NCBI RefSeq assembly: GCF_000243395.2
Contig: NZ_CM001484.1
Coordinates: forward strand, 341,589-405,588
DNA from: Saccharomonospora glauca K62
GTDB lineage: Bacteria > Actinomycetota > Actinomycetes > Mycobacteriales > Pseudonocardiaceae
Direction of reading: 5' to 3'
DNA length: 64,000 bases
This document shows positions 1 through 64,000 of this stretch, piece after piece; the first letter of the stretch is position 1, and every line of letters starts with the position of its first letter. The position numbers and the translations under genes are program-made. The notes below the pieces were generated by a model. It was not told where the DNA came from and did no database searches. It saw only the letters and a program-made list of their open reading frames with translations.

Positions 1-685
1 ACGCCAGGATGTTGGCCTCGGCGATCTGCGGCTTCGCGGCGAACTTCTCCCGCAGGAACGCCTCGGTGCCCTCGGTGGGCCGGTGGTACATCCACGAGAG
101 CAGGCCGAGCGCGAACATGTTCTTGCAGCGTTCGGCGTCCTTCTTGCCGAGCCCCGTGTCGGCGAGCGCGCCCTGGGTGAGCGTGGACATCGCCACCTCG
201 TACACCTGGAACGCCGACAACGAGTCATCGGTCAGCGGGTTGGTGTCGTAGCCGACCTTGCTCAGGTTGCGTTTGGTGAACTCGTCGGTGTTGACGATCA
301 CCATGCCGCCGTGCGGCACGTCGCCGATGTTCGCCTTCAGCGCGGCCGGGTTCATCGCCACCAGCACGTCGGGGCGGTCGCCCGGCGTGAGGATGTCGTA
401 GTCGGCGAAGTGGACCTGGAAGCTGGAGACTCCGGGGATGGTGCCCTGGGGGGCCCTGATCTCGGCGGGGTAGTTGGGCAGGGTGGCGAGGTCGTTGCCG
501 AACGCGGCCGCCTCGGACGTGAACCGATCGCCCGTCAGCTGCATGCCGTCGCCGGAGTCACCCGCGAACCGGATGACCACTCGGTCGAGTCGGTTGACCT
601 CGGTCCGTCGGGCCGAGGTCAACGCGTTTTCCTCGTCCGAACCGCCGAGACCCTCACCGCCGCTTGCGCCTGCGCTTGTGCTCAT
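1..685 (-). CDS. korA: 2-oxoacid:acceptor oxidoreductase subunit alpha, N-terminal part (KorA)
   Basis: Partial gene; the remainder lies outside the left edge. It encodes the N-terminal gamma-type domain of a fused gamma/alpha subunit of 2-oxoglutarate (2-oxoacid):ferredoxin oxidoreductase, which decarboxylates 2-oxoglutarate to succinyl-CoA using TPP and ferredoxin in an alternative TCA step. The ATG at 683-685 opens a short Ser/Gly-rich leader followed by the gamma-domain motif RFAGDSGDGMQLTGDRF near residue 40. Further on are the conserved stretches IPGVSSFQVHFADYDI and VLVAMNPAAL. About 228 codons are visible. The KorB subunit would be expected downstream, beyond the window. Fused KorA of this type is usual in actinobacteria. 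Family assignment is secure; substrate (2-oxoglutarate versus another 2-oxoacid) is inferred from the family. Confidence 0.88.
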   Translation of the reverse strand, partial: MSTSAGASGGEGLGGSDEENALTSARRTEVNRLDRVVIRFAGDSGDGMQLTGDRFTSEAAAFGNDLATLPNYPAEIRAPQGTIPGVSSFQVHFADYDILTPGDRPDVLVAMNPAALKANIGDVPHGGMVIVNTDEFTKRNLSKVGYDTNPLTDDSLSAFQVYEVAMSTLTQGALADTGLGKKDAERCKNMFALGLLSWMYHRPTEGTEAFLREKFAAKPQIAEANILA

Positions 686-832
686 GGGCCAGCAAATCCC
701 TCTCTCCAGACTCCGGCGCGCGACGCGCTCATACCTCGAGATTACTTGGCCTTCTGCGGCGTCGTGCGCCCTTGTGGTCCGGCTTACCTGTAACCGGCGG
801 TAACAGGGTACCTCGGTTTCAGTTCCCGGGAT

Positions 833-1297
833 TCAGCTGCCCGGATGCGGCGGTCGTTCCAGCAACGTTGATAGCACAACCGTCGAGACGGTCCTGTCGA
901 TGATCTCCAGCCCTCGGAGTCGTTCCAGCGCGTCCTCCAGGTGATGGATGTCGGCGGCCCGCAGGTGCACGATCGCGTCCGCCGCGCCCGACACCGTGTA
1001 CGCGGCGACGACCTCCGGCAGGGGTTCGAGGTGCGATCGGATTCGCGCGGGCGAGATGTTGCCCTGGCAGTGGACCTCGACGAACGCCTCCGTGCCCCAC
1101 CCCAGGGCCTCCGGGTCGACCACGGCGGTGAAGCCGCGAAGAACCCCCGTCTCCAGCAGGCGGTCGACCCGGCGCTTCACCGCGGGCGCGGAGAGTCCCA
1201 CGACCTTACCGATCTCCGCGTAGCTTGAGCGAGCATTCGCCACCAGGCACGAAACGATACGTTGATCCAACGTGTTCACACGCAACAAATAGCACAT
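833..1297 (-). CDS. Lrp/AsnC-family transcriptional regulator
   Basis: Small regulator of the feast/famine family: an N-terminal winged helix-turn-helix (LDQRIVSCL ... SYAEIGKVVGLSAPAVKRRVDRL) and a C-terminal RAM/AsnC ligand-binding domain (AFVEVHCQGN ... VAAYTVSGAADAIVHL). The ATG at 1295-1297 gives MCYLLRVNTLDQ. A GTG at 1277-1279 giving VNTLDQ is an equally good start and would better fit the family N-terminus. It is transcribed divergently from the dimethylarginase gene, with only about 56 bp between the ATGs, and two perfect palindromes lie in that gap. Members of this family often control an adjacent amino-acid catabolic gene, so arginine or an arginine derivative as effector is a reasonable inference, not shown by the sequence. 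Confidence 0.9.
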   Translation of the reverse strand: MCYLLRVNTLDQRIVSCLVANARSSYAEIGKVVGLSAPAVKRRVDRLLETGVLRGFTAVVDPEALGWGTEAFVEVHCQGNISPARIRSHLEPLPEVVAAYTVSGAADAIVHLRAADIHHLEDALERLRGLEIIDRTVSTVVLSTLLERPPHPGS

Positions 1298-1302
1298 AGA
1301 TG

Positions 1303-1326
1303 CGCAATCAATGGCAATTGATTGCG
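1303..1326. promoter_or_regulatory. Palindromic operator candidate 1 (Lrp/AsnC-ddaH divergent region)
   Basis: Perfect inverted repeat: arms CGCAATCAAT (1303-1312) and ATTGATTGCG (1317-1326) around a 4-nt centre. It lies a few bases from the regulator ATG and about 33 bp centre to centre from the second palindrome. Dyads of this size in a divergent regulator/target gap are typical of Lrp/AsnC autoregulatory sites. The binding partner is inferred. Confidence 0.65.
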
Positions 1327-1336
1327 AGATTACGCT

Positions 1337-1359
1337 GCGCATACATTCGATGTATGCGC
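1337..1359. promoter_or_regulatory. Palindromic operator candidate 2, overlapping the ddaH start codon
   Basis: Perfect inverted repeat: arms GCGCATACAT (1337-1346) and ATGTATGCGC (1350-1359), centre TCG. The right arm contains the ATG (1354-1356) of the dimethylarginase gene, so a protein bound here could block initiation of transcription or a leaderless start. The arm sequence differs from palindrome 1, so the two may bind different proteins or represent strong and weak sites for the same one. Confidence 0.65.
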
Positions 1360-2178
1360 GTACCTCTGCCCCGTCACTACGTGATGTGCCCGCCGCGGTA
1401 CTTCGCTGTGGACTACGCCATCAACCCCTGGATGGACCCGAACGTGCCCGTGGACCGGGAGCGCGCGTTGCGGCAGTGGACGGAGCTGCGGGACACCTAT
1501 CGCAGGCTCGGTCACCTCGTCGACGAGGTGGAACCGCAGCCCGGACTGCCCGACATGGTGTTCGCCGCCAACTCGGGCACCGTCGTGGAAGGCCGGGTGC
1601 TCGGCGCAAAGTTCGCGAACCCGCAACGTTCCGCCGAGGCCGAACACTTCCGCCGGTGGTTCGTGGAGCACGGCTTCCATGAGATCACGATGCCGCAGGA
1701 GACTAACGAGGCCGAGGGTGATTTCGCGTGGACCGGCCACCTGCTGCTCGCGGGCACCGGGTTCCGCACGGACCCGAAGGCCCACACCGAGGCGCAAGAG
1801 GTCCTGAAGGTACCGGTGGTGTCGCTGCGACTGGTGGACCCGCGCTACTACCACCTCGACACCGCGCTGTTCGTGCTGTCGGAGGCCACCGACGACCGGC
1901 CCGCGCACATCGCCTACTACCCCGAGGCGTTCTCGCCGGGGTCGCGGGCCGCGCTGCGCAGGCTGTTCCCCGACGCGGTCGTGGCCGACGCCGACGACGC
2001 CGCGTGCTTCGGGCTCAACGCGGTCTCGGACGGCCGCCACGTGGTGCTGCCCGTGGAGGCCACGGCCCTGGCCGAGAAGGTCGCCGCCCACGGTTACGAA
2101 CCGGTGTTCGTGGACATCTCCGAACTCCGCAAGGCCGGCGGCGGCCCGAAGTGCTGCACGATGGAGCTCCGCAAGTAA
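1354..2178 (+). CDS. ddaH: Dimethylarginine dimethylaminohydrolase / amidinotransferase-fold arginine hydrolase
   Basis: 274-residue guanidino-group-modifying enzyme. The pentein-fold family hydrolyses methylated arginines (or arginine/ornithine-related guanidines) to citrulline derivatives through a Cys-His-acid triad. Visible elements: the acidic loop EGDFAWTG near residue 121, the active-site His in YYHLDTALFVL (H167), and the nucleophile region KCCTMEL at the extreme C-terminus (C267/C268). The ATG at 1354 is chosen because the protein then begins MRVPLPRHYVMCPP, the usual N-terminus; an upstream in-frame ATG at 1300 would run into the regulator's promoter. No clear Shine-Dalgarno precedes it, so a leaderless transcript is possible. 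Control by the divergent AsnC-type regulator is inferred. Arginine deiminase or ornithine-producing activity cannot be excluded. Confidence 0.88.
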   Translation: MRVPLPRHYVMCPPRYFAVDYAINPWMDPNVPVDRERALRQWTELRDTYRRLGHLVDEVEPQPGLPDMVFAANSGTVVEGRVLGAKFANPQRSAEAEHFRRWFVEHGFHEITMPQETNEAEGDFAWTGHLLLAGTGFRTDPKAHTEAQEVLKVPVVSLRLVDPRYYHLDTALFVLSEATDDRPAHIAYYPEAFSPGSRAALRRLFPDAVVADADDAACFGLNAVSDGRHVVLPVEATALAEKVAAHGYEPVFVDISELRKAGGGPKCCTMELRK

Positions 2179-2188
2179 CCCCACTGCC

Positions 2189-2320
2189 GTGTCCGCAGCC
2201 TGTGCACGCGTGTCCGCAGGCTGCGAACGCGTGTTCGCATTTCCCGTACTTCGGCTCCCACTCCCGGCACGCGCGTGCGTACGCCAACTGCGGACACGCG
2301 TACGCCAGCTGCGGACACGA
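2189..2320. repeat. 21-bp tandem repeats in two inverted blocks (convergent gap)
   Basis: Two consecutive 21-bp units and a partial third (2189-2209, 2210-2230, 2231 onward; core GTGTCCGCAG) are followed after about 35 bp by the same unit in reverse orientation (2279-2299 and 2300-2320; core CTGCGGACACGC). The blocks fill the gap between the convergent ddaH and metal-permease genes and can pair as a large hairpin, so they could act as a two-way terminator. The same 21-bp family reappears at 41571-41640. Confidence 0.8.
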
Positions 2321-2323
2321 TGG

Positions 2324-3178
2324 TCAGGGGGACTTGCGGCGGCGGGCTAGTTTGTTCACGGCCAGCGCCACGGTGAACAGCGCGCCGGAGGCGAGGCCGA
2401 TGGCGCCCGCGACCGACGAGTCGAGCACCAGCGCCGCGCGGTGACCGATCAGGGAACTCGCCCAGCCGACGGCCACCGCGACGAGCAGCATGGGGCCGAG
2501 CCGGCGAGTCAGCAACCGAGCCGTGGCGGCGGGGACGACGAAGAACGTGATCACCAGGATCGCCCCGACACTGTCGAACGCGACGACGGCCGTACCCGCC
2601 ACCACGACGAGCAGCAGGCGGCCCACCAGCGCGCCCCGCAGCCCGGAGAGCTCGGCGAAGTCGGGATCGAAGGTCGCCGCCGAGAGCGGCCTCCACAGCA
2701 GCGCGACGAACAACCCCGTGCACACCGCCGTCAGCCCGGTGGCGAGCAACGACGTCGGCACCGGGGTCCCGAGGACGGTCACTGTGCGCAACGGCGTGAA
2801 CGTGATGTCGCCGTAGATGGCGGAGTCGAGGTCGATGTGAGCGCCCGAGGCGAAACCGCTGATGCCCAGCACCCCGAGCGAGAACAACGCCGGGAACGCC
2901 AGCGCGAGCGCCGCGTCGGACGCCACGACCCCGGTCCGCCGCAGCCACTCCGCGCCCGCCACGCAGGCCACCCCGAAGGCGGTGGCTCCGAGCACGGTGG
3001 TCGCCGAGGCGCGTTCCCCGGTGAGCAGGAACACGAGCACGATGCCGGGCAACACGGCGTGGCTCACCGCGTCGGGCAGCAACGCCTGGCGGCGGAGCAG
3101 CAGGAAACTGCCGAGCACCGCGCACGAGGTCGACAACAGTCCGGCGATCACCACGATCAGCACGTCGTCGGAGGTCAT
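2324..3178 (-). CDS. Metal ABC transporter permease (ZnuB/TroD family), second permease
   Basis: 284-residue polytopic membrane protein of the ABC-3 family, which forms the channel of zinc/manganese uptake systems. About eight hydrophobic segments are visible. It starts with VLIVVIAGLLSTSCAVLGSF and includes the conserved stretch RRQALLPDAVSHAVLPGIVL, with the ABC-3 Asp/His pattern, plus FDSVGAILVITFFVVPAATARLLTRRL near the C-terminus. The start ATG (3176-3178) overlaps the stop of the upstream permease by 4 bases (ATGA), so translation is coupled. It is the last gene of a four-gene operon (binding protein, ATPase, permease, permease). Two different ABC-3 permeases suggest a heterodimeric channel, as in treponemal TroCD. 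Confidence 0.92.
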   Translation of the reverse strand: MTSDDVLIVVIAGLLSTSCAVLGSFLLLRRQALLPDAVSHAVLPGIVLVFLLTGERASATTVLGATAFGVACVAGAEWLRRTGVVASDAALALAFPALFSLGVLGISGFASGAHIDLDSAIYGDITFTPLRTVTVLGTPVPTSLLATGLTAVCTGLFVALLWRPLSAATFDPDFAELSGLRGALVGRLLLVVVAGTAVVAFDSVGAILVITFFVVPAATARLLTRRLGPMLLVAVAVGWASSLIGHRAALVLDSSVAGAIGLASGALFTVALAVNKLARRRKSP

Positions 3179-4065
3179 GCGGCACGCTCCGGACGACGAG
3201 CCCTTCGGACTCTGGCGATCACCCCACGCCGGGGCGCGAAGACGACGGAGAGCAGGGCGACGCCGGTGGCGAGCAACACGATCACGGGCCCCGCGGGCAG
3301 TTCGGCGCGCCCGGAGAGCACGCCGCCGAGCGCTCCGCACGCGGCCCCGATCGCCCCGGACAGGGGCACGAGAGCCGAGAGCCGCTTCGTCACCTGCCGC
3401 GCGGCCACGACGGGCGCCACCAGCAGCGACACCATGAGGATCGCACCGACCGTGCGAACGCCGAGGACCACGGCCAGCGCCAACAGTCCGGTGCTCACCG
3501 CGTCCACCGCCCACGTCGGCACGCCCGCGACCGAGGTGAATCCGGGGTCGAAGGCGGCGCTGCGGAGGAGGCGGAAGCCCACGACGACGGCGGCCAGTCC
3601 GACGGCTCCCAGCGCGAGTGCTACGGCGATGTCGCGTTCGGACATCCCCGCCGTCTGGCCCAGCAGGTAGTTCGCCAACCCGGCTTGGCTGCCGTCACCG
3701 GACGCGGAGACGTGGGTGACGAGCACGATGCCCGACGACAGCGACACCGACAGCACCACACCGATGGCGGCGTCCGGCCGGAGCCTGCCCGCGCGTTCGA
3801 GAGCGATCATGGCGAACGCCGCCAGCGCTGCCGACACCGTGGCGCCGAGCAGTAGGAACTCGGGGAGCTTCGCACCGGTGGCGAGGAAGGCCACGGCGAC
3901 GCCGACGAGTGTGCCGTGGCTCATCGCGTCGCCGAACATGCTGCGCCGCCGCAGCACGGCGAGTGGCCCCAGGGCGCCCGCCACGAAACCCACAACGGCG
4001 GTACCGGCCACCACGACCGCGTCCGGGTACGGCAGCGGCAGCAGCGACAGTAGCCCTTCGATCAT
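3175..4065 (-). CDS. Metal ABC transporter permease (ZnuB/TroC family), first permease
   Basis: 296-residue ABC-3 membrane permease. Hydrophobic segments alternate with short loops from residue 15 onward. Family motifs are LRRRSMFGDAMSHGTLVGVA, with the Asp/His residues of ABC-3 permeases, and VRTVGAILMVSLLVAPVVAARQV. The C-terminus is short and Arg-rich. The ATG at 4063-4065 overlaps the stop of the upstream ATPase gene by 4 bases, and its own stop overlaps the next permease start. It would pair with the neighbouring permease to carry divalent metal into the cytoplasm. Confidence 0.92.
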   Translation of the reverse strand: MIEGLLSLLPLPYPDAVVVAGTAVVGFVAGALGPLAVLRRRSMFGDAMSHGTLVGVAVAFLATGAKLPEFLLLGATVSAALAAFAMIALERAGRLRPDAAIGVVLSVSLSSGIVLVTHVSASGDGSQAGLANYLLGQTAGMSERDIAVALALGAVGLAAVVVGFRLLRSAAFDPGFTSVAGVPTWAVDAVSTGLLALAVVLGVRTVGAILMVSLLVAPVVAARQVTKRLSALVPLSGAIGAACGALGGVLSGRAELPAGPVIVLLATGVALLSVVFAPRRGVIARVRRARRPERAA

Positions 4066-4832
4066 GAGTCCAACACCAGGGGAGCCATGCCGTAGGCGCG
4101 TTCGAGGTTCTCGGTGGTGAGCACGTCCGCCACCGGGCCGTCGGCCACCACACCGCCCGCCATCAGCACCGCGTGGTCGAACCGGTGCAGCACCGTGCGC
4201 AGGTCGTGGTGCACGGCGATCACGGAGGCACCTCGATCGCACAGGTCGGTGAGCACGTCGAGCAACGTCGACTCGGTGCGGGCGTCCACGGCGGTGAACG
4301 GCTCGTCCAGGATCACCAGTTCCGCTCGCTGGGCGAGCGCCCGCGCGAGGAACACTCGCTGGCGTTGTCCGCCGGACAGTTCGTCGAGTGGGCGGTCGGC
4401 GAGGTCGACGACGCCCACCTGTTCCATCGCCTCGGCCACCAGTTCGTCGTCGGTGTGGGTGAGCTTTCGCCACCAGCCTCGATGTGGGTAGCGCCCCATC
4501 TCCACCACCTGCACGGCGGTGATGGGGAAGTCACTGGCCACCGAGTCCTGTTGCGGCACGTAGGCGACGCGGCGACGTACCCGGTCCAGCGGTTGCCCCA
4601 GCAGCCGTACCCGGCCCCGCACCGACGGGACGAGCCCGAGCGCGGCCTTCACCAACGTGGACTTCCCCGCGCCGTTGGGGCCCACGATCGCGCTCAACGC
4701 ACCGGCCGGGATCTCGGTGCTCACGTCGGTGAACACGGTGCGTCCCCCGTAGGCCGCGGTGACGCCCGCCATGCTCAACGCGGGCACGGTGTCGCGCCGG
4801 GTCTCGGACGCGCGCCGGGATGTCGTGGTCAT
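4062..4832 (-). CDS. Metal ABC transporter ATP-binding protein
   Basis: 256-residue ABC ATPase that energises the metal permeases. Walker A is GPNGAGKST (about residues 50-58), the Q-loop region is AYVPQQD, the signature is LSGGQRQRV, Walker B is LVILDEPF, and the H-loop is VIAVHHDL. The ATG at 4830-4832 overlaps the stop of the binding-protein gene. The PQQDSV and RGWWRK stretches resemble TroB/ZnuC/MntB-type ATPases. The first ~18 residues are Arg/Ser/Thr-rich and probably unstructured. Confidence 0.94.
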   Translation of the reverse strand: MTTTSRRASETRRDTVPALSMAGVTAAYGGRTVFTDVSTEIPAGALSAIVGPNGAGKSTLVKAALGLVPSVRGRVRLLGQPLDRVRRRVAYVPQQDSVASDFPITAVQVVEMGRYPHRGWWRKLTHTDDELVAEAMEQVGVVDLADRPLDELSGGQRQRVFLARALAQRAELVILDEPFTAVDARTESTLLDVLTDLCDRGASVIAVHHDLRTVLHRFDHAVLMAGGVVADGPVADVLTTENLERAYGMAPLVLDS

Positions 4833-5836
4833 CGCAACCCCTCCGCTATGCGCTCGGCATTGGCGCGCACCATGCCGAGGTAGGTGCCCTCGGGGGTGCC
4901 GTCCGCGCCGGTGGAATCGGAGTACAGCGGAGCGCCGAGCTTCGCGTCGCCTCCTCGGTGCCGCACGGCGGCGAGCACGGCGTTCACCGTCTGTTCGGAC
5001 ACGCTGGTCTCCACGAACACCGCCCCGACATCGCGAGCGGCGACCACGTCGGCGACCCGGTCGATGTCGGCCGTGCTGGCCTCCTGCTGGGTCGAGACGC
5101 CCTGCACCGCCACCACGTCCAGGCCGAACGCCCTGCCGAAGTAGCGGAAGGCGTCGTGCGAGGTGACGAGCACCCTCGACCGTTCGGGGACGGCGTCCAC
5201 CAGCGCGCGGATCTCCTCGTTCAGGGCGAGCACCCGTTGCCGATAGGTCGCCGCCCGGCGGTGGTAGTCGGCGGCGTGGGCCGGGTCGAGTTCGGCGAGT
5301 TCCGCGGCGACGGCGTCCACGACGTATGCCCACAGCCGTGGCTCGAACCACACGTGCGGGTCGTACTCCTCCTCGGGGGCCGCGCCGGGCGGCGGGGACA
5401 GCAGCAGGTGTTCCGGCACGGCCTCGGCCGCGAACAGCACGGGTTTGGTCTCGGCCACCGCCCGAAGCGTCCGCATCAGTGACCCCTCCAGGTACAGGCC
5501 GACGGCCACGACGGCGTCGGCGCGGCGCATCTCGCGCAGATCGCTCGCCTTCGCGTGGTACAGGTGCGGGTCCACTCCGGGGCCCATGAGCCGCACCGTC
5601 GTCACGTGGTCGCCGCCGATCCGGCGCACGGTGTCGTCCAGGAACGTCGTGGTGGTGACCACTCGAAGCGGTGCCCCCCGCCCCGGCGAGGCGGACGAGT
5701 CGGACCCCAGCGCGGACCCCGCGGCCACGGACACGGCAAGGGTGGCCGCCACGACCAACGCCACCGCCGTGCGCACGTCTCGGCGCCGGGCCCGGCGCCG
5801 CTTGCGGGCCAAGGACAACGCCTCGTCGAGCCCCAC
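4829..5836 (-). CDS. TroA/ZnuA-type metal-binding protein of a metal ABC transporter
   Basis: 335-residue extracytoplasmic solute-binding protein of cluster A-I. A basic N-terminus is followed by a hydrophobic segment (about residues 22-44), but there is no lipobox Cys, so it is either cleaved by signal peptidase I or held by an uncleaved anchor. Metal ligands inferred by family position are H91 (DPHLYH), H161 (DPHVWF), H227 (TSHDAFRYF) and D307 (YSDSTG). This His3-Asp set is the TroA type, able to bind Zn or Mn, rather than the His2-Glu-Asp set of Mn-specific PsaA-like proteins. The start is GTG 5834-5836, 5 nt after AGAGGTGG. A palindrome upstream (5848-5863) suggests metal-dependent repression of the operon. 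Confidence 0.9.
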
Positions 5837-5847
5837 GGACCACCTCT

Positions 5848-5863
5848 TTTCGGTATGCCGAAA
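5848..5863. promoter_or_regulatory. DtxR/MntR-like operator upstream of the metal transporter operon
   Basis: Inverted repeat with arms TTTCGG and CCGAAA separated by TATG, 12-27 bp upstream of the GTG start of the binding protein. Position and A/T-outer, G/C-inner arm composition fit a metalloregulator site of the DtxR/MntR/TroR class. It does not resemble the actinobacterial Zur box. The identity of the regulator is inferred. Confidence 0.6.
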
Positions 5864-6082
5864 TTCAGAGTAAGGGATGGCGAACTACGGTGTCGCGGTG
5901 GCCGGGGAAGCCGCCCCGGCCCGGCACCGTCCCCCGCGGGCACTCCTCGGGTAACCGGCCGCGATAAGAGTGATGCGGAGGACACCCGGAACATCCCCCT
6001 CGGCGGACTCGTTCGACACGTGGGGGGACGGTTCGGTTTCGAAAACCGCGTCTCACCGTGTCGCGAATGGGAGGCGGAGTAC

Positions 6083-6946
6083 TTGCACAGCCATCGCAAC
6101 GGGTTGAAGACGGCGTTGCTGCTCGGCCTGCTCAGCGCGCTGATCATCGGCATCAGCGGACTGTTCGGCCGGGGAGCGCTCGTCATCGGCCTGCTCGTCG
6201 CGCTCGCCGTCAACGGTTACGCGTACTTCAACTCCGACAAGCTCGCCCTGCGCGCCATGCGGGCCAGGCCGGTGTCGGAGGCCGAGCAGCCGGCGATGTA
6301 CCGCATCGTTCGGGAGCTCGCCACCTCGGCGCGTCAGCCGATGCCCCGGCTCTACGTGAGCCCCACCCAGGCCCCCAACGCGTTCGCCACCGGCCGCAAC
6401 CCCCGCAACGCGGCCGTGTGCTGCACCACCGGAATCCTGCGGCTGCTCGACGAACGCGAGCTACGCGCCGTGCTCGGCCACGAGCTCTCTCACGTGTACA
6501 ACCGGGACATTCTGATCTCCAGTGTCGCCGGGGCGCTCGCCAGCGTCGTGAGCTTCCTCGCCAACATGGCGATGTTCTCCGGGCTGTTCGGCGGTAACCG
6601 CGAGGGCGGGAACAACCCCATTGCCGCGCTGCTGCTCGTCTTCCTCGGCCCCTTGGCGGCGGGCATCATCCGCATGAGCGTCAGCCGCTCGCGCGAGTAT
6701 CAGGCCGACGCCTCCGGCGCCGAGCTCACTGGCGACCCGCTGGGCCTGGCCTCGGCCCTGCGCAAACTGCAACAGGGGACGCGCGCCCTGCCGCTCGCCC
6801 CCGAGCCCAGGGTGGTCTCGCAGTCCCACCTCATGATCGCCAACCCGTTCCGGCCGGGGGAACGGGTGTCCCACCTCTTCTCCACCCACCCGCCCATCGA
6901 GGAACGGGTGCGCAGGCTGGAAGAGATGGCGCGACGGCCGTTCTGA
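6083..6946 (+). CDS. htpX: Zinc metalloprotease HtpX (M48B)
   Basis: 287-residue membrane-bound metalloprotease that degrades misfolded membrane proteins under stress. Two N-terminal hydrophobic segments (about residues 11-46) precede the catalytic domain. The zinc motif HELSH has H133, E134 and H137. The third ligand is probably E205 in [12 protein letters not shown]. Two further hydrophobic stretches lie between them. The length matches actinobacterial HtpX (about 286 residues). A TTG start at 6083 is chosen: it gives [11 protein letters not shown], the family N-terminus, with GGGAGGCGGAG just upstream. The longer open frame upstream has no HtpX homology. Confidence 0.93.
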
Positions 6947-6955
6947 GGTCGGCCG

Positions 6956-7837
6956 TCAGACCGTGGCACCCGCGTCGCGGGCCACGCGCATCACGTACTC
7001 GCCGTAGCCGCTCTTCGCCAACTTGCTGCCCAGGCGGTAGCACTCGTCCGGCGTGATGAACCCCATGCGGAGGGCGACTTCTTCCAGACACGCGATCCGA
7101 ACCCCCGTGCGGTGCTCCAGCACCTGCACGAACTGACTCGCTTCGAGCAGGGATTCGTGCGTGCCCGTGTCGAGCCACGCGAAACCCCGGCCGAGGGTGA
7201 GCATCCGGGCCCTGCCCTCGCGGAGATAGGCGAGGTTCACGTCGGTGATCTCCAACTCCCCACGTGCCGACGGCGTGAGGCCCTTCGCGATGTCCACCAC
7301 CTGGTTGTCGTACAGGTAGAGGCCCGTGATCGCGAGGTTCGACTTCGGCCGGGCTGGTTTCTCCTCGATCGACAGCAGGTTGCCCTCGGCGTCCACCTCA
7401 CCGACGCCGTAACGCTGCGGGTCCTTGACGGAGTACCCGAACAGGGTGCACCCGTCGAGGTTCGCCGTCTCCTGGCGAAGCATCCCGGAGAAGCCCCGCC
7501 CGTAGAAGATGTTGTCGCCGAGGATCAGCGCGACCTGGTCATCGCCCACGAAGTCGGCGCCGATGACGAACGCCTCGGCGAGCCCGTTGGGGCTCGGTTG
7601 CTCCGCGTACCGCAGGTCAAGGCCCCACTGACTGCCGTCGCCGAGCAGCCGCTGAAAGTTGGGCAGATCGGTGGGGGTGCTGATCAGCAGGATCTCCCGG
7701 ATGCCGGCCAGCATCAGCACCGACAGCGGGTAGTAGATCATCGGCTTGTCGTAGACGGGCAGCAGCTGTTTCGAGGTCGCCTGGGTGATCGGATGCAGCC
7801 GGGTGCCGCTGCCACCGGCCAGCACGATGCCCTTCAT
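6956..7837 (-). CDS. rmlA: Glucose-1-phosphate thymidylyltransferase
   Basis: 293 residues, full length for RmlA/RfbA. It makes dTDP-glucose from glucose-1-phosphate and dTTP, the first step to dTDP-rhamnose and other deoxysugars. The nucleotide-binding signature [11 protein letters not shown] is at residues 6-16, followed by [18 protein letters not shown]. Also visible are LGDNIFYG (metal/phosphate site), [10 protein letters not shown] and [14 protein letters not shown]. Starts with ATG at 7835-7837. No other rml gene is adjacent, so it is a stand-alone copy here. It converges with htpX, whose stop is 10 bp away. Confidence 0.95.
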
Positions 7838-8023
7838 GCGCCCTCCGCGTTCTCGCCGACAGACTCGCCGGTGGGCAGCGTATCGCGGGCCGTCCGTGTC
7901 CGTGACCGGTTCGGGGTGAGGTCACAGCTGTCCGCGAAGCACGTCCTTCCAGCCCTATCGCCACCCCGTCGGGGCGAGCACGATGGAGGTGACTGCCGTC
8001 GACGAGGGAAGGGCGCGGCGCCG

Positions 8024-9448
8024 ATGAGTGACAACCCTCGATACCGAACCGATGACCCCACACTGCCCGACGGCTTGACCGTGGACGTGATCGAGACGTC
8101 GTCGTTGGGGGACCGCAGCTACCTCGCCGCGGACGGGGAGGTAGCCGTGGTGGTGGACCCCCAGCGTGACGTCGACCGGATACTCGCGGCGGCGGGACGG
8201 CGGAACGCGCGAGTGGCGCTCGTGCTGGAGACCCACGTCCACAACGACTACGTCTCGGGTGGGCTGGAGCTGTCCCGGCTGACCGGGGCCGAGTACGCGT
8301 TGGCCGCCGAGTCCCCCATGGCCTTTCCGTACCGCGGCCTGGTCGACGGCGAGACGATCGAGGTCTCGCCCAGACTTCGCGTGAGGGCGGTGGCGACCCC
8401 CGGACACACCTTCCACCACCTGTCGTACGTGTTGGAGAGCGGTGAGGGGCCGGTGGGGGTGTTCACCGGTGGCTCCCTGCTGTACGGCACCACGGGGCGC
8501 ACCGATCTGCTGGGAAAACAGCACAGTGAGGAACTCGCCCGGCACCAGCACGCCTCCGCGCGCAAGCTGGGTGAGCTGCTGCCCGACGGCGCGCACCTGT
8601 GGCCCACGCATGGTTTCGGCAGCTTCTGTTCCGTGAGTCCCGCGCGGGGAGACGCGTCCACGCTCGGGGAGCAAAAACGCGCCAACCCGGTGTTCACACT
8701 GGCCGAACACGAGTTCGTCGAACAGACACTCGCGGGCCTGGACGCCTACCCCGCCTACTACGCGCACATGGGGGTCATCAACAGCGCGGGCCCGCCGCCA
8801 CTGGATCTGAGGGCGCCGCAACGCGCCGACGCCGAGCAGCTCCGAGAACGCCTGGACAACGGAGAATGGGTCGTCGACCTGCGTTCCCGCAAGGCTTACG
8901 TGAGATCGCACCTCGCGGGCACGGTGAGTCTGGGGCTGGACGGAGCAATGGTCACCTGGCTCGGCTGGCTGATCGAGTGGGGTTCACCGATCACTCTGCT
9001 CGGCGAGACGTCGGACCAGGTGGCGACGGCGCAGCGCGAACTGGCCCGTATCGGCATCGACCGTCCCGCCGGGGCCGCCACCGGGACCCCGGAGCAATTC
9101 GCGGTCACTCCGGGGCAACTCCGCAGCATTCCGGTGGGGACGTTCGCCGATCTCGCCGAGGCCCTGCGGCGGGGTTCTCACGCGTTGCCCCACCCGGACG
9201 TGGTGTTGGACGTGCGCACCAACAGGGAGTACGCGACCTCCCATGTCCGCGGCGCAGTACACCTCCCGCTGTACGACCTGCTCGACCGTCTCGCCGAGCT
9301 GCCTTCGGGCGCGGTGTGGGTGTACTGCGGCAGCGGCTATCGAGCCACTGCCGCGGCCTCACTGCTCGAACGCGCGGGCCGGACGGTGGTGGTGGTCGAC
9401 GACAAGTTCGACAACGCCGAACCCGCGGGGATACCGGTGGAGCCGTGA
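8024..9448 (+). CDS. MBL-fold hydrolase fused to two rhodanese-like domains (persulfide dioxygenase/sulfurtransferase type)
   Basis: 474-residue three-domain protein. Residues ~20-270 are a metallo-beta-lactamase domain of the glyoxalase II/ETHE1 branch: THVHNDYVSGG (H71, H73, D75), TPGHTFHH, GRTDL and WPTHGFGS. The histidine that normally follows the Asp in HxHxDH is Tyr here. Residues ~285-370 form a rhodanese-like domain without a Cys at the active-site position (ITLLGETSD). Residues ~385-474 form a second rhodanese domain with VYCGSGYRA (C435). ETHE1-like enzymes oxidise glutathione persulfide, and fusion to rhodanese suggests sulfide/persulfide handling, possibly with another low-molecular-weight thiol in an actinobacterium. 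The start ATG is 8024, after GAGGGAAGGG. Confidence 0.88.
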   Translation: MSDNPRYRTDDPTLPDGLTVDVIETSSLGDRSYLAADGEVAVVVDPQRDVDRILAAAGRRNARVALVLETHVHNDYVSGGLELSRLTGAEYALAAESPMAFPYRGLVDGETIEVSPRLRVRAVATPGHTFHHLSYVLESGEGPVGVFTGGSLLYGTTGRTDLLGKQHSEELARHQHASARKLGELLPDGAHLWPTHGFGSFCSVSPARGDASTLGEQKRANPVFTLAEHEFVEQTLAGLDAYPAYYAHMGVINSAGPPPLDLRAPQRADAEQLRERLDNGEWVVDLRSRKAYVRSHLAGTVSLGLDGAMVTWLGWLIEWGSPITLLGETSDQVATAQRELARIGIDRPAGAATGTPEQFAVTPGQLRSIPVGTFADLAEALRRGSHALPHPDVVLDVRTNREYATSHVRGAVHLPLYDLLDRLAELPSGAVWVYCGSGYRATAAASLLERAGRTVVVVDDKFDNAEPAGIPVEP

Positions 9449-9455
9449 ACCGGGC

Positions 9456-10130
9456 TCAGTACCCGCCCGGACCCTTCTCGATCGAGGTGACCGAGAGGTG
9501 GCTGCCGGTGATGTCGGTGCGAGAGCAACCGAGACCGGGGGCTTCGACGTACTTCGACGCGCTCTCCTTCGGCGGGTAGACCCGTAGGCCTCGCACTTCG
9601 GTGGGTCCGCACATCGACTCGTCGTAGTTGAGCACCTGGGTGAACCCGACGTTGGAGTGGGCCACCTCGCCCGGCTGCAGCGTCAGAGCGGGGCCTTCCT
9701 CGCCGTTGTGCTCCGCGCTCTTACCGACCTGGTGACCGTCGTCGCCCGCGACGTAGGCGACCTCGGGGAAACCCTGAAGTACACAGGGGACGTCGCCGAC
9801 GTTGGTGAACTGCAACGGCCGGTACACCGTGCCCGCGGCGCCCTCTTCCTGTCCGAGCGTCACCTCCAGATTCCCCGACGTGCAGTAGGTCGGGTCGGGT
9901 GGAGGCTGCTCGGCCTCGGCCCTGGATTGGGCGGGCTCGGCTGGTGCCTCGCTGCTGCTCGGTGGCGGCTCGGACTTCGGGGAGGACGGGGCCTGCGAAG
10001 CGGTGGATGTCGCCGAGGAAGGCGACGTGTTCTGAGCCTGCTCGTCACCACCCTCCGGAGAGCATCCGGCCAGAGCGAGCGCCAGGCCTGCTGTGGCGAG
10101 CAGTACGTGTGCCGTGCTTGTCCGTTTCAT
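9456..10130 (-). CDS. DUF4232 domain lipoprotein
   Basis: 224-residue predicted lipoprotein. The signal peptide ends in the lipobox LALAGC (C23). A long low-complexity linker rich in Ser, Pro, Glu and Gln (about residues 25-85) is followed by a DUF4232-like beta domain: CTSGNLEVTL, YRPLQFTNVGDVPCVLQGFPEVAYV, LQPGEVAHSNVGF, CGPTEVRGLRVYPP. Four Cys in the domain could form disulfides outside the cell. The ATG at 10128-10130 is preferred over one 21 bp upstream because it gives the normal MKRTS signal start. The function of DUF4232 proteins is unknown; they are exported and common in actinomycetes. Neighbours do not form an obvious operon with it. Confidence 0.82.
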   Translation of the reverse strand: MKRTSTAHVLLATAGLALALAGCSPEGGDEQAQNTSPSSATSTASQAPSSPKSEPPPSSSEAPAEPAQSRAEAEQPPPDPTYCTSGNLEVTLGQEEGAAGTVYRPLQFTNVGDVPCVLQGFPEVAYVAGDDGHQVGKSAEHNGEEGPALTLQPGEVAHSNVGFTQVLNYDESMCGPTEVRGLRVYPPKESASKYVEAPGLGCSRTDITGSHLSVTSIEKGPGGY

Positions 10131-10245
10131 GGCCACCCCCTTTGGTTTCACATTTCACGACGCCGCCGCGGCGAAGGAGGTTGCCCTGTCGGCCCAAAGA
10201 CCCTCCGAAGGAGGGGCGCGATCTCGATCGGAGGAAGACGCTCGG

Positions 10246-10599
10246 TCAAGGGGCCGACGCAGTGTCACGGCGCGGACGTCGACGGAGTGGCCCGTGTCCT
10301 TCTCGGCGGTCCCCACGACGCCGAGGGCTCGCGGTGGGTGAGGAGTCGTGGCGCGTGTCCGAAAGGCGGTGAGCTGGTGTGGACCGCGGAGTTCTCCCGA
10401 GACAGACCTCGCAGGGCATCCCACGGAGTGTGTCGAGCCGATCGACCACGCCGGGGGTGAACGAGGCACCGCACAAGGCGGTGAGACGTCGGGGAACCTC
10501 GCCGAACGGCTCGGGTACGGGGACGAGGTGGACGACCCGTTGCGAGGTCGGGACGACACCGGGGACGGGTCGCACGAGCAGGTAGGTCGGTTCGGTCAT
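10246..10599 (-). CDS. Small Cys-containing hypothetical protein paired with an XRE regulator
   Basis: 117 residues with no recognised function. The conserved-looking core is YLLVRPVPG, VVHLVPVPEP, TALCGASFTPG and LRGMPCEVCLGR. Cys at 43, 63 and 66 with His 24 could make a small zinc-binding fold, which is an inference. The C-terminal third is Arg/Pro-rich and probably disordered. The start is ATG 10597-10599; an earlier in-frame ATG 48 bp upstream lies in what looks like leader. It follows the XRE regulator by about 70 bp on the same strand. In many actinomycetes such regulators have a small downstream partner, so a functional pair is plausible. Confidence 0.6.
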   Translation of the reverse strand: MTEPTYLLVRPVPGVVPTSQRVVHLVPVPEPFGEVPRRLTALCGASFTPGVVDRLDTLRGMPCEVCLGRTPRSTPAHRLSDTRHDSSPTASPRRRGDRREGHGPLRRRPRRDTASAP

Positions 10600-10672
10600 G
10601 CGGTGACCTTCGTGCTCGTGAGCGGGGTTTCCTTGCCACGGTGGCAAGGTTCCACGGGATCACTCCTCCGGG

Positions 10673-11851
10673 CTACAGGTCCAGTCCGGCGCGGGAGGCG
10701 AGGCCGCGAAGTTCCGTTCCGACAGCGTCGGCGCGACCGCGCTCGATCAATTCGATCACCAGTCCGCGTGCGACTCGTGATCCGTGGACCCTCGCGGGTG
10801 CGATTCCCTCCGCCGTTCGCAGGGAGTCCACGGCGTCGGAGCGACGCTGGCGGATGCGGGCGCAGGCGCGAGCGCGAGCGAGGTGGTAGGCGACCCGTCT
10901 CGTGGGGTTGGGGAGGGACGCGGGGGCGATGCGGTCGGTGAGGGCGGCGGCGGTGGCGTGGTCCCCGCGTTCAAGAGCGGCACTCGCCCGCCAGAGGTCC
11001 ACGTTCGCCGGCCCGAACCCGAACCAGCCGAAGTCGTGCCCGTCGACATGCCGTGCGAGGTCGGCGGCCTGGTCGAGTGCGGCCGCCTCGGTGGCGACGT
11101 CGCCACTTGCGGCCGCAGTGAGGGAGCGCGCGAGCGCCAACATGCCGGAGAGGTGAAGGCCCGCCGTGTCCGCGGTGCCGGGGGCGGCGTTCGTGATCAC
11201 CCTGGAGGCGAGTTCGAACTCTCCTTCGCCCACCAGACCGAGGCCCACGCCGAACGCGGCAGTGGCGACACTGACCGGGTCCTCGGCGCGGTGCGCGGCG
11301 TCGCGGGCGAGGATGGCGGCTTGCCAGGCGAGGTCACCGGGACCACCGATGTCACCGAGCCACGCCGCCGTGCCCTGCACGTGGAGGAGAGCCGCGAGAC
11401 GGAGAAGCTCGCGGACGTCCCTCCCCGCTCCGATCGAGCTGTGGACATCTCTCACGAGTTGAGGAAGTTCGTCTCCCACCGTGCGGTAGTCACAGGCGCG
11501 CTGCGCGTCCAGGAGAGCACTCGTGCGGTTTCGCAGAGTGTCGAGCGGGACGACGTCCCCGCCGGGAAAGCCGACGCTCACGGCGAGCAGAGCGGCGCGA
11601 ACGGCATCCACCTGGTCACCGGCGATGCCGGTTTCGACGGTGACGGGCACGGAGGGGCCGACGATGTCGGCGGGGGCGACGTCGAGCGCGCGTGCGAGAG
11701 CCGCGACCAGTGACCTGCGATCGAGTGCGCGTTGCCCACGTTCGAGGCGGGAGAGGTACGAGGGGGAGATACCGGCAAGTCCGGCCACGACGTCGAGGGA
11801 TCTGCCGCGTGCCCTGCGGATGCGGCGGAGGTTGGCTCCGGGGTGCTCCAT
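10673..11851 (-). CDS. XRE-family helix-turn-helix regulator with helical-repeat C-terminus
   Basis: 392 residues. Residues 8-60 form a Cro/CI-type HTH (LRRIRRARGRSLDVVAGLAGISPSY... recognition helix SYLSRLERGQ). The remaining ~330 residues are Ala/Leu/Arg-rich alpha-helical, resembling the TPR-like sensor part of actinomycete XRE regulators (repeated patterns of the type ALARSLTAAASGD, AALERGDHATAAAL). The start is ATG 11849-11851. Such proteins usually act with a small downstream partner, here the 117-residue Cys-containing protein. Effector and targets are unknown. Confidence 0.85.
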   Translation of the reverse strand: MEHPGANLRRIRRARGRSLDVVAGLAGISPSYLSRLERGQRALDRRSLVAALARALDVAPADIVGPSVPVTVETGIAGDQVDAVRAALLAVSVGFPGGDVVPLDTLRNRTSALLDAQRACDYRTVGDELPQLVRDVHSSIGAGRDVRELLRLAALLHVQGTAAWLGDIGGPGDLAWQAAILARDAAHRAEDPVSVATAAFGVGLGLVGEGEFELASRVITNAAPGTADTAGLHLSGMLALARSLTAAASGDVATEAAALDQAADLARHVDGHDFGWFGFGPANVDLWRASAALERGDHATAAALTDRIAPASLPNPTRRVAYHLARARACARIRQRRSDAVDSLRTAEGIAPARVHGSRVARGLVIELIERGRADAVGTELRGLASRAGLDL

Positions 11852-12142
11852 GCCGTCTGCCTCCCGTGTAGCTGGTCCGGGTTCAGTGTGCCGGGCGAGA
11901 CGGGATTCGGGGAGTGACAGAGGGACTCGACGCGAGGGGAGGACCGCGGGCGAGGACTGCGTTGCCGGTTGGTCCCCACCGCGAAGGCGGTGGGAGCCGG
12001 ATGCGGCCCAGGCGCCGTGGGCCGCATCCGATCGGTCGGTGAGCGGGCGGGGTGCATCCCGACACGGATCGAGGCGATCTCGACGAATCGCCCTTCGGCT
12101 TGCCCAGTCGAGGATGCGCTCGTAGCCGCCGGAAGTGCCGCT
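11852..12142. other. Non-coding region left of the mobile element, with two hairpins
   Basis: No gene seen. It holds the promoter side of the XRE gene and two strong hairpins: arms CCCACCGC (11975-11982) and GCGGTGGG (11987-11994), and a perfect 12-bp stem 11999-12010/12018-12029 with a 7-nt loop. Before insertion of the mobile element this sequence would have followed the 3' end of yajQ, so these hairpins may be the original yajQ terminator. That is an inference. Confidence 0.55.
11999..12029. terminator. Strong hairpin, candidate ancestral yajQ terminator
   Basis: Perfect 12-bp stem (GGATGCGGCCCA with its complement) and 7-nt loop, without a T-run. The XRE gene points away, so the only gene that could have ended here is yajQ, now separated from it by the 5.9-kb element. 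Confidence 0.5.
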
Positions 12143-12162
12143 ACCGATAGTTGGTGAACTGC
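12143..12162. repeat. attL core (direct repeat with attR)
   Basis: 20-bp core matching the yajQ 3' end, with a single A in place of G at its fifth base relative to the right copy. It is not followed by other yajQ sequence, as expected for a displaced gene tail. Confidence 0.85.
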
Positions 12163-12344
12163 GTCCGACCTGGGGTGATGCCTTGCGGACGGCTTCTGAA
12201 CTGCCGGTTTGTAGTGGTCACTTACCGTTGGTGATGGACGCTGGTTGGTAACGGCTGTACCGGATTTGTACCGAGTTCGCTATGCCGGAGCGTTCCGGTG
12301 CGACACTCGTCGGGTAGTCAGTCTTTGACGGTTAGGAAGCGTGA
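12163..12344. other. Left-end non-coding region of the element
   Basis: About 180 bp between attL and the first cargo gene, with no ORF. A short direct repeat, TGTACCG, occurs twice 13-14 bp apart shortly before the gene and could be an integrase arm site or part of a promoter. AGGAAGC precedes the ATG at 12345. Confidence 0.4.
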
Positions 12345-13019
12345 ATGGTGGAGACTACTGGCGAGAAGCTGCTGCCGAACGATGGGGATTCCGGTATGCA
12401 GCTATGTCCAGTTGTGCAATTGGATTTGGCGTCAGCTAAGACATTGGCGGATCAGGTTTCAATAATCCAAGACCTGAGATCTGTAAGTGAGTACTGTGAT
12501 CGCTTATTTGAAATATTGCGTGAACCTGAAGATAGGCAGGATAGTGTCGCAATGCAGGCGTACTGGACTGCTGCTTTGGTTTCATATTGGAGGTGCTTCA
12601 ACACTGGGAAGAGGTTTGGGTTGACGGAAGAAGACGTGAAGGCGCTTCCTTATAAGGGTGAGGTCGTCGAGTATCACAGATGGCTTGGTGACATGCGGAA
12701 CAAGAACGTTGCGCACTCTGTCAACCCGTTTGAAATGGTGAAAGTTGGTGCTGTGCTCAGCCCGGATGGTGTTAATCCGCGAGAGGTGCAGGGCACGGGG
12801 GTGTTTAGCGCGCGCTACGTCAGTGTGGACGAAGGGGGCGTCCAGCAGCTTGCTTCTCTCGCTCGCGGATTAGCCGAACTTGTTTCGAAGCGTGCTGAAA
12901 CACAGCAGGAAGTTGTGTTAGAAGAAGCGCGAAAGATGGAATTTGACCGGCTTCGTCGAATGCCGCAGTTGGGCGGAACTATTCCTTCCTCCGAGGATGC
13001 TGCTCGCGCTCGGAAATGA
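12345..13019 (+). CDS. Uncharacterised protein with HEPN-type R-x5-H motif (element cargo)
   Basis: 224 residues, no family recognised with certainty. Mostly alpha-helical by composition. A central segment, YWTAALVSYWRCFNTGKRFGL followed by DMRNKNVAHSV, contains R118-x5-H124. This matches the catalytic R-x4-6-H signature of HEPN ribonucleases, preceded by a helix with aromatic residues as is usual in that fold. The C-terminal ~40 residues are charged and probably coiled. Third-codon positions are clearly richer in A/T than in neighbouring genes, indicating recent acquisition from a lower-GC source. AGGAAGC lies about 8 nt before the ATG. HEPN proteins on mobile elements are often toxins or anti-phage effectors. 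No obvious antitoxin lies beside it. Function is an inference. Confidence 0.6.
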   Translation: MVETTGEKLLPNDGDSGMQLCPVVQLDLASAKTLADQVSIIQDLRSVSEYCDRLFEILREPEDRQDSVAMQAYWTAALVSYWRCFNTGKRFGLTEEDVKALPYKGEVVEYHRWLGDMRNKNVAHSVNPFEMVKVGAVLSPDGVNPREVQGTGVFSARYVSVDEGGVQQLASLARGLAELVSKRAETQQEVVLEEARKMEFDRLRRMPQLGGTIPSSEDAARARK

Positions 13020-13025
13020 GCCGCC

Positions 13026-13179
13026 TGCTTGGTGGTCATCCCGTCGCCTGATGGCGTCTCGATCACGCCGTGTCGGGGCCGCAACCTTCCTCGATAACCG
13101 GCGGCTTGCGTTGCCAGGCTTGCGGCTCCGGCGCGGGGTGATAGCCATCAGGTCAGGCGACGGGATGACCACCAAGCAA
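13026..13179. repeat. Large imperfect palindrome (MITE-like or structured terminator)
   Basis: Left arm 13026-13055 (TGCTTGGTGGTCATCCCGTC...) is complementary to 13145-13179 except for a 5-nt insertion in the right arm. Inside it, 13061-13084 pairs with 13120-13143 at about 19 of 24 positions. The whole ~155 nt can fold into one long hairpin that begins 7 bp after the stop of the HEPN-motif gene. It encodes no protein. It could be a small non-autonomous transposon relic, a terminator or a structured RNA. Confidence 0.7.
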
Positions 13180-13183
13180 GCCA

Positions 13184-13411
13184 CCCCACCAACCGGAACC
13201 GCCGGCACTTCCCGGCCATCCCGGAGCCTGCCCGCCCGGCGAGGGCATCTCTTCTCGTCTCCTGCTCTGCGGTCCCGCCGTGGTTCCCGGACCGCCTGCC
13301 TTCCGCTCCTGGGTCCGCGTGCGGGACGGCGGGACCGGCGTCAGCCGCACGCCCGGCGGCCCGCTGGCGCGGACCCACAGTCAGCAGGCAGGCGGCCCCG
13401 GCGGGGCCGCC
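13184..13411. other. Inverted-repeat-rich non-coding region of the element
   Basis: No gene seen between the large palindrome and the GNAT gene. Several perfect inverted pairs interlock: CGGTCCCGCCGT 13270-13281 with 13326-13337, and TGGGTCCGCG 13310-13319 with 13368-13377. Such clustered secondary structure is usual near single-strand or double-strand origins of rolling-circle replicons, and the element carries its own HUH-type initiator. The assignment as an origin is speculative. Confidence 0.4.
13391..13411 (-). terminator. Terminator-like hairpin after the GNAT gene
   Basis: Perfect 9-bp all-GC stem, GGCGGCCCC paired with GGGGCCGCC, with a 3-nt loop, 46 bp past the GNAT stop. No T-run, as is common in high-GC actinobacteria. 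Confidence 0.6.
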
Positions 13412-13456
13412 CTTGACCATGTAGAGAAAGTCCTCACCGGATGTGCGCCGGGTGAT

Positions 13457-13987
13457 CTACGGGGCGGGGCTGACGTAGCAGTAGGCGGGCACGAGGCCGT
13501 GGCCTGAGTCGTGGTCGGTCGTTCCGATCCTGTGCCATCCGAGACGTTCGTAGAGGCGGATCGCGGCCTGGTCCTTCTCCATGACGTCCAGCACGAGGCG
13601 TAGCCCTTCACCGGCTGCGTGGCCCATCACGGCACGGGTGAGTAGTTCGCCTGCTCGATGTCCTCGGGCTTCGGGGTGGACGAACAGTCGACCCAACACG
13701 GCGATGTCCGCGGCTGCGCCCTCGGCTGTCTCGCGGAACATGATGGCCGCTGCGTCGGTGTTCGTGGGCTCGGTGATGCAGGCGTGACCGACGACCTCAC
13801 CGGCCAGCTCGGCAACCCACGCCTTCACTAGTCCGGCGGGCTTGAGCCAGGCTTCCGGGTCGGCGACTCCTTCGACGGGGTAGCCGTCGGCCTCGTGTAC
13901 GGCCACCAGGGCGGCAGCACACGCGGGGAGGTCGTCATCACGGCGAGGACGGACCACCGGGGTCGGCTGTTGGTGCGGCTCGAACAT
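13457..13987 (-). CDS. GNAT-family N-acetyltransferase (element cargo)
   Basis: 176 residues. GCN5-related acetyltransferase fold: beta strands around VAELAGEVVGHACI, the acetyl-CoA pyrophosphate loop LFVHPEARGHRAGELL (motif A, R/Q-x-x-G-x-G/A variant), then LVLDVMEKDQAAIRLYERLGWHRIG (motif B). The substrate cannot be told from sequence. The ATG at 13985-13987 overlaps the stop of the upstream GntR gene by one base (TGATG), so the two are co-transcribed and translationally coupled. GNAT genes are frequent partners of the GntR regulator in actinomycete integrative elements. Confidence 0.88.
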   Translation of the reverse strand: MFEPHQQPTPVVRPRRDDDLPACAAALVAVHEADGYPVEGVADPEAWLKPAGLVKAWVAELAGEVVGHACITEPTNTDAAAIMFRETAEGAAADIAVLGRLFVHPEARGHRAGELLTRAVMGHAAGEGLRLVLDVMEKDQAAIRLYERLGWHRIGTTDHDSGHGLVPAYCYVSPAP

Positions 13988-14778
13988 CAGTCCTCCACGG
14001 GCATGGTGTAGTCCAGGCCGGTCAGGTCGGCGCGCATGACGAACCTCGTCACCTCGAACGGTCGGCCGAGGTGGTCGATGCCGGTGTGCAGCACATCGAG
14101 TACCGGAACACCGTCCGGGATGGACAGCCCCGTGGCTTCCTCGTGGGTGGGCATCCGGGCGGAGACTTCTTCGCGGATGCGGGTGATCGGGTGTCCGAGT
14201 TCCTCGAACCGCGCGTACAGGCTGCCCTTGCCCATCTTCGCCGACGTGGCCAGCACCGAGCCTGCCGCGATCTCCCACGGGATGTAGGTGACGCCGACCT
14301 GAACGGGGTCCTCGTCGGCGTAGTACCAGTTCTCGCGGCGCACCACGGACGGCTCGGCCGGGTCGACGTCCAGGCGCTCGGCGACGTCCTCGGGCGGCTG
14401 GACACGCTCGATCGACGTGCAGTCCACGCGGGCCGTGCGGCCCTGCTTCGCCACCTCGGCGCGATAGGGCGACAGCCCTGTCTCGTTCCGGAGGCTGTGC
14501 GAGTACCGCTCGCTGCCGAAGCGGAGTAGGCGTCGCTTCTCGCGGACGAACACGCCCTTGCCGTGGTGCGCGGTGACCAGGCCCTCGTCGGTGAGCAAGC
14601 GAATGGCTTCGCGGGCGGTGTTGCGGGCCACGCCGTACTTGGCGGCCAACGCTCGTTCGGACGGCAGCTTGGCACCGGGAGGCAGGTCGCCTGAGGCGAT
14701 CGCGCTGCGCAGCTCGCTCGCCACCTGGCGGCTCGGGAGCTGCGTCCCGTCGCTGGGACGGCTCTGAGAACTGTTCAC
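13987..14778 (-). CDS. GntR-family regulator (HutC/UTRA type) of the element, KorSA-like
   Basis: 263 residues from the GTG at 14776-14778. An N-terminal winged HTH (about 15-80: QVASELRSAIASGDLPPGAKLPSERALAAKYGVARNTAREAIRLL, given here only as landmarks QVASEL, LPSERALA and ARNTAREAI) is followed by a UTRA ligand-binding domain (about 105-260; YSHSLRNETGLSPY, RRENWYYADEDPVQVGVTYIP, VLDVLHTGIDHLGRPFEVTRFV). GntR regulators of this type repress replication and excision genes in pSAM2-like elements. It faces three operator-like repeats (14828-14903) shared with the divergent replication operon. An upstream in-frame ATG at 14868 would place the protein across those operators and is rejected. Confidence 0.85.
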   Translation of the reverse strand: MNSSQSRPSDGTQLPSRQVASELRSAIASGDLPPGAKLPSERALAAKYGVARNTAREAIRLLTDEGLVTAHHGKGVFVREKRRLLRFGSERYSHSLRNETGLSPYRAEVAKQGRTARVDCTSIERVQPPEDVAERLDVDPAEPSVVRRENWYYADEDPVQVGVTYIPWEIAAGSVLATSAKMGKGSLYARFEELGHPITRIREEVSARMPTHEEATGLSIPDGVPVLDVLHTGIDHLGRPFEVTRFVMRADLTGLDYTMPVED

Positions 14779-14827
14779 GATGCCTCGCTTGCTGTCGGCG
14801 GTCTTATCTCTCCATCGCGGTCGAGTG

Positions 14828-14903
14828 TACTGGCTCAAGCCAGCTATTGACGGGCGGCGCGCGCTCACACTTTACTGGCTTAAGCCACTACTGGCTCAAG
14901 CCA
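14828..14903. promoter_or_regulatory. Three operator-like repeats between GntR and the replication operon
   Basis: TACTGGCT(C/T)AAGCCA occurs at 14828-14842, 14873-14887 and 14889-14903. The middle copy contains a perfect 12-bp palindrome, TGGCTTAAGCCA; the other two differ by one base. Copies 2 and 3 are spaced 16 bp apart, and copy 1 lies 45 bp before copy 2. They flank the divergent start region of the GntR gene and the replication genes, so they are the likely binding sites of the GntR protein. Confidence 0.8.
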
Positions 14904-14927
14904 CTTTGCTTGGGAGGGAACACGCTC

Positions 14928-15428
14928 ATGGGTGCGTTGGCGTTGGTGACGGAGGAGGCGTGCGGGACTGGGGTTCCGGAGTCGTTTCGGTTCGGGGATG
15001 ACAACCCGTGGACGGGGTGGTCGTTTGCGGAGTCGCGGTATCGGGATCTGCCGGATCACGTGGCGGATGTGGTGCGGGATCGGCTGAAACTGGATGCCGA
15101 GGAGTGGGACGGCCTGGTGGAGTGCCGTGCGGTCGCCGAGGTGGTGGACCTGGACACGGTGTTCCGGACGGCGCGGGGGCTGGCGGGGCCGAAGCCGGGC
15201 ATGTTGCCGCTGAAGGAGTGTGATCACTGTGGTCGGCGGCATCTGCGGGTGGAGATCACCTATCGGCGGTGCGTGTGTGGTGGCACGGGTCTGGCTCAGT
15301 CGAATGGGGTGGTGGCCTATCCGATGCGGTCGTGCCCGCTGTGCCAGGGGGACGGCCAGATGGCCACCTACGGCAGTGCGGGCTTGGTGGCTCAGGTCCA
15401 GGCGTGCCGGGCCGGTGGTGCCGCGTGA
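14928..15428 (+). CDS. Small zinc-finger-like protein preceding the replication initiator
   Basis: 166 residues. The N-terminal half is acidic and helical (YRDLPDHVADVVRDRL). The C-terminal part carries paired Cys motifs resembling a DnaJ-type or rubredoxin-like zinc ribbon: CDHC (98, 101), CVC (115, 117), CPLCQGDG (136, 139). Start ATG 14928 with GGGAGGG upstream; an earlier in-frame ATG would run into the operators. Its stop overlaps the GTG of repSA (GTGA), so it is co-translated with the initiator. Similar small proteins sit at this position in other actinomycete integrative elements. The role is unknown; it may assist replication. Confidence 0.7.
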   Translation: MGALALVTEEACGTGVPESFRFGDDNPWTGWSFAESRYRDLPDHVADVVRDRLKLDAEEWDGLVECRAVAEVVDLDTVFRTARGLAGPKPGMLPLKECDHCGRRHLRVEITYRRCVCGGTGLAQSNGVVAYPMRSCPLCQGDGQMATYGSAGLVAQVQACRAGGAA

Positions 15429-16795
15429 CACCAGTGCGAACCTCCCGCCTGGTCGGGGAGCTGCCGGGCGAGGACGAGCGGTTGGCGCTGCTGCTGCGGG
15501 GCTCGGGGTTCCGGTCGTGGCGGGCCAAGGTCGAGGCGGTCGGCGGGTGCGCGAAGCCGGTGCGCCTGGCGGGCTCGGCGGTGTGGGAGACGGCTGATGG
15601 TCGGCGGGTGCGGGAGTTGGACGGCACGCTGTTGGCCGCGTGCGGGAATCGGCGGGAGTCGGTGTGTCCGTCGTGCGCGCATCGGTATTCGGCGGACACG
15701 TTCCACCTGGTCCGTGCGGGCCTGTCCGGTGGCAAGGGCGTGGCGGAGGCGGTGGCGGGGCATCCTCGGCTGTTCGTGACGCTGACCGCGCCGTCGTTCG
15801 GGTCGGTGCACAACCAGCCTGCCACCCGCAGCGGTCAGCGTCGCCCGTGCGCCTGCGGGCGGGTTCATCACGACTACGACCCCGTGTTGGGCACGCCGCT
15901 CGATCCGGAGTCCTACGACTACGTGGGCGCGGTGTTGTGGCAGGCGCACGCCTCGGAGCTGTGGCGGCGCTTCACCATCACCTGTGCCCGGCATCTGGCC
16001 CGCGCCCTCGGGGTACGGCCGAGCGCGCTGAAACACCACCTGCGGCTGTCGTATGCCAAGGTGGCGGAGTATCAGCGGCGGGGCCTGGTGCACTTCCACG
16101 CCGTGATCCGCCTCGACGGACCCGACGGCCCCGACACCGCGCCCCCGGCGGCGGCCACGGTCGGCCTGTTGGAGCGGGTGGTGCGCTCGGCAGCGGCAGC
16201 GGTGGCGGTCGACTCGCCACCGTCTGAGGCGGTGGGGGCGCGGCGGCTGGTGTGGGGTCGTCAAATCGACTGCCGGGCCATCACCGAGACCGAGCCGGAT
16301 GATCCGGCGGCGTTGGTGCGGGGCTCGTCGGTGGCCTCCTACATCGCCAAGTACGCCACCAAGGGCACCGGCCATGCCCCCGGCGCGGACACCCCGATTC
16401 GCTCCGAACAACACATCGCCGACCTGGATGTCACCGACCACACCCGCACCATGATCCGCACCGCCTGGTGGCTCGGCGGGCTGCCGGAGCTGGCGGATCT
16501 GCGGCTGCGGAAGTGGGCGCACATGCTCGGCTTCCGCGGGCACTTCCTCACGAAGTCCCGCCGCTACTCCACCACCTTCACCGCCCTGCGCGGCGCTCGT
16601 CGGGAGCACCGTTTCGCCCAGGAGCTGGCCGACCTCGGCATCCACGACCCCGACCAGGTCACCGTCATCAACGACTGGTCGCTGATCGGCGTCGGCTACC
16701 GCAGTGCTGCCGAACGCGACTTCGCCCACGCCATTGCCGAGAAGGCCATTCAGCGGCGAAGGGGCCATCGGGTCGAGAGTGCGGCGGTGGTGTGA
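15425..16795 (+). CDS. repSA: RepSA-like rolling-circle replication initiator
   Basis: 456 residues from the GTG at 15425. Actinomycete integrative-element initiator that nicks the double-strand origin. A zinc-like cluster CPSC is at 81-84 (with C73 and H86 nearby). The HUH motif HFH is at 223-225 within GLVHFHAVIRLDG, and catalytic Tyr candidates Y306/Y310 are in SVASYIAKYATKGT. WWLGGLPELADLRLRKWAHMLGFRGHFLTKSRRYSTTF-like landmarks (GFRGHF, TKSRRYSTT) near 360-395 are typical of the family. The start overlaps the preceding gene by 4 bases and the stop shares one base with the integrase ATG (TGATG), so the three genes form one operon. No intact separate excisionase gene fits between repSA and int. 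Confidence 0.88.
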   Translation: MTPVRTSRLVGELPGEDERLALLLRGSGFRSWRAKVEAVGGCAKPVRLAGSAVWETADGRRVRELDGTLLAACGNRRESVCPSCAHRYSADTFHLVRAGLSGGKGVAEAVAGHPRLFVTLTAPSFGSVHNQPATRSGQRRPCACGRVHHDYDPVLGTPLDPESYDYVGAVLWQAHASELWRRFTITCARHLARALGVRPSALKHHLRLSYAKVAEYQRRGLVHFHAVIRLDGPDGPDTAPPAAATVGLLERVVRSAAAAVAVDSPPSEAVGARRLVWGRQIDCRAITETEPDDPAALVRGSSVASYIAKYATKGTGHAPGADTPIRSEQHIADLDVTDHTRTMIRTAWWLGGLPELADLRLRKWAHMLGFRGHFLTKSRRYSTTFTALRGARREHRFAQELADLGIHDPDQVTVINDWSLIGVGYRSAAERDFAHAIAEKAIQRRRGHRVESAAVV

Positions 16796-18000
16796 TGGCG
16801 GTCGATGACCTTTGGTACCACCGCGCTCGTGATCCCGAGACGGGAGAGCGGCGGCCGACGAAGCGCCACGGTCGCGGCAAGCGGTGGCGGGTTCGCTGGA
16901 TCGACCCCGAGACGGGGCAGACTCGTACGCAGCTCTTCGATCGGCGGGCCGATGCCGAGCGGCACGACGCCAACATGCGTGCGGACATCTCGCGGGGGCA
17001 ATACGTGGACCCTCGCGCGGGCAAGCTCACCGTTGCCGAGTACGCCGAGCACTGGCGTCGGACCCAGCTTCATCGGCAGAGCACGGCCGAGCGAACTGAG
17101 CGGGTCATTCGACGGCACATCGTTCCCGTGCTGGGGGCACTGCCGCTGGCGCAGGTACGGAGCTCGCACATTCGAGGGTGGGTCAAGGACCGCGCGGAAC
17201 GCCTCGCGCCGAGCACGTTGGCGACCGTCTACCACGGCACGCTCGTGCCGCTGTTCAATGCGGCCGTCGCCGACAAGCGCATCGGCAGCACGCCGTGCGT
17301 CGGCATCCGATTGCCGGAGGTCCCGGACACGCGGTACTACATCGCCAAGCCGGAACAGGTGCATGCGCTGGCGGAAGCCTTGCCCGAGCGGTACCGGGCG
17401 ATCGTCTACCTCGCTGCCGGCTGCGGCTGGCGTGGTGGCGAGATCTTCGGCCTCGAACGCGATGCGATCGACTTCGAGCGTCGCGAGATACACGTCCGCC
17501 AACAGCTCACTGTCGTGAGCGGGCGAAGCCCCTTCCTTGCCCCGCCGAAGACAAAGACCAGCATTCGGACGAACGAGCTACCCGTGGTCGTGGCGGAGGC
17601 GCTGCGCCACCACCTGGAGACCTTCCGGTCATTGCCCGAGGAGATCGACGACGAGACGGACCCGCGCCGGCCGATCCGGCGTCCGGCCGATCTCGTGTTC
17701 ACGCGAGGAGACGGCCGGCCGATTCATCGATCGGACTGGTCGTTCATCTGGCGGCCCGCGGTGGAGAAGGCGGGCCTGCCGAAGGGATTCGGCCTGCGTG
17801 ACCTGCGGCACTACTTCGCCACGGTGCTGATCTTCGGGGGAGCCAACGTCAAGACCGTTCAGCTCGCGATGGGTCACACGACGCCGACGGTCACCCTGAA
17901 CACCTACGTGGGCTACTGGCCGGACGCCGTGGACCAAACCCGCTCGCTGGTGGACTCCGCCCTCGGTTGTACCGGGGATGTGCCCGGCGGCACCGATTGA
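16795..18000 (+). CDS. int: Tyrosine site-specific integrase of the element
   Basis: 401 residues. N-terminal arm-binding region with Arg/Trp-rich strands (KRWRVRWIDPETGQTRTQLF landmarks), core-binding SAM-like domain about 75-170, catalytic domain about 180-385. Catalytic residues: R213 (GWRGGEI), probable K252-254, R338 in LRDLRHYFA (the position three before it is Arg, not His), H361 (MGH), and the nucleophile Y371 (LNTYVGY). It ends 30 bp from the right attachment core, the normal place for an attP-proximal integrase. Recombination at the yajQ 3' end is deduced from the flanking direct repeats. ATG overlaps the repSA stop by one base. Confidence 0.95.
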   Translation: MAVDDLWYHRARDPETGERRPTKRHGRGKRWRVRWIDPETGQTRTQLFDRRADAERHDANMRADISRGQYVDPRAGKLTVAEYAEHWRRTQLHRQSTAERTERVIRRHIVPVLGALPLAQVRSSHIRGWVKDRAERLAPSTLATVYHGTLVPLFNAAVADKRIGSTPCVGIRLPEVPDTRYYIAKPEQVHALAEALPERYRAIVYLAAGCGWRGGEIFGLERDAIDFERREIHVRQQLTVVSGRSPFLAPPKTKTSIRTNELPVVVAEALRHHLETFRSLPEEIDDETDPRRPIRRPADLVFTRGDGRPIHRSDWSFIWRPAVEKAGLPKGFGLRDLRHYFATVLIFGGANVKTVQLAMGHTTPTVTLNTYVGYWPDAVDQTRSLVDSALGCTGDVPGGTD

Positions 18001-18028
18001 CGCATTACCGCAGGTCACGCAGCGAATG

Positions 18029-18520
18029 TCACCGGTAGTTGGTGAACTGCAGGGCGATGCCGAAGTCCTGGTTCTTCAGCAGCGTGATGACCTCCTGGAG
18101 GTGGTCCTTCTTCTTGCCGGACACCCGGAGCTGGTCACCCTGGATCTGGGCTTGCACGCCCTTCGGGCCCTCGTCGCGGATGAACTTGGCGATCTTCTTC
18201 GCCTTGTCCGCCTCGATGCCTTCAAGGATCTTGCCGTTGATCTTGTAGACCTTGCCGGAGACGGCGGGCTCGCCGGCCTCGAAGGCTTTGAGGGAGACAC
18301 CGCGCTTGACCAGTTTCTCCTTGAAGACCTCCACCGCCGCCTTCGCGCGCTCCTCGGTCTCGGCCTCGATCGTCACGGCACGCTCACCGGCCCACTCGAT
18401 CTTGGCGCCGGTGCCGCGGAAGTCGAACCGCGTGGACAGCTCCTTGCTCGCCTGGTTGAGCGCGTTGTCCACCTCCTGACGGTCGACCTTGCTGACGACG
18501 TCGAAAGAGGGATCGGCCAC
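18029..18520 (-). CDS. yajQ: YajQ/DUF520 nucleotide-binding protein
   Basis: 163 residues from the GTG at 18518-18520 ([13 protein letters not shown]), the standard family length. Two ferredoxin-like halves ([14 protein letters not shown], and [13 protein letters not shown]...[16 protein letters not shown]). YajQ proteins bind nucleotides, cyclic di-GMP in Xanthomonas and tRNA/nucleotides in E. coli; the role in actinobacteria is not settled. The last codons coincide with the attachment core 18031-18050, so the mobile element integrated at the 3' end without damaging the protein. It converges with int, 28 bp away. Confidence 0.92.
18031..18050. repeat. attR core within the yajQ 3' end
   Basis: Right copy of the 20-bp direct repeat. 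On the minus strand it encodes the YajQ C-terminal residues LQFTNYR plus most of the region up to the stop. Differs from attL by one base. Confidence 0.85.
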
Positions 18521-18637
18521 GTCATACACCTCGTCGTTTCGGCTGTTGGTTGGCTCTCACCCTAGTCAGTGCCAACCCCGCCGGTTGGGTGAGTTGGGGG
18601 TTCGCTATCCTTGGTGTCAGCCGGATTCACCGGTCTC

Positions 18638-18719
18638 GGCGGGTTACCCGAGTGGCCAAAGGGATCTGACTGTAAATCAGACGGCTCAGCCTACGGGGGT
18701 TCGAATCCCTCACCCGCCA
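18638..18719 (+). tRNA. tRNA-Tyr (GUA)
   Basis: 82 nt. Acceptor stem GGCGGGT/ACCCGCC with discriminator A. The anticodon arm CTGACTGTAAATCAG has anticodon GTA. A long variable arm is present, as expected for bacterial tRNA-Tyr. T-arm GGTTCGAATCC. CCA is not encoded beyond the first C. Confidence 0.95.
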
Positions 18720-18731
18720 CAAGCAGGCGAA

Positions 18732-18763
18732 ACGCCCCGCTGCCAAGTCAGGTAGCGGGGCGT
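18732..18763 (+). terminator. Terminator after tRNA-Tyr
   Basis: Stem ACGCCCCGCT paired with AGCGGGGCGT around a 12-nt loop, followed by TCGTCGT. It starts 13 bp after the tRNA. Confidence 0.75.
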
Positions 18764-18771
18764 TCGTCGTC

Positions 18772-19212
18772 GTGTGGGGCGTCCGAGGGGCGACGGGAGG
18801 AACGCCTAGGTTCCTCGGCATTCGACTGCACCTGATCACACTGGTGGTGGACGACTACGACCGGGCCATCCGGTTCTTCGTGGACGCCTTGGGTTTCGAG
18901 CTCGTCGAGGACACCCCGGCGCTTGCGAACGACGGGCGCCCCAAGCGGTGGGTCGTCGTCCGGCCGCCGGGCGGGGAGGCGGGCATCCTGCTTGCCCGAG
19001 CTGACGGTGAGGACCAGAGAGCCGTGGTCGGGAAGCAGTTCGCGGGCAGAGTGGGGTTCTTCCTGCAGGTGGACGACTTCGACTCCGCGTTCGAACGGAT
19101 GGTCGCGGCCGGGGTCGAGTTCGTGACGGCGCCCCGCACCGAGAGCTACGGGCGGGTCGCCGTCTTCCGGGACGTCGCGGGTAACCGGTGGGATCTGCTC
19201 GGTCCCGCATGA
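18772..19212 (+). CDS. VOC (glyoxalase/dioxygenase-fold) family protein
   Basis: Up to 146 residues; the domain proper begins at about residue 17 (IRLHLITLVVDDYDRAIRFFVDALGFEL). Single vicinal-oxygen-chelate module with two beta-alpha-beta-beta-beta repeats. Metal-site candidates are the His in LHLITLVV and the acidic position in VAVFRDVAGNRWDLL. Substrate unknown. The GTG at 18772 is the only in-frame start in the open frame, but it falls just behind the tRNA terminator and has no ribosome site; the true start may be a non-standard codon further in. Confidence 0.78.
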   Translation: MWGVRGATGGTPRFLGIRLHLITLVVDDYDRAIRFFVDALGFELVEDTPALANDGRPKRWVVVRPPGGEAGILLARADGEDQRAVVGKQFAGRVGFFLQVDDFDSAFERMVAAGVEFVTAPRTESYGRVAVFRDVAGNRWDLLGPA

Positions 19213-19234
19213 GGCGCCGCGCCTTCGGCGTCCG

Positions 19235-20725
19235 TCACAACTCCGGTTCCTCGTCCGCCCAGGGCTGCTCGGCCTCCAACTGCGTGGCCAGGGCCAGCAG
19301 GGTGGCCTCTCCGCCGAGCCCGGCGACGAACTGCACCCCGAGTGGCAGGCCACTCGCCGTCCGGTAGAGCGGCACGGACATCGCGGGACGCCCCGTGAGG
19401 TTGGCCAGTTGCGTGAACGGCACCGGCGCGAGGTTGGCGAGGATCTGGTCGTTCCACACCTTGGTGCGGGCGAGCGGCCCGGTGAGGTGGAGCCGGAGCA
19501 GGAGCTCCCCACCGAGGCGCAGCAGCGGCGGGGTGGCCAGCTCGCCGACCCGCACGGGCGGGCGAGAGAGCGTCGGGGTGAGCAGCAGGTCGTATCGCTC
19601 GTGGAACTCGGCCAGTGCGCGGGTGTAGTCGTTCCAGCGTTCCCCGGCCGCGGCGTAGTCCACTGCCCGCACGGTGCGCGCGACGGCGGCGAGCAGCCGG
19701 GTGTCCACTTCGAACTCCCGATCGCGCGCGCCGAGGTTCCGCTTGAGCTCCGCGATGGTCGCGGCCGTCTGGGCCGACCACATCGTCATGAAGTCGCGGG
19801 CCAGGGCCACGCCGTCGATGTCGGGCTCGGCCGGTTCGACGTCGTGGCCGAGCTTTCCGAGCAGCGAGGCCGTGTGTTCCACGGCGGCCACGGCGTCCGC
19901 GTGGACGGGCATCCCGAGCGGGGAGCGGGTGGTGAAGCCGATGCGCAGCTTCGACGGCGTCCGCTTGGCCAGCTCGACGTACGACGTGTCGGGAACGGCC
20001 GCCAGGTACGGGCCGCCGAGGTCCGGGGTCCGGGTCAGCACGTCGAGCATCGCGGCGGTGTCGCGCACGGTCCGCGACACCACGCCGTCCGTGGCGGCGC
20101 CCGACAGGGACTCGCCGCGGTCGGGTCCCGCGGGCACCAGACCTCGGCCGGGCTTGAGGCCGAAGATGCCGCAGCAGGCGGCCGGAATCCGGATGGACCC
20201 TCCGCCGTCGCTGGCGCCGGCCACCGGCACCACGCCCGCGGCCACCGCGGCCGCCGAACCTCCGGACGAACCGCCGGGCGTGTGAGCGAGGTTCCACGGG
20301 TTGCGGGTCGGCCCGGTGGCCTCGGACTCGGTGACGCCCTTCGTGCCGAACTCCGGGGTGGCGGTCTTGCCGAACACCACGAGCCCGGCGTCGAGCCAGC
20401 GTCGGACGACCTCGCTGTGCCGGGCCGGCACGTTGTGGCGCAGGGCTCGGGACCCGCTCCCGGTGGGCACGCCCGCGTAGTCCTGCGAGAGGTCCTTGAG
20501 CAGGAACGGCACCCCCGCGAACGGCCCCGACAGCTCGGAGGCCGCCCGCTTCCTGGCGATGTCGTACATCGGGTACACGATCGCGTTCAGCCGACCGTTC
20601 ACCTGCTCGGCGCGCCCGATCGCGGTCTCCAGCAGCTCACTCGGCGACACCTCCCGGCGCGCCACCAGCTCCGCCAGCCCCACCGCGTCGTATCGCCGGT
20701 ACTCGTCGTATTCGATCGCCGTCAT
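19235..20725 (-). CDS. Amidase signature family protein
   Basis: 496 residues. Full-length amidase with the Gly/Ser signature GGSSGGSAAAVAAG and a Ser-cisSer-Lys triad inferred as K77 (LLKDL), S153 (GGSSGG) and S177 (GGGSIRIPA). The C-terminal part (LPLGVQFVAGLGGEATLL) is also typical. Hydrolyses an amide bond; the substrate is not recognisable, and similar enzymes act on aryl-amides, nylon oligomers or aminoacyl amides. Start ATG 20723-20725 (MTAIEYDEYRRYDA). The longer open frame upstream is non-homologous. Stand-alone, divergent from the kinase gene. Confidence 0.92.
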   Translation of the reverse strand: MTAIEYDEYRRYDAVGLAELVARREVSPSELLETAIGRAEQVNGRLNAIVYPMYDIARKRAASELSGPFAGVPFLLKDLSQDYAGVPTGSGSRALRHNVPARHSEVVRRWLDAGLVVFGKTATPEFGTKGVTESEATGPTRNPWNLAHTPGGSSGGSAAAVAAGVVPVAGASDGGGSIRIPAACCGIFGLKPGRGLVPAGPDRGESLSGAATDGVVSRTVRDTAAMLDVLTRTPDLGGPYLAAVPDTSYVELAKRTPSKLRIGFTTRSPLGMPVHADAVAAVEHTASLLGKLGHDVEPAEPDIDGVALARDFMTMWSAQTAATIAELKRNLGARDREFEVDTRLLAAVARTVRAVDYAAAGERWNDYTRALAEFHERYDLLLTPTLSRPPVRVGELATPPLLRLGGELLLRLHLTGPLARTKVWNDQILANLAPVPFTQLANLTGRPAMSVPLYRTASGLPLGVQFVAGLGGEATLLALATQLEAEQPWADEEPEL

Positions 20726-20854
20726 CGCCACCGTCCGAGAGTTCTTCCGCGGGTCCGATCGGATCAACGTCTCGGTCGGTCCGGCGTGACGGTCGGCCGC
20801 CGTGTTCGTGACCTTGGTCGCTCGAAGGCGCCCACGGTCTCCTAGGGTTTCGGC

Positions 20855-21667
20855 GTGAGCGTTCGCGAGGTCGCCGAGATTCCCACGGCGCCGGTCGCCG
20901 TGCCCGCGGCGGTCACCGAGCTGGCCGGGGAGGACGCGATCACCCCGGTGTGGCGCAACGAGCTGGGCGGGCTCACGTTCCGGCTCGACGCGCGGGACGG
21001 CGGGACTCGCTACGTCAAGTGGGTCGCCCACGGCACGCCCGAGCTCGATCTCGCCGCCGAGGCGGAACGCCTCACGTGGGCGGGGAGCTGGGTGTCGGTG
21101 CCGCGCGTGCTGGGCCGGGGCACCGACGCCGCCGGCGCGTGGTTGGTGACCGCCGCCGTGCCGGGACGTTCGGCGGTGGACGCCCGTTGGCTGGCCGATC
21201 CCGTCACCGCGGCCACCGCCATCGGGCAGGGGTTGCGGAGGTTCCACGACGCGCTCCCCGCCACCGACTGCCCGTACCGGTGGAGCGTCACGGACCGGCT
21301 GCGACGTGTCGAGCAGCGCCTCGCCGACGGCGAGGGACCCAAGAACTGGGCCCCCGAGCACCGTCGTCTCACGGTCGCCGAGGCCCGTGCTCGCCTGGCC
21401 GCGACGCCGCCCGTGGACCGGCTCGTCGTGTGTCACGGTGACGCGTGCGCGCCCAACACGCTGCTGCACGACGACGGCACCTTCTCCGCGCACGTCGACC
21501 TGGGATCGCTCGGCGTGGCCGATCGGTGGGCCGACCTCGCCGTCGCCGCGTGGAGCCTGGACTGGAACCACGGCCCCGGCTACGACCACTTCGTGTACGC
21601 CGCCTACGGCGTCGAGCCCGATCCCGAGCGCATCGCCTACTACCGGCTGCTCTGGGACCTGGGCTGA
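20855..21667 (+). CDS. Aminoglycoside phosphotransferase (APH)-family kinase
   Basis: 270 residues, APH(3')-like protein-kinase fold. K55 (YVKWV) is the ATP lysine and E69 in LAAEAERL its partner. The Brenner motif is HGDACAPNTLL (catalytic D196, N201), and the metal Asp is in HVDLGSLGVADRWADLA (D215). The fold and motif order match APH(3') enzymes more than choline kinases, but resistance function cannot be assumed: such chromosomal kinases in actinomycetes often have other small-molecule substrates. GTG start at 20855. It overlaps the convergent small gene by 28 bp. Confidence 0.87.
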   Translation: MSVREVAEIPTAPVAVPAAVTELAGEDAITPVWRNELGGLTFRLDARDGGTRYVKWVAHGTPELDLAAEAERLTWAGSWVSVPRVLGRGTDAAGAWLVTAAVPGRSAVDARWLADPVTAATAIGQGLRRFHDALPATDCPYRWSVTDRLRRVEQRLADGEGPKNWAPEHRRLTVAEARARLAATPPVDRLVVCHGDACAPNTLLHDDGTFSAHVDLGSLGVADRWADLAVAAWSLDWNHGPGYDHFVYAAYGVEPDPERIAYYRLLWDLG

Positions 21668-21927
21668 TCGTCGTCCTCGCCGGGATTCTCCGCCGTCTCC
21701 GAGTCGGGCAGTGCGCAGGCGAACCGGTAGTCGACGGTGATGTCGCGGTAGGTGTGCCCGGCGCGCACGCGGTCGGGCAGGCCCAGTCGGTCACTCTCGG
21801 ACACCGACCGGTAACCGGGGGAGCCGTGGAATGACACCGACGTCCGGGGGCCGTCGTGCCAGCGCAGTCGTCGCCCCACGACCCGCGCCGTGAACGAGAC
21901 GTCGGGCTCCCATGAGTGCTCGCTCAC
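21640..21927 (-). CDS. Hypothetical 95-residue protein
   Basis: Not recognised. The middle is polar and beta-prone (VSFTARVVGRRLRWHDG, RTSVSFHGSPGYRSV, TYRDITVDYRFACAL), and the C-terminal 20 residues are acidic and probably disordered. It starts at ATG 21925-21927, whose ATGA overlaps the end of the upstream repeat protein, suggesting coupled translation with it. Its 3' end overlaps the convergent kinase gene by 28 bp. Confidence 0.6.
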   Translation of the reverse strand: MSEHSWEPDVSFTARVVGRRLRWHDGPRTSVSFHGSPGYRSVSESDRLGLPDRVRAGHTYRDITVDYRFACALPDSETAENPGEDDDQPRSQSSR

Positions 21928-22838
21928 GTCGGCCGGGGCCTGCGGCGTTTTGGGGGTGCGTGCCCCCGGCGATCGCGGTTCGTGCTCCGTGGCCGTTCGG
22001 GTCGCATCGGTTTCCGAGGCTCCTCGGCCTCCTCGGCGGCGCCTTCGTCCGGGCCTTCTTCGGAGCCTTCTTCGGGGCCGAGGTCGTCGTCCTCGTCCGC
22101 CGCCCCGCTCAGGCCGCCGACGGCTTTCCCCGTGCTGTCGGTGAGGCGTCGTGTGCCCGCGCCCACGTCCCGCGCGGTCTCGCCGGCACCGTGTCCGACA
22201 TCTTCCACTGCCTCGCCGGCACCGTGTCCGACGTCTTCCACCGCGCCACCGGCGCCCCGGCCCACGTCTTCCACCGCGCCGCCCGCGCCGTGACCGACGT
22301 CCTCGACCGCTTCGCCCGCGCCGTGCCCCACGTCCTCCACTGCCTCGCCGGCACCGCGTCCGACGTCCTCCACCGCGCCGCCCGCGCCGTGCCCCACGTC
22401 CTCGATCGCCTTGCGGCCGCCCGCGCCGAGCTCGCCGACCGCGCTGCCCGCCTCGCGCAGCGCGGGCTCAACGGCGCGCACCACGTGTTCCAACACCTGG
22501 GGGTTGCGGTCGATGGTGGTGAGCACGCGGTCGATGATCTGGGCCACGCGGTCGAGCCGAACCTTGAGCTGGGCCTGTGCCTTGACGCCCGTGATGGTCA
22601 GCGAGACCCTGCCCAGCGACACGTCGGCGCCGACGTGGAGTTTCAGCAGTTCGAGCACGTCGGCCTGGAGCGAGACATGCGCTCGCAGGTCCTCGACGTC
22701 GAGGTCGATCTCGTCGACCGACAGGTTCGGTACGTCGAGCAGGACGTCCGGCTCGACAGCGTGCGTCTCGTCGGGCTCGGAGGGCGGGCCGGGCGGTTCG
22801 CCACCTTCCGGGCCGTCGCCGTCGTTCCACTGTGTCAC
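21924..22838 (-). CDS. Protein with tandem 11-residue repeats
   Basis: 304 residues from the GTG at 22836-22838 (VTQWNDGDGPEGG). An acidic/proline-rich N-terminus is followed by a conserved-looking domain of about residues 30-135 (LDVPNLSVDEIDLDVEDLRAHVSLQADVLELLKLHVGADV, seen as landmarks LDVPNLSVDEI, LRAHVSLQADV and LDRVAQIIDRVL). Then come about eight copies of an 11-residue unit, AVEDVGHGAGE with H/R and E/G variation (about 143-228), and an acidic then strongly basic tail. The period suggests a long amphipathic helix of the hendecad type. The N-terminal domain occurs in other actinomycete proteins of unknown function. No signal peptide. Confidence 0.75.
   Translation of the reverse strand: MTQWNDGDGPEGGEPPGPPSEPDETHAVEPDVLLDVPNLSVDEIDLDVEDLRAHVSLQADVLELLKLHVGADVSLGRVSLTITGVKAQAQLKVRLDRVAQIIDRVLTTIDRNPQVLEHVVRAVEPALREAGSAVGELGAGGRKAIEDVGHGAGGAVEDVGRGAGEAVEDVGHGAGEAVEDVGHGAGGAVEDVGRGAGGAVEDVGHGAGEAVEDVGHGAGETARDVGAGTRRLTDSTGKAVGGLSGAADEDDDLGPEEGSEEGPDEGAAEEAEEPRKPMRPERPRSTNRDRRGHAPPKRRRPRPT
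22155..22412 (-). repeat. 33-bp tandem coding repeats (about 8 copies)
   Basis: In-frame 33-bp repeats encoding the 11-residue unit. Copies differ mainly at the His/Arg and Glu/Gly codons and include alternating near-identical units, a likely site of copy-number change. Confidence 0.9.
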
Positions 22839-22894
22839 CTCGGACCACCTCTCAGCGTGGAGGTACGTCCTGGTGAGTACCCGTTCGCGCGGCC

Positions 22895-23383
22895 TTATCG
22901 CTCGACTCGGGGCCTGAGTGTGGGGGCGAGCGTGGCCGGGTCGGGCGGCGTCTCGTGGCGCGGCACGCTCTCGGCCAGCACGGCGGCCCACTCGCACAGG
23001 GCCGGGACGTCGATGCCGTACGGGCGAGCGTCGGCGAACGGCGCGATGTTCTCGGCACCGCGACGCAGTAGGGTCACGGCTCCCGTCGGATTGCCGCGCG
23101 CGGCGTGGGTGATCCCCACCGCGAGCTGCGCGAGCCCCCGCCACAGCTCCCGTTCGGCCTCCGGCCCCGACTTCCAGGCGTCCTCGAACACTTCGTGGGC
23201 GTGGAAGGGCTTGCCCTCGTCGAGGAGTTGTTGCGCCTCGCGCAACGTCTCCTCCGGAGTGCGCGTCACGCCTTCGGGCTGTCGGGGCACGCCGGTCGCG
23301 CCTCGCGGCAACGGCCTGCCGAGGCCGTCCCTCGGTCTGGCGTTACGGGCTCGGCCCTCGTCGTCTCGGTCGCGCTCGGCCAC
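22895..23383 (-). CDS. DUF309 family protein
   Basis: 162 residues. The core matches DUF309: EAQQLLDEGKPFHAHEVFEDAWK (landmarks FHAHEVFEDAW), then ELWRGLAQLAVGITHAARGN and TLLRRGAENI. These proteins are small helical domains with conserved His/Glu/Trp and no established function. The N-terminal ~35 residues are charged and probably not part of the domain; the annotated start is GTG at 23381-23383, and a start closer to the domain is possible. Confidence 0.85.
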   Translation of the reverse strand: MAERDRDDEGRARNARPRDGLGRPLPRGATGVPRQPEGVTRTPEETLREAQQLLDEGKPFHAHEVFEDAWKSGPEAERELWRGLAQLAVGITHAARGNPTGAVTLLRRGAENIAPFADARPYGIDVPALCEWAAVLAESVPRHETPPDPATLAPTLRPRVER

Positions 23384-23409
23384 GTGTCGAGTGTGGCATG
23401 GTCGTCGGG

Positions 23410-25173
23410 TTAGCCGGTCTCACCCTTCGTGGCGTCGGACGCCTTTACTTCCGGGGGCGTCGTGGAGTCCTCCATCGACTTGGTCCTGCCGGTGAGCGTG
23501 ACGTGCGCTTCGGCGTGGTTCCGCTCGATCATGTGCGGATAGTGCAGCTCGAACGCGGGGCGCTCCGACCGGATCCTCGGCAGTTCCGTGAAGTTGTGAC
23601 GCGGTGGCGGACAGGTGGTGGCCCATTCGAGCGAGTTGCCGTAACCCCACGGGTCGTCGACCGTCACCGGGTCGCCGAAGCGATAGCTGCGCACCACGTT
23701 CCACAGGAACGGCAGCATCGACAGGCCCAGGATGAACGCGCCGATGGACGACACGATGTGCAGTGTGGTGAACCCGTCGGTGGGCAGGTAGTCGGCGTAG
23801 CGGCGGGGCATGCCCTCTCCGCCCAGCCAGTGTTGCACGAGGAACGTGGTGTGGAAGCCGACGAACGTGAGCCAGAAGTGCAATTTGCCCAGCGGCTCGT
23901 CCAGCATTCGTCCGGTGAACTTCGGGAACCAGAAGTAGATGCCTCCGAATGTGGCGAACACGATGGTGCCGAACAGCACGTAGTGGAAGTGCGCCACCAC
24001 GAAGTACGAGTCGTGCACGTGGAAGTCCAGCGGTGGCGAGGCGAGGATGACGCCGGTCAGCCCACCGAGCAGGAAGGTGACGAGGAAACCGAACGCCCAC
24101 AGCATCGGCGTCTCGAAGGTCAACTGCCCCTTCCACATCGTGCCGATCCAGTTGAAGAACTTGATTCCCGTCGGCACCGCGATGAGGAACGTCGTCATCG
24201 AGAAGAACGGCAGCAGCACCGCGCCCGTGGCGAACATGTGGTGGGCCCACACGACGATGGAAAGGCCCATGATCCCGATGGTGGCGAACACCATCAGCCG
24301 GTAGCCGAACACCGGTTTTCGGCTGAACACCGGGATGATCTCGGTGATGATCCCGAAGAACGGCAGCGCCACGATGTAGACCTCGGGATGGCCGAAGAAC
24401 CAGAACAGGTGCTGGTACAGGATCGCGCCGCCGTTGGCCGGGTCGAACACGTGAGCGCCGATCAGTCTGTCGGCCGCCAGCCCCATCAGGGCGGCCGTGA
24501 GGATCGGGAACGCGATCAACACGAGGATACTCGTGAACAGGATGTTCCACGTGAAGATCGGCATCCGCCACATCGTCATGCCCGGCGCCCGCAGGCAGAC
24601 CACGGTGGTGACCATGTTGACCGCGCCGAGGATCGTGCCGAGACCGGAGACCACCAGGCCCATCACCCACATGTCGCCGCCGACGCCGGGGGAGAAGGTC
24701 TCCCGTGAGAGCGGCGTGTACGCCGTCCACCCGAAGTCGGCGCCTCCACCGGGAAGCAGCAGCGACCCCATCACGATCAAGCCGCCGAACAGGAACAGCC
24801 AGTACGAGAAGGCGTTCAGCCGCGGGAACGCCACGTCGGGGGACCCGATCTGCAACGGCAGCACCAGGTTGGCGAAGGCGAACACCACCGGTGTCGCGTA
24901 GAGCAACAGCATCAACGTGCCGTGCAGGGTGAACATCTGGTTGTACTGCTCGGTGGAGAGGAAGTGCAGTCCGGGCAGGGCGAGCTCGGCACGGATGAGC
25001 AGCGCCATGACCCCGCCGATCATGAAGAAGAGGATCGACGTGACCATGTACATCTTGCCGATCACCTTGTGATCGGTCGTGCGCAACAGATTGAGCAGGG
25101 CCTGCCACCGTTTGGCCGGGGTGGCGGCAGGCTGTTGGATCCGAGTCGGGCGGACGCCGGTCTGCGTGTCCAC
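23410..25173 (-). CDS. ctaD: Cytochrome c oxidase subunit I (aa3 type)
   Basis: 587 residues with about 12 membrane segments. Catalytic core of the terminal oxidase, reducing oxygen and pumping protons. Ligands in conserved motifs: heme a His in [11 protein letters not shown], CuB His and the cross-linked Tyr in [12 protein letters not shown], the CuB pair in WAHHMFATG, and heme a3/heme a His in [12 protein letters not shown]-channel residues are also in place. The C-terminal cytoplasmic tail of ~60 residues is usual in actinobacteria. Stand-alone as in other actinobacteria, where ctaC and ctaE lie elsewhere. Start ATG at 25171-25173 (MDTQTGVRP; a start slightly upstream is also possible). 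Confidence 0.97.
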
Positions 25174-25324
25174 GAAGCACCTCCGCTCGCGACGGTGCGC
25201 CCGCGTCCCTGGTCGGCGCCTTCCGAGCAGGTCCGGGGCGGTCAGAATTTCACGCTAGACCCGCGCCCGCGGACCCGCATGTCGACGCGGGAGGCGATGG
25301 CGCCGTTCGGGGCGTGGCGTGCCG

Positions 25325-25579
25325 TCACTGCTGGTACGACTCGACCTCGCTGACGGGACGAGCCTCCGTCTGGTCCGGGCTGCCGCCGAACTCGGCGTTC
25401 GCGCGCCGCCTCCGCAGCAGGTCCCAACACTGGTCGAGGCTCTGCTCCAGTTCCTTCAACCTCTTCTTGCCGTCGTCGTCGAGCCCCTCACCGGTCGCCC
25501 GCGCACGTAGTTGTCGTTCCTCGGCGATGAGCCGGTTGATCCGGCTCATGGGGTCGTCGGTGCCATCCGTGTTCGCCAT
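25325..25579 (-). CDS. DUF2630 family protein
   Basis: 84 residues, ATG at 25577-25579. Helical coiled-coil-like core: INRLIAEERQLRARATGEGL, then KKRLKELEQSLDQCWDLLRRRRA. The ELE..LDQCWDLLRQRRA pattern identifies DUF2630, a small actinobacterial family of unknown function. The reading frame continues upstream without homology and that part is excluded. Confidence 0.85.
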   Translation of the reverse strand: MANTDGTDDPMSRINRLIAEERQLRARATGEGLDDDGKKRLKELEQSLDQCWDLLRRRRANAEFGGSPDQTEARPVSEVESYQQ

Positions 25580-25640
25580 CTGCCGCTCCTTTCCGCGTCT
25601 CGGGCGTGCCCGGTGACGGCGTGGCCGAAACCGCGTGGAG

Positions 25641-26285
25641 CTACACCCGGAGATAACGCAGGACGGCGAGTACCCGGCGGCTGAAGCCGGTGACATGCCC
25701 GAGGTCGAGCTTGTCGAAGATCGCGCCGACGTGCTTTTCGACCGCGCTGCGGGAGATGTGGAGCATGGCGGCGATGCTGGCGTTGGTGTGCCCCTGCGCC
25801 ATCTTCTCCAGCACTTCGCGTTCACGCTCCGTCAGCCGCGAGAGCGGATCGACCCGGCTCGTGCGCGCCAACAGCCGTCGCACCACCTCCGGGTCGAAGG
25901 CCGCGCCTCCCGTCGCCACTCGTTCGAGGGCGTCGAGGAACTCCCCGACCTGGGTCACCCGGTCCTTGAGCAGGTATCCCACCCGCCCACGGTCGTCACC
26001 GAGGAGCTCCACCGCGTAGCGCCGCTCCACGTACTGCGAGAGCACGAGCACGCCGATCTCCGGCCACGACCGCCGGATCTCCAGGGCCGCTCTCAGCCCC
26101 TCGTCGGTGTGCGTGGGAGGCATGCGGACGTCGGTCACCACGACGTCGGGGCGATATTCGGCCGCGGCGGCCACGAGCGTCACGCCGTCGGACACCGCCG
26201 CCACCACGTCGTGACCTTCCTCGGCGAGCAGGCGGATCAAGCCCTCTCGCAGCAGGATCGAGTCCTCGGCCAGGATCACGCGCAC
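25641..26285 (-). CDS. NarL/LuxR-family response regulator
   Basis: 214 residues. REC domain with E7/D8, phospho-acceptor D52 (VVVTDVRMP) and the conserved Ser and Lys positions (VLVLSQY; YLLKDRV), followed by a LuxR-type HTH (LTEREREVLEKMAQGHTNASIAAML and SRSAVEKHVGAIFDKL landmarks). It is the output partner of the histidine kinase encoded immediately upstream, whose 3' end overlaps it by 10 bp. The pair is of the DesK/NarL type; the regulated genes are not evident. Confidence 0.95.
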   Translation of the reverse strand: MRVILAEDSILLREGLIRLLAEEGHDVVAAVSDGVTLVAAAAEYRPDVVVTDVRMPPTHTDEGLRAALEIRRSWPEIGVLVLSQYVERRYAVELLGDDRGRVGYLLKDRVTQVGEFLDALERVATGGAAFDPEVVRRLLARTSRVDPLSRLTEREREVLEKMAQGHTNASIAAMLHISRSAVEKHVGAIFDKLDLGHVTGFSRRVLAVLRYLRV

Positions 26286-27433
26286 GGAAGCTCAGCCCTC
26301 ACCACGGTGGGTCCGCCGACGGGGCTCTCCACGGCGAAAGTGCCGTCCGCCGCCGCGACCCTGCGGGCGAGGCCGGACAACCCCGCTCCGGTCGGGGTCG
26401 CCCCGCCGACACCGTCGTCGGTGACTCGCACGGTAATCACCTTCTCGTTCCGAAAGACCTCGATCTCGATCCGGGTGCAGTCGGAGTGTTTCACCGCGTT
26501 CGTCACGGCCTCCGAGACCACGAAGTACACCACCGTCTCCGTCGCCGCGTCCGGACGCTCGGTGAGCGCGTAGGTCAGCGACGTCGGCACGGTCGAACGC
26601 TCCACCAGTGACTCCAGCGCCACCTCGAGGCCCGCCGTCTCCAGCGCGATCGGGTACACCCGCCAGGTCACCTCTCGCAGTTCGTTCAACGCGTGTTGAG
26701 ACTGTTCGTGCGCCTGCCGCACCAATTCCTCCACGCGCGCCGGGGCGGGTGCCGAACCCAGGGCTCTACGGGCCCTGCCCAACACCATTCCCAGTGCCAC
26801 GAGCGACTGCTGCACCCCGTCGTGCAGATCCCGCTCGATGCGTCTGCGTTCGGTGTTCACCGCCTCCACGACCTCGGCCCGCGTGGTGGTGAGCTCTCGC
26901 ACCCGCCTGCGCAGCCGCTCCTTGTCACTCGGCCCGAAGAAGTGGCGGGCGAGCGCGCGATCCAGCGCGGCCACCCCGAGCAGTCCTTGGACGGCGAGGA
27001 ACGACAGCAAGGTCCCGCCCAACACCACGGCGATCGGGTCGTACCAACGGGGGTCGTCACCGCCGCCCACGGCTTCGCCCGACAGCAACTGCCCCAGCAT
27101 GACGACACCGGTGAGCGCGCCGAGCACGGTCAGTACGAAGACTCCCGCGCCCAGTCCGCCCACCACGCACCGCGCGGCGAGGTAGCGCCACGCGCGGTCG
27201 TTCCCGTAGTCGCCCGAGTTCTCACTGCTCAGAAACCTCGCGATCCTGGACCGTTCCAACTCGGCCAACCACCGTGCGCCCGCGAACGTCCACCTTCGTG
27301 TGAGCGGTGCGATCAGAGCAGGGCCGGTGAGAACGCAGAAGAGCAGTTCCGGCAGGGAGGTGAGAGCTCCGAGCACCAGCCCGGCGCAAACCCGCCACGC
27401 ACGGCTCACGATACGCTCGGCGGTGGAGGACAC
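26276..27433 (-). CDS. Membrane sensor histidine kinase (HisKA_3/NarX-DesK type)
   Basis: 385 residues from the GTG at 27431-27433. Hydrophobic segments at about 12-46 and 90-155 form a membrane sensor part with an N-terminal actinobacterial 'sensor domain' look (SLPELLFCVLTGPALIAPLTRR). Phospho-acceptor H204 is in RRRIERDLHDGVQQSLV. The HATPase_c domain carries EAVTNAVKHS (N box) and DDGVGG (G1). No extracellular loop of size, so it probably senses an envelope or intramembrane signal. Overlaps the response regulator gene, forming a two-gene operon. The much longer open frame upstream has no homology and is excluded. Confidence 0.93.
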   Translation of the reverse strand: MSSTAERIVSRAWRVCAGLVLGALTSLPELLFCVLTGPALIAPLTRRWTFAGARWLAELERSRIARFLSSENSGDYGNDRAWRYLAARCVVGGLGAGVFVLTVLGALTGVVMLGQLLSGEAVGGGDDPRWYDPIAVVLGGTLLSFLAVQGLLGVAALDRALARHFFGPSDKERLRRRVRELTTTRAEVVEAVNTERRRIERDLHDGVQQSLVALGMVLGRARRALGSAPAPARVEELVRQAHEQSQHALNELREVTWRVYPIALETAGLEVALESLVERSTVPTSLTYALTERPDAATETVVYFVVSEAVTNAVKHSDCTRIEIEVFRNEKVITVRVTDDGVGGATPTGAGLSGLARRVAAADGTFAVESPVGGPTVVRAELPCA

Positions 27434-27601
27434 CTCGCAGAGGCTATCCGGGCCGAACCCCTGTGTAACTGAGGTTTTCCACAGTCTCGGCCTGCGGAGA
27501 TGCGGCCCCGCGTTCGGCGGTGTGCACCATCCCGTCCGCGCCGTAGCGCTTTGTAGTGTTCTGGGCACAAAACGGACTTGGTTATTTGCGAAAGGCCCCT
27601 C

Positions 27602-28252
27602 ATGAACAGTCTCGTAGCTCAGGCCGACACCAACGAGCTCGGAGGGCTCGCTGGGTGGACGGTTGACCTGATGGACACGCTCGGCGGGCCGGGCGCGGCC
27701 GTGGCTGTGGGACTCGACAACATATTTCCCCCCATCCCGAGCGAGCTGATCCTGCCGCTCGCGGGCTTCACCGCCGCTCAGGGCCGCTTCAACCTCGCGG
27801 AGGCGCTGGCGTGGACCACCGCGGGGTCGGTGATCGGCGCGGTGATCGTGTACCTGATCGGGTACATCTTCGGTCGCGAACGCACGCGCAAGCTCATCAC
27901 GATGCTGCCGCTGGTGAAGGAGTCCGACTTCGACCACGCCGAGCGCTGGTTCGCCAAGCACGGCACCAAGGCGGTGTTCTTCGGCCGCATGGTGCCGCTG
28001 GTGCGAAGCTTCATCTCGGTGCCCGCGGGTATCGAACGGATGCCGTTCTGGATCTTTCTGTCACTCACCACGCTCGGCAGTCTGGTGTGGAACAGCATCT
28101 TCGTGATCGCGGGTTATTTCCTGGGGTCCAACTGGCAGTTGGTCGACGAGTACGCGGGGATCTTCCAGTACGTCGTCATCGCCGCCGTCGTCGTCGCCGT
28201 GGCGGTGTTCGTGGTGAAGCGAGTGCGGGAGCGTCGCAACGCAGGCGTCTGA
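27602..28252 (+). CDS. DedA family membrane protein
   Basis: 216 residues. Four or more hydrophobic segments and the DedA signature: FPPIPSELILPLAGF near residue 42, GRERTRKL, and FFGRMVPLVRSFISVPAGIERM with the conserved Arg/Pro/Gly pattern. DedA/VTT proteins include lipid scramblases and flippases (undecaprenyl-phosphate or phosphatidylethanolamine) and affect membrane potential; the specific substrate is not determined. ATG at 27602 with GAAAGG about 10 nt upstream. Confidence 0.93.
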   Translation: MNSLVAQADTNELGGLAGWTVDLMDTLGGPGAAVAVGLDNIFPPIPSELILPLAGFTAAQGRFNLAEALAWTTAGSVIGAVIVYLIGYIFGRERTRKLITMLPLVKESDFDHAERWFAKHGTKAVFFGRMVPLVRSFISVPAGIERMPFWIFLSLTTLGSLVWNSIFVIAGYFLGSNWQLVDEYAGIFQYVVIAAVVVAVAVFVVKRVRERRNAGV

Positions 28253-28284
28253 ACCACCGAGACCAACCACCGAGACCGAAGTAC

Positions 28285-28319
28285 CGAACACCCGCGTGCG
28301 GACAGCGCGCGGGTGTTCG
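28285..28319 (+). terminator. Terminator after the DedA gene
   Basis: Perfect 12-bp stem CGAACACCCGCG with its complement around an 11-nt loop, 32 bp after the DedA stop, without a T-run. Confidence 0.75.
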
Positions 28320-28592
28320 CGTGTGCGCGTTGTCCCGCCTGGCGAAGGGGGTCGCGAAACCGGCCGGAATGTGTCATAAATCACTACATTGACTGACTAC
28401 CATTCGCGACCAATTCGAGACGGGGGCGTTCACCCGCCTCGCGGCCGGACGACTCTCGGCGTTGTGCGTTGTTAACGCAGCGCTAATCGGATGACCGCGA
28501 TCAACCGCCTCAATACGCCCACCGGGGGTAAAGTATCGCCTCGTTCGCGGGTCGGCCCCGAGAGGCGCATGTGCGTCACACAAGGAGGTTGC
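28320..28592. other. Promoter/leader region of the GGDEF-EAL gene
   Basis: About 270 bp between the DedA terminator and the ATG at 28593, with no coding potential. It includes an A/T-richer stretch (CATAAATCACTACATTGACTGACTACC around 28375-28400 as landmarks ATAAATCACTACATTGACTG), the most promoter-like part, and the ribosome site AAGGAGG just before the ATG. Confidence 0.45.
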
Positions 28593-31250
28593 ATGCCGGA
28601 CGCATACGGCGACGCCGAGGCCGGTGCGGTGACGGGCGACGTGTCGAGACCGACGGAGCGGTCGATCGAGGACAGTCACCCGTCAACAGAGGCGCGCGCG
28701 GACGAGCTTCGGTTCCGTCTTTACACAGTGGCGGTCCTCACACTCGGGATCGCGGCCGCCGCGGCGGTGTCCGCGTGGTTGCCCTTCCACTACTCGGTCC
28801 ACCTGTGGTGGATCGGACCGCTGCTCGCCCTGGCGTTTCTCGGAGCCGAACAGCTCGGCGTCAACGTCGACGTTCGCAGCGGCATCTCCTGGACCATTTC
28901 CTTCACCGAAATCCCACTGGTCATCGGCCTGTTGGTGGCCCCGTTCGAAGTCGTGCTCGCCGCACACGTCGTCGCGGGCGTCACCACGCTGCTGGCACGG
29001 CGGGTCACCGGTCGCGTCCTCTACAACGCGGGCGCGTTCCTCTTGGAGGTCACGAGCGCGTTCGCCGTCGCGGGGCTCGTGAGCCACGCCCTGGGCGACC
29101 CCGAGCACATGCCGTGGCTGGCCGCGCTCGCGGGCACGCTGACCGCACCGCTCGCCAGCACGCTGCTCGCGATGGCGGCCGTGCGAGTGCTGCGTCGTCG
29201 CATGAGGATCGGCACCGTGATCCGGCTCGCGGGGCGCATCCTCGTGGTCGGCTTCGTCAACGCCTCCGTGGGGCTCACCGGTTACCTCGTCATCTCGAAG
29301 ACCCCGGAGGCCTGGCCGATCGTGCTCGCGGTCAGCCTGGGCCTCGCCGCGCTGTACTGGGCGTACTCCGACCTGCTGCGGGAACAACGCGACATGGAGG
29401 CGCTCACCGACGTGAGCCTCATGGTGGCCAGATCGGGCCAGCAGGTGGCGTCCCGTCCGGCGGGCAAGGTCGGCGACATCGGTCTGGACGTCGACCTCGA
29501 CGAATGGGCCACGATCGCCGAGCGCATCCGTGACCAGCTCGCCGCGGCCCGCATCGTATTGCGGCTGCGGCTCGAACCCGACGAACCGCTGCACACCGTG
29601 GTGGTCGGGGAGGAACTGCCCCCCGCCGCGCGGGAGGACCGGGGAGCCGACGACCCGCTGTTGCGGCTTCCGGGTTCCCATGTTCGGCACCTGCGCATCA
29701 CCGAGGCCAACCCGCAGGTCAGGGCGGCGCTGCTCGCGCGGGGCGCAAGCGAGGCACTCGCCGTTCCGTTGCGCAGTGCCCATCGACTGCTCGGCATCGT
29801 CGAGGCGCACGACAGGTTGTCGCGCTGGCGGGGCTTCGGCAAGTACGACGTCCAGTTGCTCGGCACGATGGCGAGTCACCTGGCCACCGCGCTCGACAAC
29901 CGCAGACTGCTCGCCACACTGCGCCACGACGCCTATCACGATCCGCTGACCGGATTGCTGAACCGGCCCGGCTTCCGGCAGGTGGCCGCCGAACCGCTGC
30001 GGGAGTTCCCCAGCTCGGTGGTGCTGCGGGTCGACCTCGACGTGTTCTCCACCGTCAGCGACGCCCTCGGTTACACGTGGGCCGACCGGATGCTCATGGC
30101 GGCCGGCAGACGCATGCGCGACACGCTGGGCCCCGACGTCCCGCTGGCGCGGCTGGAGGGCGCGTCGTTCGCCGTGCTGCTCGCCGACTGCGACTCCGAG
30201 CGGGCGCAGCAGGTCGCCCAGCGACTGCGAAGCCAACTCTCCGCGCCCTATCCCGTGGAACGACTCATGGTCGAGGCCAACGCCGTGGTCGGTTACGTCA
30301 CGACGACGGCGGAGGAGCACGCCGAGCGCACCGACGTGGACAGCCTGCTGCAGCGAGCCGACATGGCGGTGCGTGCCACCCGAGGGGGCGAGGAGGTCAA
30401 GGCCTACGTCCCCAGCATGGGACAGATCTTCCTGCGGCGGTTCCAGATGGTCACGCAGTTCCGGCAGGCCATCGAGGAGGGGCAGGTCACGGTCCATTAC
30501 CAGCCGAAGGTTGCCCTCCCCGGCAAGCAGGTGCTGGGCGTCGAGGCGTTGGTGCGCTGGCAGCACCCGGAGTTCGGTCGGGTCAACCCCGACGAGTTCG
30601 TGCCCGCCGTCGAGGCCGCTGGGTTGGTCGGGGTCCTCACGTCGTTCGTGCTGGAGACGGCGCTCGACCGCGTGCGGCGGTGGCTGGACGAAGGGCTGCG
30701 CATCTCGGTCGCGGTGAACCTGTCGGTGCGCAACCTCGCCGACGAGGACTTCCCCGATCGCGTCGCCGCTTTGCTGGAGCGCTTCGGCGTTCCCGGTGAG
30801 TTGCTCACGTTGGAGCTCACCGAGTCGGACGTGATGCAGGACCCCGAGCGGGCGCTGCCGATCCTGCGGAAGCTGAGCGATCTGGGGATCGAGCTGGCCG
30901 TGGACGACTTCGGCACCGGCTACTCGTCGTTGGCCTATCTCCGGCAGCTCCCCGTGGACCAGGTCAAGATCGACAAGAGTTTCGTGTTCGGCATGGGCAC
31001 CGATCTGGGGGACCTGGCCGTGGTCAGGTCGATCGTGGAGCTGGGCCACTCGCTGGGACTCACGGTGGTCGCGGAGGGGGTCGAGGAGGACCTGGCCCGC
31101 GATCGACTGGAGGCCATGGGCTGCGACGTGGCGCAGGGGTACCTCATCTCGCGGCCGCTGTCGGAGGAGCGGTTGGAGGCGTGGCTGCAGGCCAGGACGG
31201 CTCGTTCCCTCGACCGGGCGTCAGAGGCGGTGTTGACCCTGCTGACCTGA
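28593..31250 (+). CDS. Membrane GAF/degenerate-GGDEF/EAL cyclic-di-GMP protein
   Basis: 885 residues, ATG 28593 with a strong AAGGAGG. Residues ~44-260: about eight membrane helices (MASE-like sensor). ~300-435: GAF-like domain. ~445-605: GGDEF fold in which the catalytic loop reads LEGASF (521-526) instead of GG(D/E)EF, so cyclase activity is unlikely. ~620-870: EAL domain with EALVRWQHP (E651), NLSVRNL, ELTESDVM, VDDFGTGYSSL and QVKIDKSFV, all ligands kept. It is therefore probably a c-di-GMP phosphodiesterase regulated by the membrane, GAF and degenerate GGDEF domains. c-di-GMP controls development in sporulating actinomycetes. Monocistronic. Confidence 0.93.
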   Translation: MPDAYGDAEAGAVTGDVSRPTERSIEDSHPSTEARADELRFRLYTVAVLTLGIAAAAAVSAWLPFHYSVHLWWIGPLLALAFLGAEQLGVNVDVRSGISWTISFTEIPLVIGLLVAPFEVVLAAHVVAGVTTLLARRVTGRVLYNAGAFLLEVTSAFAVAGLVSHALGDPEHMPWLAALAGTLTAPLASTLLAMAAVRVLRRRMRIGTVIRLAGRILVVGFVNASVGLTGYLVISKTPEAWPIVLAVSLGLAALYWAYSDLLREQRDMEALTDVSLMVARSGQQVASRPAGKVGDIGLDVDLDEWATIAERIRDQLAAARIVLRLRLEPDEPLHTVVVGEELPPAAREDRGADDPLLRLPGSHVRHLRITEANPQVRAALLARGASEALAVPLRSAHRLLGIVEAHDRLSRWRGFGKYDVQLLGTMASHLATALDNRRLLATLRHDAYHDPLTGLLNRPGFRQVAAEPLREFPSSVVLRVDLDVFSTVSDALGYTWADRMLMAAGRRMRDTLGPDVPLARLEGASFAVLLADCDSERAQQVAQRLRSQLSAPYPVERLMVEANAVVGYVTTTAEEHAERTDVDSLLQRADMAVRATRGGEEVKAYVPSMGQIFLRRFQMVTQFRQAIEEGQVTVHYQPKVALPGKQVLGVEALVRWQHPEFGRVNPDEFVPAVEAAGLVGVLTSFVLETALDRVRRWLDEGLRISVAVNLSVRNLADEDFPDRVAALLERFGVPGELLTLELTESDVMQDPERALPILRKLSDLGIELAVDDFGTGYSSLAYLRQLPVDQVKIDKSFVFGMGTDLGDLAVVRSIVELGHSLGLTVVAEGVEEDLARDRLEAMGCDVAQGYLISRPLSEERLEAWLQARTARSLDRASEAVLTLLT

Positions 31251-31326
31251 GGTTTTGTCGTAAACCGACCCCCGCCTTCCACGGGCGATCGGGTGCTGTA
31301 TTCTTGTTGTCAGCCCGATGCGGCAG

Positions 31327-31399
31327 GCCCCTTTAGCTCAGTCGGCAGAGCGTCTCCATGGTAAGGAGAAGGTCTACGGTTCGATTCCGTAAAGGGGCT
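31327..31399 (+). tRNA. tRNA-Thr (GGU)
   Basis: 73 nt. Acceptor GCCCCTT/AAGGGGC with discriminator T. Anticodon arm TCTCC-ATGGTAA-GGAGA has anticodon GGT. T-arm GGTTCGATTCC. First of a tRNA-Thr/tRNA-Met/rpmG cluster conserved in actinobacteria. Confidence 0.95.
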
Positions 31400-31414
31400 C
31401 GGTGTGTGTTACGA

Positions 31415-31487
31415 GGCGGTGTAGCTCAGTCGGTAGAGCAAGCGGCTCATAATCGCTGTGTCGCCGGTTCGAGTCCGGCCACCGCTA
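31415..31487 (+). tRNA. tRNA-Met (CAU), elongator
   Basis: 73 nt. Acceptor 5' GGCGGTG with 3' CACCGCT and discriminator A. Anticodon loop CTCATAA, anticodon CAT. The D-arm lacks the GGG/CCC anticodon-stem pairs of the initiator, so it is the elongator type. Confidence 0.93.
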
Positions 31488-31518
31488 CGCTGTTTCGATG
31501 AGAGAGTAAGGAGCCGTT

Positions 31519-31683
31519 GTGGCTGCCACCGACGTACGACCGAAGATCACGTTGGCGTGCGAGGTCTGCAAGCACCGCAACTACATCACCAAGAAGAACC
31601 GTCGTAACGACCCGGATCGCTTGGAGATGAAGAAGTTCTGCCCCAACTGCGGAACGCACCGGGTGCACAAGGAGACGCGCTGA
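31519..31683 (+). CDS. rpmG: 50S ribosomal protein L33
   Basis: 54 residues from the GTG at 31519. Small ribosomal protein with zinc-ribbon Cys pairs CEVC (14, 17) and CPNC (41, 44), i.e. the C+ zinc-binding form. The body [22 protein letters not shown] is the family signature. AGTAAGGAG lies just before the start. In mycobacteria the same position (tRNA-Thr, tRNA-Met, rpmG, then hadA) is conserved. Confidence 0.95.
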
Positions 31684-31705
31684 CGCGCATTCCCTGAAGC
31701 TTCCA

Positions 31706-31737
31706 CGAAGCCGCCCTCGATCCCGAGGGCGGCTTCG
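31706..31737 (+). terminator. Terminator after rpmG
   Basis: Perfect 14-bp stem CGAAGCCGCCCTCG with its complement and a 4-nt loop, followed by TTGCGTTG. It separates rpmG from the protease gene. Confidence 0.85.
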
Positions 31738-31865
31738 TTGCGTTGGGCGCGAGTATAGCCTCGGCGAGGTTGGAAAAAACCCAACGATCGGGCCTACCTT
31801 TTCGTCATGTCGGTGATCACCCTGTTCCGCGACCCATTTCCAACCCTGCGGAAGTGAGGACCGAC

Positions 31866-32975
31866 ATGAGGAAGCTGATGAAGTCGACGGTCGCGGCCGG
31901 AGCGTGTGCCCTGGTCTTCGGTGCCGTGGCACCGGCGATGGCCTCCGAGACCGACACGGCGTCGACGGCGGGAATCGAGGGCTACTCCGCCAACGTCGAA
32001 GCCGAGGCGGTGTCCACGCTCGTCGCGGAGCGCGGGCTCGACCGGGCGGAGGCCGTGGAGCTGCTGCGCAAGCAGGACGCCGCCGTTCGGAGCCTCGACG
32101 CCGCGCTGGCCCAGCTCGGCGACCGGGCCGCGGGCGGTTACCTGGACGACGCCGGTAACCCCGTGGTCAACGTCGTGAGCAAGACCGCCGCGGCCGCGGT
32201 CGAGGGCACGGGTGTCACCGCGAAGCTCGTCTCCCACACCACCGCCGAGCTGGAGGCCGCCAAGGCGGCGCTGGAGGCCCTGCCCGCGGTGGCCGACACC
32301 ACGATCGCCACCGACCCCACCACGAACCAGGTGGTTCTCACGATCGGGACGGAAGCCGACGACACCGAGGCCGCCGACCTGGTGGCCGAGGCGCGGAAGC
32401 TGGGCGACAAGGTCAGGGTCGAGTACGTCGCGGGCGGCTTCGACGTGGCCATCTACGGCGGTGAGGCCATCACGGGTGGCGGCAGCCGCTGCTCGGCGGG
32501 CTTCAACGTCAACTCCGGGGGCCAGAACTACATCGTCGACGCCGGCCACTGCACCGGTGCGGTGTCGCAGTGGAACGTCGGCCCGTCGGTGGACGCCAGC
32601 TTCCCCGGCAACGACTACGGCCTCATCCGCAACGACACGGGCAGCGCTCCGGGCGCGGTGAGCCTGTACGACGGCTCGGCGCAGCCGATCACCTCGGCGT
32701 CCAACGCCTACGTGGGCCAGTCGATCTGCAAGAGCGGTAGCACCACGGGACTTACCTGCGGCACCGTGCAGGCCACGAACGTCACCGTGAACTACGCCGA
32801 GGGCGCCGTGCATCAGCTGGTGCAGACCTCCGCGTCGGTGAACTCCGGTGACTCCGGCGGTGCGCTGTTCGCCGGCAGTGTCGGCCTCGGTATCACGTCC
32901 GGCATGGGTGGCGGCAGCTCGTTCTTCCAGCCGCTGACGGAGGCCCTCAGCGCCTACGGCGTGCAGTTGAACTGA
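31866..32975 (+). CDS. Secreted S1-family serine protease (streptogrisin/alpha-lytic type)
   Basis: 369-residue pre-pro-protease. Sec signal peptide, residues 1-27 (cleavage after AMA). Pro-region about 30-200 with the streptogrisin pro-domain pattern. The mature chymotrypsin-like domain starts near ITGGGSRCS (about 202). Triad: H228 (DAGHCTG), D250 (GNDYGLI), S330 (NSGDSGGALF). Disulfide candidates are C209-C229 and C288-C298. Resembles Streptomyces streptogrisins A/B and similar actinomycete proteases. ATG 31866 with GAGGACC upstream. It is inserted between rpmG and hadA relative to the mycobacterial order. Confidence 0.93.
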   Translation: MRKLMKSTVAAGACALVFGAVAPAMASETDTASTAGIEGYSANVEAEAVSTLVAERGLDRAEAVELLRKQDAAVRSLDAALAQLGDRAAGGYLDDAGNPVVNVVSKTAAAAVEGTGVTAKLVSHTTAELEAAKAALEALPAVADTTIATDPTTNQVVLTIGTEADDTEAADLVAEARKLGDKVRVEYVAGGFDVAIYGGEAITGGGSRCSAGFNVNSGGQNYIVDAGHCTGAVSQWNVGPSVDASFPGNDYGLIRNDTGSAPGAVSLYDGSAQPITSASNAYVGQSICKSGSTTGLTCGTVQATNVTVNYAEGAVHQLVQTSASVNSGDSGGALFAGSVGLGITSGMGGGSSFFQPLTEALSAYGVQLN

Positions 32976-33094
32976 TCTCCGTTGAACTGATCTCCTTCGT
33001 CGCGGTGGCAGCCGGGGGTGCCCCGAGGTCCGGGGCGGCTCCGGCTGCCGCCACGTCCGGCCCCCGTGGCCGCGGCCCGGTAACCTTGCCGTTC

Positions 33095-33538
33095 GTGCCA
33101 CTGGATCCGAGTTTCGCCGGGCGTACCTATCCGCCCACCACCACGTACGAGGTCAGCCGCGCCAAGATCGTGGAGTTCGCCGACGCGATCGGGGACGACA
33201 GTCCGCTGTACCGTGACCCCGAGGCGGCCAAGGCCGCGGGGTATCCGGACGTGATCGCGCCGCCCACGTTCCTGACGGTCTTCAACCTCGCGTCGATCAA
33301 CGCGATCGTCACCGATCCCGAACTGGGGCTCGACTACTCGCGCATGGTCCACGGTGATCAGCGGTTCGTCCACCACCGCCCCGTCTACGCGGGGGACGTG
33401 CTCCAGCTCACCACGCATATCGACGACGTCTTCACCCGCGTGGGCAACGACTTCGTGAACGTGCGCGCCGACATCGAGACCACGTCCGGAGAGCTGGTGT
33501 GCACCACCCACGCGCAGCTCGTCGTGAGGGGGGAGTGA
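33095..33538 (+). CDS. hadA: (3R)-hydroxyacyl-ACP dehydratase subunit HadA-like (hotdog fold)
   Basis: 147 residues, GTG at 33095. N-terminal MaoC-like (DUF4442-type hot-dog) domain: YEVSRAKIVEFADAIGDDSPLYRDPEAAKAAGY (seen as landmarks KIVEFADAIGD and SPLYRD), VIAPPTFLTVF, and MVHGDQRFVHHRPVYAGDVL. It lacks the catalytic Asp-His pair and serves as the substrate-binding half of a heterodimer with HadB. In mycobacteria HadAB acts in FAS-II elongation of mycolic acid precursors. The start is provisional, as no good ribosome site is seen. It ends just before hadB. Confidence 0.9.
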   Translation: MPLDPSFAGRTYPPTTTYEVSRAKIVEFADAIGDDSPLYRDPEAAKAAGYPDVIAPPTFLTVFNLASINAIVTDPELGLDYSRMVHGDQRFVHHRPVYAGDVLQLTTHIDDVFTRVGNDFVNVRADIETTSGELVCTTHAQLVVRGE

Positions 33539-33540
33539 AC

Positions 33541-33966
33541 GTGTCCGAGACCACGACCGGTGTCACGGTGAACGTCGGTGACGAGCTGCCGCCGTTGGCC
33601 GTACGCGTCACGCGCGAACAGCTCGTGCGCTACGCGGGTGCGTCGCTGGACTTCAACCCGATCCACTGGAACGAGCGGTTCGCCAAGGAGGTCGGCCTTC
33701 CCGGCGTGATCGCCCACGGGATGCTGACCATGGCTCTCGGGGGCCGGCTGGTGACCGACTGGTTGGGCGACCCCGGACGGCTCGTGGAGTACGGTGCACG
33801 GTTCACCCGGCCGGTGGTCGTGCCCGACGACGACACGGGCGCGCTCGTCGAGTTCACCGGCAAGGTGGGCGAGGTGCGTGACGACGGCACTGCCCGCATC
33901 GACATCACGGCGAAGTTCGAGGGCAAGTCGGTGCTGGGCAAGGCGCAGGCCGTCGTCCGGCTCTGA
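33541..33966 (+). CDS. hadB: (3R)-hydroxyacyl-ACP dehydratase subunit HadB-like
   Basis: 141 residues, GTG at 33541 (an in-frame GTG at 33535 is an alternative). MaoC hot-dog domain with catalytic D37 and H42 in ASLDFNPIHWNERFA, followed by GVIAHGMLTMALGGRLVTDW. Forms the active heterodimer with HadA and dehydrates 3-hydroxyacyl-ACP. Separated from hadA by 2 bp. The mycobacterial hadC is not present downstream; a lipoprotein gene on the other strand follows. Confidence 0.92.
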   Translation: MSETTTGVTVNVGDELPPLAVRVTREQLVRYAGASLDFNPIHWNERFAKEVGLPGVIAHGMLTMALGGRLVTDWLGDPGRLVEYGARFTRPVVVPDDDTGALVEFTGKVGEVRDDGTARIDITAKFEGKSVLGKAQAVVRL

Positions 33967-33967
33967 G

Positions 33968-34834
33968 TCAGCTTCCGCGTATCGCGGCGAGTACGGCGTC
34001 GGCGATGGCGCGCTCCCCTTCGGCGGTGGGGTGCAGGGGTGCGGCCCCCGTGACGGACTCCAGCCCCTCGATCCACCGTTCGCCCTCCGGCGCGCACAGG
34101 TGATGCTCCGCCGTGGCCGACGTCGTGTCGACGAACTCCGCCCCGTGGGCGTTCGCCTGCTGTTCCAGGACGTGGTTCAGCAGCTCCAGGCCCTCGCGCA
34201 GGGCGGCCAGGTCGGTGGGGGAGTGGGGCAGGACGTCGGCGCACGCCGCCGGGTCGTTCGGCAGGATCGTCGGGTAGCCGACCACGAGGACTCGCGCGTC
34301 GGGCGCCTTCTCCCGGATGGCCGCGACCACCGACGCCACGGCGGGCACCGTGTTGGCGACACGGTCGCCGATGGCGACGCTCTCCTCGCACGCGCCGCCG
34401 TGGGTCGCGACCTCGGCGCACTGGCCGGCCAGTTCCACGAGCCCGACGTCGTTGCCGCCGATGCCCACGGTCACCAGCGTCGTGTCGGGGGTGAGCGCCG
34501 CGAGCTGTGGCGGGTTGGTGCCGTCGGACGTCTGCTGAGGCTGAGTGAGGTGCTCGGTGGTGGCGCCACCGCAGCTCGCGTCGGTGAACGACTCGGCGCC
34601 CACGCGTGCCGCCACCAGTCGCGGATAGTTGTTGTCCGACCGGCCGCAGCCTTCCGGGGAACCCACGATGCGGCCGGTGCCGGGCGCCGCCGTGTAGGAG
34701 TCACCGAGCGCGACGTAGTGCACCGGCGCCCGTCGACCCCGTGATTCGTCGTCGGCGCGTGGCTGATCCCCGCTCCCACAGCCCGTGGCGAGCGCGGCCA
34801 CGACTACCGCCACCAGCCCTACTCGTGCGCGCAC
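33968..34834 (-). CDS. SGNH/GDSL hydrolase lipoprotein
   Basis: 288 residues. Signal peptide with lipobox ATGC (C19), so surface-anchored. SGNH blocks: GDSYTAAP (S46), GIGGND, and a C-terminal HPTAEG with the catalytic His. Four to six Cys in the body may form disulfides, as in Streptomyces SGNH lipases. Probable extracellular lipase or esterase. Its stop lies 1 bp from the end of hadB on the opposite strand. Confidence 0.9.
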   Translation of the reverse strand: MRARVGLVAVVVAALATGCGSGDQPRADDESRGRRAPVHYVALGDSYTAAPGTGRIVGSPEGCGRSDNNYPRLVAARVGAESFTDASCGGATTEHLTQPQQTSDGTNPPQLAALTPDTTLVTVGIGGNDVGLVELAGQCAEVATHGGACEESVAIGDRVANTVPAVASVVAAIREKAPDARVLVVGYPTILPNDPAACADVLPHSPTDLAALREGLELLNHVLEQQANAHGAEFVDTTSATAEHHLCAPEGERWIEGLESVTGAAPLHPTAEGERAIADAVLAAIRGS

Positions 34835-34847
34835 ATGTCGAGTTCTA

Positions 34848-35831
34848 TCAGCCCTGCCGGTCGTGGGCCTGCCGAACGAGGTCGTTCACGAGGCCCGCCG
34901 CCTGATCGGGGCCGTCGACCGTGGCGAGCACCCGGCGGCCCGAGCTCAGGGTCAGCACCAGCGCCTCGCCGCTTCGGCACTTGAAGGCGACGTCCCCGGA
35001 CGCGTTCGTCCGCACCCCGAGACCGCCACCCTGCAGGAGGGAGAGGGAGTCGGTGCCCGCCGACGTGATGTCGGAGATCGGGACGGTGCGACGCGGATAG
35101 CCCGTGAACCCCATGCGGATCGTGACGGCGGTGTTGTCGATCGTCACGTGGACCCGCGAGATGCCGACGGCCGCGAGCACCCCGAGTCCGAGCGGCACGA
35201 GGTACGTGCTCCAGGACGTCGGCGACCCGGCCAGGGTCCCCACGACGGCCAGCACGGCGGGCGGGGCGACCACGCAGAGCACCGCGAGCCCCACGTTCGT
35301 CGTGCCGCCCATCCACGTGACGCGTTCCCCCCGGGTCAGGCCCACGCTCTCGCTGCCCACGGGCACCGAGGCTCGCCTCGGGGGCACGTCGGGGGCGACG
35401 AGCCACGACAGCACACCCGCGGCCACGCTGGTGCCCAGCAACACGAGAACCGACAGCCCCGCACCCGAGGCGTCGTGCCACGACGGAGCGTCGAGGGTGG
35501 CGAGCATCGACGTCGCGAGACCGGCCACGGGGATCACGGCCAGCCCCGATGCCAGCCCCAGCAAGGGGGGATACGAACCGCGTCCGATCCGCACGAGCAC
35601 CAGTGCCGTCACCGTGAAGGCCACGGCCAGCACGAGCGTCGCGACGACGGTCCACGTCGTGAGCGCGCCGAGGGAGGTCGCGTCGTCCGGCGCGCCCGAG
35701 GGACCCCAGTGCGTGGCGACCTCCTCGGGGAGCCGGTCCGACCAGGCTTCCCGCAAGACCAACACCGCCGTGGTGAACAACACCGGGACACCCAGGGCGG
35801 CGAGGGGCAGCCGAACGGCGGTGCTTCTCAC
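34848..35831 (-). CDS. DUF1648 membrane protein
   Basis: 327 residues. N-terminal segment with a DUF1648-like pattern (LPEEVATHWGPSGAPDDATS) and about six to seven hydrophobic segments, ending in a soluble beta-rich PH-like domain (RVHVTIDNTAVTIRMGF ... FKCRSGEALVLTLSSGRRVLATVDGPDQAAGL). DUF1648 proteins often pair with GntR/YtrA regulators, and the start overlaps the stop of such a regulator by 4 bp. A role in signalling or in transport modulation is not established. Confidence 0.8.
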   Translation of the reverse strand: MRSTAVRLPLAALGVPVLFTTAVLVLREAWSDRLPEEVATHWGPSGAPDDATSLGALTTWTVVATLVLAVAFTVTALVLVRIGRGSYPPLLGLASGLAVIPVAGLATSMLATLDAPSWHDASGAGLSVLVLLGTSVAAGVLSWLVAPDVPPRRASVPVGSESVGLTRGERVTWMGGTTNVGLAVLCVVAPPAVLAVVGTLAGSPTSWSTYLVPLGLGVLAAVGISRVHVTIDNTAVTIRMGFTGYPRRTVPISDITSAGTDSLSLLQGGGLGVRTNASGDVAFKCRSGEALVLTLSSGRRVLATVDGPDQAAGLVNDLVRQAHDRQG

Positions 35832-36178
35832 GAGAACTTCCTCCTCACGATCGTGACCAGCTCCTCCAGGCTCACACCGGCGCGCTTGCCCTCGGCCACG
35901 AGCTCGGCGGCCAGCTCGGTCAGTCGGGCGTGGCCGTTCGCCCGGCCCGTCACCACCGCCCCGCGCCTGCGACGGAGGTCGATGATCCCCTCGTCGCGCA
36001 GTGCCGCGTAGGCGCGCAGCACGGTGTGCACGTTGATCTGCAGCGACTTCGCCAGTTCCCGCGCGGGCGGAAGGTGATCGCCCGGCTTGACGCGTTCCTC
36101 GGACACGGCGCGGCGGACCGACGCGGCGACCTGCTCGTACAGCGGAGCTGTCGACGAAGGATCGATACGGAACAGCAT
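35828..36178 (-). CDS. YtrA-subfamily GntR regulator
   Basis: 116 residues: winged HTH (LYEQVAASVRRAVSEERVKPGDHLPPARELAKSLQINVHTVLRAYAALRDEGII, landmarks PARELAKSL and NVHTVLRAYAAL) plus a short helical tail. No ligand domain, which marks the YtrA subfamily. ATG at 36176-36178. A TATAGT hexamer ends 7 nt before the ATG and no ribosome site is visible, so the transcript is probably leaderless. A palindrome overlaps the start codon and that hexamer, fitting autorepression. Coupled to the DUF1648 membrane gene by an ATGA-type overlap. Confidence 0.9.
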   Translation of the reverse strand: MLFRIDPSSTAPLYEQVAASVRRAVSEERVKPGDHLPPARELAKSLQINVHTVLRAYAALRDEGIIDLRRRRGAVVTGRANGHARLTELAAELVAEGKRAGVSLEELVTIVRRKFS

Positions 36179-36190
36179 AGTGCTAACTAT
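36177..36190. promoter_or_regulatory. Palindromic operator over the YtrA-type regulator start
   Basis: Perfect dyad: arms ATAGT (36177-36181) and ACTAT (36186-36190), centre GCTA. It overlaps both the ATG and the -10-like TATAGT of the minus-strand gene, consistent with autorepression. Confidence 0.65.
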
Positions 36191-36238
36191 AATAGAACAA
36201 ACGGATTTTTGTTCGGCCGTGTCGCTCCGGAGACATGA

Positions 36239-36277
36239 CGAAGCCCCCGGACCCGCCACTGCGATCCGGGGGCTTCG
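36239..36277 (-). terminator. Terminator after the aminotransferase gene
   Basis: Stem CGAAGCCCCCGGA with its complement (36265-36277) around a 13-nt loop, 18 bp past the aspC stop. Confidence 0.8.
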
Positions 36278-36294
36278 CTCGAAAAGCTCGAAGG

Positions 36295-37527
36295 TTACTT
36301 CGCCTCGGAGAGGAGTTCCGCCACTCGGGTGACGCCCTCGACGAGGTCCTTCTCGGCGAGCGCGTAGGAGAAGCGGAAGTAACCGGGCGTGCCGAACGCC
36401 TCGCCGGGCACGACGGCCACCTCCACCTCGCGCAGGATCAGATCGGCCAGCTCCACCGTGTCGGAGGGACGCTGCCCCCGGATCTCCTTGCCGAGCACCG
36501 CCTTCACCGACGGGTAGGCGTAGAACGCGCCCTCCGGCGTCGGGCACTCGACGTTCGGGATCTCCGACAGCATCGACACGATCTTCTTGCGACGCGAGTC
36601 GAAGGCCGCCCGCATCTCGTGCACCACGTCGAGCGGGCCCGCCACGGCCGCGAGCGCGGCGCGCTGGGAGACGTTGGCGACGTTGCCGCACAGGTGCGAC
36701 TGGAAGCTCGACGCGGCCTTGATCACGTCCTGGGGGCCCACGATCCAGCCGACTCGCCACCCCGTCATGGAGTAGGTCTTCGCGACACCGTTGAGGATCA
36801 GCGTGCGGTCGGCCAGCTCCGGCACCACCACGGGCAGCGACTCGGCCTTGGCGCCGTCGTACACGAGGTGCTCGTAGATCTCGTCGGTGATCACCCAGAT
36901 GTCGTGCTCGGCGGCCCACTTGCCGATCGCCTCCACCTGCTCACGGGTGTAGACGGCACCGGTCGGGTTCGACGGCGAGTTGAACAGCAACACCTTCGTG
37001 CGTTCGGTGCGCGCCGCTTCCAACTGCTCGACCGTGACCCGGTAGCCCGTGGACTCGTCGGCCGTGACCTGCACCGGAACCCCGCCGGCCAGAGCGATCG
37101 ACTCGGGGTAGGTGGTCCAGTAGGGGGCGAGCAACAGCACCTCGTCACCCGGATCGAGCAGGGTGGCGAACGCCGAGTACACGGCCTGCTTGCCGCCGTT
37201 GGTCACGAGGACCTGGGAGGCGTCGCAGGAGAAGCCGGAGTCGCGCAGCGTCTTCGCGGCGATGGCCTCGCGCAGCTCGGGAAGGCCCGCCGCCGCCGTG
37301 TAGCCGTGGTTGCCGCGGTCGCGCACGGCCGCCGCCGCGGCCTCGACGATGTAGTCCGGGGTCGGGAAGTCGGGCTGCCCGGCGCCGAAGCCGATCACCG
37401 GCCGCCCCTCGGCCTTGAGCGCCTTCGCCTTCGCGTCGACGGCGAGCGTCGCGGACGGCGTGATGCCCGCGATGCGGGCGGACACTCGGGGACGGGAGCC
37501 GGGGGTGGTGCTGTCGGATGTGGCCAT
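36295..37527 (-). CDS. aspC: PLP-dependent aminotransferase class I (aspartate aminotransferase)
   Basis: 410 residues. Fold-type I aminotransferase catalysing aspartate/2-oxoglutarate transamination. PLP lysine K250 ([15 protein letters not shown]), N in [11 protein letters not shown] in [12 protein letters not shown], and C-terminal Arg near the substrate carboxylate. Length and motifs match the subgroup Ib AspC of actinobacteria. Start ATG at 37525-37527. Upstream of tRNA-Trp/secE on the opposite strand, as in related genomes. Confidence 0.93.
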
Positions 37528-37756
37528 GCCGACATTTTTTCACGGGCGACGTTGTGGCAGGCAGCAGGCCTCCTCGGGCCTTTCCGGCCCCCCGGTGGCG
37601 ACCGGTTCGCGGACCCGGCGGCGCGCCGTAACAAGGGCGTGGTTGCGAGTCGCCCTCGGGCTTGCCGTAGACTGCTGAACTTGGAACGTACGGAACGGGC
37701 CCCACAGCTCCTGCGGGGCCGGTGAAGAACGTCCTTGTGAGTGGGTCACCGCTCGA

Positions 37757-37829
37757 AGGGGTGTAGCTCAACTGGCAGAGCAGCGGCCTCCAAAGCCGCA
37801 GGTTGCAGGTTCAAGTCCTGTCACCCCTG
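37757..37829 (+). tRNA. tRNA-Trp (CCA)
   Basis: 73 nt. Acceptor AGGGGTG/CACCCCT with discriminator G. Anticodon arm CGGCC-TCCAAA-GCCG region, anticodon CCA. T-arm GGTTCAAGTCC. Immediately before secE, as in most actinobacteria. Confidence 0.95.
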
Positions 37830-37863
37830 CGTTGACGTGTCAGGTGGAGCGGAGGAGTAGCTC

Positions 37864-39217
<1,354 letters not shown>

Positions 39218-39299
39218 CGACCGAGGCCGCTCGGTCGCAGGCAAAGCCTCACGCCGTGGCAGGGGCGTGAGGACGAGCGACACTGAACAGGAACGAAGA

Positions 39300-39731
39300 A
39301 TGCCACCCAAGAAGAAGAAGCTTGCAGCGGTCATCAAGCTGCAGATCCAGGCGGGCGCCGCGAACCCGGCGCCTCCCGTCGGTCCGGCGCTGGGTCAGCA
39401 CGGCGTCAACATCATGGAGTTCTGCAAGGCCTACAACGCCGCGACCGAGTCGCAGCGCGGCAACGTGGTGCCGGTCGAGATCTCCGTCTACGAGGACCGC
39501 TCGTTCGACTTCAAGCTCAAGACCCCGCCCGCGGCGAAGCTGCTGCTGAAGGCCGCCGGTGTCGAGAAGGGGAGCGGCGAGCCTCACAAGTCGAAGGTCG
39601 GCAAGGTCACCTGGGACCAGATCCGCGAGATCGCCGAGACCAAGAAGGCCGACCTCAACGCGAACGACATCGAACAGGCCGCCAAGATCATCGCCGGTAC
39701 CGCTCGCTCGATGGGCATCACGGTCGAGTGA
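39300..39731 (+). CDS. rplK: 50S ribosomal protein L11
   Basis: 143 residues, ATG at 39300 ([16 protein letters not shown]), with AGGAACGAAG upstream. The N-terminal domain includes the conserved proline-rich [24 protein letters not shown]. The C-terminal RNA-binding domain ends near [11 protein letters not shown]. First gene of the rplK-rplA pair. Confidence 0.98.
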
Positions 39732-39838
39732 TCACTGGCGTGTCGACGGCCGCCTGAGCGCCGCCGCATCGCCTGTGGAAGGGCCACGCGCTGACCCGTA
39801 CCACAACTGATCCGCCACGAACTTTCAAAGGACAGAAC

Positions 39839-40558
39839 ATGACCAAGCGCAGCAAGGCCTATCGTCAGGCCGCCGAGCTGATCGACCGCGAGCGGCTGTA
39901 CACGCCGCTGGAGGCCGCGAAGCTCGCCAAGGAGACCTCCAAGGTCAAGATGGACGCCACCGTCGAGGTCGCGATGCGGCTCGGCGTGGACCCCCGTAAG
40001 GCCGACCAGATGGTCCGCGGCACCGTGAACCTGCCGCACGGAACGGGTAAGACCGTCCGCGTCATCGTCTTCGCGACCGGTGAGAAGGCCGCGGAGGCCG
40101 AGGCCGCCGGTGCCGACGCGGTCGGTTCCGACGACCTGATCGAGCGCATCCAGGGTGGCTGGCTCGAGTTCGACGCCGCGATCGCGACTCCGGACCAGAT
40201 GGCGAAGGTGGGCCGGGTGGCCCGCATCCTCGGCCCGCGTGGCCTGATGCCGAACCCCAAGACGGGCACCGTGACCCCGGACGTCGGCAAGGCCGTCTCC
40301 GACATCAAGGGCGGTAAGATCAGCTTCCGCATCGACAAGCAGGCCAACCTGCACCTGGTGATCGGCAAGGTCTCGTTCGACACCGAGAAGCTGGTGGAGA
40401 ACTACGCCGCCGCGCTCGACGAGGTGCTGCGGGCCAAGCCCGCCTCCTCAAAGGGCCGCTACCTGAAGAAGGTCACCTTCTCCACCACGATGGGGCCGGG
40501 CATCCCCGTGGACCCGGCTCGTACGCGCAACCTGCTGTCCGAAGAGGTCAGCGCCTGA
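39839..40558 (+). CDS. rplA: 50S ribosomal protein L1
   Basis: 239 residues. Two-domain L1 with [12 protein letters not shown]-type N-terminal landmarks (here [33 protein letters not shown], given as landmarks [13 protein letters not shown]), [14 protein letters not shown] and the C-terminal [18 protein letters not shown] at 39839 with AAAGGACAGAAC upstream. Binds 23S rRNA. Usually autoregulates the rplKA operon; a leader site was not searched for in detail. Confidence 0.98.
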
Positions 40559-40631
40559 CGCGCCTTCAACGCGACGACTGACGCGGGGCGGTCATCCGAC
40601 ACGGGTGGCCGCCCCGCCGTCGTCTCCGGGG

Positions 40632-41513
40632 TCAGTTGTCGTCGGTCGTCGTGTCGGTCGCCGGGCAGGTCGCGGGCCCCGGTTCGTGTCCGGTGATCAA
40701 CCACTGGTCCATCTCGACCTTGGTGACCTCGAAGACCCCGAGCGCGGGACCGCCCCGGATGTCGAAGTCGCAGGAGTCGATGCGAATCGTCGTGGCGTCG
40801 GGGTCGTACCAGCGCGGGAAGATCGACTCCGCGTAGTCGTTGACGTGCGTGACCTGCGCGTGCAGGGCCAGTACGGCGGCGCGACAGTCGGGGTGGCCCG
40901 TGTTGGCCGCGAAACGCTGCTGGATGCCGCGCTCGTTGTCGAAGTGTCCGCATGCCTCGGCGATCAACGGCTGGTTGGTGTTGGGGTCTTCCTGCGCGAT
41001 GGCGTCGTAGACCTTGCGCACCGCTTCGTACGGCTCCTTCGCCAACAGCTCCTCGGTGTGGTAGGTGCCGCCTCCCATGCGAGCGGCGGCCTCGGTGCTG
41101 TTGTCGTCATCGGAGCCGAAGAGCTGATTGAACGCCCAGGTCGCGAAGATGGCGAGCAGCAAGAAGAAGATCAACCAGCCGAGGAGCTTCTTGCCGAGCC
41201 ACTGGAGCCATCCGGGCACCTTGGAAGTGTGAGGCTCGGCGGGTGACGGCTGTGACGGTGCGACGAGATCCGTGCCGGTGGTGGTGCTGAGCTGCCCCTG
41301 CCCCTGTCGTGCCAGCTGTCCTTGTGCCTCCTGGAAGCGCAGGAACTGCTGGAACTGTTGAAATTGCTGGAACTGACGTAGTTGTTCGGGGTCGAGGTCC
41401 GGAGCGACCGGGGTGAGGTCCGTACCCGGACGCGGGGTGTCGGGCATGATCTCGACCTCGTCGTCCGGCCGGTCCGGCGTTGCGTCTCCTCGCTGCTCCA
41501 CCACGTTACCCAT
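40632..41513 (-). CDS. Hypothetical single-pass membrane protein with a QFQQF repeat
   Basis: 293 residues, ATG at 41511-41513. Acidic N-terminus, then a short glutamine/phenylalanine repeat (about residues 46-62, units QFQ/QQF), a Ser/Pro-rich stretch, one strong membrane helix (about 107-127, LLGWLIFFLLLAIFATWAF), and a 165-residue outside domain with Cys and a final acidic tail. The external part (EPYEAVRKVYDAIAQ, CGHFDNERGIQQRF, HPDCRAAVLALHAQV, IDSCDFDI) looks like a small alpha/beta domain seen in other actinomycete membrane proteins. Function unknown. Located in the ribosomal-protein region but on the opposite strand. Confidence 0.7.
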   Translation of the reverse strand: MGNVVEQRGDATPDRPDDEVEIMPDTPRPGTDLTPVAPDLDPEQLRQFQQFQQFQQFLRFQEAQGQLARQGQGQLSTTTGTDLVAPSQPSPAEPHTSKVPGWLQWLGKKLLGWLIFFLLLAIFATWAFNQLFGSDDDNSTEAAARMGGGTYHTEELLAKEPYEAVRKVYDAIAQEDPNTNQPLIAEACGHFDNERGIQQRFAANTGHPDCRAAVLALHAQVTHVNDYAESIFPRWYDPDATTIRIDSCDFDIRGGPALGVFEVTKVEMDQWLITGHEPGPATCPATDTTTDDN

Positions 41514-41570
41514 GATGCCCGTTCGCGCACGATTCGTGGCCGGCGGAAGCGGGATTTTCCGCGAACCTCC

Positions 41571-41640
41571 GTACACCGGCTGCGAACACGCGTACGCAGA
41601 CTGCGGACACGCGTACATGAGCTGCGGACACGCGGCGTGA
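41571..41640. repeat. 21-bp tandem repeats, second locus
   Basis: Three units in tandem (41571-41591, 41592-41612, 41613-41633) and a partial fourth, with the core CTGCG(A/G)ACACGC. The same unit occurs at 2189-2320. Here it lies in a divergent gap, upstream of both the membrane-protein gene and rplJ, so termination of convergent genes cannot be its only role. Confidence 0.85.
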
Positions 41641-41678
41641 GCTGCGGGGGCGGTGGCTCGGAGGGTTCGGGGGACGCG

Positions 41679-41912
41679 TATGCTGGTCTGCGGTTCTACC
41701 GAAGACCGCTGGTCTTTCCCACGCCGGGCGTGGGAAACGAAGGTCCCGTACTGGCGACGGGCGGCCCGCGCAGGAGGACGAGGCATCGTTGACGCGAGCC
41801 CGGACGGCTGTCCGGTTCGTGAGGTACGCCCCGCGCCTGCTGCGCTGGGGCGTTTTGTCGTTTGTGGGGCTGGGCCCGCCGGTGGTCACCGAAGCCAAGA
41901 GAGGAGGCGACC
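41679..41912 (+). ncRNA. Ribosomal protein L10 leader with attenuator
   Basis: The rplJ leader. A -10-like TATGCT at 41679-41684. The L10-leader-like hairpin AGACC-GCT-GGTCT (41703-41715) and a second stem CCCACGC/GCGTGGG (41718-41734) follow. Further down, 41827-41836 can pair with 41842-41852 (CGCCCCGCGC and complement, with one bulge), followed by TTTTGTCGTTT, which looks like an intrinsic terminator upstream of rplJ. Together this resembles an L10/L12-binding attenuation leader. Not proven. Confidence 0.65.
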
Positions 41913-42458
41913 ATGGCGAAGCCCGACAAGGTGGCGGCCGTCGCCGAGATCGCGGACAAGTTCCGCAACAGCTCGGCCGCCGTCGTCACCCAGTACAGCG
42001 GCCTCTCCGTGTCACAGCTCAGCGAGCTGCGCCGCGCTCTCGGCGACACCGCCAACTACCGGGTCGCGAAGAACACCCTCGTCAAGCGTGCCGCCGCCGA
42101 GGCGGGCGTCGAGGGTCTCGACGACTTGTTCGTCGGTCCCACGGCCATCGCGTTCGTCGAGGGCGAGCCGGTCGAGGCCGCGAAGGCGCTCCGTGACTTC
42201 GCGAAGGACAACAGCGCCCTCGTGATCAAGGGCGGCTACATGGACGGCAAGCCCCTCTCGGTCAACGAGATCGAGCGGATTGCCGACCTGGAGAGCCGCG
42301 AGGTGCTGCTCGCCAAGACGGCGGGTGCGCTGAAGGCGAAGCTGTCCCAGGCCGCCGCGCTGTTCCAGGCCCCGGCGTCGCAGATCGCGCGTCTGGCCGC
42401 GGCGCTGGAGGACAAGCGCAAGTCCGAGGGCGGGGCCGACGAGGCCGCCGAGAGCTGA
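41913..42458 (+). CDS. rplJ: 50S ribosomal protein L10
   Basis: 181 residues, ATG at 41913 preceded by GAGAGGAGG. N-terminal RNA/L11-binding domain ([21 protein letters not shown], landmarks YSGLSV and LRRAL) and a C-terminal helix that anchors L7/L12 dimers. The C-terminus is acidic. The longer open frame upstream is the leader. Followed by rplL at 54 bp. Confidence 0.98.
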
Positions 42459-42512
42459 CCACCACCCACCCGACTCACAACCCACGAGTCCGTAACAGGA
42501 AGGAACGCCATC

Positions 42513-42905
42513 ATGGCGAAGCTGAGCACCGACGAACTGCTCGACGCGTTCAAGGAGCTGACGCTGCTCGAGCTGTCCGAGTTCGTGAAGAAGTTCGAGG
42601 AGACCTTCGACGTCACCGCCGCCGCCCCGGCCGCCGTCATGGCCGCTCCGGGCGCCGCCGCTCCGGGTGCCGCCCCGGCCGAGGAGGAGAAGGACGAGTT
42701 CGACGTCATCCTCGAGGCCGCTGGTGACAAGAAGATCCAGGTCATCAAGGTCGTGCGCGAGGTCGTCTCCGGCCTGGGCCTGAAGGAGGCCAAGGAGCTC
42801 GTCGAGAGCGCTCCGAAGCCGCTGCTGGAGAAGGTCGACAAGGAAGCCGCCGAGGCCGCCAAGGAGAAGCTGGAAGCCGCCGGCGCGAAGGTCTCGCTCA
42901 AGTGA
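42513..42905 (+). CDS. rplL: 50S ribosomal protein L7/L12
   Basis: 130 residues, standard length. N-terminal dimerisation region ([22 protein letters not shown]), Ala/Pro hinge, and C-terminal factor-binding domain ([25 protein letters not shown], landmarks FDVILEAAG and VIKVVREVV). ATG 42513 with AGGAAGGAACG upstream. Confidence 0.98.
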
Positions 42906-42924
42906 GTTAGTGCACTTTCGCCTG

Positions 42925-42972
42925 AAAAGGCGGGCCGTTCGTCGAAAGACGGGCGGCCCGCCTTTTTGTTTT
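42925..42972 (+). terminator. Intrinsic terminator after rplL
   Basis: AAGGCGGGCCG (42927-42937) pairs with CGGCCCGCCTT (42954-42964). The hairpin is followed by TTTTTGTTTT, a true rho-independent terminator separating the ribosomal genes from the Mce operon. Confidence 0.92.
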
Positions 42973-43109
42973 CACCCGATCGTGAGTTAGTGTGCTGCGA
43001 ACCACAAGATCGCAGTGGTGAACCGCTCCCGCTGAAACTGATGAGTAACCTGCGCGCCTTCAACTCGTTGCACGTTGTTGACGCGCCGAGAAACACTCCG
43101 GGAGGTGCG

Positions 43110-44273
43110 ATGGGTGCCGAGGTGGTCATCGAAGGTTTGAGCAAGTCCTTCGGCAAGCACACCATCTGGCGTGACGTCACGCTGACGCTGCCGCCCGGCG
43201 AAGTGTCGGTGATGCTCGGACCGTCGGGTACCGGTAAGTCCGTGTTTCTCAAGTCCATCATCGGACTGTTGAAACCGGACAGAGGCAAGTGCGTGATCAA
43301 CGGTGTGGACATCGTCAGATGTTCGGAGCGCAAGCTTTACGAGATCCGAAAGCTGTTCGGGGTGCTGTTCCAGGACGGCGCGCTGTTCGGCTCGATGAAC
43401 CTCTACGACAACGTCGCCTTCCCGCTTCGTGAGCACACGAAGAAATCCGAGACCGAGATTCGCAAGATCGTGCTCGAAAAGCTGGAGATGACGGGTTTGT
43501 CCGGCGCGGAGCGGAAGCTGCCGGGCGAGATCTCCGGCGGTATGCGCAAGCGGGCGGGACTGGCCAGGGCACTCGTGCTCGACCCGGAGATCATCCTCGT
43601 CGACGAGCCGGACTCGGGTCTCGACCCGGTGCGCACCACCTACATCTCGCAGCTGTTCATCGACGTCAACGCCCAGATCGACGCCACGTTCCTCATCGTC
43701 ACCCACAACATCAACCTCGCGCGGACGGTGCCGGACAACCTCGGCATGCTGTACCGCAAGGAACTGGTGATGTTCGGTCCCCGCGAGGTGCTGCTCACCA
43801 GCGAGGAGCCCGCGGTGAAGCAGTTCCTCAACGGCCGTATGGACGGGCCGATCGGGATGTCCGAGGAGAAGGACTCGGCCACGCTCGCCGCGGAGCGCGC
43901 GATGTTCGAGGCCGGTCACCACGCGGGTGGGGTCGAGGAGATCACCGGGGTGCCGCCGCAGCTCCAGCCGACTCCCGGCCTGCCGGAGCGGCAGGGCGCG
44001 AGACGCCGTAAGGACCGCGTGATGCGCATCCTGCACACGTTGCCACAGGCCGCGCGCGAGTCCATCATCGCCTCGCTCACGCCGGAGGAGCGGCACCGTT
44101 ACGGCATTCCCGCCCCGAGACCTCACCGGCCGGACCCGGTCGGCGCCCAGCGCGGCAGTCTGCCGACCGAGCAGGTGGCCCAGCTCCCGGACTCCGACTG
44201 GACCCGGCCGATCCCGGCCAACACCGACGACGTGACCCGACGACTACCTCCGCACCAGCAAGGAAACTCATGA
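43110..44273 (+). CDS. mkl: Mce transport ATPase (Mkl/MceG)
   Basis: 387 residues from the ATG at 43110 (MGAEVVIEGLSKSFG) with GGAGGTGCG directly upstream. An earlier open frame lacks homology. ABC ATPase energising YrbE/Mce lipid transport: Walker A GPSGTGKS (37-44), signature ISGGMRKRAGLARAL, Walker B ILVDEPDSGLDP, H-loop VTHN. A C-terminal extension of about 110 residues beyond the ATPase domain is typical of actinobacterial MceG. In mycobacteria mkl occupies the same chromosomal place, between rplL and rpoB, but is not linked to mce genes. Confidence 0.95.
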   Translation: MGAEVVIEGLSKSFGKHTIWRDVTLTLPPGEVSVMLGPSGTGKSVFLKSIIGLLKPDRGKCVINGVDIVRCSERKLYEIRKLFGVLFQDGALFGSMNLYDNVAFPLREHTKKSETEIRKIVLEKLEMTGLSGAERKLPGEISGGMRKRAGLARALVLDPEIILVDEPDSGLDPVRTTYISQLFIDVNAQIDATFLIVTHNINLARTVPDNLGMLYRKELVMFGPREVLLTSEEPAVKQFLNGRMDGPIGMSEEKDSATLAAERAMFEAGHHAGGVEEITGVPPQLQPTPGLPERQGARRRKDRVMRILHTLPQAARESIIASLTPEERHRYGIPAPRPHRPDPVGAQRGSLPTEQVAQLPDSDWTRPIPANTDDVTRRLPPHQQGNS

Positions 44274-45064
44274 GCTCACCGGCCTCGACGGCCAGGATTC
44301 CCGGACTCGGGATGCTGCGCGAGACCGGGAAGTTGTTCGCGCTCGGTCTCGACGTGGCGCGTGGCGTGTTCCAACGGCCGTTCCAATTCAGGGAATTCAT
44401 CCAGCAGGCGTGGTTCATCGCCAGCGTGACGATCCTGCCGACGGCGCTGGTGGCGATCCCCTTCGGCGCGGTCATCTCGATGCAGTTCGGGTCGTTGGCG
44501 AAGCAGCTCGGCGCGCAGTCGTACACCGGCGCGGGCAGCGTGCTCGCGACGGTGCAGCAGGCCAGCCCGCTCGTGGTGGCGTTGCTCGTGGCAGGCGCCG
44601 GCGGGTCGGCGATCTGCGCCGACATCGGTGCTCGCACGATCCGCGAGGAGATCGACGCCATGGAGGTGCTCGGCGTGTCGGCCGTGCAGCGCCTCGTGGT
44701 GCCGAGGGTGCTCGCGTGCATGTTCGTGGCGTTGCTGCTCAACGGCATGGTGAGCGTCATCGGCGTGCTCGGTGGCTACTTCTTCAACGTCGTGCTCCAG
44801 GACGGCACGCCCGGCGCGTACCTGGCGATTTTCTCGGCGCTCGCGCAGCTGTCGGACCTGTGGATCGGCGAGATCAAGGCGCTGATCTTCGGCTTCATCG
44901 CCGCGGTCGTCGCCGCCTACCGAGGGTTGAATCCCCCGCCCGGCCCGAAGGGCGTCGGCGACGCGGTGAACCAGTCCGTCGTCATCACGTTCCTTCTGCT
45001 GTTCGTGGTCAACACGGTGATCACGCTGATCTACCTGCAGCTCGTTCCCTCGAAGCTGGACTGA
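44270..45064 (+). CDS. YrbE/MlaE-family permease, first (YrbE-A)
   Basis: 264 residues, about five hydrophobic segments. MlaE-type permease of the Mce lipid importer. Landmarks: VTILPTALVAIPFGAVISMQ, GAGGSAICADIGARTIREEIDAMEVLGV (the EExxAL-like coupling loop), and LVPRVLA. ATG at 44270 overlaps the mkl stop by 4 bases. The second permease follows after 4 bp. Confidence 0.95.
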   Translation: MSSPASTARIPGLGMLRETGKLFALGLDVARGVFQRPFQFREFIQQAWFIASVTILPTALVAIPFGAVISMQFGSLAKQLGAQSYTGAGSVLATVQQASPLVVALLVAGAGGSAICADIGARTIREEIDAMEVLGVSAVQRLVVPRVLACMFVALLLNGMVSVIGVLGGYFFNVVLQDGTPGAYLAIFSALAQLSDLWIGEIKALIFGFIAAVVAAYRGLNPPPGPKGVGDAVNQSVVITFLLLFVVNTVITLIYLQLVPSKLD

Positions 45065-45068
45065 ACCG

Positions 45069-45908
45069 ATGGCCCGCCTGTTCCAGAACGTGAAGAACCT
45101 CGCCCACCGTCCACTGGCGACGTTGGACATGTTGGGCGACCAGATGTCGTTCTACCTGCGCGCACTCGCGTGGGCGCCCAGAGCGATCCGCCGCTACAGC
45201 AAGGAGGTGCTGCGGCTCCTCGCGGAGGTCAGCTTCGGCTCGGGGTCGCTGGCGGTGATCGGCGGCACGGTCGGCGTGATGGTGGGGCTGACGCTGTTTA
45301 CGGGTGTCCTGGTGGGACTCCAGGGCTACTCGGCACTGGACTCCATCGGCACCTCGGCGTTCACGGGTTTTTTGACGTCGTTTTTCAACACGCGGGAGAT
45401 CGCTCCGCTGGTGGCGGGGCTGGCGCTGTCGGCGACGGTGGGCGCCGGGTTCACCGCCCAGCTCGGCGCCATGCGGATCTCCGAGGAGGTCGACGCGCTG
45501 GAGGTCATGGGCGTGCCGAGCCTGCCGTACCTCGTGACGACGCGCATCATCGCCGGGTTCGTGGCGGTGGTCCCGCTCTACGTGATCGGGCTGCTCAGTT
45601 CGTACCTGGCGTCGAGAACCGTGGTGGTGTACCTGTACGGGCAGTCGGCGGGCACCTACGACCACTACTTCGAGATGTTCCTGCCCCCGGAGGACGTGCT
45701 CTACTCCTTCATCAAGGTGCTGATCTTCAGCGTGTTGATCATCCTGATGCACTGCTACTACGGGTACCGGGCCACCGGCGGCCCCGCCGGGGTCGGTATC
45801 GCGGTCGGCCGGGCGGTCCGGCTGTCGATCGTGACGGTGGCGGTGGTCAACTTCTTCATCGGATTCGCCATCTGGGGCACTGACACGACGGTGAGGATCG
45901 CGGGATGA
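45069..45908 (+). CDS. YrbE/MlaE-family permease, second (YrbE-B)
   Basis: 279 residues. Second MlaE-type permease; the pair would form a heterodimeric membrane core with MceG. Coupling loop: TAQLGAMRISEEVDALEVMGVPSLPYLV (landmarks SEEVDALEVMG). Other landmarks: GLALSATVGAGF and LVTTRIIAGFV. The stop overlaps the first Mce gene by ATGA. Confidence 0.95.
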   Translation: MARLFQNVKNLAHRPLATLDMLGDQMSFYLRALAWAPRAIRRYSKEVLRLLAEVSFGSGSLAVIGGTVGVMVGLTLFTGVLVGLQGYSALDSIGTSAFTGFLTSFFNTREIAPLVAGLALSATVGAGFTAQLGAMRISEEVDALEVMGVPSLPYLVTTRIIAGFVAVVPLYVIGLLSSYLASRTVVVYLYGQSAGTYDHYFEMFLPPEDVLYSFIKVLIFSVLIILMHCYYGYRATGGPAGVGIAVGRAVRLSIVTVAVVNFFIGFAIWGTDTTVRIAG

Positions 45909-47230
45909 GCTCAACGGTGGCGACGATTCGTCGCAGGTTGCTCGGGCTGCTCCTGGTGAGCATCCTCGTCGGGGGCATCGCGTTGAGCGTGGCCGTCTAC
46001 AACCGAGCGTTCAGCGACTACGTGACGGTGCGGTTGCAGGCCGGAGCCATCGGCAACCAGCTCGCACGGGACTCCGACGTGAAGGTGCGGGGCCTGATCA
46101 TCGGCCGGGTCGGCGAGATCGAGGCGACGCCCACGGGGGCGGAGCTGGTGCTGTACCTGGACCCGGAACAGGCCGAGCTCGTGCCGGCCAACGTGTCGGC
46201 GAGGTTCCTGCCGAAGACACTGTTCGGCGAGCGCTACGTCGACCTGGTCATCCCCGAACGGCCCTCACCGGTGAGTCTGTCCGACGGCGACGTGATCGCC
46301 CAGGACCGCACCGAGGACGCCGTGCGGTTGGAGCAGGCACTCGACAACCTGCTGCCCGTGTTGCAGGCCGTGCAGCCCGAGAAGCTGTCCAGCACCTTGA
46401 CGGCCATCTCCACGGCGCTGGAGGGCAGGGGGGAACAACTCGGCAGGACGCTGTCCGACTTGGGCGATTACCTGGGAGCGCTGAACCCCCACGTGCCCAA
46501 GCTGCAGGAGAACCTGCGGGAGCTGGCCGAGTTCTCCGACACCCTCTCCGACGTCGCCCCGGACCTGCTGACCACGCTCGACAACCTCAGCACCACCAGC
46601 CGGACGATCGTCGAGCGGAGCTTCGACCTCGACGCGGTGTACCGCACGGTGACGGCGGCGTCGAGCGACCTGGACGCGTTCCTCGACGCCAACGGAGCCA
46701 ACATCATCAGCCTCGGGGAGACCGCGAGGCCCACGGCGGAACTGCTGGCCAAGTACGCGCCCTCCTACCCGTGCTTCCTCGGGCAGATGGCGGAGCTCGT
46801 GCCGAGGATCGACGAGTCGTTCGGCAAGGGCACGAACAAGCCGGGGCTGCACGCGACCCTGGAGATCACCGTGGACCGTGGCCCGTACAAGGCCGGGCAG
46901 GACGAGCCCGAGTACAACGACAAACGCGGGCCGCGCTGCTACGCGATGGACGAGTATCCGGACCCGTTCCCGCAGCATCCGCCGGACGGCCCGCTGCAGG
47001 ACGGCAGTGTGCACCCACCCGCGGCACGGTCGAACGTGACCGGGCTCAACCACTCGGCCGCGGGCGGCGGGGCGACTCCGGCCGGAAACCCCGCCAACAC
47101 CTCGGGCGAGCACGCGCTGGTGGCGCAGCTCGTGGGACCGAGGGTGAGGCTCGCGCCGTCCGAGGTCCCCGCGTGGGGATCGTTCCTGGTGGCCCCGCTC
47201 TACCGAGGAGCGGAGGTGACGGTCCGATGA
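45905..47230 (+). CDS. MCE-family protein, A position
   Basis: 441 residues. N-terminal membrane anchor (about 10-33), MCE domain (VRLQAGAIGNQLARDSDVKVRGLIIGRVGEI, landmark DVKVRGLIIGRVGEI), long helical region from ~140 to ~260 that forms the tunnel in Mce hexamers, then a disordered Pro/Gly/Ala-rich tail. In Mce complexes six different Mce proteins (A-F) make one assembly that carries lipids or sterols across the envelope. ATG 45905 overlaps the YrbE-B stop. Confidence 0.93.
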   Translation: MSSTVATIRRRLLGLLLVSILVGGIALSVAVYNRAFSDYVTVRLQAGAIGNQLARDSDVKVRGLIIGRVGEIEATPTGAELVLYLDPEQAELVPANVSARFLPKTLFGERYVDLVIPERPSPVSLSDGDVIAQDRTEDAVRLEQALDNLLPVLQAVQPEKLSSTLTAISTALEGRGEQLGRTLSDLGDYLGALNPHVPKLQENLRELAEFSDTLSDVAPDLLTTLDNLSTTSRTIVERSFDLDAVYRTVTAASSDLDAFLDANGANIISLGETARPTAELLAKYAPSYPCFLGQMAELVPRIDESFGKGTNKPGLHATLEITVDRGPYKAGQDEPEYNDKRGPRCYAMDEYPDPFPQHPPDGPLQDGSVHPPAARSNVTGLNHSAAGGGATPAGNPANTSGEHALVAQLVGPRVRLAPSEVPAWGSFLVAPLYRGAEVTVR

Positions 47231-47264
47231 GCCGGACGATCGTCGAGTGCGGGGAGGTGATCGC

Positions 47265-48296
47265 GTGAGGGGGCTCGCCGCGCCGCTGGTGAAGCTCAGC
47301 GCCTTCGTGGTCACCACCGTGGTGTTCACGGCCCTGCTCGGGTTCAGCATCGCGAACGTGAGCACGTCGGACACCGACACCTACAAGGCGCGCTTCTCCG
47401 ACGCCACGTCGGTGCTGCCGGGGGACGACGTCCGCATCGCGGGCGTGCGCGTGGGACAGGTGTCCGACGTCCGCATCGTCGACCGCCGGATCGCGGAGGT
47501 CGAGTTCGAACTGGACAGCAACCGGACGCTTCCGAACAACGTCGTCGCCGTCATCAAGTTCCGCAACCTCGTCGGCCAGCGGTACATCTCGCTGGAACGC
47601 GGTGAGGGACCGTCGGAGGGGACCCTGGAGAAAGGCGGCACCATCCCGCTGGAGAACACCCGCCCGGCCGTCGACCTCACCGAGCTGTTCAACGGCTTCA
47701 AGCCGTTGTTCCGGGCACTGTCCCCCGAGGACGTGAACACGCTGTCCTACGAGATCATCCGGGTCCTTCAGGGCGAGGGCGGCACCGTCGAGAGCCTGCT
47801 CTCCCACACCGCGTCGCTCACCACCACCATCGCCGAGCGGGACGAGGTCATCGGCGAGGTGATCGACAACCTCAACCTGGTGCTGGACACGCTCAACGAA
47901 CGCACGCCGCAACTGTCACAACTCATCAGCAGGTTGCAGAAGTTCGTGTCGGGACTCGCTAGCGACCGTGAGCCCATCGGCGAGGCGATCGATGCCATCG
48001 ACGACCTCGCCAACACCACGGCGGGCCTGTTGGCGGAGGCCCGCGAGCCGCTGCGGGAGGACATCGACGCGCTCGGCGACCTCGCGAGCAACCTCAACGA
48101 CCACGAGGAAGTCGTCGAGCACTTCATCCAGTACCTGCCGAGGAAGGTCAGCAGGCTGGCGTCCACAGCGGACTACGGGTCGTGGCTGAACTTCTTCCTC
48201 TGCGAAGCGAAGGGCAACATCAGCATCACCGGCCTCGGCGACCGGCCGGTCTCGTTGCCGCTCCTGCCAGCCAACCGGAGTCGGTGCCTGTCATGA
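47265..48296 (+). CDS. MCE-family protein, B position
   Basis: 343 residues from the GTG at 47265 with GGGGAGGTG upstream. N-terminal anchor (LSAFVVTTVVFTALLGFSIANV), MCE domain (FSDATSVLPGDDVRIAGVRVGQVSDVRI, landmark GDDVRIAGVRVGQV) and long helical part (about 120-300). Ends in RSRCLS. It follows the A gene by 34 bp, and its stop overlaps the next start. Confidence 0.92.
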   Translation: MRGLAAPLVKLSAFVVTTVVFTALLGFSIANVSTSDTDTYKARFSDATSVLPGDDVRIAGVRVGQVSDVRIVDRRIAEVEFELDSNRTLPNNVVAVIKFRNLVGQRYISLERGEGPSEGTLEKGGTIPLENTRPAVDLTELFNGFKPLFRALSPEDVNTLSYEIIRVLQGEGGTVESLLSHTASLTTTIAERDEVIGEVIDNLNLVLDTLNERTPQLSQLISRLQKFVSGLASDREPIGEAIDAIDDLANTTAGLLAEAREPLREDIDALGDLASNLNDHEEVVEHFIQYLPRKVSRLASTADYGSWLNFFLCEAKGNISITGLGDRPVSLPLLPANRSRCLS

Positions 48297-49279
48297 CTAG
48301 TTTCTCCAAGCGCAACCCCGTGCCGATCGCGATCGTCGGGATCACGTTGATGGTGCTCGGCACGCTCGCGGCCCTCAACGCCGACGACCTGCCGCTGATC
48401 GGCGGCGGCACCACCTATCGCGCGGAGTTCAGCGAGGCCGCGGGACTGGAGCCCGACGACGAGGTGCGCATCGCGGGCGTGAAGGTCGGTGAGGTCACCG
48501 ACATCGAACTCGACGGCGCGAAGGTCCTGGTGTCGTTCAAGGTCTCGGACGCGTGGCTCGGCGACCGCACCACCGCCGCCATAAAGATCAAGACCTTGCT
48601 GGGGCGGAAGTACCTCTCCCTCGACCCCATGGGCGAGAACACCCTCGACCCCGACGACACCATTCCGCTGGAGCGCACGGCCGCCCCCTACGACGTGATC
48701 GAGGCGTTCCGCGGGCTCTCCGAGACGGTGGACGAGATCGACGTCGACCAGCTCGCGCACAGCTTCGACGTCCTGTCGCAGACGTTCGCCGACACCCCGG
48801 ACGACGTGCGGGGAGCGCTGGACGGCCTTTCCAAGCTGTCCGACACCATCGCCTCGCGGGACGCCCAGCTCGCCGAACTGCTCGACGGCACCCGGCAGGT
48901 CAGCCAGACACTGGCCGACCGCGACGACGAACTCGCCACCCTCATCGAGGACGGCAGCGCGCTGCTGGAGGAGCTGTCCGCCCGCGAGGAGGCCATCCGC
49001 GCCCTGCTGAACGGCACCCGCGAGCTGTCGGCACAGCTACGCGGTCTCGTGGACGACAACGACGAACAACTCGACCCCGTGCTCGAACAGCTCGACAAGC
49101 TCACCGACATGTTGGAGCGCAACCAGGAGTCGCTGGCCGAGGGCATCGAGAACTTCGCGCCGTTCGTGCGGGTCTTCAACAACACCATCGGTAGCGGTCG
49201 CTGGTTCGACAACTACATCTGCGGCCTGCTGCTGCCCTCCATCGGCCCGTTGAACGAAGAGGGGTGCAACGCGCGATGA
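48293..49279 (+). CDS. MCE-family protein, C position
   Basis: 328 residues, ATG at 48293 overlapping the B stop (ATGA). Anchor about 9-32, MCE domain with EPDDEVRIAGVKVGEVTDIEL, then helical barrel region. Short Cys-containing end (GPLNEEGCNAR). Confidence 0.92.
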   Translation: MTSFSKRNPVPIAIVGITLMVLGTLAALNADDLPLIGGGTTYRAEFSEAAGLEPDDEVRIAGVKVGEVTDIELDGAKVLVSFKVSDAWLGDRTTAAIKIKTLLGRKYLSLDPMGENTLDPDDTIPLERTAAPYDVIEAFRGLSETVDEIDVDQLAHSFDVLSQTFADTPDDVRGALDGLSKLSDTIASRDAQLAELLDGTRQVSQTLADRDDELATLIEDGSALLEELSAREEAIRALLNGTRELSAQLRGLVDDNDEQLDPVLEQLDKLTDMLERNQESLAEGIENFAPFVRVFNNTIGSGRWFDNYICGLLLPSIGPLNEEGCNAR

Positions 49280-50460
49280 CCGACACCCGTCTCGGACAGC
49301 AGCTCGCCCGTGGCATCGCCGTCGCCTGCGTGCTCGGGCTGGTCGTGGCCACCGTCCTGTGGTGGACCATGAAGGACGCGGGCTCCAAACGCGTCACCGC
49401 GTACTTCACCGAGGCCATCGGCCTGTACGAGGGCAACAGCGTCCGGATCCTCGGCGTCGAGGTTGGGGAGGTGACCTCCGTGCGGCCCGAGGGCGACCGC
49501 GTCCGGGTCGACATGGTCTACGACCGCGAGGTCGCCGTCCCCGCCGACGCCAAGGCCGTCATCGTCGCCCCCGCGCTGGTCTCCGACCGCTACGTGCAGT
49601 TCACCCCCGCCTACACCGGAGGCGACGAACTCGCCGACGGCGCCGTGATCCCGTTGTCCCGCACCGCCGTCCCGCTGGAGATCGACGAACTCGGCGAGAG
49701 CCTCAGCCGCGTGTCCGAGGCACTCGGCCCGAACGGCGCCAACGCTGACGGCTCGCTGTCCGACCTGCTCGACACCGCCGCGGCGAACCTCGACGGCAAC
49801 GGCAAGGCCCTGCACGACTCCATCACCAAGCTCGGCCAGGCGGCGGGAACCCTCTCCGGCAACTCCGAGGACCTCTTCGTCACCGTCGAAAACCTCGCGA
49901 AGTTGTCCGAGACCCTCGCCGAGAGCGACGGGCAGGTGCGCCGGTTCGAGGAGCAACTCGCCGACGTCAGCGACTTCCTCGCCGCCGAACGCGACAACCT
50001 CGCGGCCACGGTGTCCGAACTCGGCACCACGCTCGCGCTCGTCGACGACTTCATCAACGACAACCGCGAGCGCGTGAAGTCGAACGTCGACAAGCTGGCC
50101 GACGTCACCCAGGTGCTCGTGGATCAGCGCGCGGCACTGGCCGAGACGCTCGACATCGCGCCGCTCGCGCTCGGCAACCTCGCCAACACCTACAACGCCG
50201 CATCGGGAACCCTCGACGCCCGGCCCAACATGAACGAACTCACCGAACCGCCGATCCTCATGGTCTGCAACTTGCTCAGGCAGACCCCCGAGGCGCTCGA
50301 CGTGCTCGGCAACCTCTGTGCCGACGTGGCGGGGGTCCTGGACGGCGTCCTGGAGCTGCCGTCGCTGGCCGAGTCGGTGAACGCCTTGAACAAGGGCAAG
50401 CTGCCACCACTGCCGCTTCCGCTGGTCGGACAGCTCACGAGCTCGGGAGGCCAGCGATGA
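49276..50460 (+). CDS. MCE-family protein, D position
   Basis: 394 residues, ATG at 49276 overlapping the C stop. Anchor about 14-31, MCE domain (YFTEAIGLYEGNSVRILGVEVGEVTSVRP, landmark SVRILGVEVGEV), then the helical region and a Leu/Pro tail. Stop overlaps the E gene start (ATGA). Confidence 0.92.
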   Translation: MTDTRLGQQLARGIAVACVLGLVVATVLWWTMKDAGSKRVTAYFTEAIGLYEGNSVRILGVEVGEVTSVRPEGDRVRVDMVYDREVAVPADAKAVIVAPALVSDRYVQFTPAYTGGDELADGAVIPLSRTAVPLEIDELGESLSRVSEALGPNGANADGSLSDLLDTAAANLDGNGKALHDSITKLGQAAGTLSGNSEDLFVTVENLAKLSETLAESDGQVRRFEEQLADVSDFLAAERDNLAATVSELGTTLALVDDFINDNRERVKSNVDKLADVTQVLVDQRAALAETLDIAPLALGNLANTYNAASGTLDARPNMNELTEPPILMVCNLLRQTPEALDVLGNLCADVAGVLDGVLELPSLAESVNALNKGKLPPLPLPLVGQLTSSGGQR

Positions 50461-51653
50461 GGCGACTGCGCACGGCCCTCGCCGCGGCGAGCGCCGCCAC
50501 GCTCCTCGTGATCGGGGGATGCGGTTTCTCCGGGGCCCACGACATCCCCCTCCCCGGCGGCGCGGACCTCGGGGACGACCCCTACACGGTTCGCATCCAC
50601 TTCCGCGACGTGCTCGACCTCGTCCCCCAGGCCGGCGTCCGGGTAGGTGAGGTGCCCGTCGGCACCGTCGAGGAGATCAAGCTGGCCGACGACGGATGGA
50701 CGGCCGAGGTGGTGGTCTCCGTCAACCGGGACGTCGAACTGCCCGCGGGCGCCATCGCCAACCTGCGCCAGTCGAGCCTGCTCGGGGAGAAGTACGTCGA
50801 ACTCGCCGCGCCCCCCGAGAGCACGGACACCCCGGCCGCGGGACGGCTCTCCGACGGTGACCTCATCCCCGTCGAGCGCACCAACCGTAGCGTCGAGGTC
50901 GAGGAAGTCCTCGGTGCGCTGTCCATGCTGCTCAACGGCGGCGGGGTGGAACAGCTCAACACGATCACCAGGGAGCTGGGCGCGGCCCTCAAGGGCAACT
51001 CGCCCGACGTCAAGGCGCTGCTGCGGAACGCGGAGGAACTCGTCAGGGCACTCGACGAGCAGTCCAGTGACATCACGTCCGCACTCGACTCGCTCAACCG
51101 GCTGTCGTCCACCCTCAGCACCCAACGCGACAAGATCGCCGTCGCCGTCGAGGACCTGAGTCCAGGCCTGGAGGTCCTCGAACGGCAGAGGGGCCAGCTC
51201 GTCGACATGCTGAGCGCGCTCGACAACCTGTCCGAGGTGGCCGTCGAGACCGTCAACGCGAGCCAGGAGGACCTCGTCGCCAACCTCGAGGCCCTGCTGC
51301 CCACGCTGCGCAAGCTCGCCGAGGCCGGGGCCGACCTGCCCAACGCCCTGGAGCTCCTGCTCACTTACCCGTTCACCGACGCGGCGGCCGAGGGCGTCAA
51401 GGGCGACTACATGAACCTCTACCTCGAACTGGACCTGAACCTGAAGGAGATCCTCGCCAACCTCGGCCGCAGCAGGCAGAACCCGTTGCAGAACCTGCCG
51501 ATCGTCGGCGACCTCACCAACCCGCGCGAGACCGACCCCGAGGACACGTCGTCGTTGCTGCCGCTGCCGGGCGACGAGGACTACACCGAAGGCGGTGACG
51601 GCGGCGCCGGCCTCGGCGGCCTCATCGACGAGATCGTGGGAGGTGACCGCTGA
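50457..51653 (+). CDS. MCE-family lipoprotein, E position (LprK-like)
   Basis: 398 residues, ATG 50457. Signal peptide with lipobox VIGGC (C22), the mark of the E subunit in actinobacterial Mce operons. The MCE domain has QAGVRVGEVPVGTVEEI. Long helical region, acidic Gly-rich tail. The stop TGA at 51651-51653 shares its last base with the F start codon (TGATG). Confidence 0.93.
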   Translation: MRRLRTALAAASAATLLVIGGCGFSGAHDIPLPGGADLGDDPYTVRIHFRDVLDLVPQAGVRVGEVPVGTVEEIKLADDGWTAEVVVSVNRDVELPAGAIANLRQSSLLGEKYVELAAPPESTDTPAAGRLSDGDLIPVERTNRSVEVEEVLGALSMLLNGGGVEQLNTITRELGAALKGNSPDVKALLRNAEELVRALDEQSSDITSALDSLNRLSSTLSTQRDKIAVAVEDLSPGLEVLERQRGQLVDMLSALDNLSEVAVETVNASQEDLVANLEALLPTLRKLAEAGADLPNALELLLTYPFTDAAAEGVKGDYMNLYLELDLNLKEILANLGRSRQNPLQNLPIVGDLTNPRETDPEDTSSLLPLPGDEDYTEGGDGGAGLGGLIDEIVGGDR

Positions 51654-52915
51654 TGCTCGTTCGCAAGACGAAGATCCAACTCGTCGTCTTCCTCGTCGTC
51701 TCGGTCTTGGCCGTCGGCTACGCGCTGGTGCGCTTCACCGACGTCGAGAAGATGTTCGGCTCCGGCGGCTACACCGTTCACCTCGAACTGTCCGAGTCCG
51801 GTGGCATCTTCACCGGCGCGGAGGTCACCTACCGCGGCTACAACATCGGCGAGGTCGGCAAGCTCAGCCTCACCGCCGACGGCTTGTCCGCGGCCCTGCT
51901 CATCGACGCCGACGCCCCGCCGGTGCCGAAGAAACTTCACGCGGCCGTCGCCAACCGGTCCGCGGTCGGGGAACAGTACGTCGACCTGCGGCCCGTCACC
52001 GACGAAGGCCCCTACCTCGCCGACGGCGACGTCATCCGGGCCGTGAAGGTCGACACCCCGGTCTCGGCCCAGGAGATCATCACCGACCTCGACGGCCTCG
52101 CCTCCTCGGTGCCCACCGAGTCGTTGCGCACGGTGGTCGACGAGTCCTACGAGGCGTTCAACGGCACCGGCCGGCACCTCCAGGCGCTGCTGGACGCCAC
52201 CGACGAGTTCACCCGCGTCGCGGGGGAGTACCTGCCGCAGACGGTGCGGCTGCTGGAGTCCGGCACCACGGTGCTGAGCACCCAGAACGACCTGAGCACG
52301 CACATGCGCTCGTTCAGCTCCGACCTGAAGGAGCTCTCGCAGACGCTGAAGGACTCCGACGGCGACATCCGCGAACTGCTCCGGACCGCCCCACCGGCGG
52401 CCACCACCGTCAGCGAGGTGCTCGCGGAATCCGGTGACAACCTGAGCACGGTGCTGGCCAACCTCCTGACCACGTCCAACGTCCTCATCACCCGGCTCGA
52501 CGGGCTGGAGCAGGCCTTCGTCAGCTATCCCGTCGTCGCGGCGGGCGCGTACAGCGTGACGCCCGGCGACGGCACCGCCCACCTCGGGCTCGTGCTCAAC
52601 CTGTTCAACCCGCCCGCGTGCACGAAGGGGTACCGTCCGCCAGAGGACTACCGGCCGGGCAACGAGACCAGCGAGCGCGAACCGTACGCCGACGCCTACT
52701 GCGCCGAACCCGAGGGCAGCCCCATCGCGGTGCGCGGCTCGCAGAACGCCCCGTTCAACGGCGTTCCCGTGGCGCCGACCGAGCAGCAGGTGCAGGCCCA
52801 CCGCAACCGCGACTCCGAACAACTGGAGTTCCTGCGGCGGAACGCGCTCGGCCGCGTGACGGAGGACGCCGTGTCCATCACCAGCCTGCGGCAGCTCGTG
52901 GGCGTGGAGGACTGA
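51653..52915 (+). CDS. MCE-family protein, F position
   Basis: 420 residues. Anchor about 8-27, MCE domain with GAEVTYRGYNIGEVGKL, helical region, C-terminal extension of about 110 residues with two Cys. Last of the six Mce genes; translation is coupled to E. Confidence 0.92.
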   Translation: MLVRKTKIQLVVFLVVSVLAVGYALVRFTDVEKMFGSGGYTVHLELSESGGIFTGAEVTYRGYNIGEVGKLSLTADGLSAALLIDADAPPVPKKLHAAVANRSAVGEQYVDLRPVTDEGPYLADGDVIRAVKVDTPVSAQEIITDLDGLASSVPTESLRTVVDESYEAFNGTGRHLQALLDATDEFTRVAGEYLPQTVRLLESGTTVLSTQNDLSTHMRSFSSDLKELSQTLKDSDGDIRELLRTAPPAATTVSEVLAESGDNLSTVLANLLTTSNVLITRLDGLEQAFVSYPVVAAGAYSVTPGDGTAHLGLVLNLFNPPACTKGYRPPEDYRPGNETSEREPYADAYCAEPEGSPIAVRGSQNAPFNGVPVAPTEQQVQAHRNRDSEQLEFLRRNALGRVTEDAVSITSLRQLVGVED

Positions 52916-52974
52916 CCAGGAATTACCGACGAGTTCACCGCGACAACACCCACCCCGATCCAGTCTGGAGCGCC

Positions 52975-53700
52975 ATGAGTTCGGACGAGCAGCGGCCGGA
53001 ACCGGACGAGCAGGAGACTCGTCCGTCCGCCGGCACCGAGCACGACGACAGCGAAGCCGACACCGAGGCGCGTGAGCGCACCCCCGAGCCGGACGAGGAG
53101 AGCCCGGACGAGGAGGCGGACGCAGAGGGCCCGGACGGCCGGTCCGAGGTTCGGCGCCCGAAGCGGTCCGGGCCACCTCGGGCGCTCGTGTTCGGGGCCG
53201 CCGCCCTGGCCTCGGCTGCGCTCGTGGTCGCGGTGGTCTGCGGGGTGATGTGGCAAACCGCCGCGAGCAGCGACGACGTGAGGATCGCCGAGGCCAGGGA
53301 AGCCGTCGTGGCGGCGACGAGCAAGGCGGTGGTGGCGTTCACGGGGCTCGACTCGACGAATCCCGACGAGTACTTCCGCGGGCAGAAGGAGATCGCCACC
53401 GGGGACCTGTTGAAGGAGATCGAGGAGACCGAGCAGGAGTACCGCGACCTCCTCGGCAAGACCAAGGCCGAGGTGGAGTCCCGCGTGGCGGACGTGGCCG
53501 TCGAGGAGCTCAACGTCCACGAGGGCAAGGCGCTCGCCCTGGCCGTGGTCGAACTCACCGTCACCCAGGAGAACGACACCGGGACGAAGACGCTGCGGAT
53601 GCAGTTGCAGCTCGAACGCGACCCGAGCGCGGGGGACGTCGAGGACCACCCGTGGAAGGTGTCGGGCATCTCGCCGGTCGGCTACGGCGCCGGCGGCTGA
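52975..53700 (+). CDS. Mce-associated membrane protein, first
   Basis: 241 residues from ATG 52975. Acidic disordered N-terminus (about 1-62), one membrane segment (about 68-90), and a small outside domain (SKAVVAFTGLDSTNPDEYFRGQKEIATGDLLKEI landmarks) of the kind seen in mycobacterial Mas proteins. Such proteins follow mce genes and stabilise the complex. Confidence 0.88.
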   Translation: MSSDEQRPEPDEQETRPSAGTEHDDSEADTEARERTPEPDEESPDEEADAEGPDGRSEVRRPKRSGPPRALVFGAAALASAALVVAVVCGVMWQTAASSDDVRIAEAREAVVAATSKAVVAFTGLDSTNPDEYFRGQKEIATGDLLKEIEETEQEYRDLLGKTKAEVESRVADVAVEELNVHEGKALALAVVELTVTQENDTGTKTLRMQLQLERDPSAGDVEDHPWKVSGISPVGYGAGG

Positions 53701-53761
53701 CCCGTGGCGTCCCGTTCTCCCACACCATCCGCGCACGAGACCTGAGTCAGGAGATCCCGAA

Positions 53762-54793
53762 ATGCCTCCCTCCCGGCGCCGTATCCCCGCCGCGCAGCGG
53801 CCGACCCCGACCCGCCGTCCCAAGGTCGCCGGACTGCGCAAGCCGTCCCCGACGAAGCGCGTTCCGGAGCCCACCGAGGAGACCGGCTCACCCGCCGAGA
53901 CCACGTCCGAGGCCGAGGAGGCGGTCGAGCCCCGTCCCGAGCGGGCGCCGGAGTCGGTGTCCTCCGACGCTTCCGCACCCGCTCCCTCGGAGGACGAGGG
54001 GCCCCGCGAGACCGAGAGCGACCGGCCGAGGCCGCGACCCAAGACACGCGATCGGGGGACGGTACGGCCCACGGACACCGAGGAGGCCGGCGGCTCCGAC
54101 GAAAACGCCGCGGCGACCACGTCCCGCGCCCTTCGAGGCTCCGCCGACGAAAGCGCCGAGCCGGACTCGGAGGGGGCCGCGGCGGCTCCCCGCTCGCGCC
54201 GGACCGGCTACCCCGTCCTGGCGGCTCTGCTGGCGGCCACGCTCGTCCTGGCGGGGCTCGCCGTGTTCTTCAAGACGAAGTACGACGAGGTCACGAGGCT
54301 GACGGGCAACACGGCGATGGTGGACGTGGCCGCGACCGCCGAGGTCAAGCAGGCGATGGAGGATGCCGCCCAACGCCTGTTCTCGGTCAACTACCAAAAT
54401 ATGGAGGCCACCAAGGAGGCCGCCGACCGCTTCCTCGCCAACGAGGAGGTTCGGAGCACCTATGACGCGCTCATGGGTGACTACCGACGGGAAGCACAGA
54501 AGCAGAAGATCGTCGTCACCACCACGGCGGTCCGGAGCGCTGTGGTACTCCTAGATGGTGACCGCGCCAGGGTCATGGTCTACGTTGATCAAGTGGCGAC
54601 CCGAGCCGGTCAGGATCAGCCCATGGGTGGTCCCGCCGCCATGTGGTTCGAGGCCGAGCGTCGGGACGGCACGTGGAAGGTCGCGGGCTTGGACGTCTAC
54701 GGTGCTGATCAACCCGATACTCGATCGGGGACGGCACCAACGGGGGCGGAAACACCGTCGTCGCAGGCAGAAGATTTGACGGAGGGTAACTGA
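53762..54793 (+). CDS. Mce-associated membrane protein, second
   Basis: 343 residues. Very long disordered N-terminus (about 1-145; Pro, Glu, Arg, Thr), one membrane helix (about 152-170, YPVLAALLAATLVLAGLAVFF) and an outside Mas-like domain (AQRLFSVNYQNMEATKEAADRFL, landmark FSVNYQNMEATKE). Last gene of the operon; 61 bp from the first Mas gene. Base composition toward the 3' end is somewhat lower in GC than the rest. Confidence 0.87.
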   Translation: MPPSRRRIPAAQRPTPTRRPKVAGLRKPSPTKRVPEPTEETGSPAETTSEAEEAVEPRPERAPESVSSDASAPAPSEDEGPRETESDRPRPRPKTRDRGTVRPTDTEEAGGSDENAAATTSRALRGSADESAEPDSEGAAAAPRSRRTGYPVLAALLAATLVLAGLAVFFKTKYDEVTRLTGNTAMVDVAATAEVKQAMEDAAQRLFSVNYQNMEATKEAADRFLANEEVRSTYDALMGDYRREAQKQKIVVTTTAVRSAVVLLDGDRARVMVYVDQVATRAGQDQPMGGPAAMWFEAERRDGTWKVAGLDVYGADQPDTRSGTAPTGAETPSSQAEDLTEGN

Positions 54794-55127
54794 CGCTGCG
54801 CCAACTGGTGGTCAACCGCTGAAGGACGCTTGACTCAGAGTCTTCGGGGGTTCACGCTTACAGGCAACACGGCACGCCTTGCGGGAGGCGGGCCGGGGAC
54901 ACGAGAAGGAGAGCTCCGAGAACGAGGCGGGGCCCGGATCGCTGGACGATCGGGTGGCCCCCTCGACAACTCTCCTATGGCAGGCTAGACTGCTTCTTTG
55001 CGCTGCCCACTTTCAGGCTGCCCATGTCCGGTAGCTAGGATGGTCGGCAACACCGCACCCTTGACAGTCCGCGTTACGAGTTGCTAGCGCGGCTGCTCAA
55101 CCAGCTATGTCCCCGGAAGGACGCATC
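54794..55127. other. rpoB promoter and leader region
   Basis: About 330 bp with no gene. Contains the promoter at 54963-54991, a hairpin-rich upstream part (GGGCCCGGATC...GATCGGGTGGCCC near 54940-54960) and a second TTGACA at 55061-55066 with a weak match (TAGCGC at 55085) at the -10 distance. The long leader suggests post-initiation control. Confidence 0.55.
54963..54991 (+). promoter_or_regulatory. Likely main rpoBC promoter
   Basis: TCGACA (54963-54968), 17-bp spacer, TAGACT (54986-54991): good vegetative-sigma promoter hexamers, about 137 bp before the rpoB start. Confidence 0.65.
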
Positions 55128-58619
<3,492 letters not shown>

Positions 58620-58738
58620 CCCAGCCGCCCGGTGGGTCCGGGAGCACCGGACCCACCGGGTAGCCGAACCCCTCTAATCCGATGGGGTCGGGAAAGCACC
58701 CCGGACCCCCGAGAAGAACCCCAAGGGGATGCAAGAAC

Positions 58739-61700
58739 GTGCTGGACGTCAATTTCTTCGATGAGCTCCGGATCGGTCTCGCCACGGCCGACGACATCCG
58801 TCAGTGGTCCTACGGCGAGGTCAAGAAGCCGGAGACCATCAACTACCGCACGCTCAAGCCGGAGAAGGACGGGCTCTTCTGCGAGAAGATCTTCGGCCCC
58901 ACCCGCGACTGGGAGTGCTACTGCGGTAAGTACAAGCGCGTCCGCTTCAAGGGCATCATCTGTGAGCGCTGTGGTGTCGAGGTCACCCGCGCCAAGGTGC
59001 GTCGCGAGCGGATGGGCCACATCGAGCTGGCCGCTCCCGTCACCCACATCTGGTACTTCAAGGGTGTTCCGTCGCGCCTGGGCTACCTGCTCGACCTGGC
59101 GCCGAAGGACCTCGAAAAGATCATCTACTTCGCCGCGTACGTGATCACCAGCGTGAACACGGAAATGCGGCACAACGACCTGCCCACGCTGGAGAACGAG
59201 ATCAGCGTCGAGCGGAAGACCATCGAGTCCCGCCGCGACGCCGAGATCGAGCAGCGTGCGCAGAAGCTCGAGGCCGACCTCGCCGCCCTGGAGGCCGAGG
59301 GCGCCAAGGCCGACGTGCGCCGCAAGGTGAAGGAGAGCGGCGAGCGCGAGATGCGGCAGATCCGCGACCGCGCCCAGCGGGAGCTGGACCGCCTGGAGGA
59401 GGTCTGGACGACCTTCACCAAGCTGGAGCCGCGTCAGCTCATCGTCGACGAGCAGCTCTACCGTGAGCTCTACGACCGCTACGGCGAGTACTTCACCGGC
59501 GGCATGGGCGCCGAGGCCATCCAGAAGCTGGCCAGCGAGTTCGACGTCGACGCCGAGGCGGAGGCGCTGCGCGAGACCATCCGCACCGGCAAGGGCCAGA
59601 AGAAGCTGCGGGCGCTGAAGCGGCTGAAGGTCGTGGCGGCCTTCCAGTCCACCGGCAACGACCCGCGCGGCATGGTGCTGGACGCGATCCCGGTGATCCC
59701 GCCGGAGCTGCGTCCGATGGTGCAGCTCGACGGTGGCCGGTTCGCCACGTCGGACCTCAACGACCTGTACCGCCGCGTCATCAACCGCAACAACCGTCTC
59801 AAGCGACTGATCGACCTCGGCGCGCCCGAGATCATCGTCAACAACGAGAAGCGGATGCTGCAGGAGGCCGTTGACGCGCTGTTCGACAACGGCCGTCGTG
59901 GTCGTCCGGTGACCGGTCCGGGCAACCGGCCGCTGAAGTCGCTGTCCGACCTGCTCAAGGGCAAGCAGGGCCGCTTCCGTCAGAACCTGCTCGGTAAGCG
60001 TGTCGACTACTCGGGCCGTTCGGTCATCATCGTGGGTCCGCAGCTCAAGCTGCACCAGTGCGGTCTGCCGAAGGACATGGCGCTGGAGCTGTTCAAGCCC
60101 TTCGTGATGAAGCGGCTGGTGGACCTCAACCACGCCCAGAACATCAAGTCGGCCAAGCGCATGGTCGAGCGGGCCCGCCCGCAGGTGTGGGACGTGCTGG
60201 AAGAGGTCATCAACGGCCACCCCGTGCTGCTCAACCGTGCTCCGACGCTGCACCGCCTCGGTATCCAGGCGTTCGAGCCGCAGCTCGTGGAAGGCAAGGC
60301 CATCCAGCTGCACCCGCTGGTGTGTGAGGCGTTCAACGCCGACTTCGACGGTGACCAGATGGCGGTGCACCTGCCGCTGTCGGCCGAGGCGCAGGCCGAG
60401 GCGCGCATCCTGATGCTGTCGGCGAACAACATCCTGTCGCCCGCGTCGGGTCGTCCGCTCGCCATGCCGCGTCTGGACATGGTGACCGGTCTGTTCCACC
60501 TCACGAAGCTCGACGAGAACGCCCAGGGCGCCGGCACGGCCTACTCGTCGCCCGCCGAGGCGATCATGGCCTACGACCGCAAGCAGCTCTCGCTGCACGC
60601 CCCGGTCAAGATCCGCATCCGCGACCGGCAGCCGAACAAGGAGCAGGAAGCGGCTCTGCGCGAGCAGGGTTGGGAGCCGGGCCAGCCGTGGCTCGCCGAG
60701 ACCACGCTCGGCCGGGTGCTGTTCAACGACCTGCTGCCCGCGGACTACCCGTTCGTCAACGAGCCCCTGCCGAAGAAGCGGCAGGCCGCGATCGTCAACG
60801 ACCTCGCGGAACGCTACTCGATGACGCAGGTCGCGCAGACGCTCGACGCCCTCAAGGACGCCGGCTTCCACTGGGCGACCCGCTCCGGCGTCACGGTCGC
60901 CATCTCCGACGTCCAGGTGCCGCCGCAGAAGAAGGAAATCCTCGACCAGTACGAGGCCAAGGCCGCGCAGGTGGAGAAGCGCTACCAGCGTGGTCAGCTC
61001 TCCCACGCCGAGCGCAACAACGAGCTCGTCAAGGTGTGGAGCCAGGCGACCGAGGACGTCGCCAAGGCGATGGAGGAGAACCTCTCCGACGACAACCCGA
61101 TCGCGATGATCGTGAAGTCGGGTGCGGCGGGCAACATGACCCAGGTGCGGTCGCTGGCCGGTATGCGTGGTCTGGTGTCCAACCCGAAGGGTGAGTACAT
61201 CCCGCGGCCGATCAAGTCCAACTTCCGTGAGGGCCTGTCGGTGGCGGAGTACTTCATCGCCACGCACGGTGCCCGTAAGGGTCTGGCCGACACCGCTCTG
61301 CGTACCGCCGACTCGGGTTACCTCACCCGTCGTCTGGTGGACGTGTCACAGGACGTCATCGTGCGCGAGACCGACTGTGGCACCAGCCGCGGCATCACGA
61401 TGACGGTCGCCGACGAGCTGCCCGACGGCCGCCTGGTGCGGGCCGAGCACGTCGAGACCAGCGTCTACGCCCGCAACCTCGCCGCCGACGCGGTGGACGC
61501 GCAGGGCAACGTGGTGCTCAACGCGGGTGACGACCTCGGTGACCCCGCCATCGAGCGGCTCATCCAGGCCGGCATCAGCAAGGTCAAGGTCCGCAGCGTC
61601 CTGACCTGCGAGTCGGCGATGGGTGTCTGCGCCACCTGCTACGGCCGGTCGATGGCCACCGGCAAGCTGGTGGACGTCGGCGAGGCCGTCGGTATCGTCG

Positions 61701-62650
61701 CCGCCCAGTCGATCGGTGAGCCGGGTACGCAGCTGACCATGCGTACGTTCCACCAGGGTGGTGTCGCCGGTGACGACATCACCACAGGTCTGCCGCGTGT
61801 CACCGAGCTGTTCGAGGCCCGCGTCCCGAAGGGCAAGGCGCCCATCGCCGACGTCGACGGCCGCGTGCGCATCGAGGAGAGCGAGCGGTTCTGGAAGATC
61901 ACGCTCATCCCCGACGACGGCAGCGAGGAGATCGTCTTCGACAAGCTGTCGAAGCGGCAGCGACTCGCCATCGGCCCGAACGGCCCGCTGGCGGACGGCG
62001 ACCACGTCAAGGTCGGCCAGCCGCTGCTGGAGGGCACGCCGGACCCGCACGAGGTGCTGCGCGTGATGGGTCCCCGCGAGGCGCAGATGCACCTGGTGGA
62101 AGAGGTCCAGAAGGTGTACCGCGCCCAGGGTGTGTCCATCCACGACAAGCACATCGAGGTCATCGTGCGGCAGATGCTGCGCCGCGTGACGATCATCGAT
62201 TCGGGTTCGACCGAGTTCCTGCCCGGCGAGCTGCCCGAGCGCACCAAGTTCGAGCAGGTCAACCGGCAGGCGGTGGCCGAGGGCGGCGAGCCCGCCTCCG
62301 GTCGTCCGGTGCTGATGGGTATCACCAAGGCGTCGCTGACCACGGACTCGTGGCTGTCGGCGGCCTCGTTCCAGGAGACCACCCGCGTGCTCACCGACGC
62401 GGCCATCAACGGCCGCAGCGACGCGCTGATCGGTCTCAAGGAGAACGTCATCATCGGTAAGTTGATCCCGGCCGGTACGGGCATCAACCGGTACCGCAAC
62501 ATCCAGGTGCAGCCGACCGAGGAGGCCAGGGTCGCCGCGTACGCGATCCCGTCCTACGACGACGGCTACTATACGCCTGACGTGTTCGGTACCGGTACCG
62601 GCGCCGCCGTCCCGCTGGACGACTACGACTTCGGTCGCGACTTCCGGTAG
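58739..62650 (+). CDS. rpoC: RNA polymerase beta-prime subunit
   Basis: 1303 residues from the GTG at 58739 ([15 protein letters not shown]), AAGGGGA upstream. N-terminal zinc site C60/C62/C75/C78 (CYCGKY ... CERC). Catalytic metal motif [13 protein letters not shown] with three Asp. Second zinc cluster near [15 protein letters not shown]. The trigger-loop region is [17 protein letters not shown]-like ([13 protein letters not shown]). Length is normal for actinobacteria. Follows rpoB by 119 bp, co-transcribed. Confidence 0.97.
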
Positions 62651-62660
62651 ACGAACGCGG

Positions 62661-62698
62661 AAAAGCCCCCGACCCACCACGGTGGATCGGGGGCTTTC
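62661..62698 (+). terminator. Terminator after rpoC
   Basis: Stem AAAGCCCCCGA (62662-62672) with TCGGGGGCTTT (62687-62697); within the loop CCACC also pairs with GGTGG. Ends rpoBC, 11 bp after the rpoC stop. Confidence 0.88.
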
Positions 62699-62815
62699 CC
62701 ATGTCCGGGGACGGAGCGAACTTCGACCGGCCGTTCGGGGGAACTTTCGACCCCGCACCGTCCGTCCAGCGGTCCACGCTTGTGGGATGTCAGACCGACG
62801 TCGAAGATCGTTTTT

Positions 62816-63349
62816 GTGATCACACCTGACACCGAGGACTGGACGTGGGTGCTGGAACGGCCCTGCGCGGAGTGCGGCTTCGACTCGAACACCGTCGACC
62901 GGGAAGGCGTATCCGCGCTGGTGCGAGCCAACGCGGCCACGTGGTGTGACCTACTGAGTGCCGGCGTGCGGCTGCGGACCCGCCCGGGCCCGGACCGGTG
63001 GTCCACGCTGGAGTACGCCTGCCACGTCCGTGACGTACTCCGCGTGTTCGACGAGCGGCTGGTCCTGATGCTCACCGAGGAGGACCCGACCTACGCGGAG
63101 TGGGATCAGGACCGCGCCGCCGTCGAGGGCCGCTACAACGAGCAGGACCCGTCGCTCGTCGCCACCGACCTGAGCGTCGCCGCCGAGCGAGTCGCGACCC
63201 GGCTCGACCGGCTACCGGACGGCGCGATACGACGCGGCGGCAAACGCTCGGACGGTACTCGGTTCACAGTGGAGACCCTCAGCCGATACTTCGCGCACGA
63301 GGTGGTCCACCACCTCCACGACGTCGGCGTACCGGCCGCGGGGAAGTGA
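62816..63349 (+). CDS. DinB-like / maleylpyruvate isomerase-type helical bundle protein
   Basis: 177 residues, GTG at 62816 (VITPDTEDWTWVLERPC). Four-helix-bundle protein of the DinB/mycothiol-dependent isomerase superfamily. Metal-binding His are likely in YACHVRDVLRVF (His near 66) and FAHEVVHHLHDVG near the C-terminus. The first ~20 residues carry a Trp/Cys pattern common in the actinobacterial subgroup. Enzymes of this group use mycothiol or have no known activity. The substrate is not known. Confidence 0.85.
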   Translation: MITPDTEDWTWVLERPCAECGFDSNTVDREGVSALVRANAATWCDLLSAGVRLRTRPGPDRWSTLEYACHVRDVLRVFDERLVLMLTEEDPTYAEWDQDRAAVEGRYNEQDPSLVATDLSVAAERVATRLDRLPDGAIRRGGKRSDGTRFTVETLSRYFAHEVVHHLHDVGVPAAGK

Positions 63350-63356
63350 CCCTGCC

Positions 63357-64000
63357 TCACATGTCGAGCAGGTCGCGGGTCTCCTGCGCACTGGCGCCCG
63401 AACCGATGTCGCCCTTGTCGACGGCGTCGGTGGCGTCCGAGATGTTGTCCCTGATCGTGCGGGAGGCGTCGAGAACGGTTTTGCCCACCTCGAGCGGAGA
63501 GGACTTGAGGTCGCTCGGCGATTCGATACCGGCGATGGAGGAAAGGGCCGCGGAGCCACCCGCCTTCAGCGACTCGGTGGCCGCCTCCTTCAAGGCACCA
63601 CGTCGACCGAGTTCACCGACCTTCTTGATCATCTCGTCCTTGAGCTCGGTGTAGTTCGTCTGCTTGGCCCCGAGCCTCTCCCCGAGCTTGGCCAGCTTCG
63701 AGACAAACTTCTTGAAGAATTCGATGATCTTGTCCAGCAGCTTGCCGAGCTTGCCCATCTTGCTGGTGACTCGCGAGAACGCACTCGCGGCCTTGGCCAC
63801 CGAGGCCGACATCGCCGTGGCGACCGAGGTACCGAAGGTCACCCACGACGACGCCAACGCGGGTATCCAGATCCAGATCAACCACGAGACGAACTCGGTG
63901 ATGATCGCCTTGATGACCTCCTCGACGACCGTCATGATCATCGACGAGATCTTCAGGATCTGGGCCACACCACCCGCGCTGGTGGCCACACCCTCGATGC
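63357..64000 (-). CDS. C-terminal part of a large WXG100/ESX-like or membrane-active protein
   Basis: Partial: the frame is open to the right window edge (…IEGVATSAGGVAQILK). About 214 residues visible. It begins with a hydrophobic helix-rich part (LKISSMIMTVVEEVIKAIITEFVSWLIWIWIPALASSW), followed by Ser/Ala/Thr segments and Lys-rich amphipathic helices (KMGKLGKLLDKIIEFFKKFVSKLAKLGERL) and an Asp/Ser-rich end. This looks like the tail of proteins linked to type VII secretion in actinobacteria, where an N-terminal WXG100 domain would lie outside the window. Assignment is tentative. The stop is close to the convergent DinB-like gene. Confidence 0.5.
   Translation of the reverse strand, partial: IEGVATSAGGVAQILKISSMIMTVVEEVIKAIITEFVSWLIWIWIPALASSWVTFGTSVATAMSASVAKAASAFSRVTSKMGKLGKLLDKIIEFFKKFVSKLAKLGERLGAKQTNYTELKDEMIKKVGELGRRGALKEAATESLKAGGSAALSSIAGIESPSDLKSSPLEVGKTVLDASRTIRDNISDATDAVDKGDIGSGASAQETRDLLDM

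Follow-up and report, generated by a model that had tools for sequence, protein, structure and literature searches.

The window, which is the whole 64-kb stretch of Saccharomonospora glauca K62 DNA that was analysed, belongs to a host genome of 4.56 Mb (G000) and carries an integrative element at the 3' end of yajQ. The element is bracketed by a 20-bp direct repeat at 12143-12162 and 18031-18050, whose copies are 19/20 identical (family D14, 95% identity) with a spacing of 5888. No third copy of this core was found within the 64-kb window at up to 3 mismatches, and two matches to the repeat occurred in 0 of 100 shuffled sequences. The preliminary description of this DNA had given the same coordinates and the same identity, and both were recovered exactly; the gene content that it had listed (integrase, RepSA, GntR, GNAT and a foreign-looking gene) is also present, and to it must be added a 166-aa ORF, a hairpin and the absence of Tra, which it had omitted. 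The features are as follows, with positions in the window.

12143-18050, the element with its two repeat copies, which bound 5,888 bp, integrated at the 3' end of yajQ
12143-12162, plus strand, attL core of 20 bp; the minus strand reads NYR-TAG, a second yajQ end
12143-12272, plus strand, left att arm, which could be aligned across all ten of the yajQ elements and remnants examined
12256-12272, direct repeats TGTACC-N5-TGTACC that close the left att arm; elements diverge immediately beyond
12345-13019, plus strand, cargo gene of 224 aa, about 0.52 GC
13037-13167, no strand, conserved hairpin of 131 nt that bounds the cargo slot on its right, a proposed single-strand origin
13457-13990, minus strand, GNAT acetyltransferase (profile match to PF00583)
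13987-14778, minus strand, GntR/UTRA regulator
14928-15428, plus strand, 166-aa ORF without a family match
15425-16795, plus strand, RepSA rolling-circle initiator (PF20199, E=4.8e-149)
16795-18000, plus strand, tyrosine integrase of 401 aa (PF00589, E=1.4e-18), C-terminus toward yajQ
17968-17984, plus strand, repeats TGTACC-N5-TGTGCC of the right att arm
18011-18017, plus strand, CAGGTCA of the right att arm, 11 nt ahead of the yajQ stop
18029-18529, minus strand, yajQ (DUF520), the target gene, intact
18031-18050, plus strand, attR core, the 3' end of the functional yajQ

The stop codon of the integrase lies about 30 bp from that of yajQ (TGA, 18029-18031). The RepSA protein has the HFH (HUH) and Y-x3-Y motifs, and its score of 450 against the NCBIfam RepSA equivalog falls below the cut-off of 700. 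The N-terminal portion of the 166-aa ORF is kept in sister elements; the GNAT gene is also found in the elements of the congener NB11 and of Thermocrispum, and no GNAT homologue was found in the Amycolatopsis yajQ elements. A GntR regulator is also part of pSAM2. No excisionase gene was recognised in the element, and an Rfam search of the window returned tRNAs only. The 224-aa cargo protein had no match in Pfam, NCBIfam or PADLOC, and its fold, predicted without an alignment, reached a mean pLDDT of 50 (low confidence); its stretch RNKNVAH (R-x5-H), which we take to resemble that of HEPN RNases, hints that the protein might be one of these.

Read in the orientation of yajQ, both copies of the repeat encode ...QFTNYR, the right one ending with TGA and the left one with TAG, and it is because both encode the end of YajQ that the gene is kept whole. 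The right copy had been assigned to the C-terminal coding sequence of yajQ, which holds with the refinement that one base of the stop codon is included. The attL and attR copies differ from each other in eight elements or remnants; in seven the differences fall outside TAGTTSGTGAACTG only, and in the remnant L045 they fall inside. The exchange point therefore probably lies in this stretch, in which case the last codon of yajQ would be derived from the element. The last codon and stop are CGG-TGA in 8/8 empty relatives. The element L036, with CGC in the working yajQ and CGG in attL, is as expected for a last codon supplied by the element; L113 and L114, with CGG in the working yajQ (as in the empty relatives) and CGC in attL, speak against it, so that a rule by which the element always supplies this codon is not generally borne out. 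The pattern of L113 and L114 would mean either that the spare end has drifted or that the exchange took place farther out. Whichever exchange point applies, the YajQ protein is preserved by both ends.

The left flanks of 11 elements and remnants were compared with element-free yajQ loci. For the elements L113, L114 and L036, left flank and core run directly into yajQ in element-free relatives, and when five Amycolatopsis relatives were examined at the junction, 6/6 comparisons showed the two flanks sharing 22 bp, one core. An empty site with a single core, where the flank meets yajQ, had been anticipated in the preliminary description, and for these three elements it is what was found; none of the other eight yielded a clear empty site, and the window's own flank matched only that of NB11, which is also occupied. 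Nor does any congener of the window offer an unambiguous empty site, and several retain traces of the element: part of the right att arm after yajQ with no integrase there (G001, G002, G004 and G010), an 80-aa integrase end and pieces of GNAT (G009), or a GNAT homologue directly beyond yajQ (G006, G007 and G011).

It is very unlikely that 12143 is an inner boundary and that the true element is larger and includes an XRE gene on its left, since a search between 7000 and 12140 that allowed up to 6 mismatches gave no further copy of the core, the left arms of ten elements align from the core, and the Amycolatopsis empty sites give the same end. What speaks for a larger element is that, among the Saccharomonospora yajQ regions retrieved, the XRE gene was found beside attL in the window and NB11, the two that hold a full element, and in none of 10 other congener regions, that NB11 has a portion of an attR-like arm to the left of its attL, and that a second arm-plus-core site occurs near yajQ in G218 and G215. 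Because the XRE gene was found only beside an occupied yajQ, an older and larger island is still conceivable.

The use of yajQ as a target was followed in 390 Pseudonocardiaceae genomes from 46 genera, of which 44 gave integrase matches at E<=1e-60. A full-length integrase at least 82% identical to that of the window is present in 8 of the 390 genomes, and in 8/8 it abuts yajQ and is accompanied by an attL copy; this repeated junction supports the original placement of the element, with these ends, at the 3' end of yajQ. A search for att repeats at 24 loci found attL and attR in all eight of these full elements (5.77-7.26 kb) and in two remnants of 2.6 and 2.8 kb; at L039, 9.2 kb lie between repeats of just 16 nt, and for the more distant yajQ-adjacent integrases L040, L116 and L117 no attL was found. 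Besides the window's own, 10 of 29 Pseudonocardiaceae integrase loci abut yajQ, among them every locus whose integrase is at least 82% identical (another 23 match rows, for which there was no locus, are outside this count). Six of the 29 (integrase identity 49-63%) abut the 3' end of a gene that we take to be nadD, recognised by eye from its sequence; two of the six, those tested, match PF01467 (cytidylyltransferase-like), and repeats of 24-69 nt were found at 3/6, delimiting 9.7, 9.7 and 12.1 kb. The integrase of L102 abuts a subtilase gene, and three more distant integrases (37-38% identity) adjoin tRNA-Ala. A scan of genome contigs with the integrase gave 19 loci, and in 10/19 the integrase end abuts the 3' end of yajQ, in Saccharomonospora, Thermocrispum, Amycolatopsis, Actinokineospora, Pseudonocardia, Actinoplanes and Salinispora; among these ten, three are integrase fragments only and a fourth is without the N-terminal part. 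Viral contigs contributed three loci with an integrase at 48-58% identity, and among the matches listed from a plasmid collection the best integrase reached 33% and the best RepSA about 50%.

The arm-plus-core pattern was detected in 27/390 genomes and 7/46 genera, with 0 in a reversed-pattern control, and 26 of 29 sites have a spacing of exactly 11 nt between arm and stop codon. A full-length integrase adjoins the pattern in 8 of the 27 genomes; the others are scars or remnants. Two such sites each are present in G218 and G215, and in G218 the remnant of an integrase end lies to the left of attL, which together indicate accretion. In the integrase tree (32 rows, with two fragments left out) yajQ targeting, mapped as a label, has to change 3 times, with starred branches forcing at least 2 of the changes, a result that would fit repeated gain and loss of yajQ targeting alike. 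A protein-coding att site had at first been regarded as unusual; this view was not upheld, given that excerpts of Choufa 2022 (PMC9513070) count 36 tRNA, 14 protein-coding and 1 intergenic att sites, and those of Ghinet 2011 (PMC3218068) make an exception to tRNA targeting for an entire integrase subfamily (pSLS).

Another feature of these elements, absent from the preliminary description, is a slot, between the left att arm and the conserved 131-nt hairpin, that holds interchangeable accessory genes, in most cases a single one. When ten elements and remnants are aligned at their cores, their similarity persists for about 125 bp, as far as TGTACC-N5-TGTACC (the last repeat is altered in L115), beyond which they diverge. 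Four Amycolatopsis elements whose backbones are 92-94% identical have unrelated genes in the slot: an HTH+M78 gene with a partner ORF (PADLOC RmrA, 3e-60), a SIR2-like gene (PDC-S25, 4e-129), and two genes with no family match above cut-off, the proteins of which carry what we take to be nuclease-like motifs. The cargo of the NB11 element is a DUF4145 protein. The hairpin, predicted at -87 kcal/mol as RNA with about 40 pairs, is present in 70/390 genomes and 16/46 genera, with few candidates scored per genome, and had no match in plasmids and phages at E<=1e-3. Three of the 30 hairpin loci returned lie in yajQ elements (the window, G238 and G179), and in 28/30 the 300 bp left of the hairpin have a lower GC than the 300 bp on its right. 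The hairpin comparison comprised 36 sequences in all (one was dropped as not trimming, and L209 was left out); for the 26 distinct sequences of type A, pairing holds in 97.9% of cells and two-sided changes occur at 15/45 pairs, a count that leans toward pairing because this alignment also supplied the structure. The two types, A and B, are not distributed according to the integrase tree: the window, L113 and L045 are A, and the sisters of the window and of L113 are B. In L113 the homology to its sisters restarts about 45 bp beyond the hairpin, so that the hairpin seems to have moved there together with the cargo.

The hairpin may act as a single-strand origin, and the slot as a place for gene cassettes. 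A comparison with integron gene cassettes was abandoned: attC sites have GTT/AAC core boxes, the hairpin ends in CATCCCGTC/GACGGGATG without such boxes, and since these are absent that reading was dropped; matches of the element integrase to integron-integrase models were far below their cut-offs. A rival with an appreciable, if minority, chance of being right is that the hairpin serves as a strong terminator, shielding the cargo gene, and is neither an origin nor a recombination site. It would explain why the hairpin and many cargo ORFs are tens of bases apart at most, and why the hairpin divides low-GC cargo from the backbone; nevertheless, the hairpin is very long, the two-sided changes noted above suggest that its pairing is kept (with the same reservation about the alignment), it is retained in L226-L228, where the slot is without an ORF of 100 aa, and the cargo ORFs to its left occur in both orientations.

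The nature of the cargo was approached by reading 32 hairpin loci for an adjacent ORF and submitting 20 of these ORFs to PADLOC; excluded were duplicate ORFs, the majority of those that were doubtful or of high GC, and a locus that had none. Together with 9 more cargo proteins and that of the window, 9/30 matched below 1e-10, to the models RmrA (twice), PDC-S25, PDC-M36A, NsnA, MTase_II, REase_II, SoFic and a pAgo model, as compared with 1/20 control proteins from the window's host, an ABC-ATPase-like one (Fisher one-sided p=0.03). This is suggestive, and only suggestive, of an enrichment of the slot for defence-like genes, because the ORFs were chosen by hand and several of the models are generic.

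A site-specific integrase, RepSA, flanking direct repeats and insertion at the 3' end of a gene, all features of AICEs, were found; PF01580 (FtsK/SpoIIIE-type Tra) was found inside 0/8 elements, and elsewhere in G000 the PF01580 matches sit far off in ORFs of 748-1418 aa, none of which resembles the Tra of an AICE. Because Tra is missing, the element is not an AICE by published definitions. Its ancestry was traced through 15 hairpin loci fetched at length for gene content, where a Tra homologue is present in 12/15 and RepSA in 13/15. Mapping of att sites, from which L230 and L240 (no Tra or RepSA genes) and L237 (no tRNA) were left out, showed that all 12 loci with a tRNA beside the backbone have att repeats of 38-98 bp, with attL 199-4,949 bp left of the hairpin; 11/12 of these tRNA-site loci are tra-positive, with the order attL-slot-hairpin-Tra-RepSA-tRNA. 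No homologue of the window integrase was matched in L229, L232 and L235. The congener locus L226, a tra-less element of 5,092 bp at tRNA-Lys, has GNAT, GntR and RepSA genes 92%, 97% and 90% identical to those of the window and another Phage_integrase protein (22% over 187 aa against the window's), which indicates that integrase modules have been exchanged on one backbone. Since the 11 tra-positive tRNA elements share the module order and the sister L226 has a closely related core, the element is, as judged from these sequences, derived from AICEs.

Comparison of DNA identities points to movement of the element. The window and Thermocrispum share 84% in yajQ, 91% in the integrase and 96% in GntR; Thermocrispum and NB11 share 87% in yajQ, 95% in the integrase and 98% in RepSA; the window and NB11, of the same genus, share 94% in yajQ, 91% in the integrase and 90% in RepSA. 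From these contrasts the element and yajQ have different histories, and movement between genera is likely because the integrases of the window and Thermocrispum are closer than their yajQ genes. That integrase and GntR are both closer than yajQ in this pair also points to movement after the loss of tra, and Tra-less elements with intact RepSA and integrase exist in three genera and at two attachment sites. Both observations make it unlikely that the element is a decayed, immobile AICE remnant, stuck beside yajQ after a recent deletion of tra, as might be thought from the lack of Tra in the elements, from the absence of a second RepSA in G000 (which carries only the element's own) and in the congener G003 (NB11), and from the commonness of yajQ scars and remnants relative to full-length integrases in the genomes with the arm pattern.

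The reading that we favour, with a probability of roughly 85%, is that of an AICE-derived, Tra-less integrative element, whose integrase targets the last codons of yajQ, which would replicate as a rolling circle through RepSA and depend on the Tra of a helper, and which carries a cargo slot by a hairpin. According to this model, the tyrosine integrase would recombine the attP of the circular form with the last codons of yajQ, at the AGTTGGTGAACT core; the element would bring a copy of the yajQ end that leaves yajQ whole, the second yajQ end staying on the far side as attL. The integrase would also drive excision, as the repeats and empty sites suggest, and RepSA, from its motifs and family, would replicate the excised circle by a rolling-circle mode; transfer would need the Tra of a helper, and the hairpin would possibly be the single-strand origin. 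Cassettes might be exchanged through recombination in the sequences beside the slot, or along the DSO-gene-SSO route proposed for staphylococcal plasmids in excerpts of PMC5037232. More speculatively, and with a chance that we consider rather low, the space between arm and hairpin might be a dedicated cargo-exchange site of AICE-type elements in Pseudonocardiaceae, where cassettes, sometimes with their hairpin, swap via rolling-circle intermediates; it would then be a platform for the turnover of phage defence, and the tra-less yajQ family would be hitchhikers with a minimal backbone.

A limited literature search found no publication that pairs yajQ with an integrase and no published description of a hairpin-bounded cargo slot; variable cargo, accretion, integrase swaps and protein-gene sites of AICEs have already been published, as excerpts of PMC9513070 document. 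The locus offers a precisely mapped pair of integrase and attB in a conserved protein gene, and the visible rule of the site (the arm CAGGTCA, mostly 11 nt, the stop codon and the core) could serve genetic tools for Pseudonocardiaceae. Tra-less AICE relatives persist and probably move across genera, and surveys that demand traB, or Int, Rep and Tra together, would therefore miss them. If the slot holds up, it would be an easy place to mine for new actinobacterial defence genes, and it could serve to test whether rolling-circle elements exchange cassettes without a transposase.

Among known systems, the DSO-gene-SSO cassettes of staphylococcal rolling-circle plasmids, as presented in excerpts of Wassenaar 2016 (PMC5037232), likewise have an accessory gene beside a hairpin origin and are exchanged without a transposase; the present element differs in that it integrates and has its gene between an att arm and the hairpin, and no dso was located in it. 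ICEBs1 (PMC4595007) is an integrative element with an sso, and the comparison extends to this description. The element has its own integration module, as IMEs require, and IMEs transfer via helper machinery and an oriT. It resembles the DAICEs of PMC9513070 (excerpts) in the absence of one AICE signature gene, but these are defined by a kept traB with int or rep missing, whereas the present element keeps int and rep and has no tra. With the RepSA AICEs of the pSAM2 type (excerpts of PMC3218068 and PMC9513070) it shares the tyrosine integrase, RepSA, att repeats, module order, accretion at one site and variable cargo; it differs in being without Tra, in residing in yajQ and not in a tRNA gene, and in measuring 5.9 kb against 11.9-36.3 kb for the AICEs and DAICEs of PMC9513070. 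AICE03, from the same excerpts, has rlmN as its target and possesses tra; nevertheless, it too belongs to an element family that occupies a tRNA in some strains and, with a divergent integrase, a protein gene elsewhere.

The segment to the left of attL, the left copy of the 20-bp core, includes the following features:

10152-10300, a stretch of the form TTCGG..GGGTC...GCAACC, upstream of the gene at 9456-10151
10673-11851, minus strand, gene for an XRE-family regulator, adjoining attL

The XRE-family regulator is present in the yajQ regions of the window genome and of its congener Saccharomonospora sp. NB11, both of which are occupied by the element, and it is absent from the yajQ regions of 10 other congeners; this gene may be a leftover of an earlier element. 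The NB11 locus (L055) also carries, at 8989-9600, CRISPR-like repeats (GTCGGCCCCGCACGCGCGGGGATGGACC, three copies by eye), flanked on one side by the XRE gene and on the other by the next gene. As for the stretch at 10152-10300, by eye a resembling sequence occurs in several congeners and it looks like an RNA leader; a comparison with Rfam gave no match for it.

At the yajQ loci L058, L059, L063 and L163, a homologue of the element's GNAT, 60-71% identical, is located directly downstream of yajQ, and the rest of the element is absent. These genes represent either the origin of the GNAT carried by the element or a scar left by the element. In Amycolatopsis eburnea (L050) part of the yajQ 3' end occurs a second time, from 8028 and approx. 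1.4 kb away from yajQ, consistent with a spare end from a decayed element.

Related integrases were also detected elsewhere. In L107 an integrase match (1501-2721) contains two in-frame TGA codons and adjoins an ORF that we take to be amylase-like; possibly, the target gene was disrupted here. In L118, L120 and L122 the integrases target a nadD-like gene at its 3' end, and the repeats measure 24-69 nt; this gene is a second protein-gene target within this integrase group.
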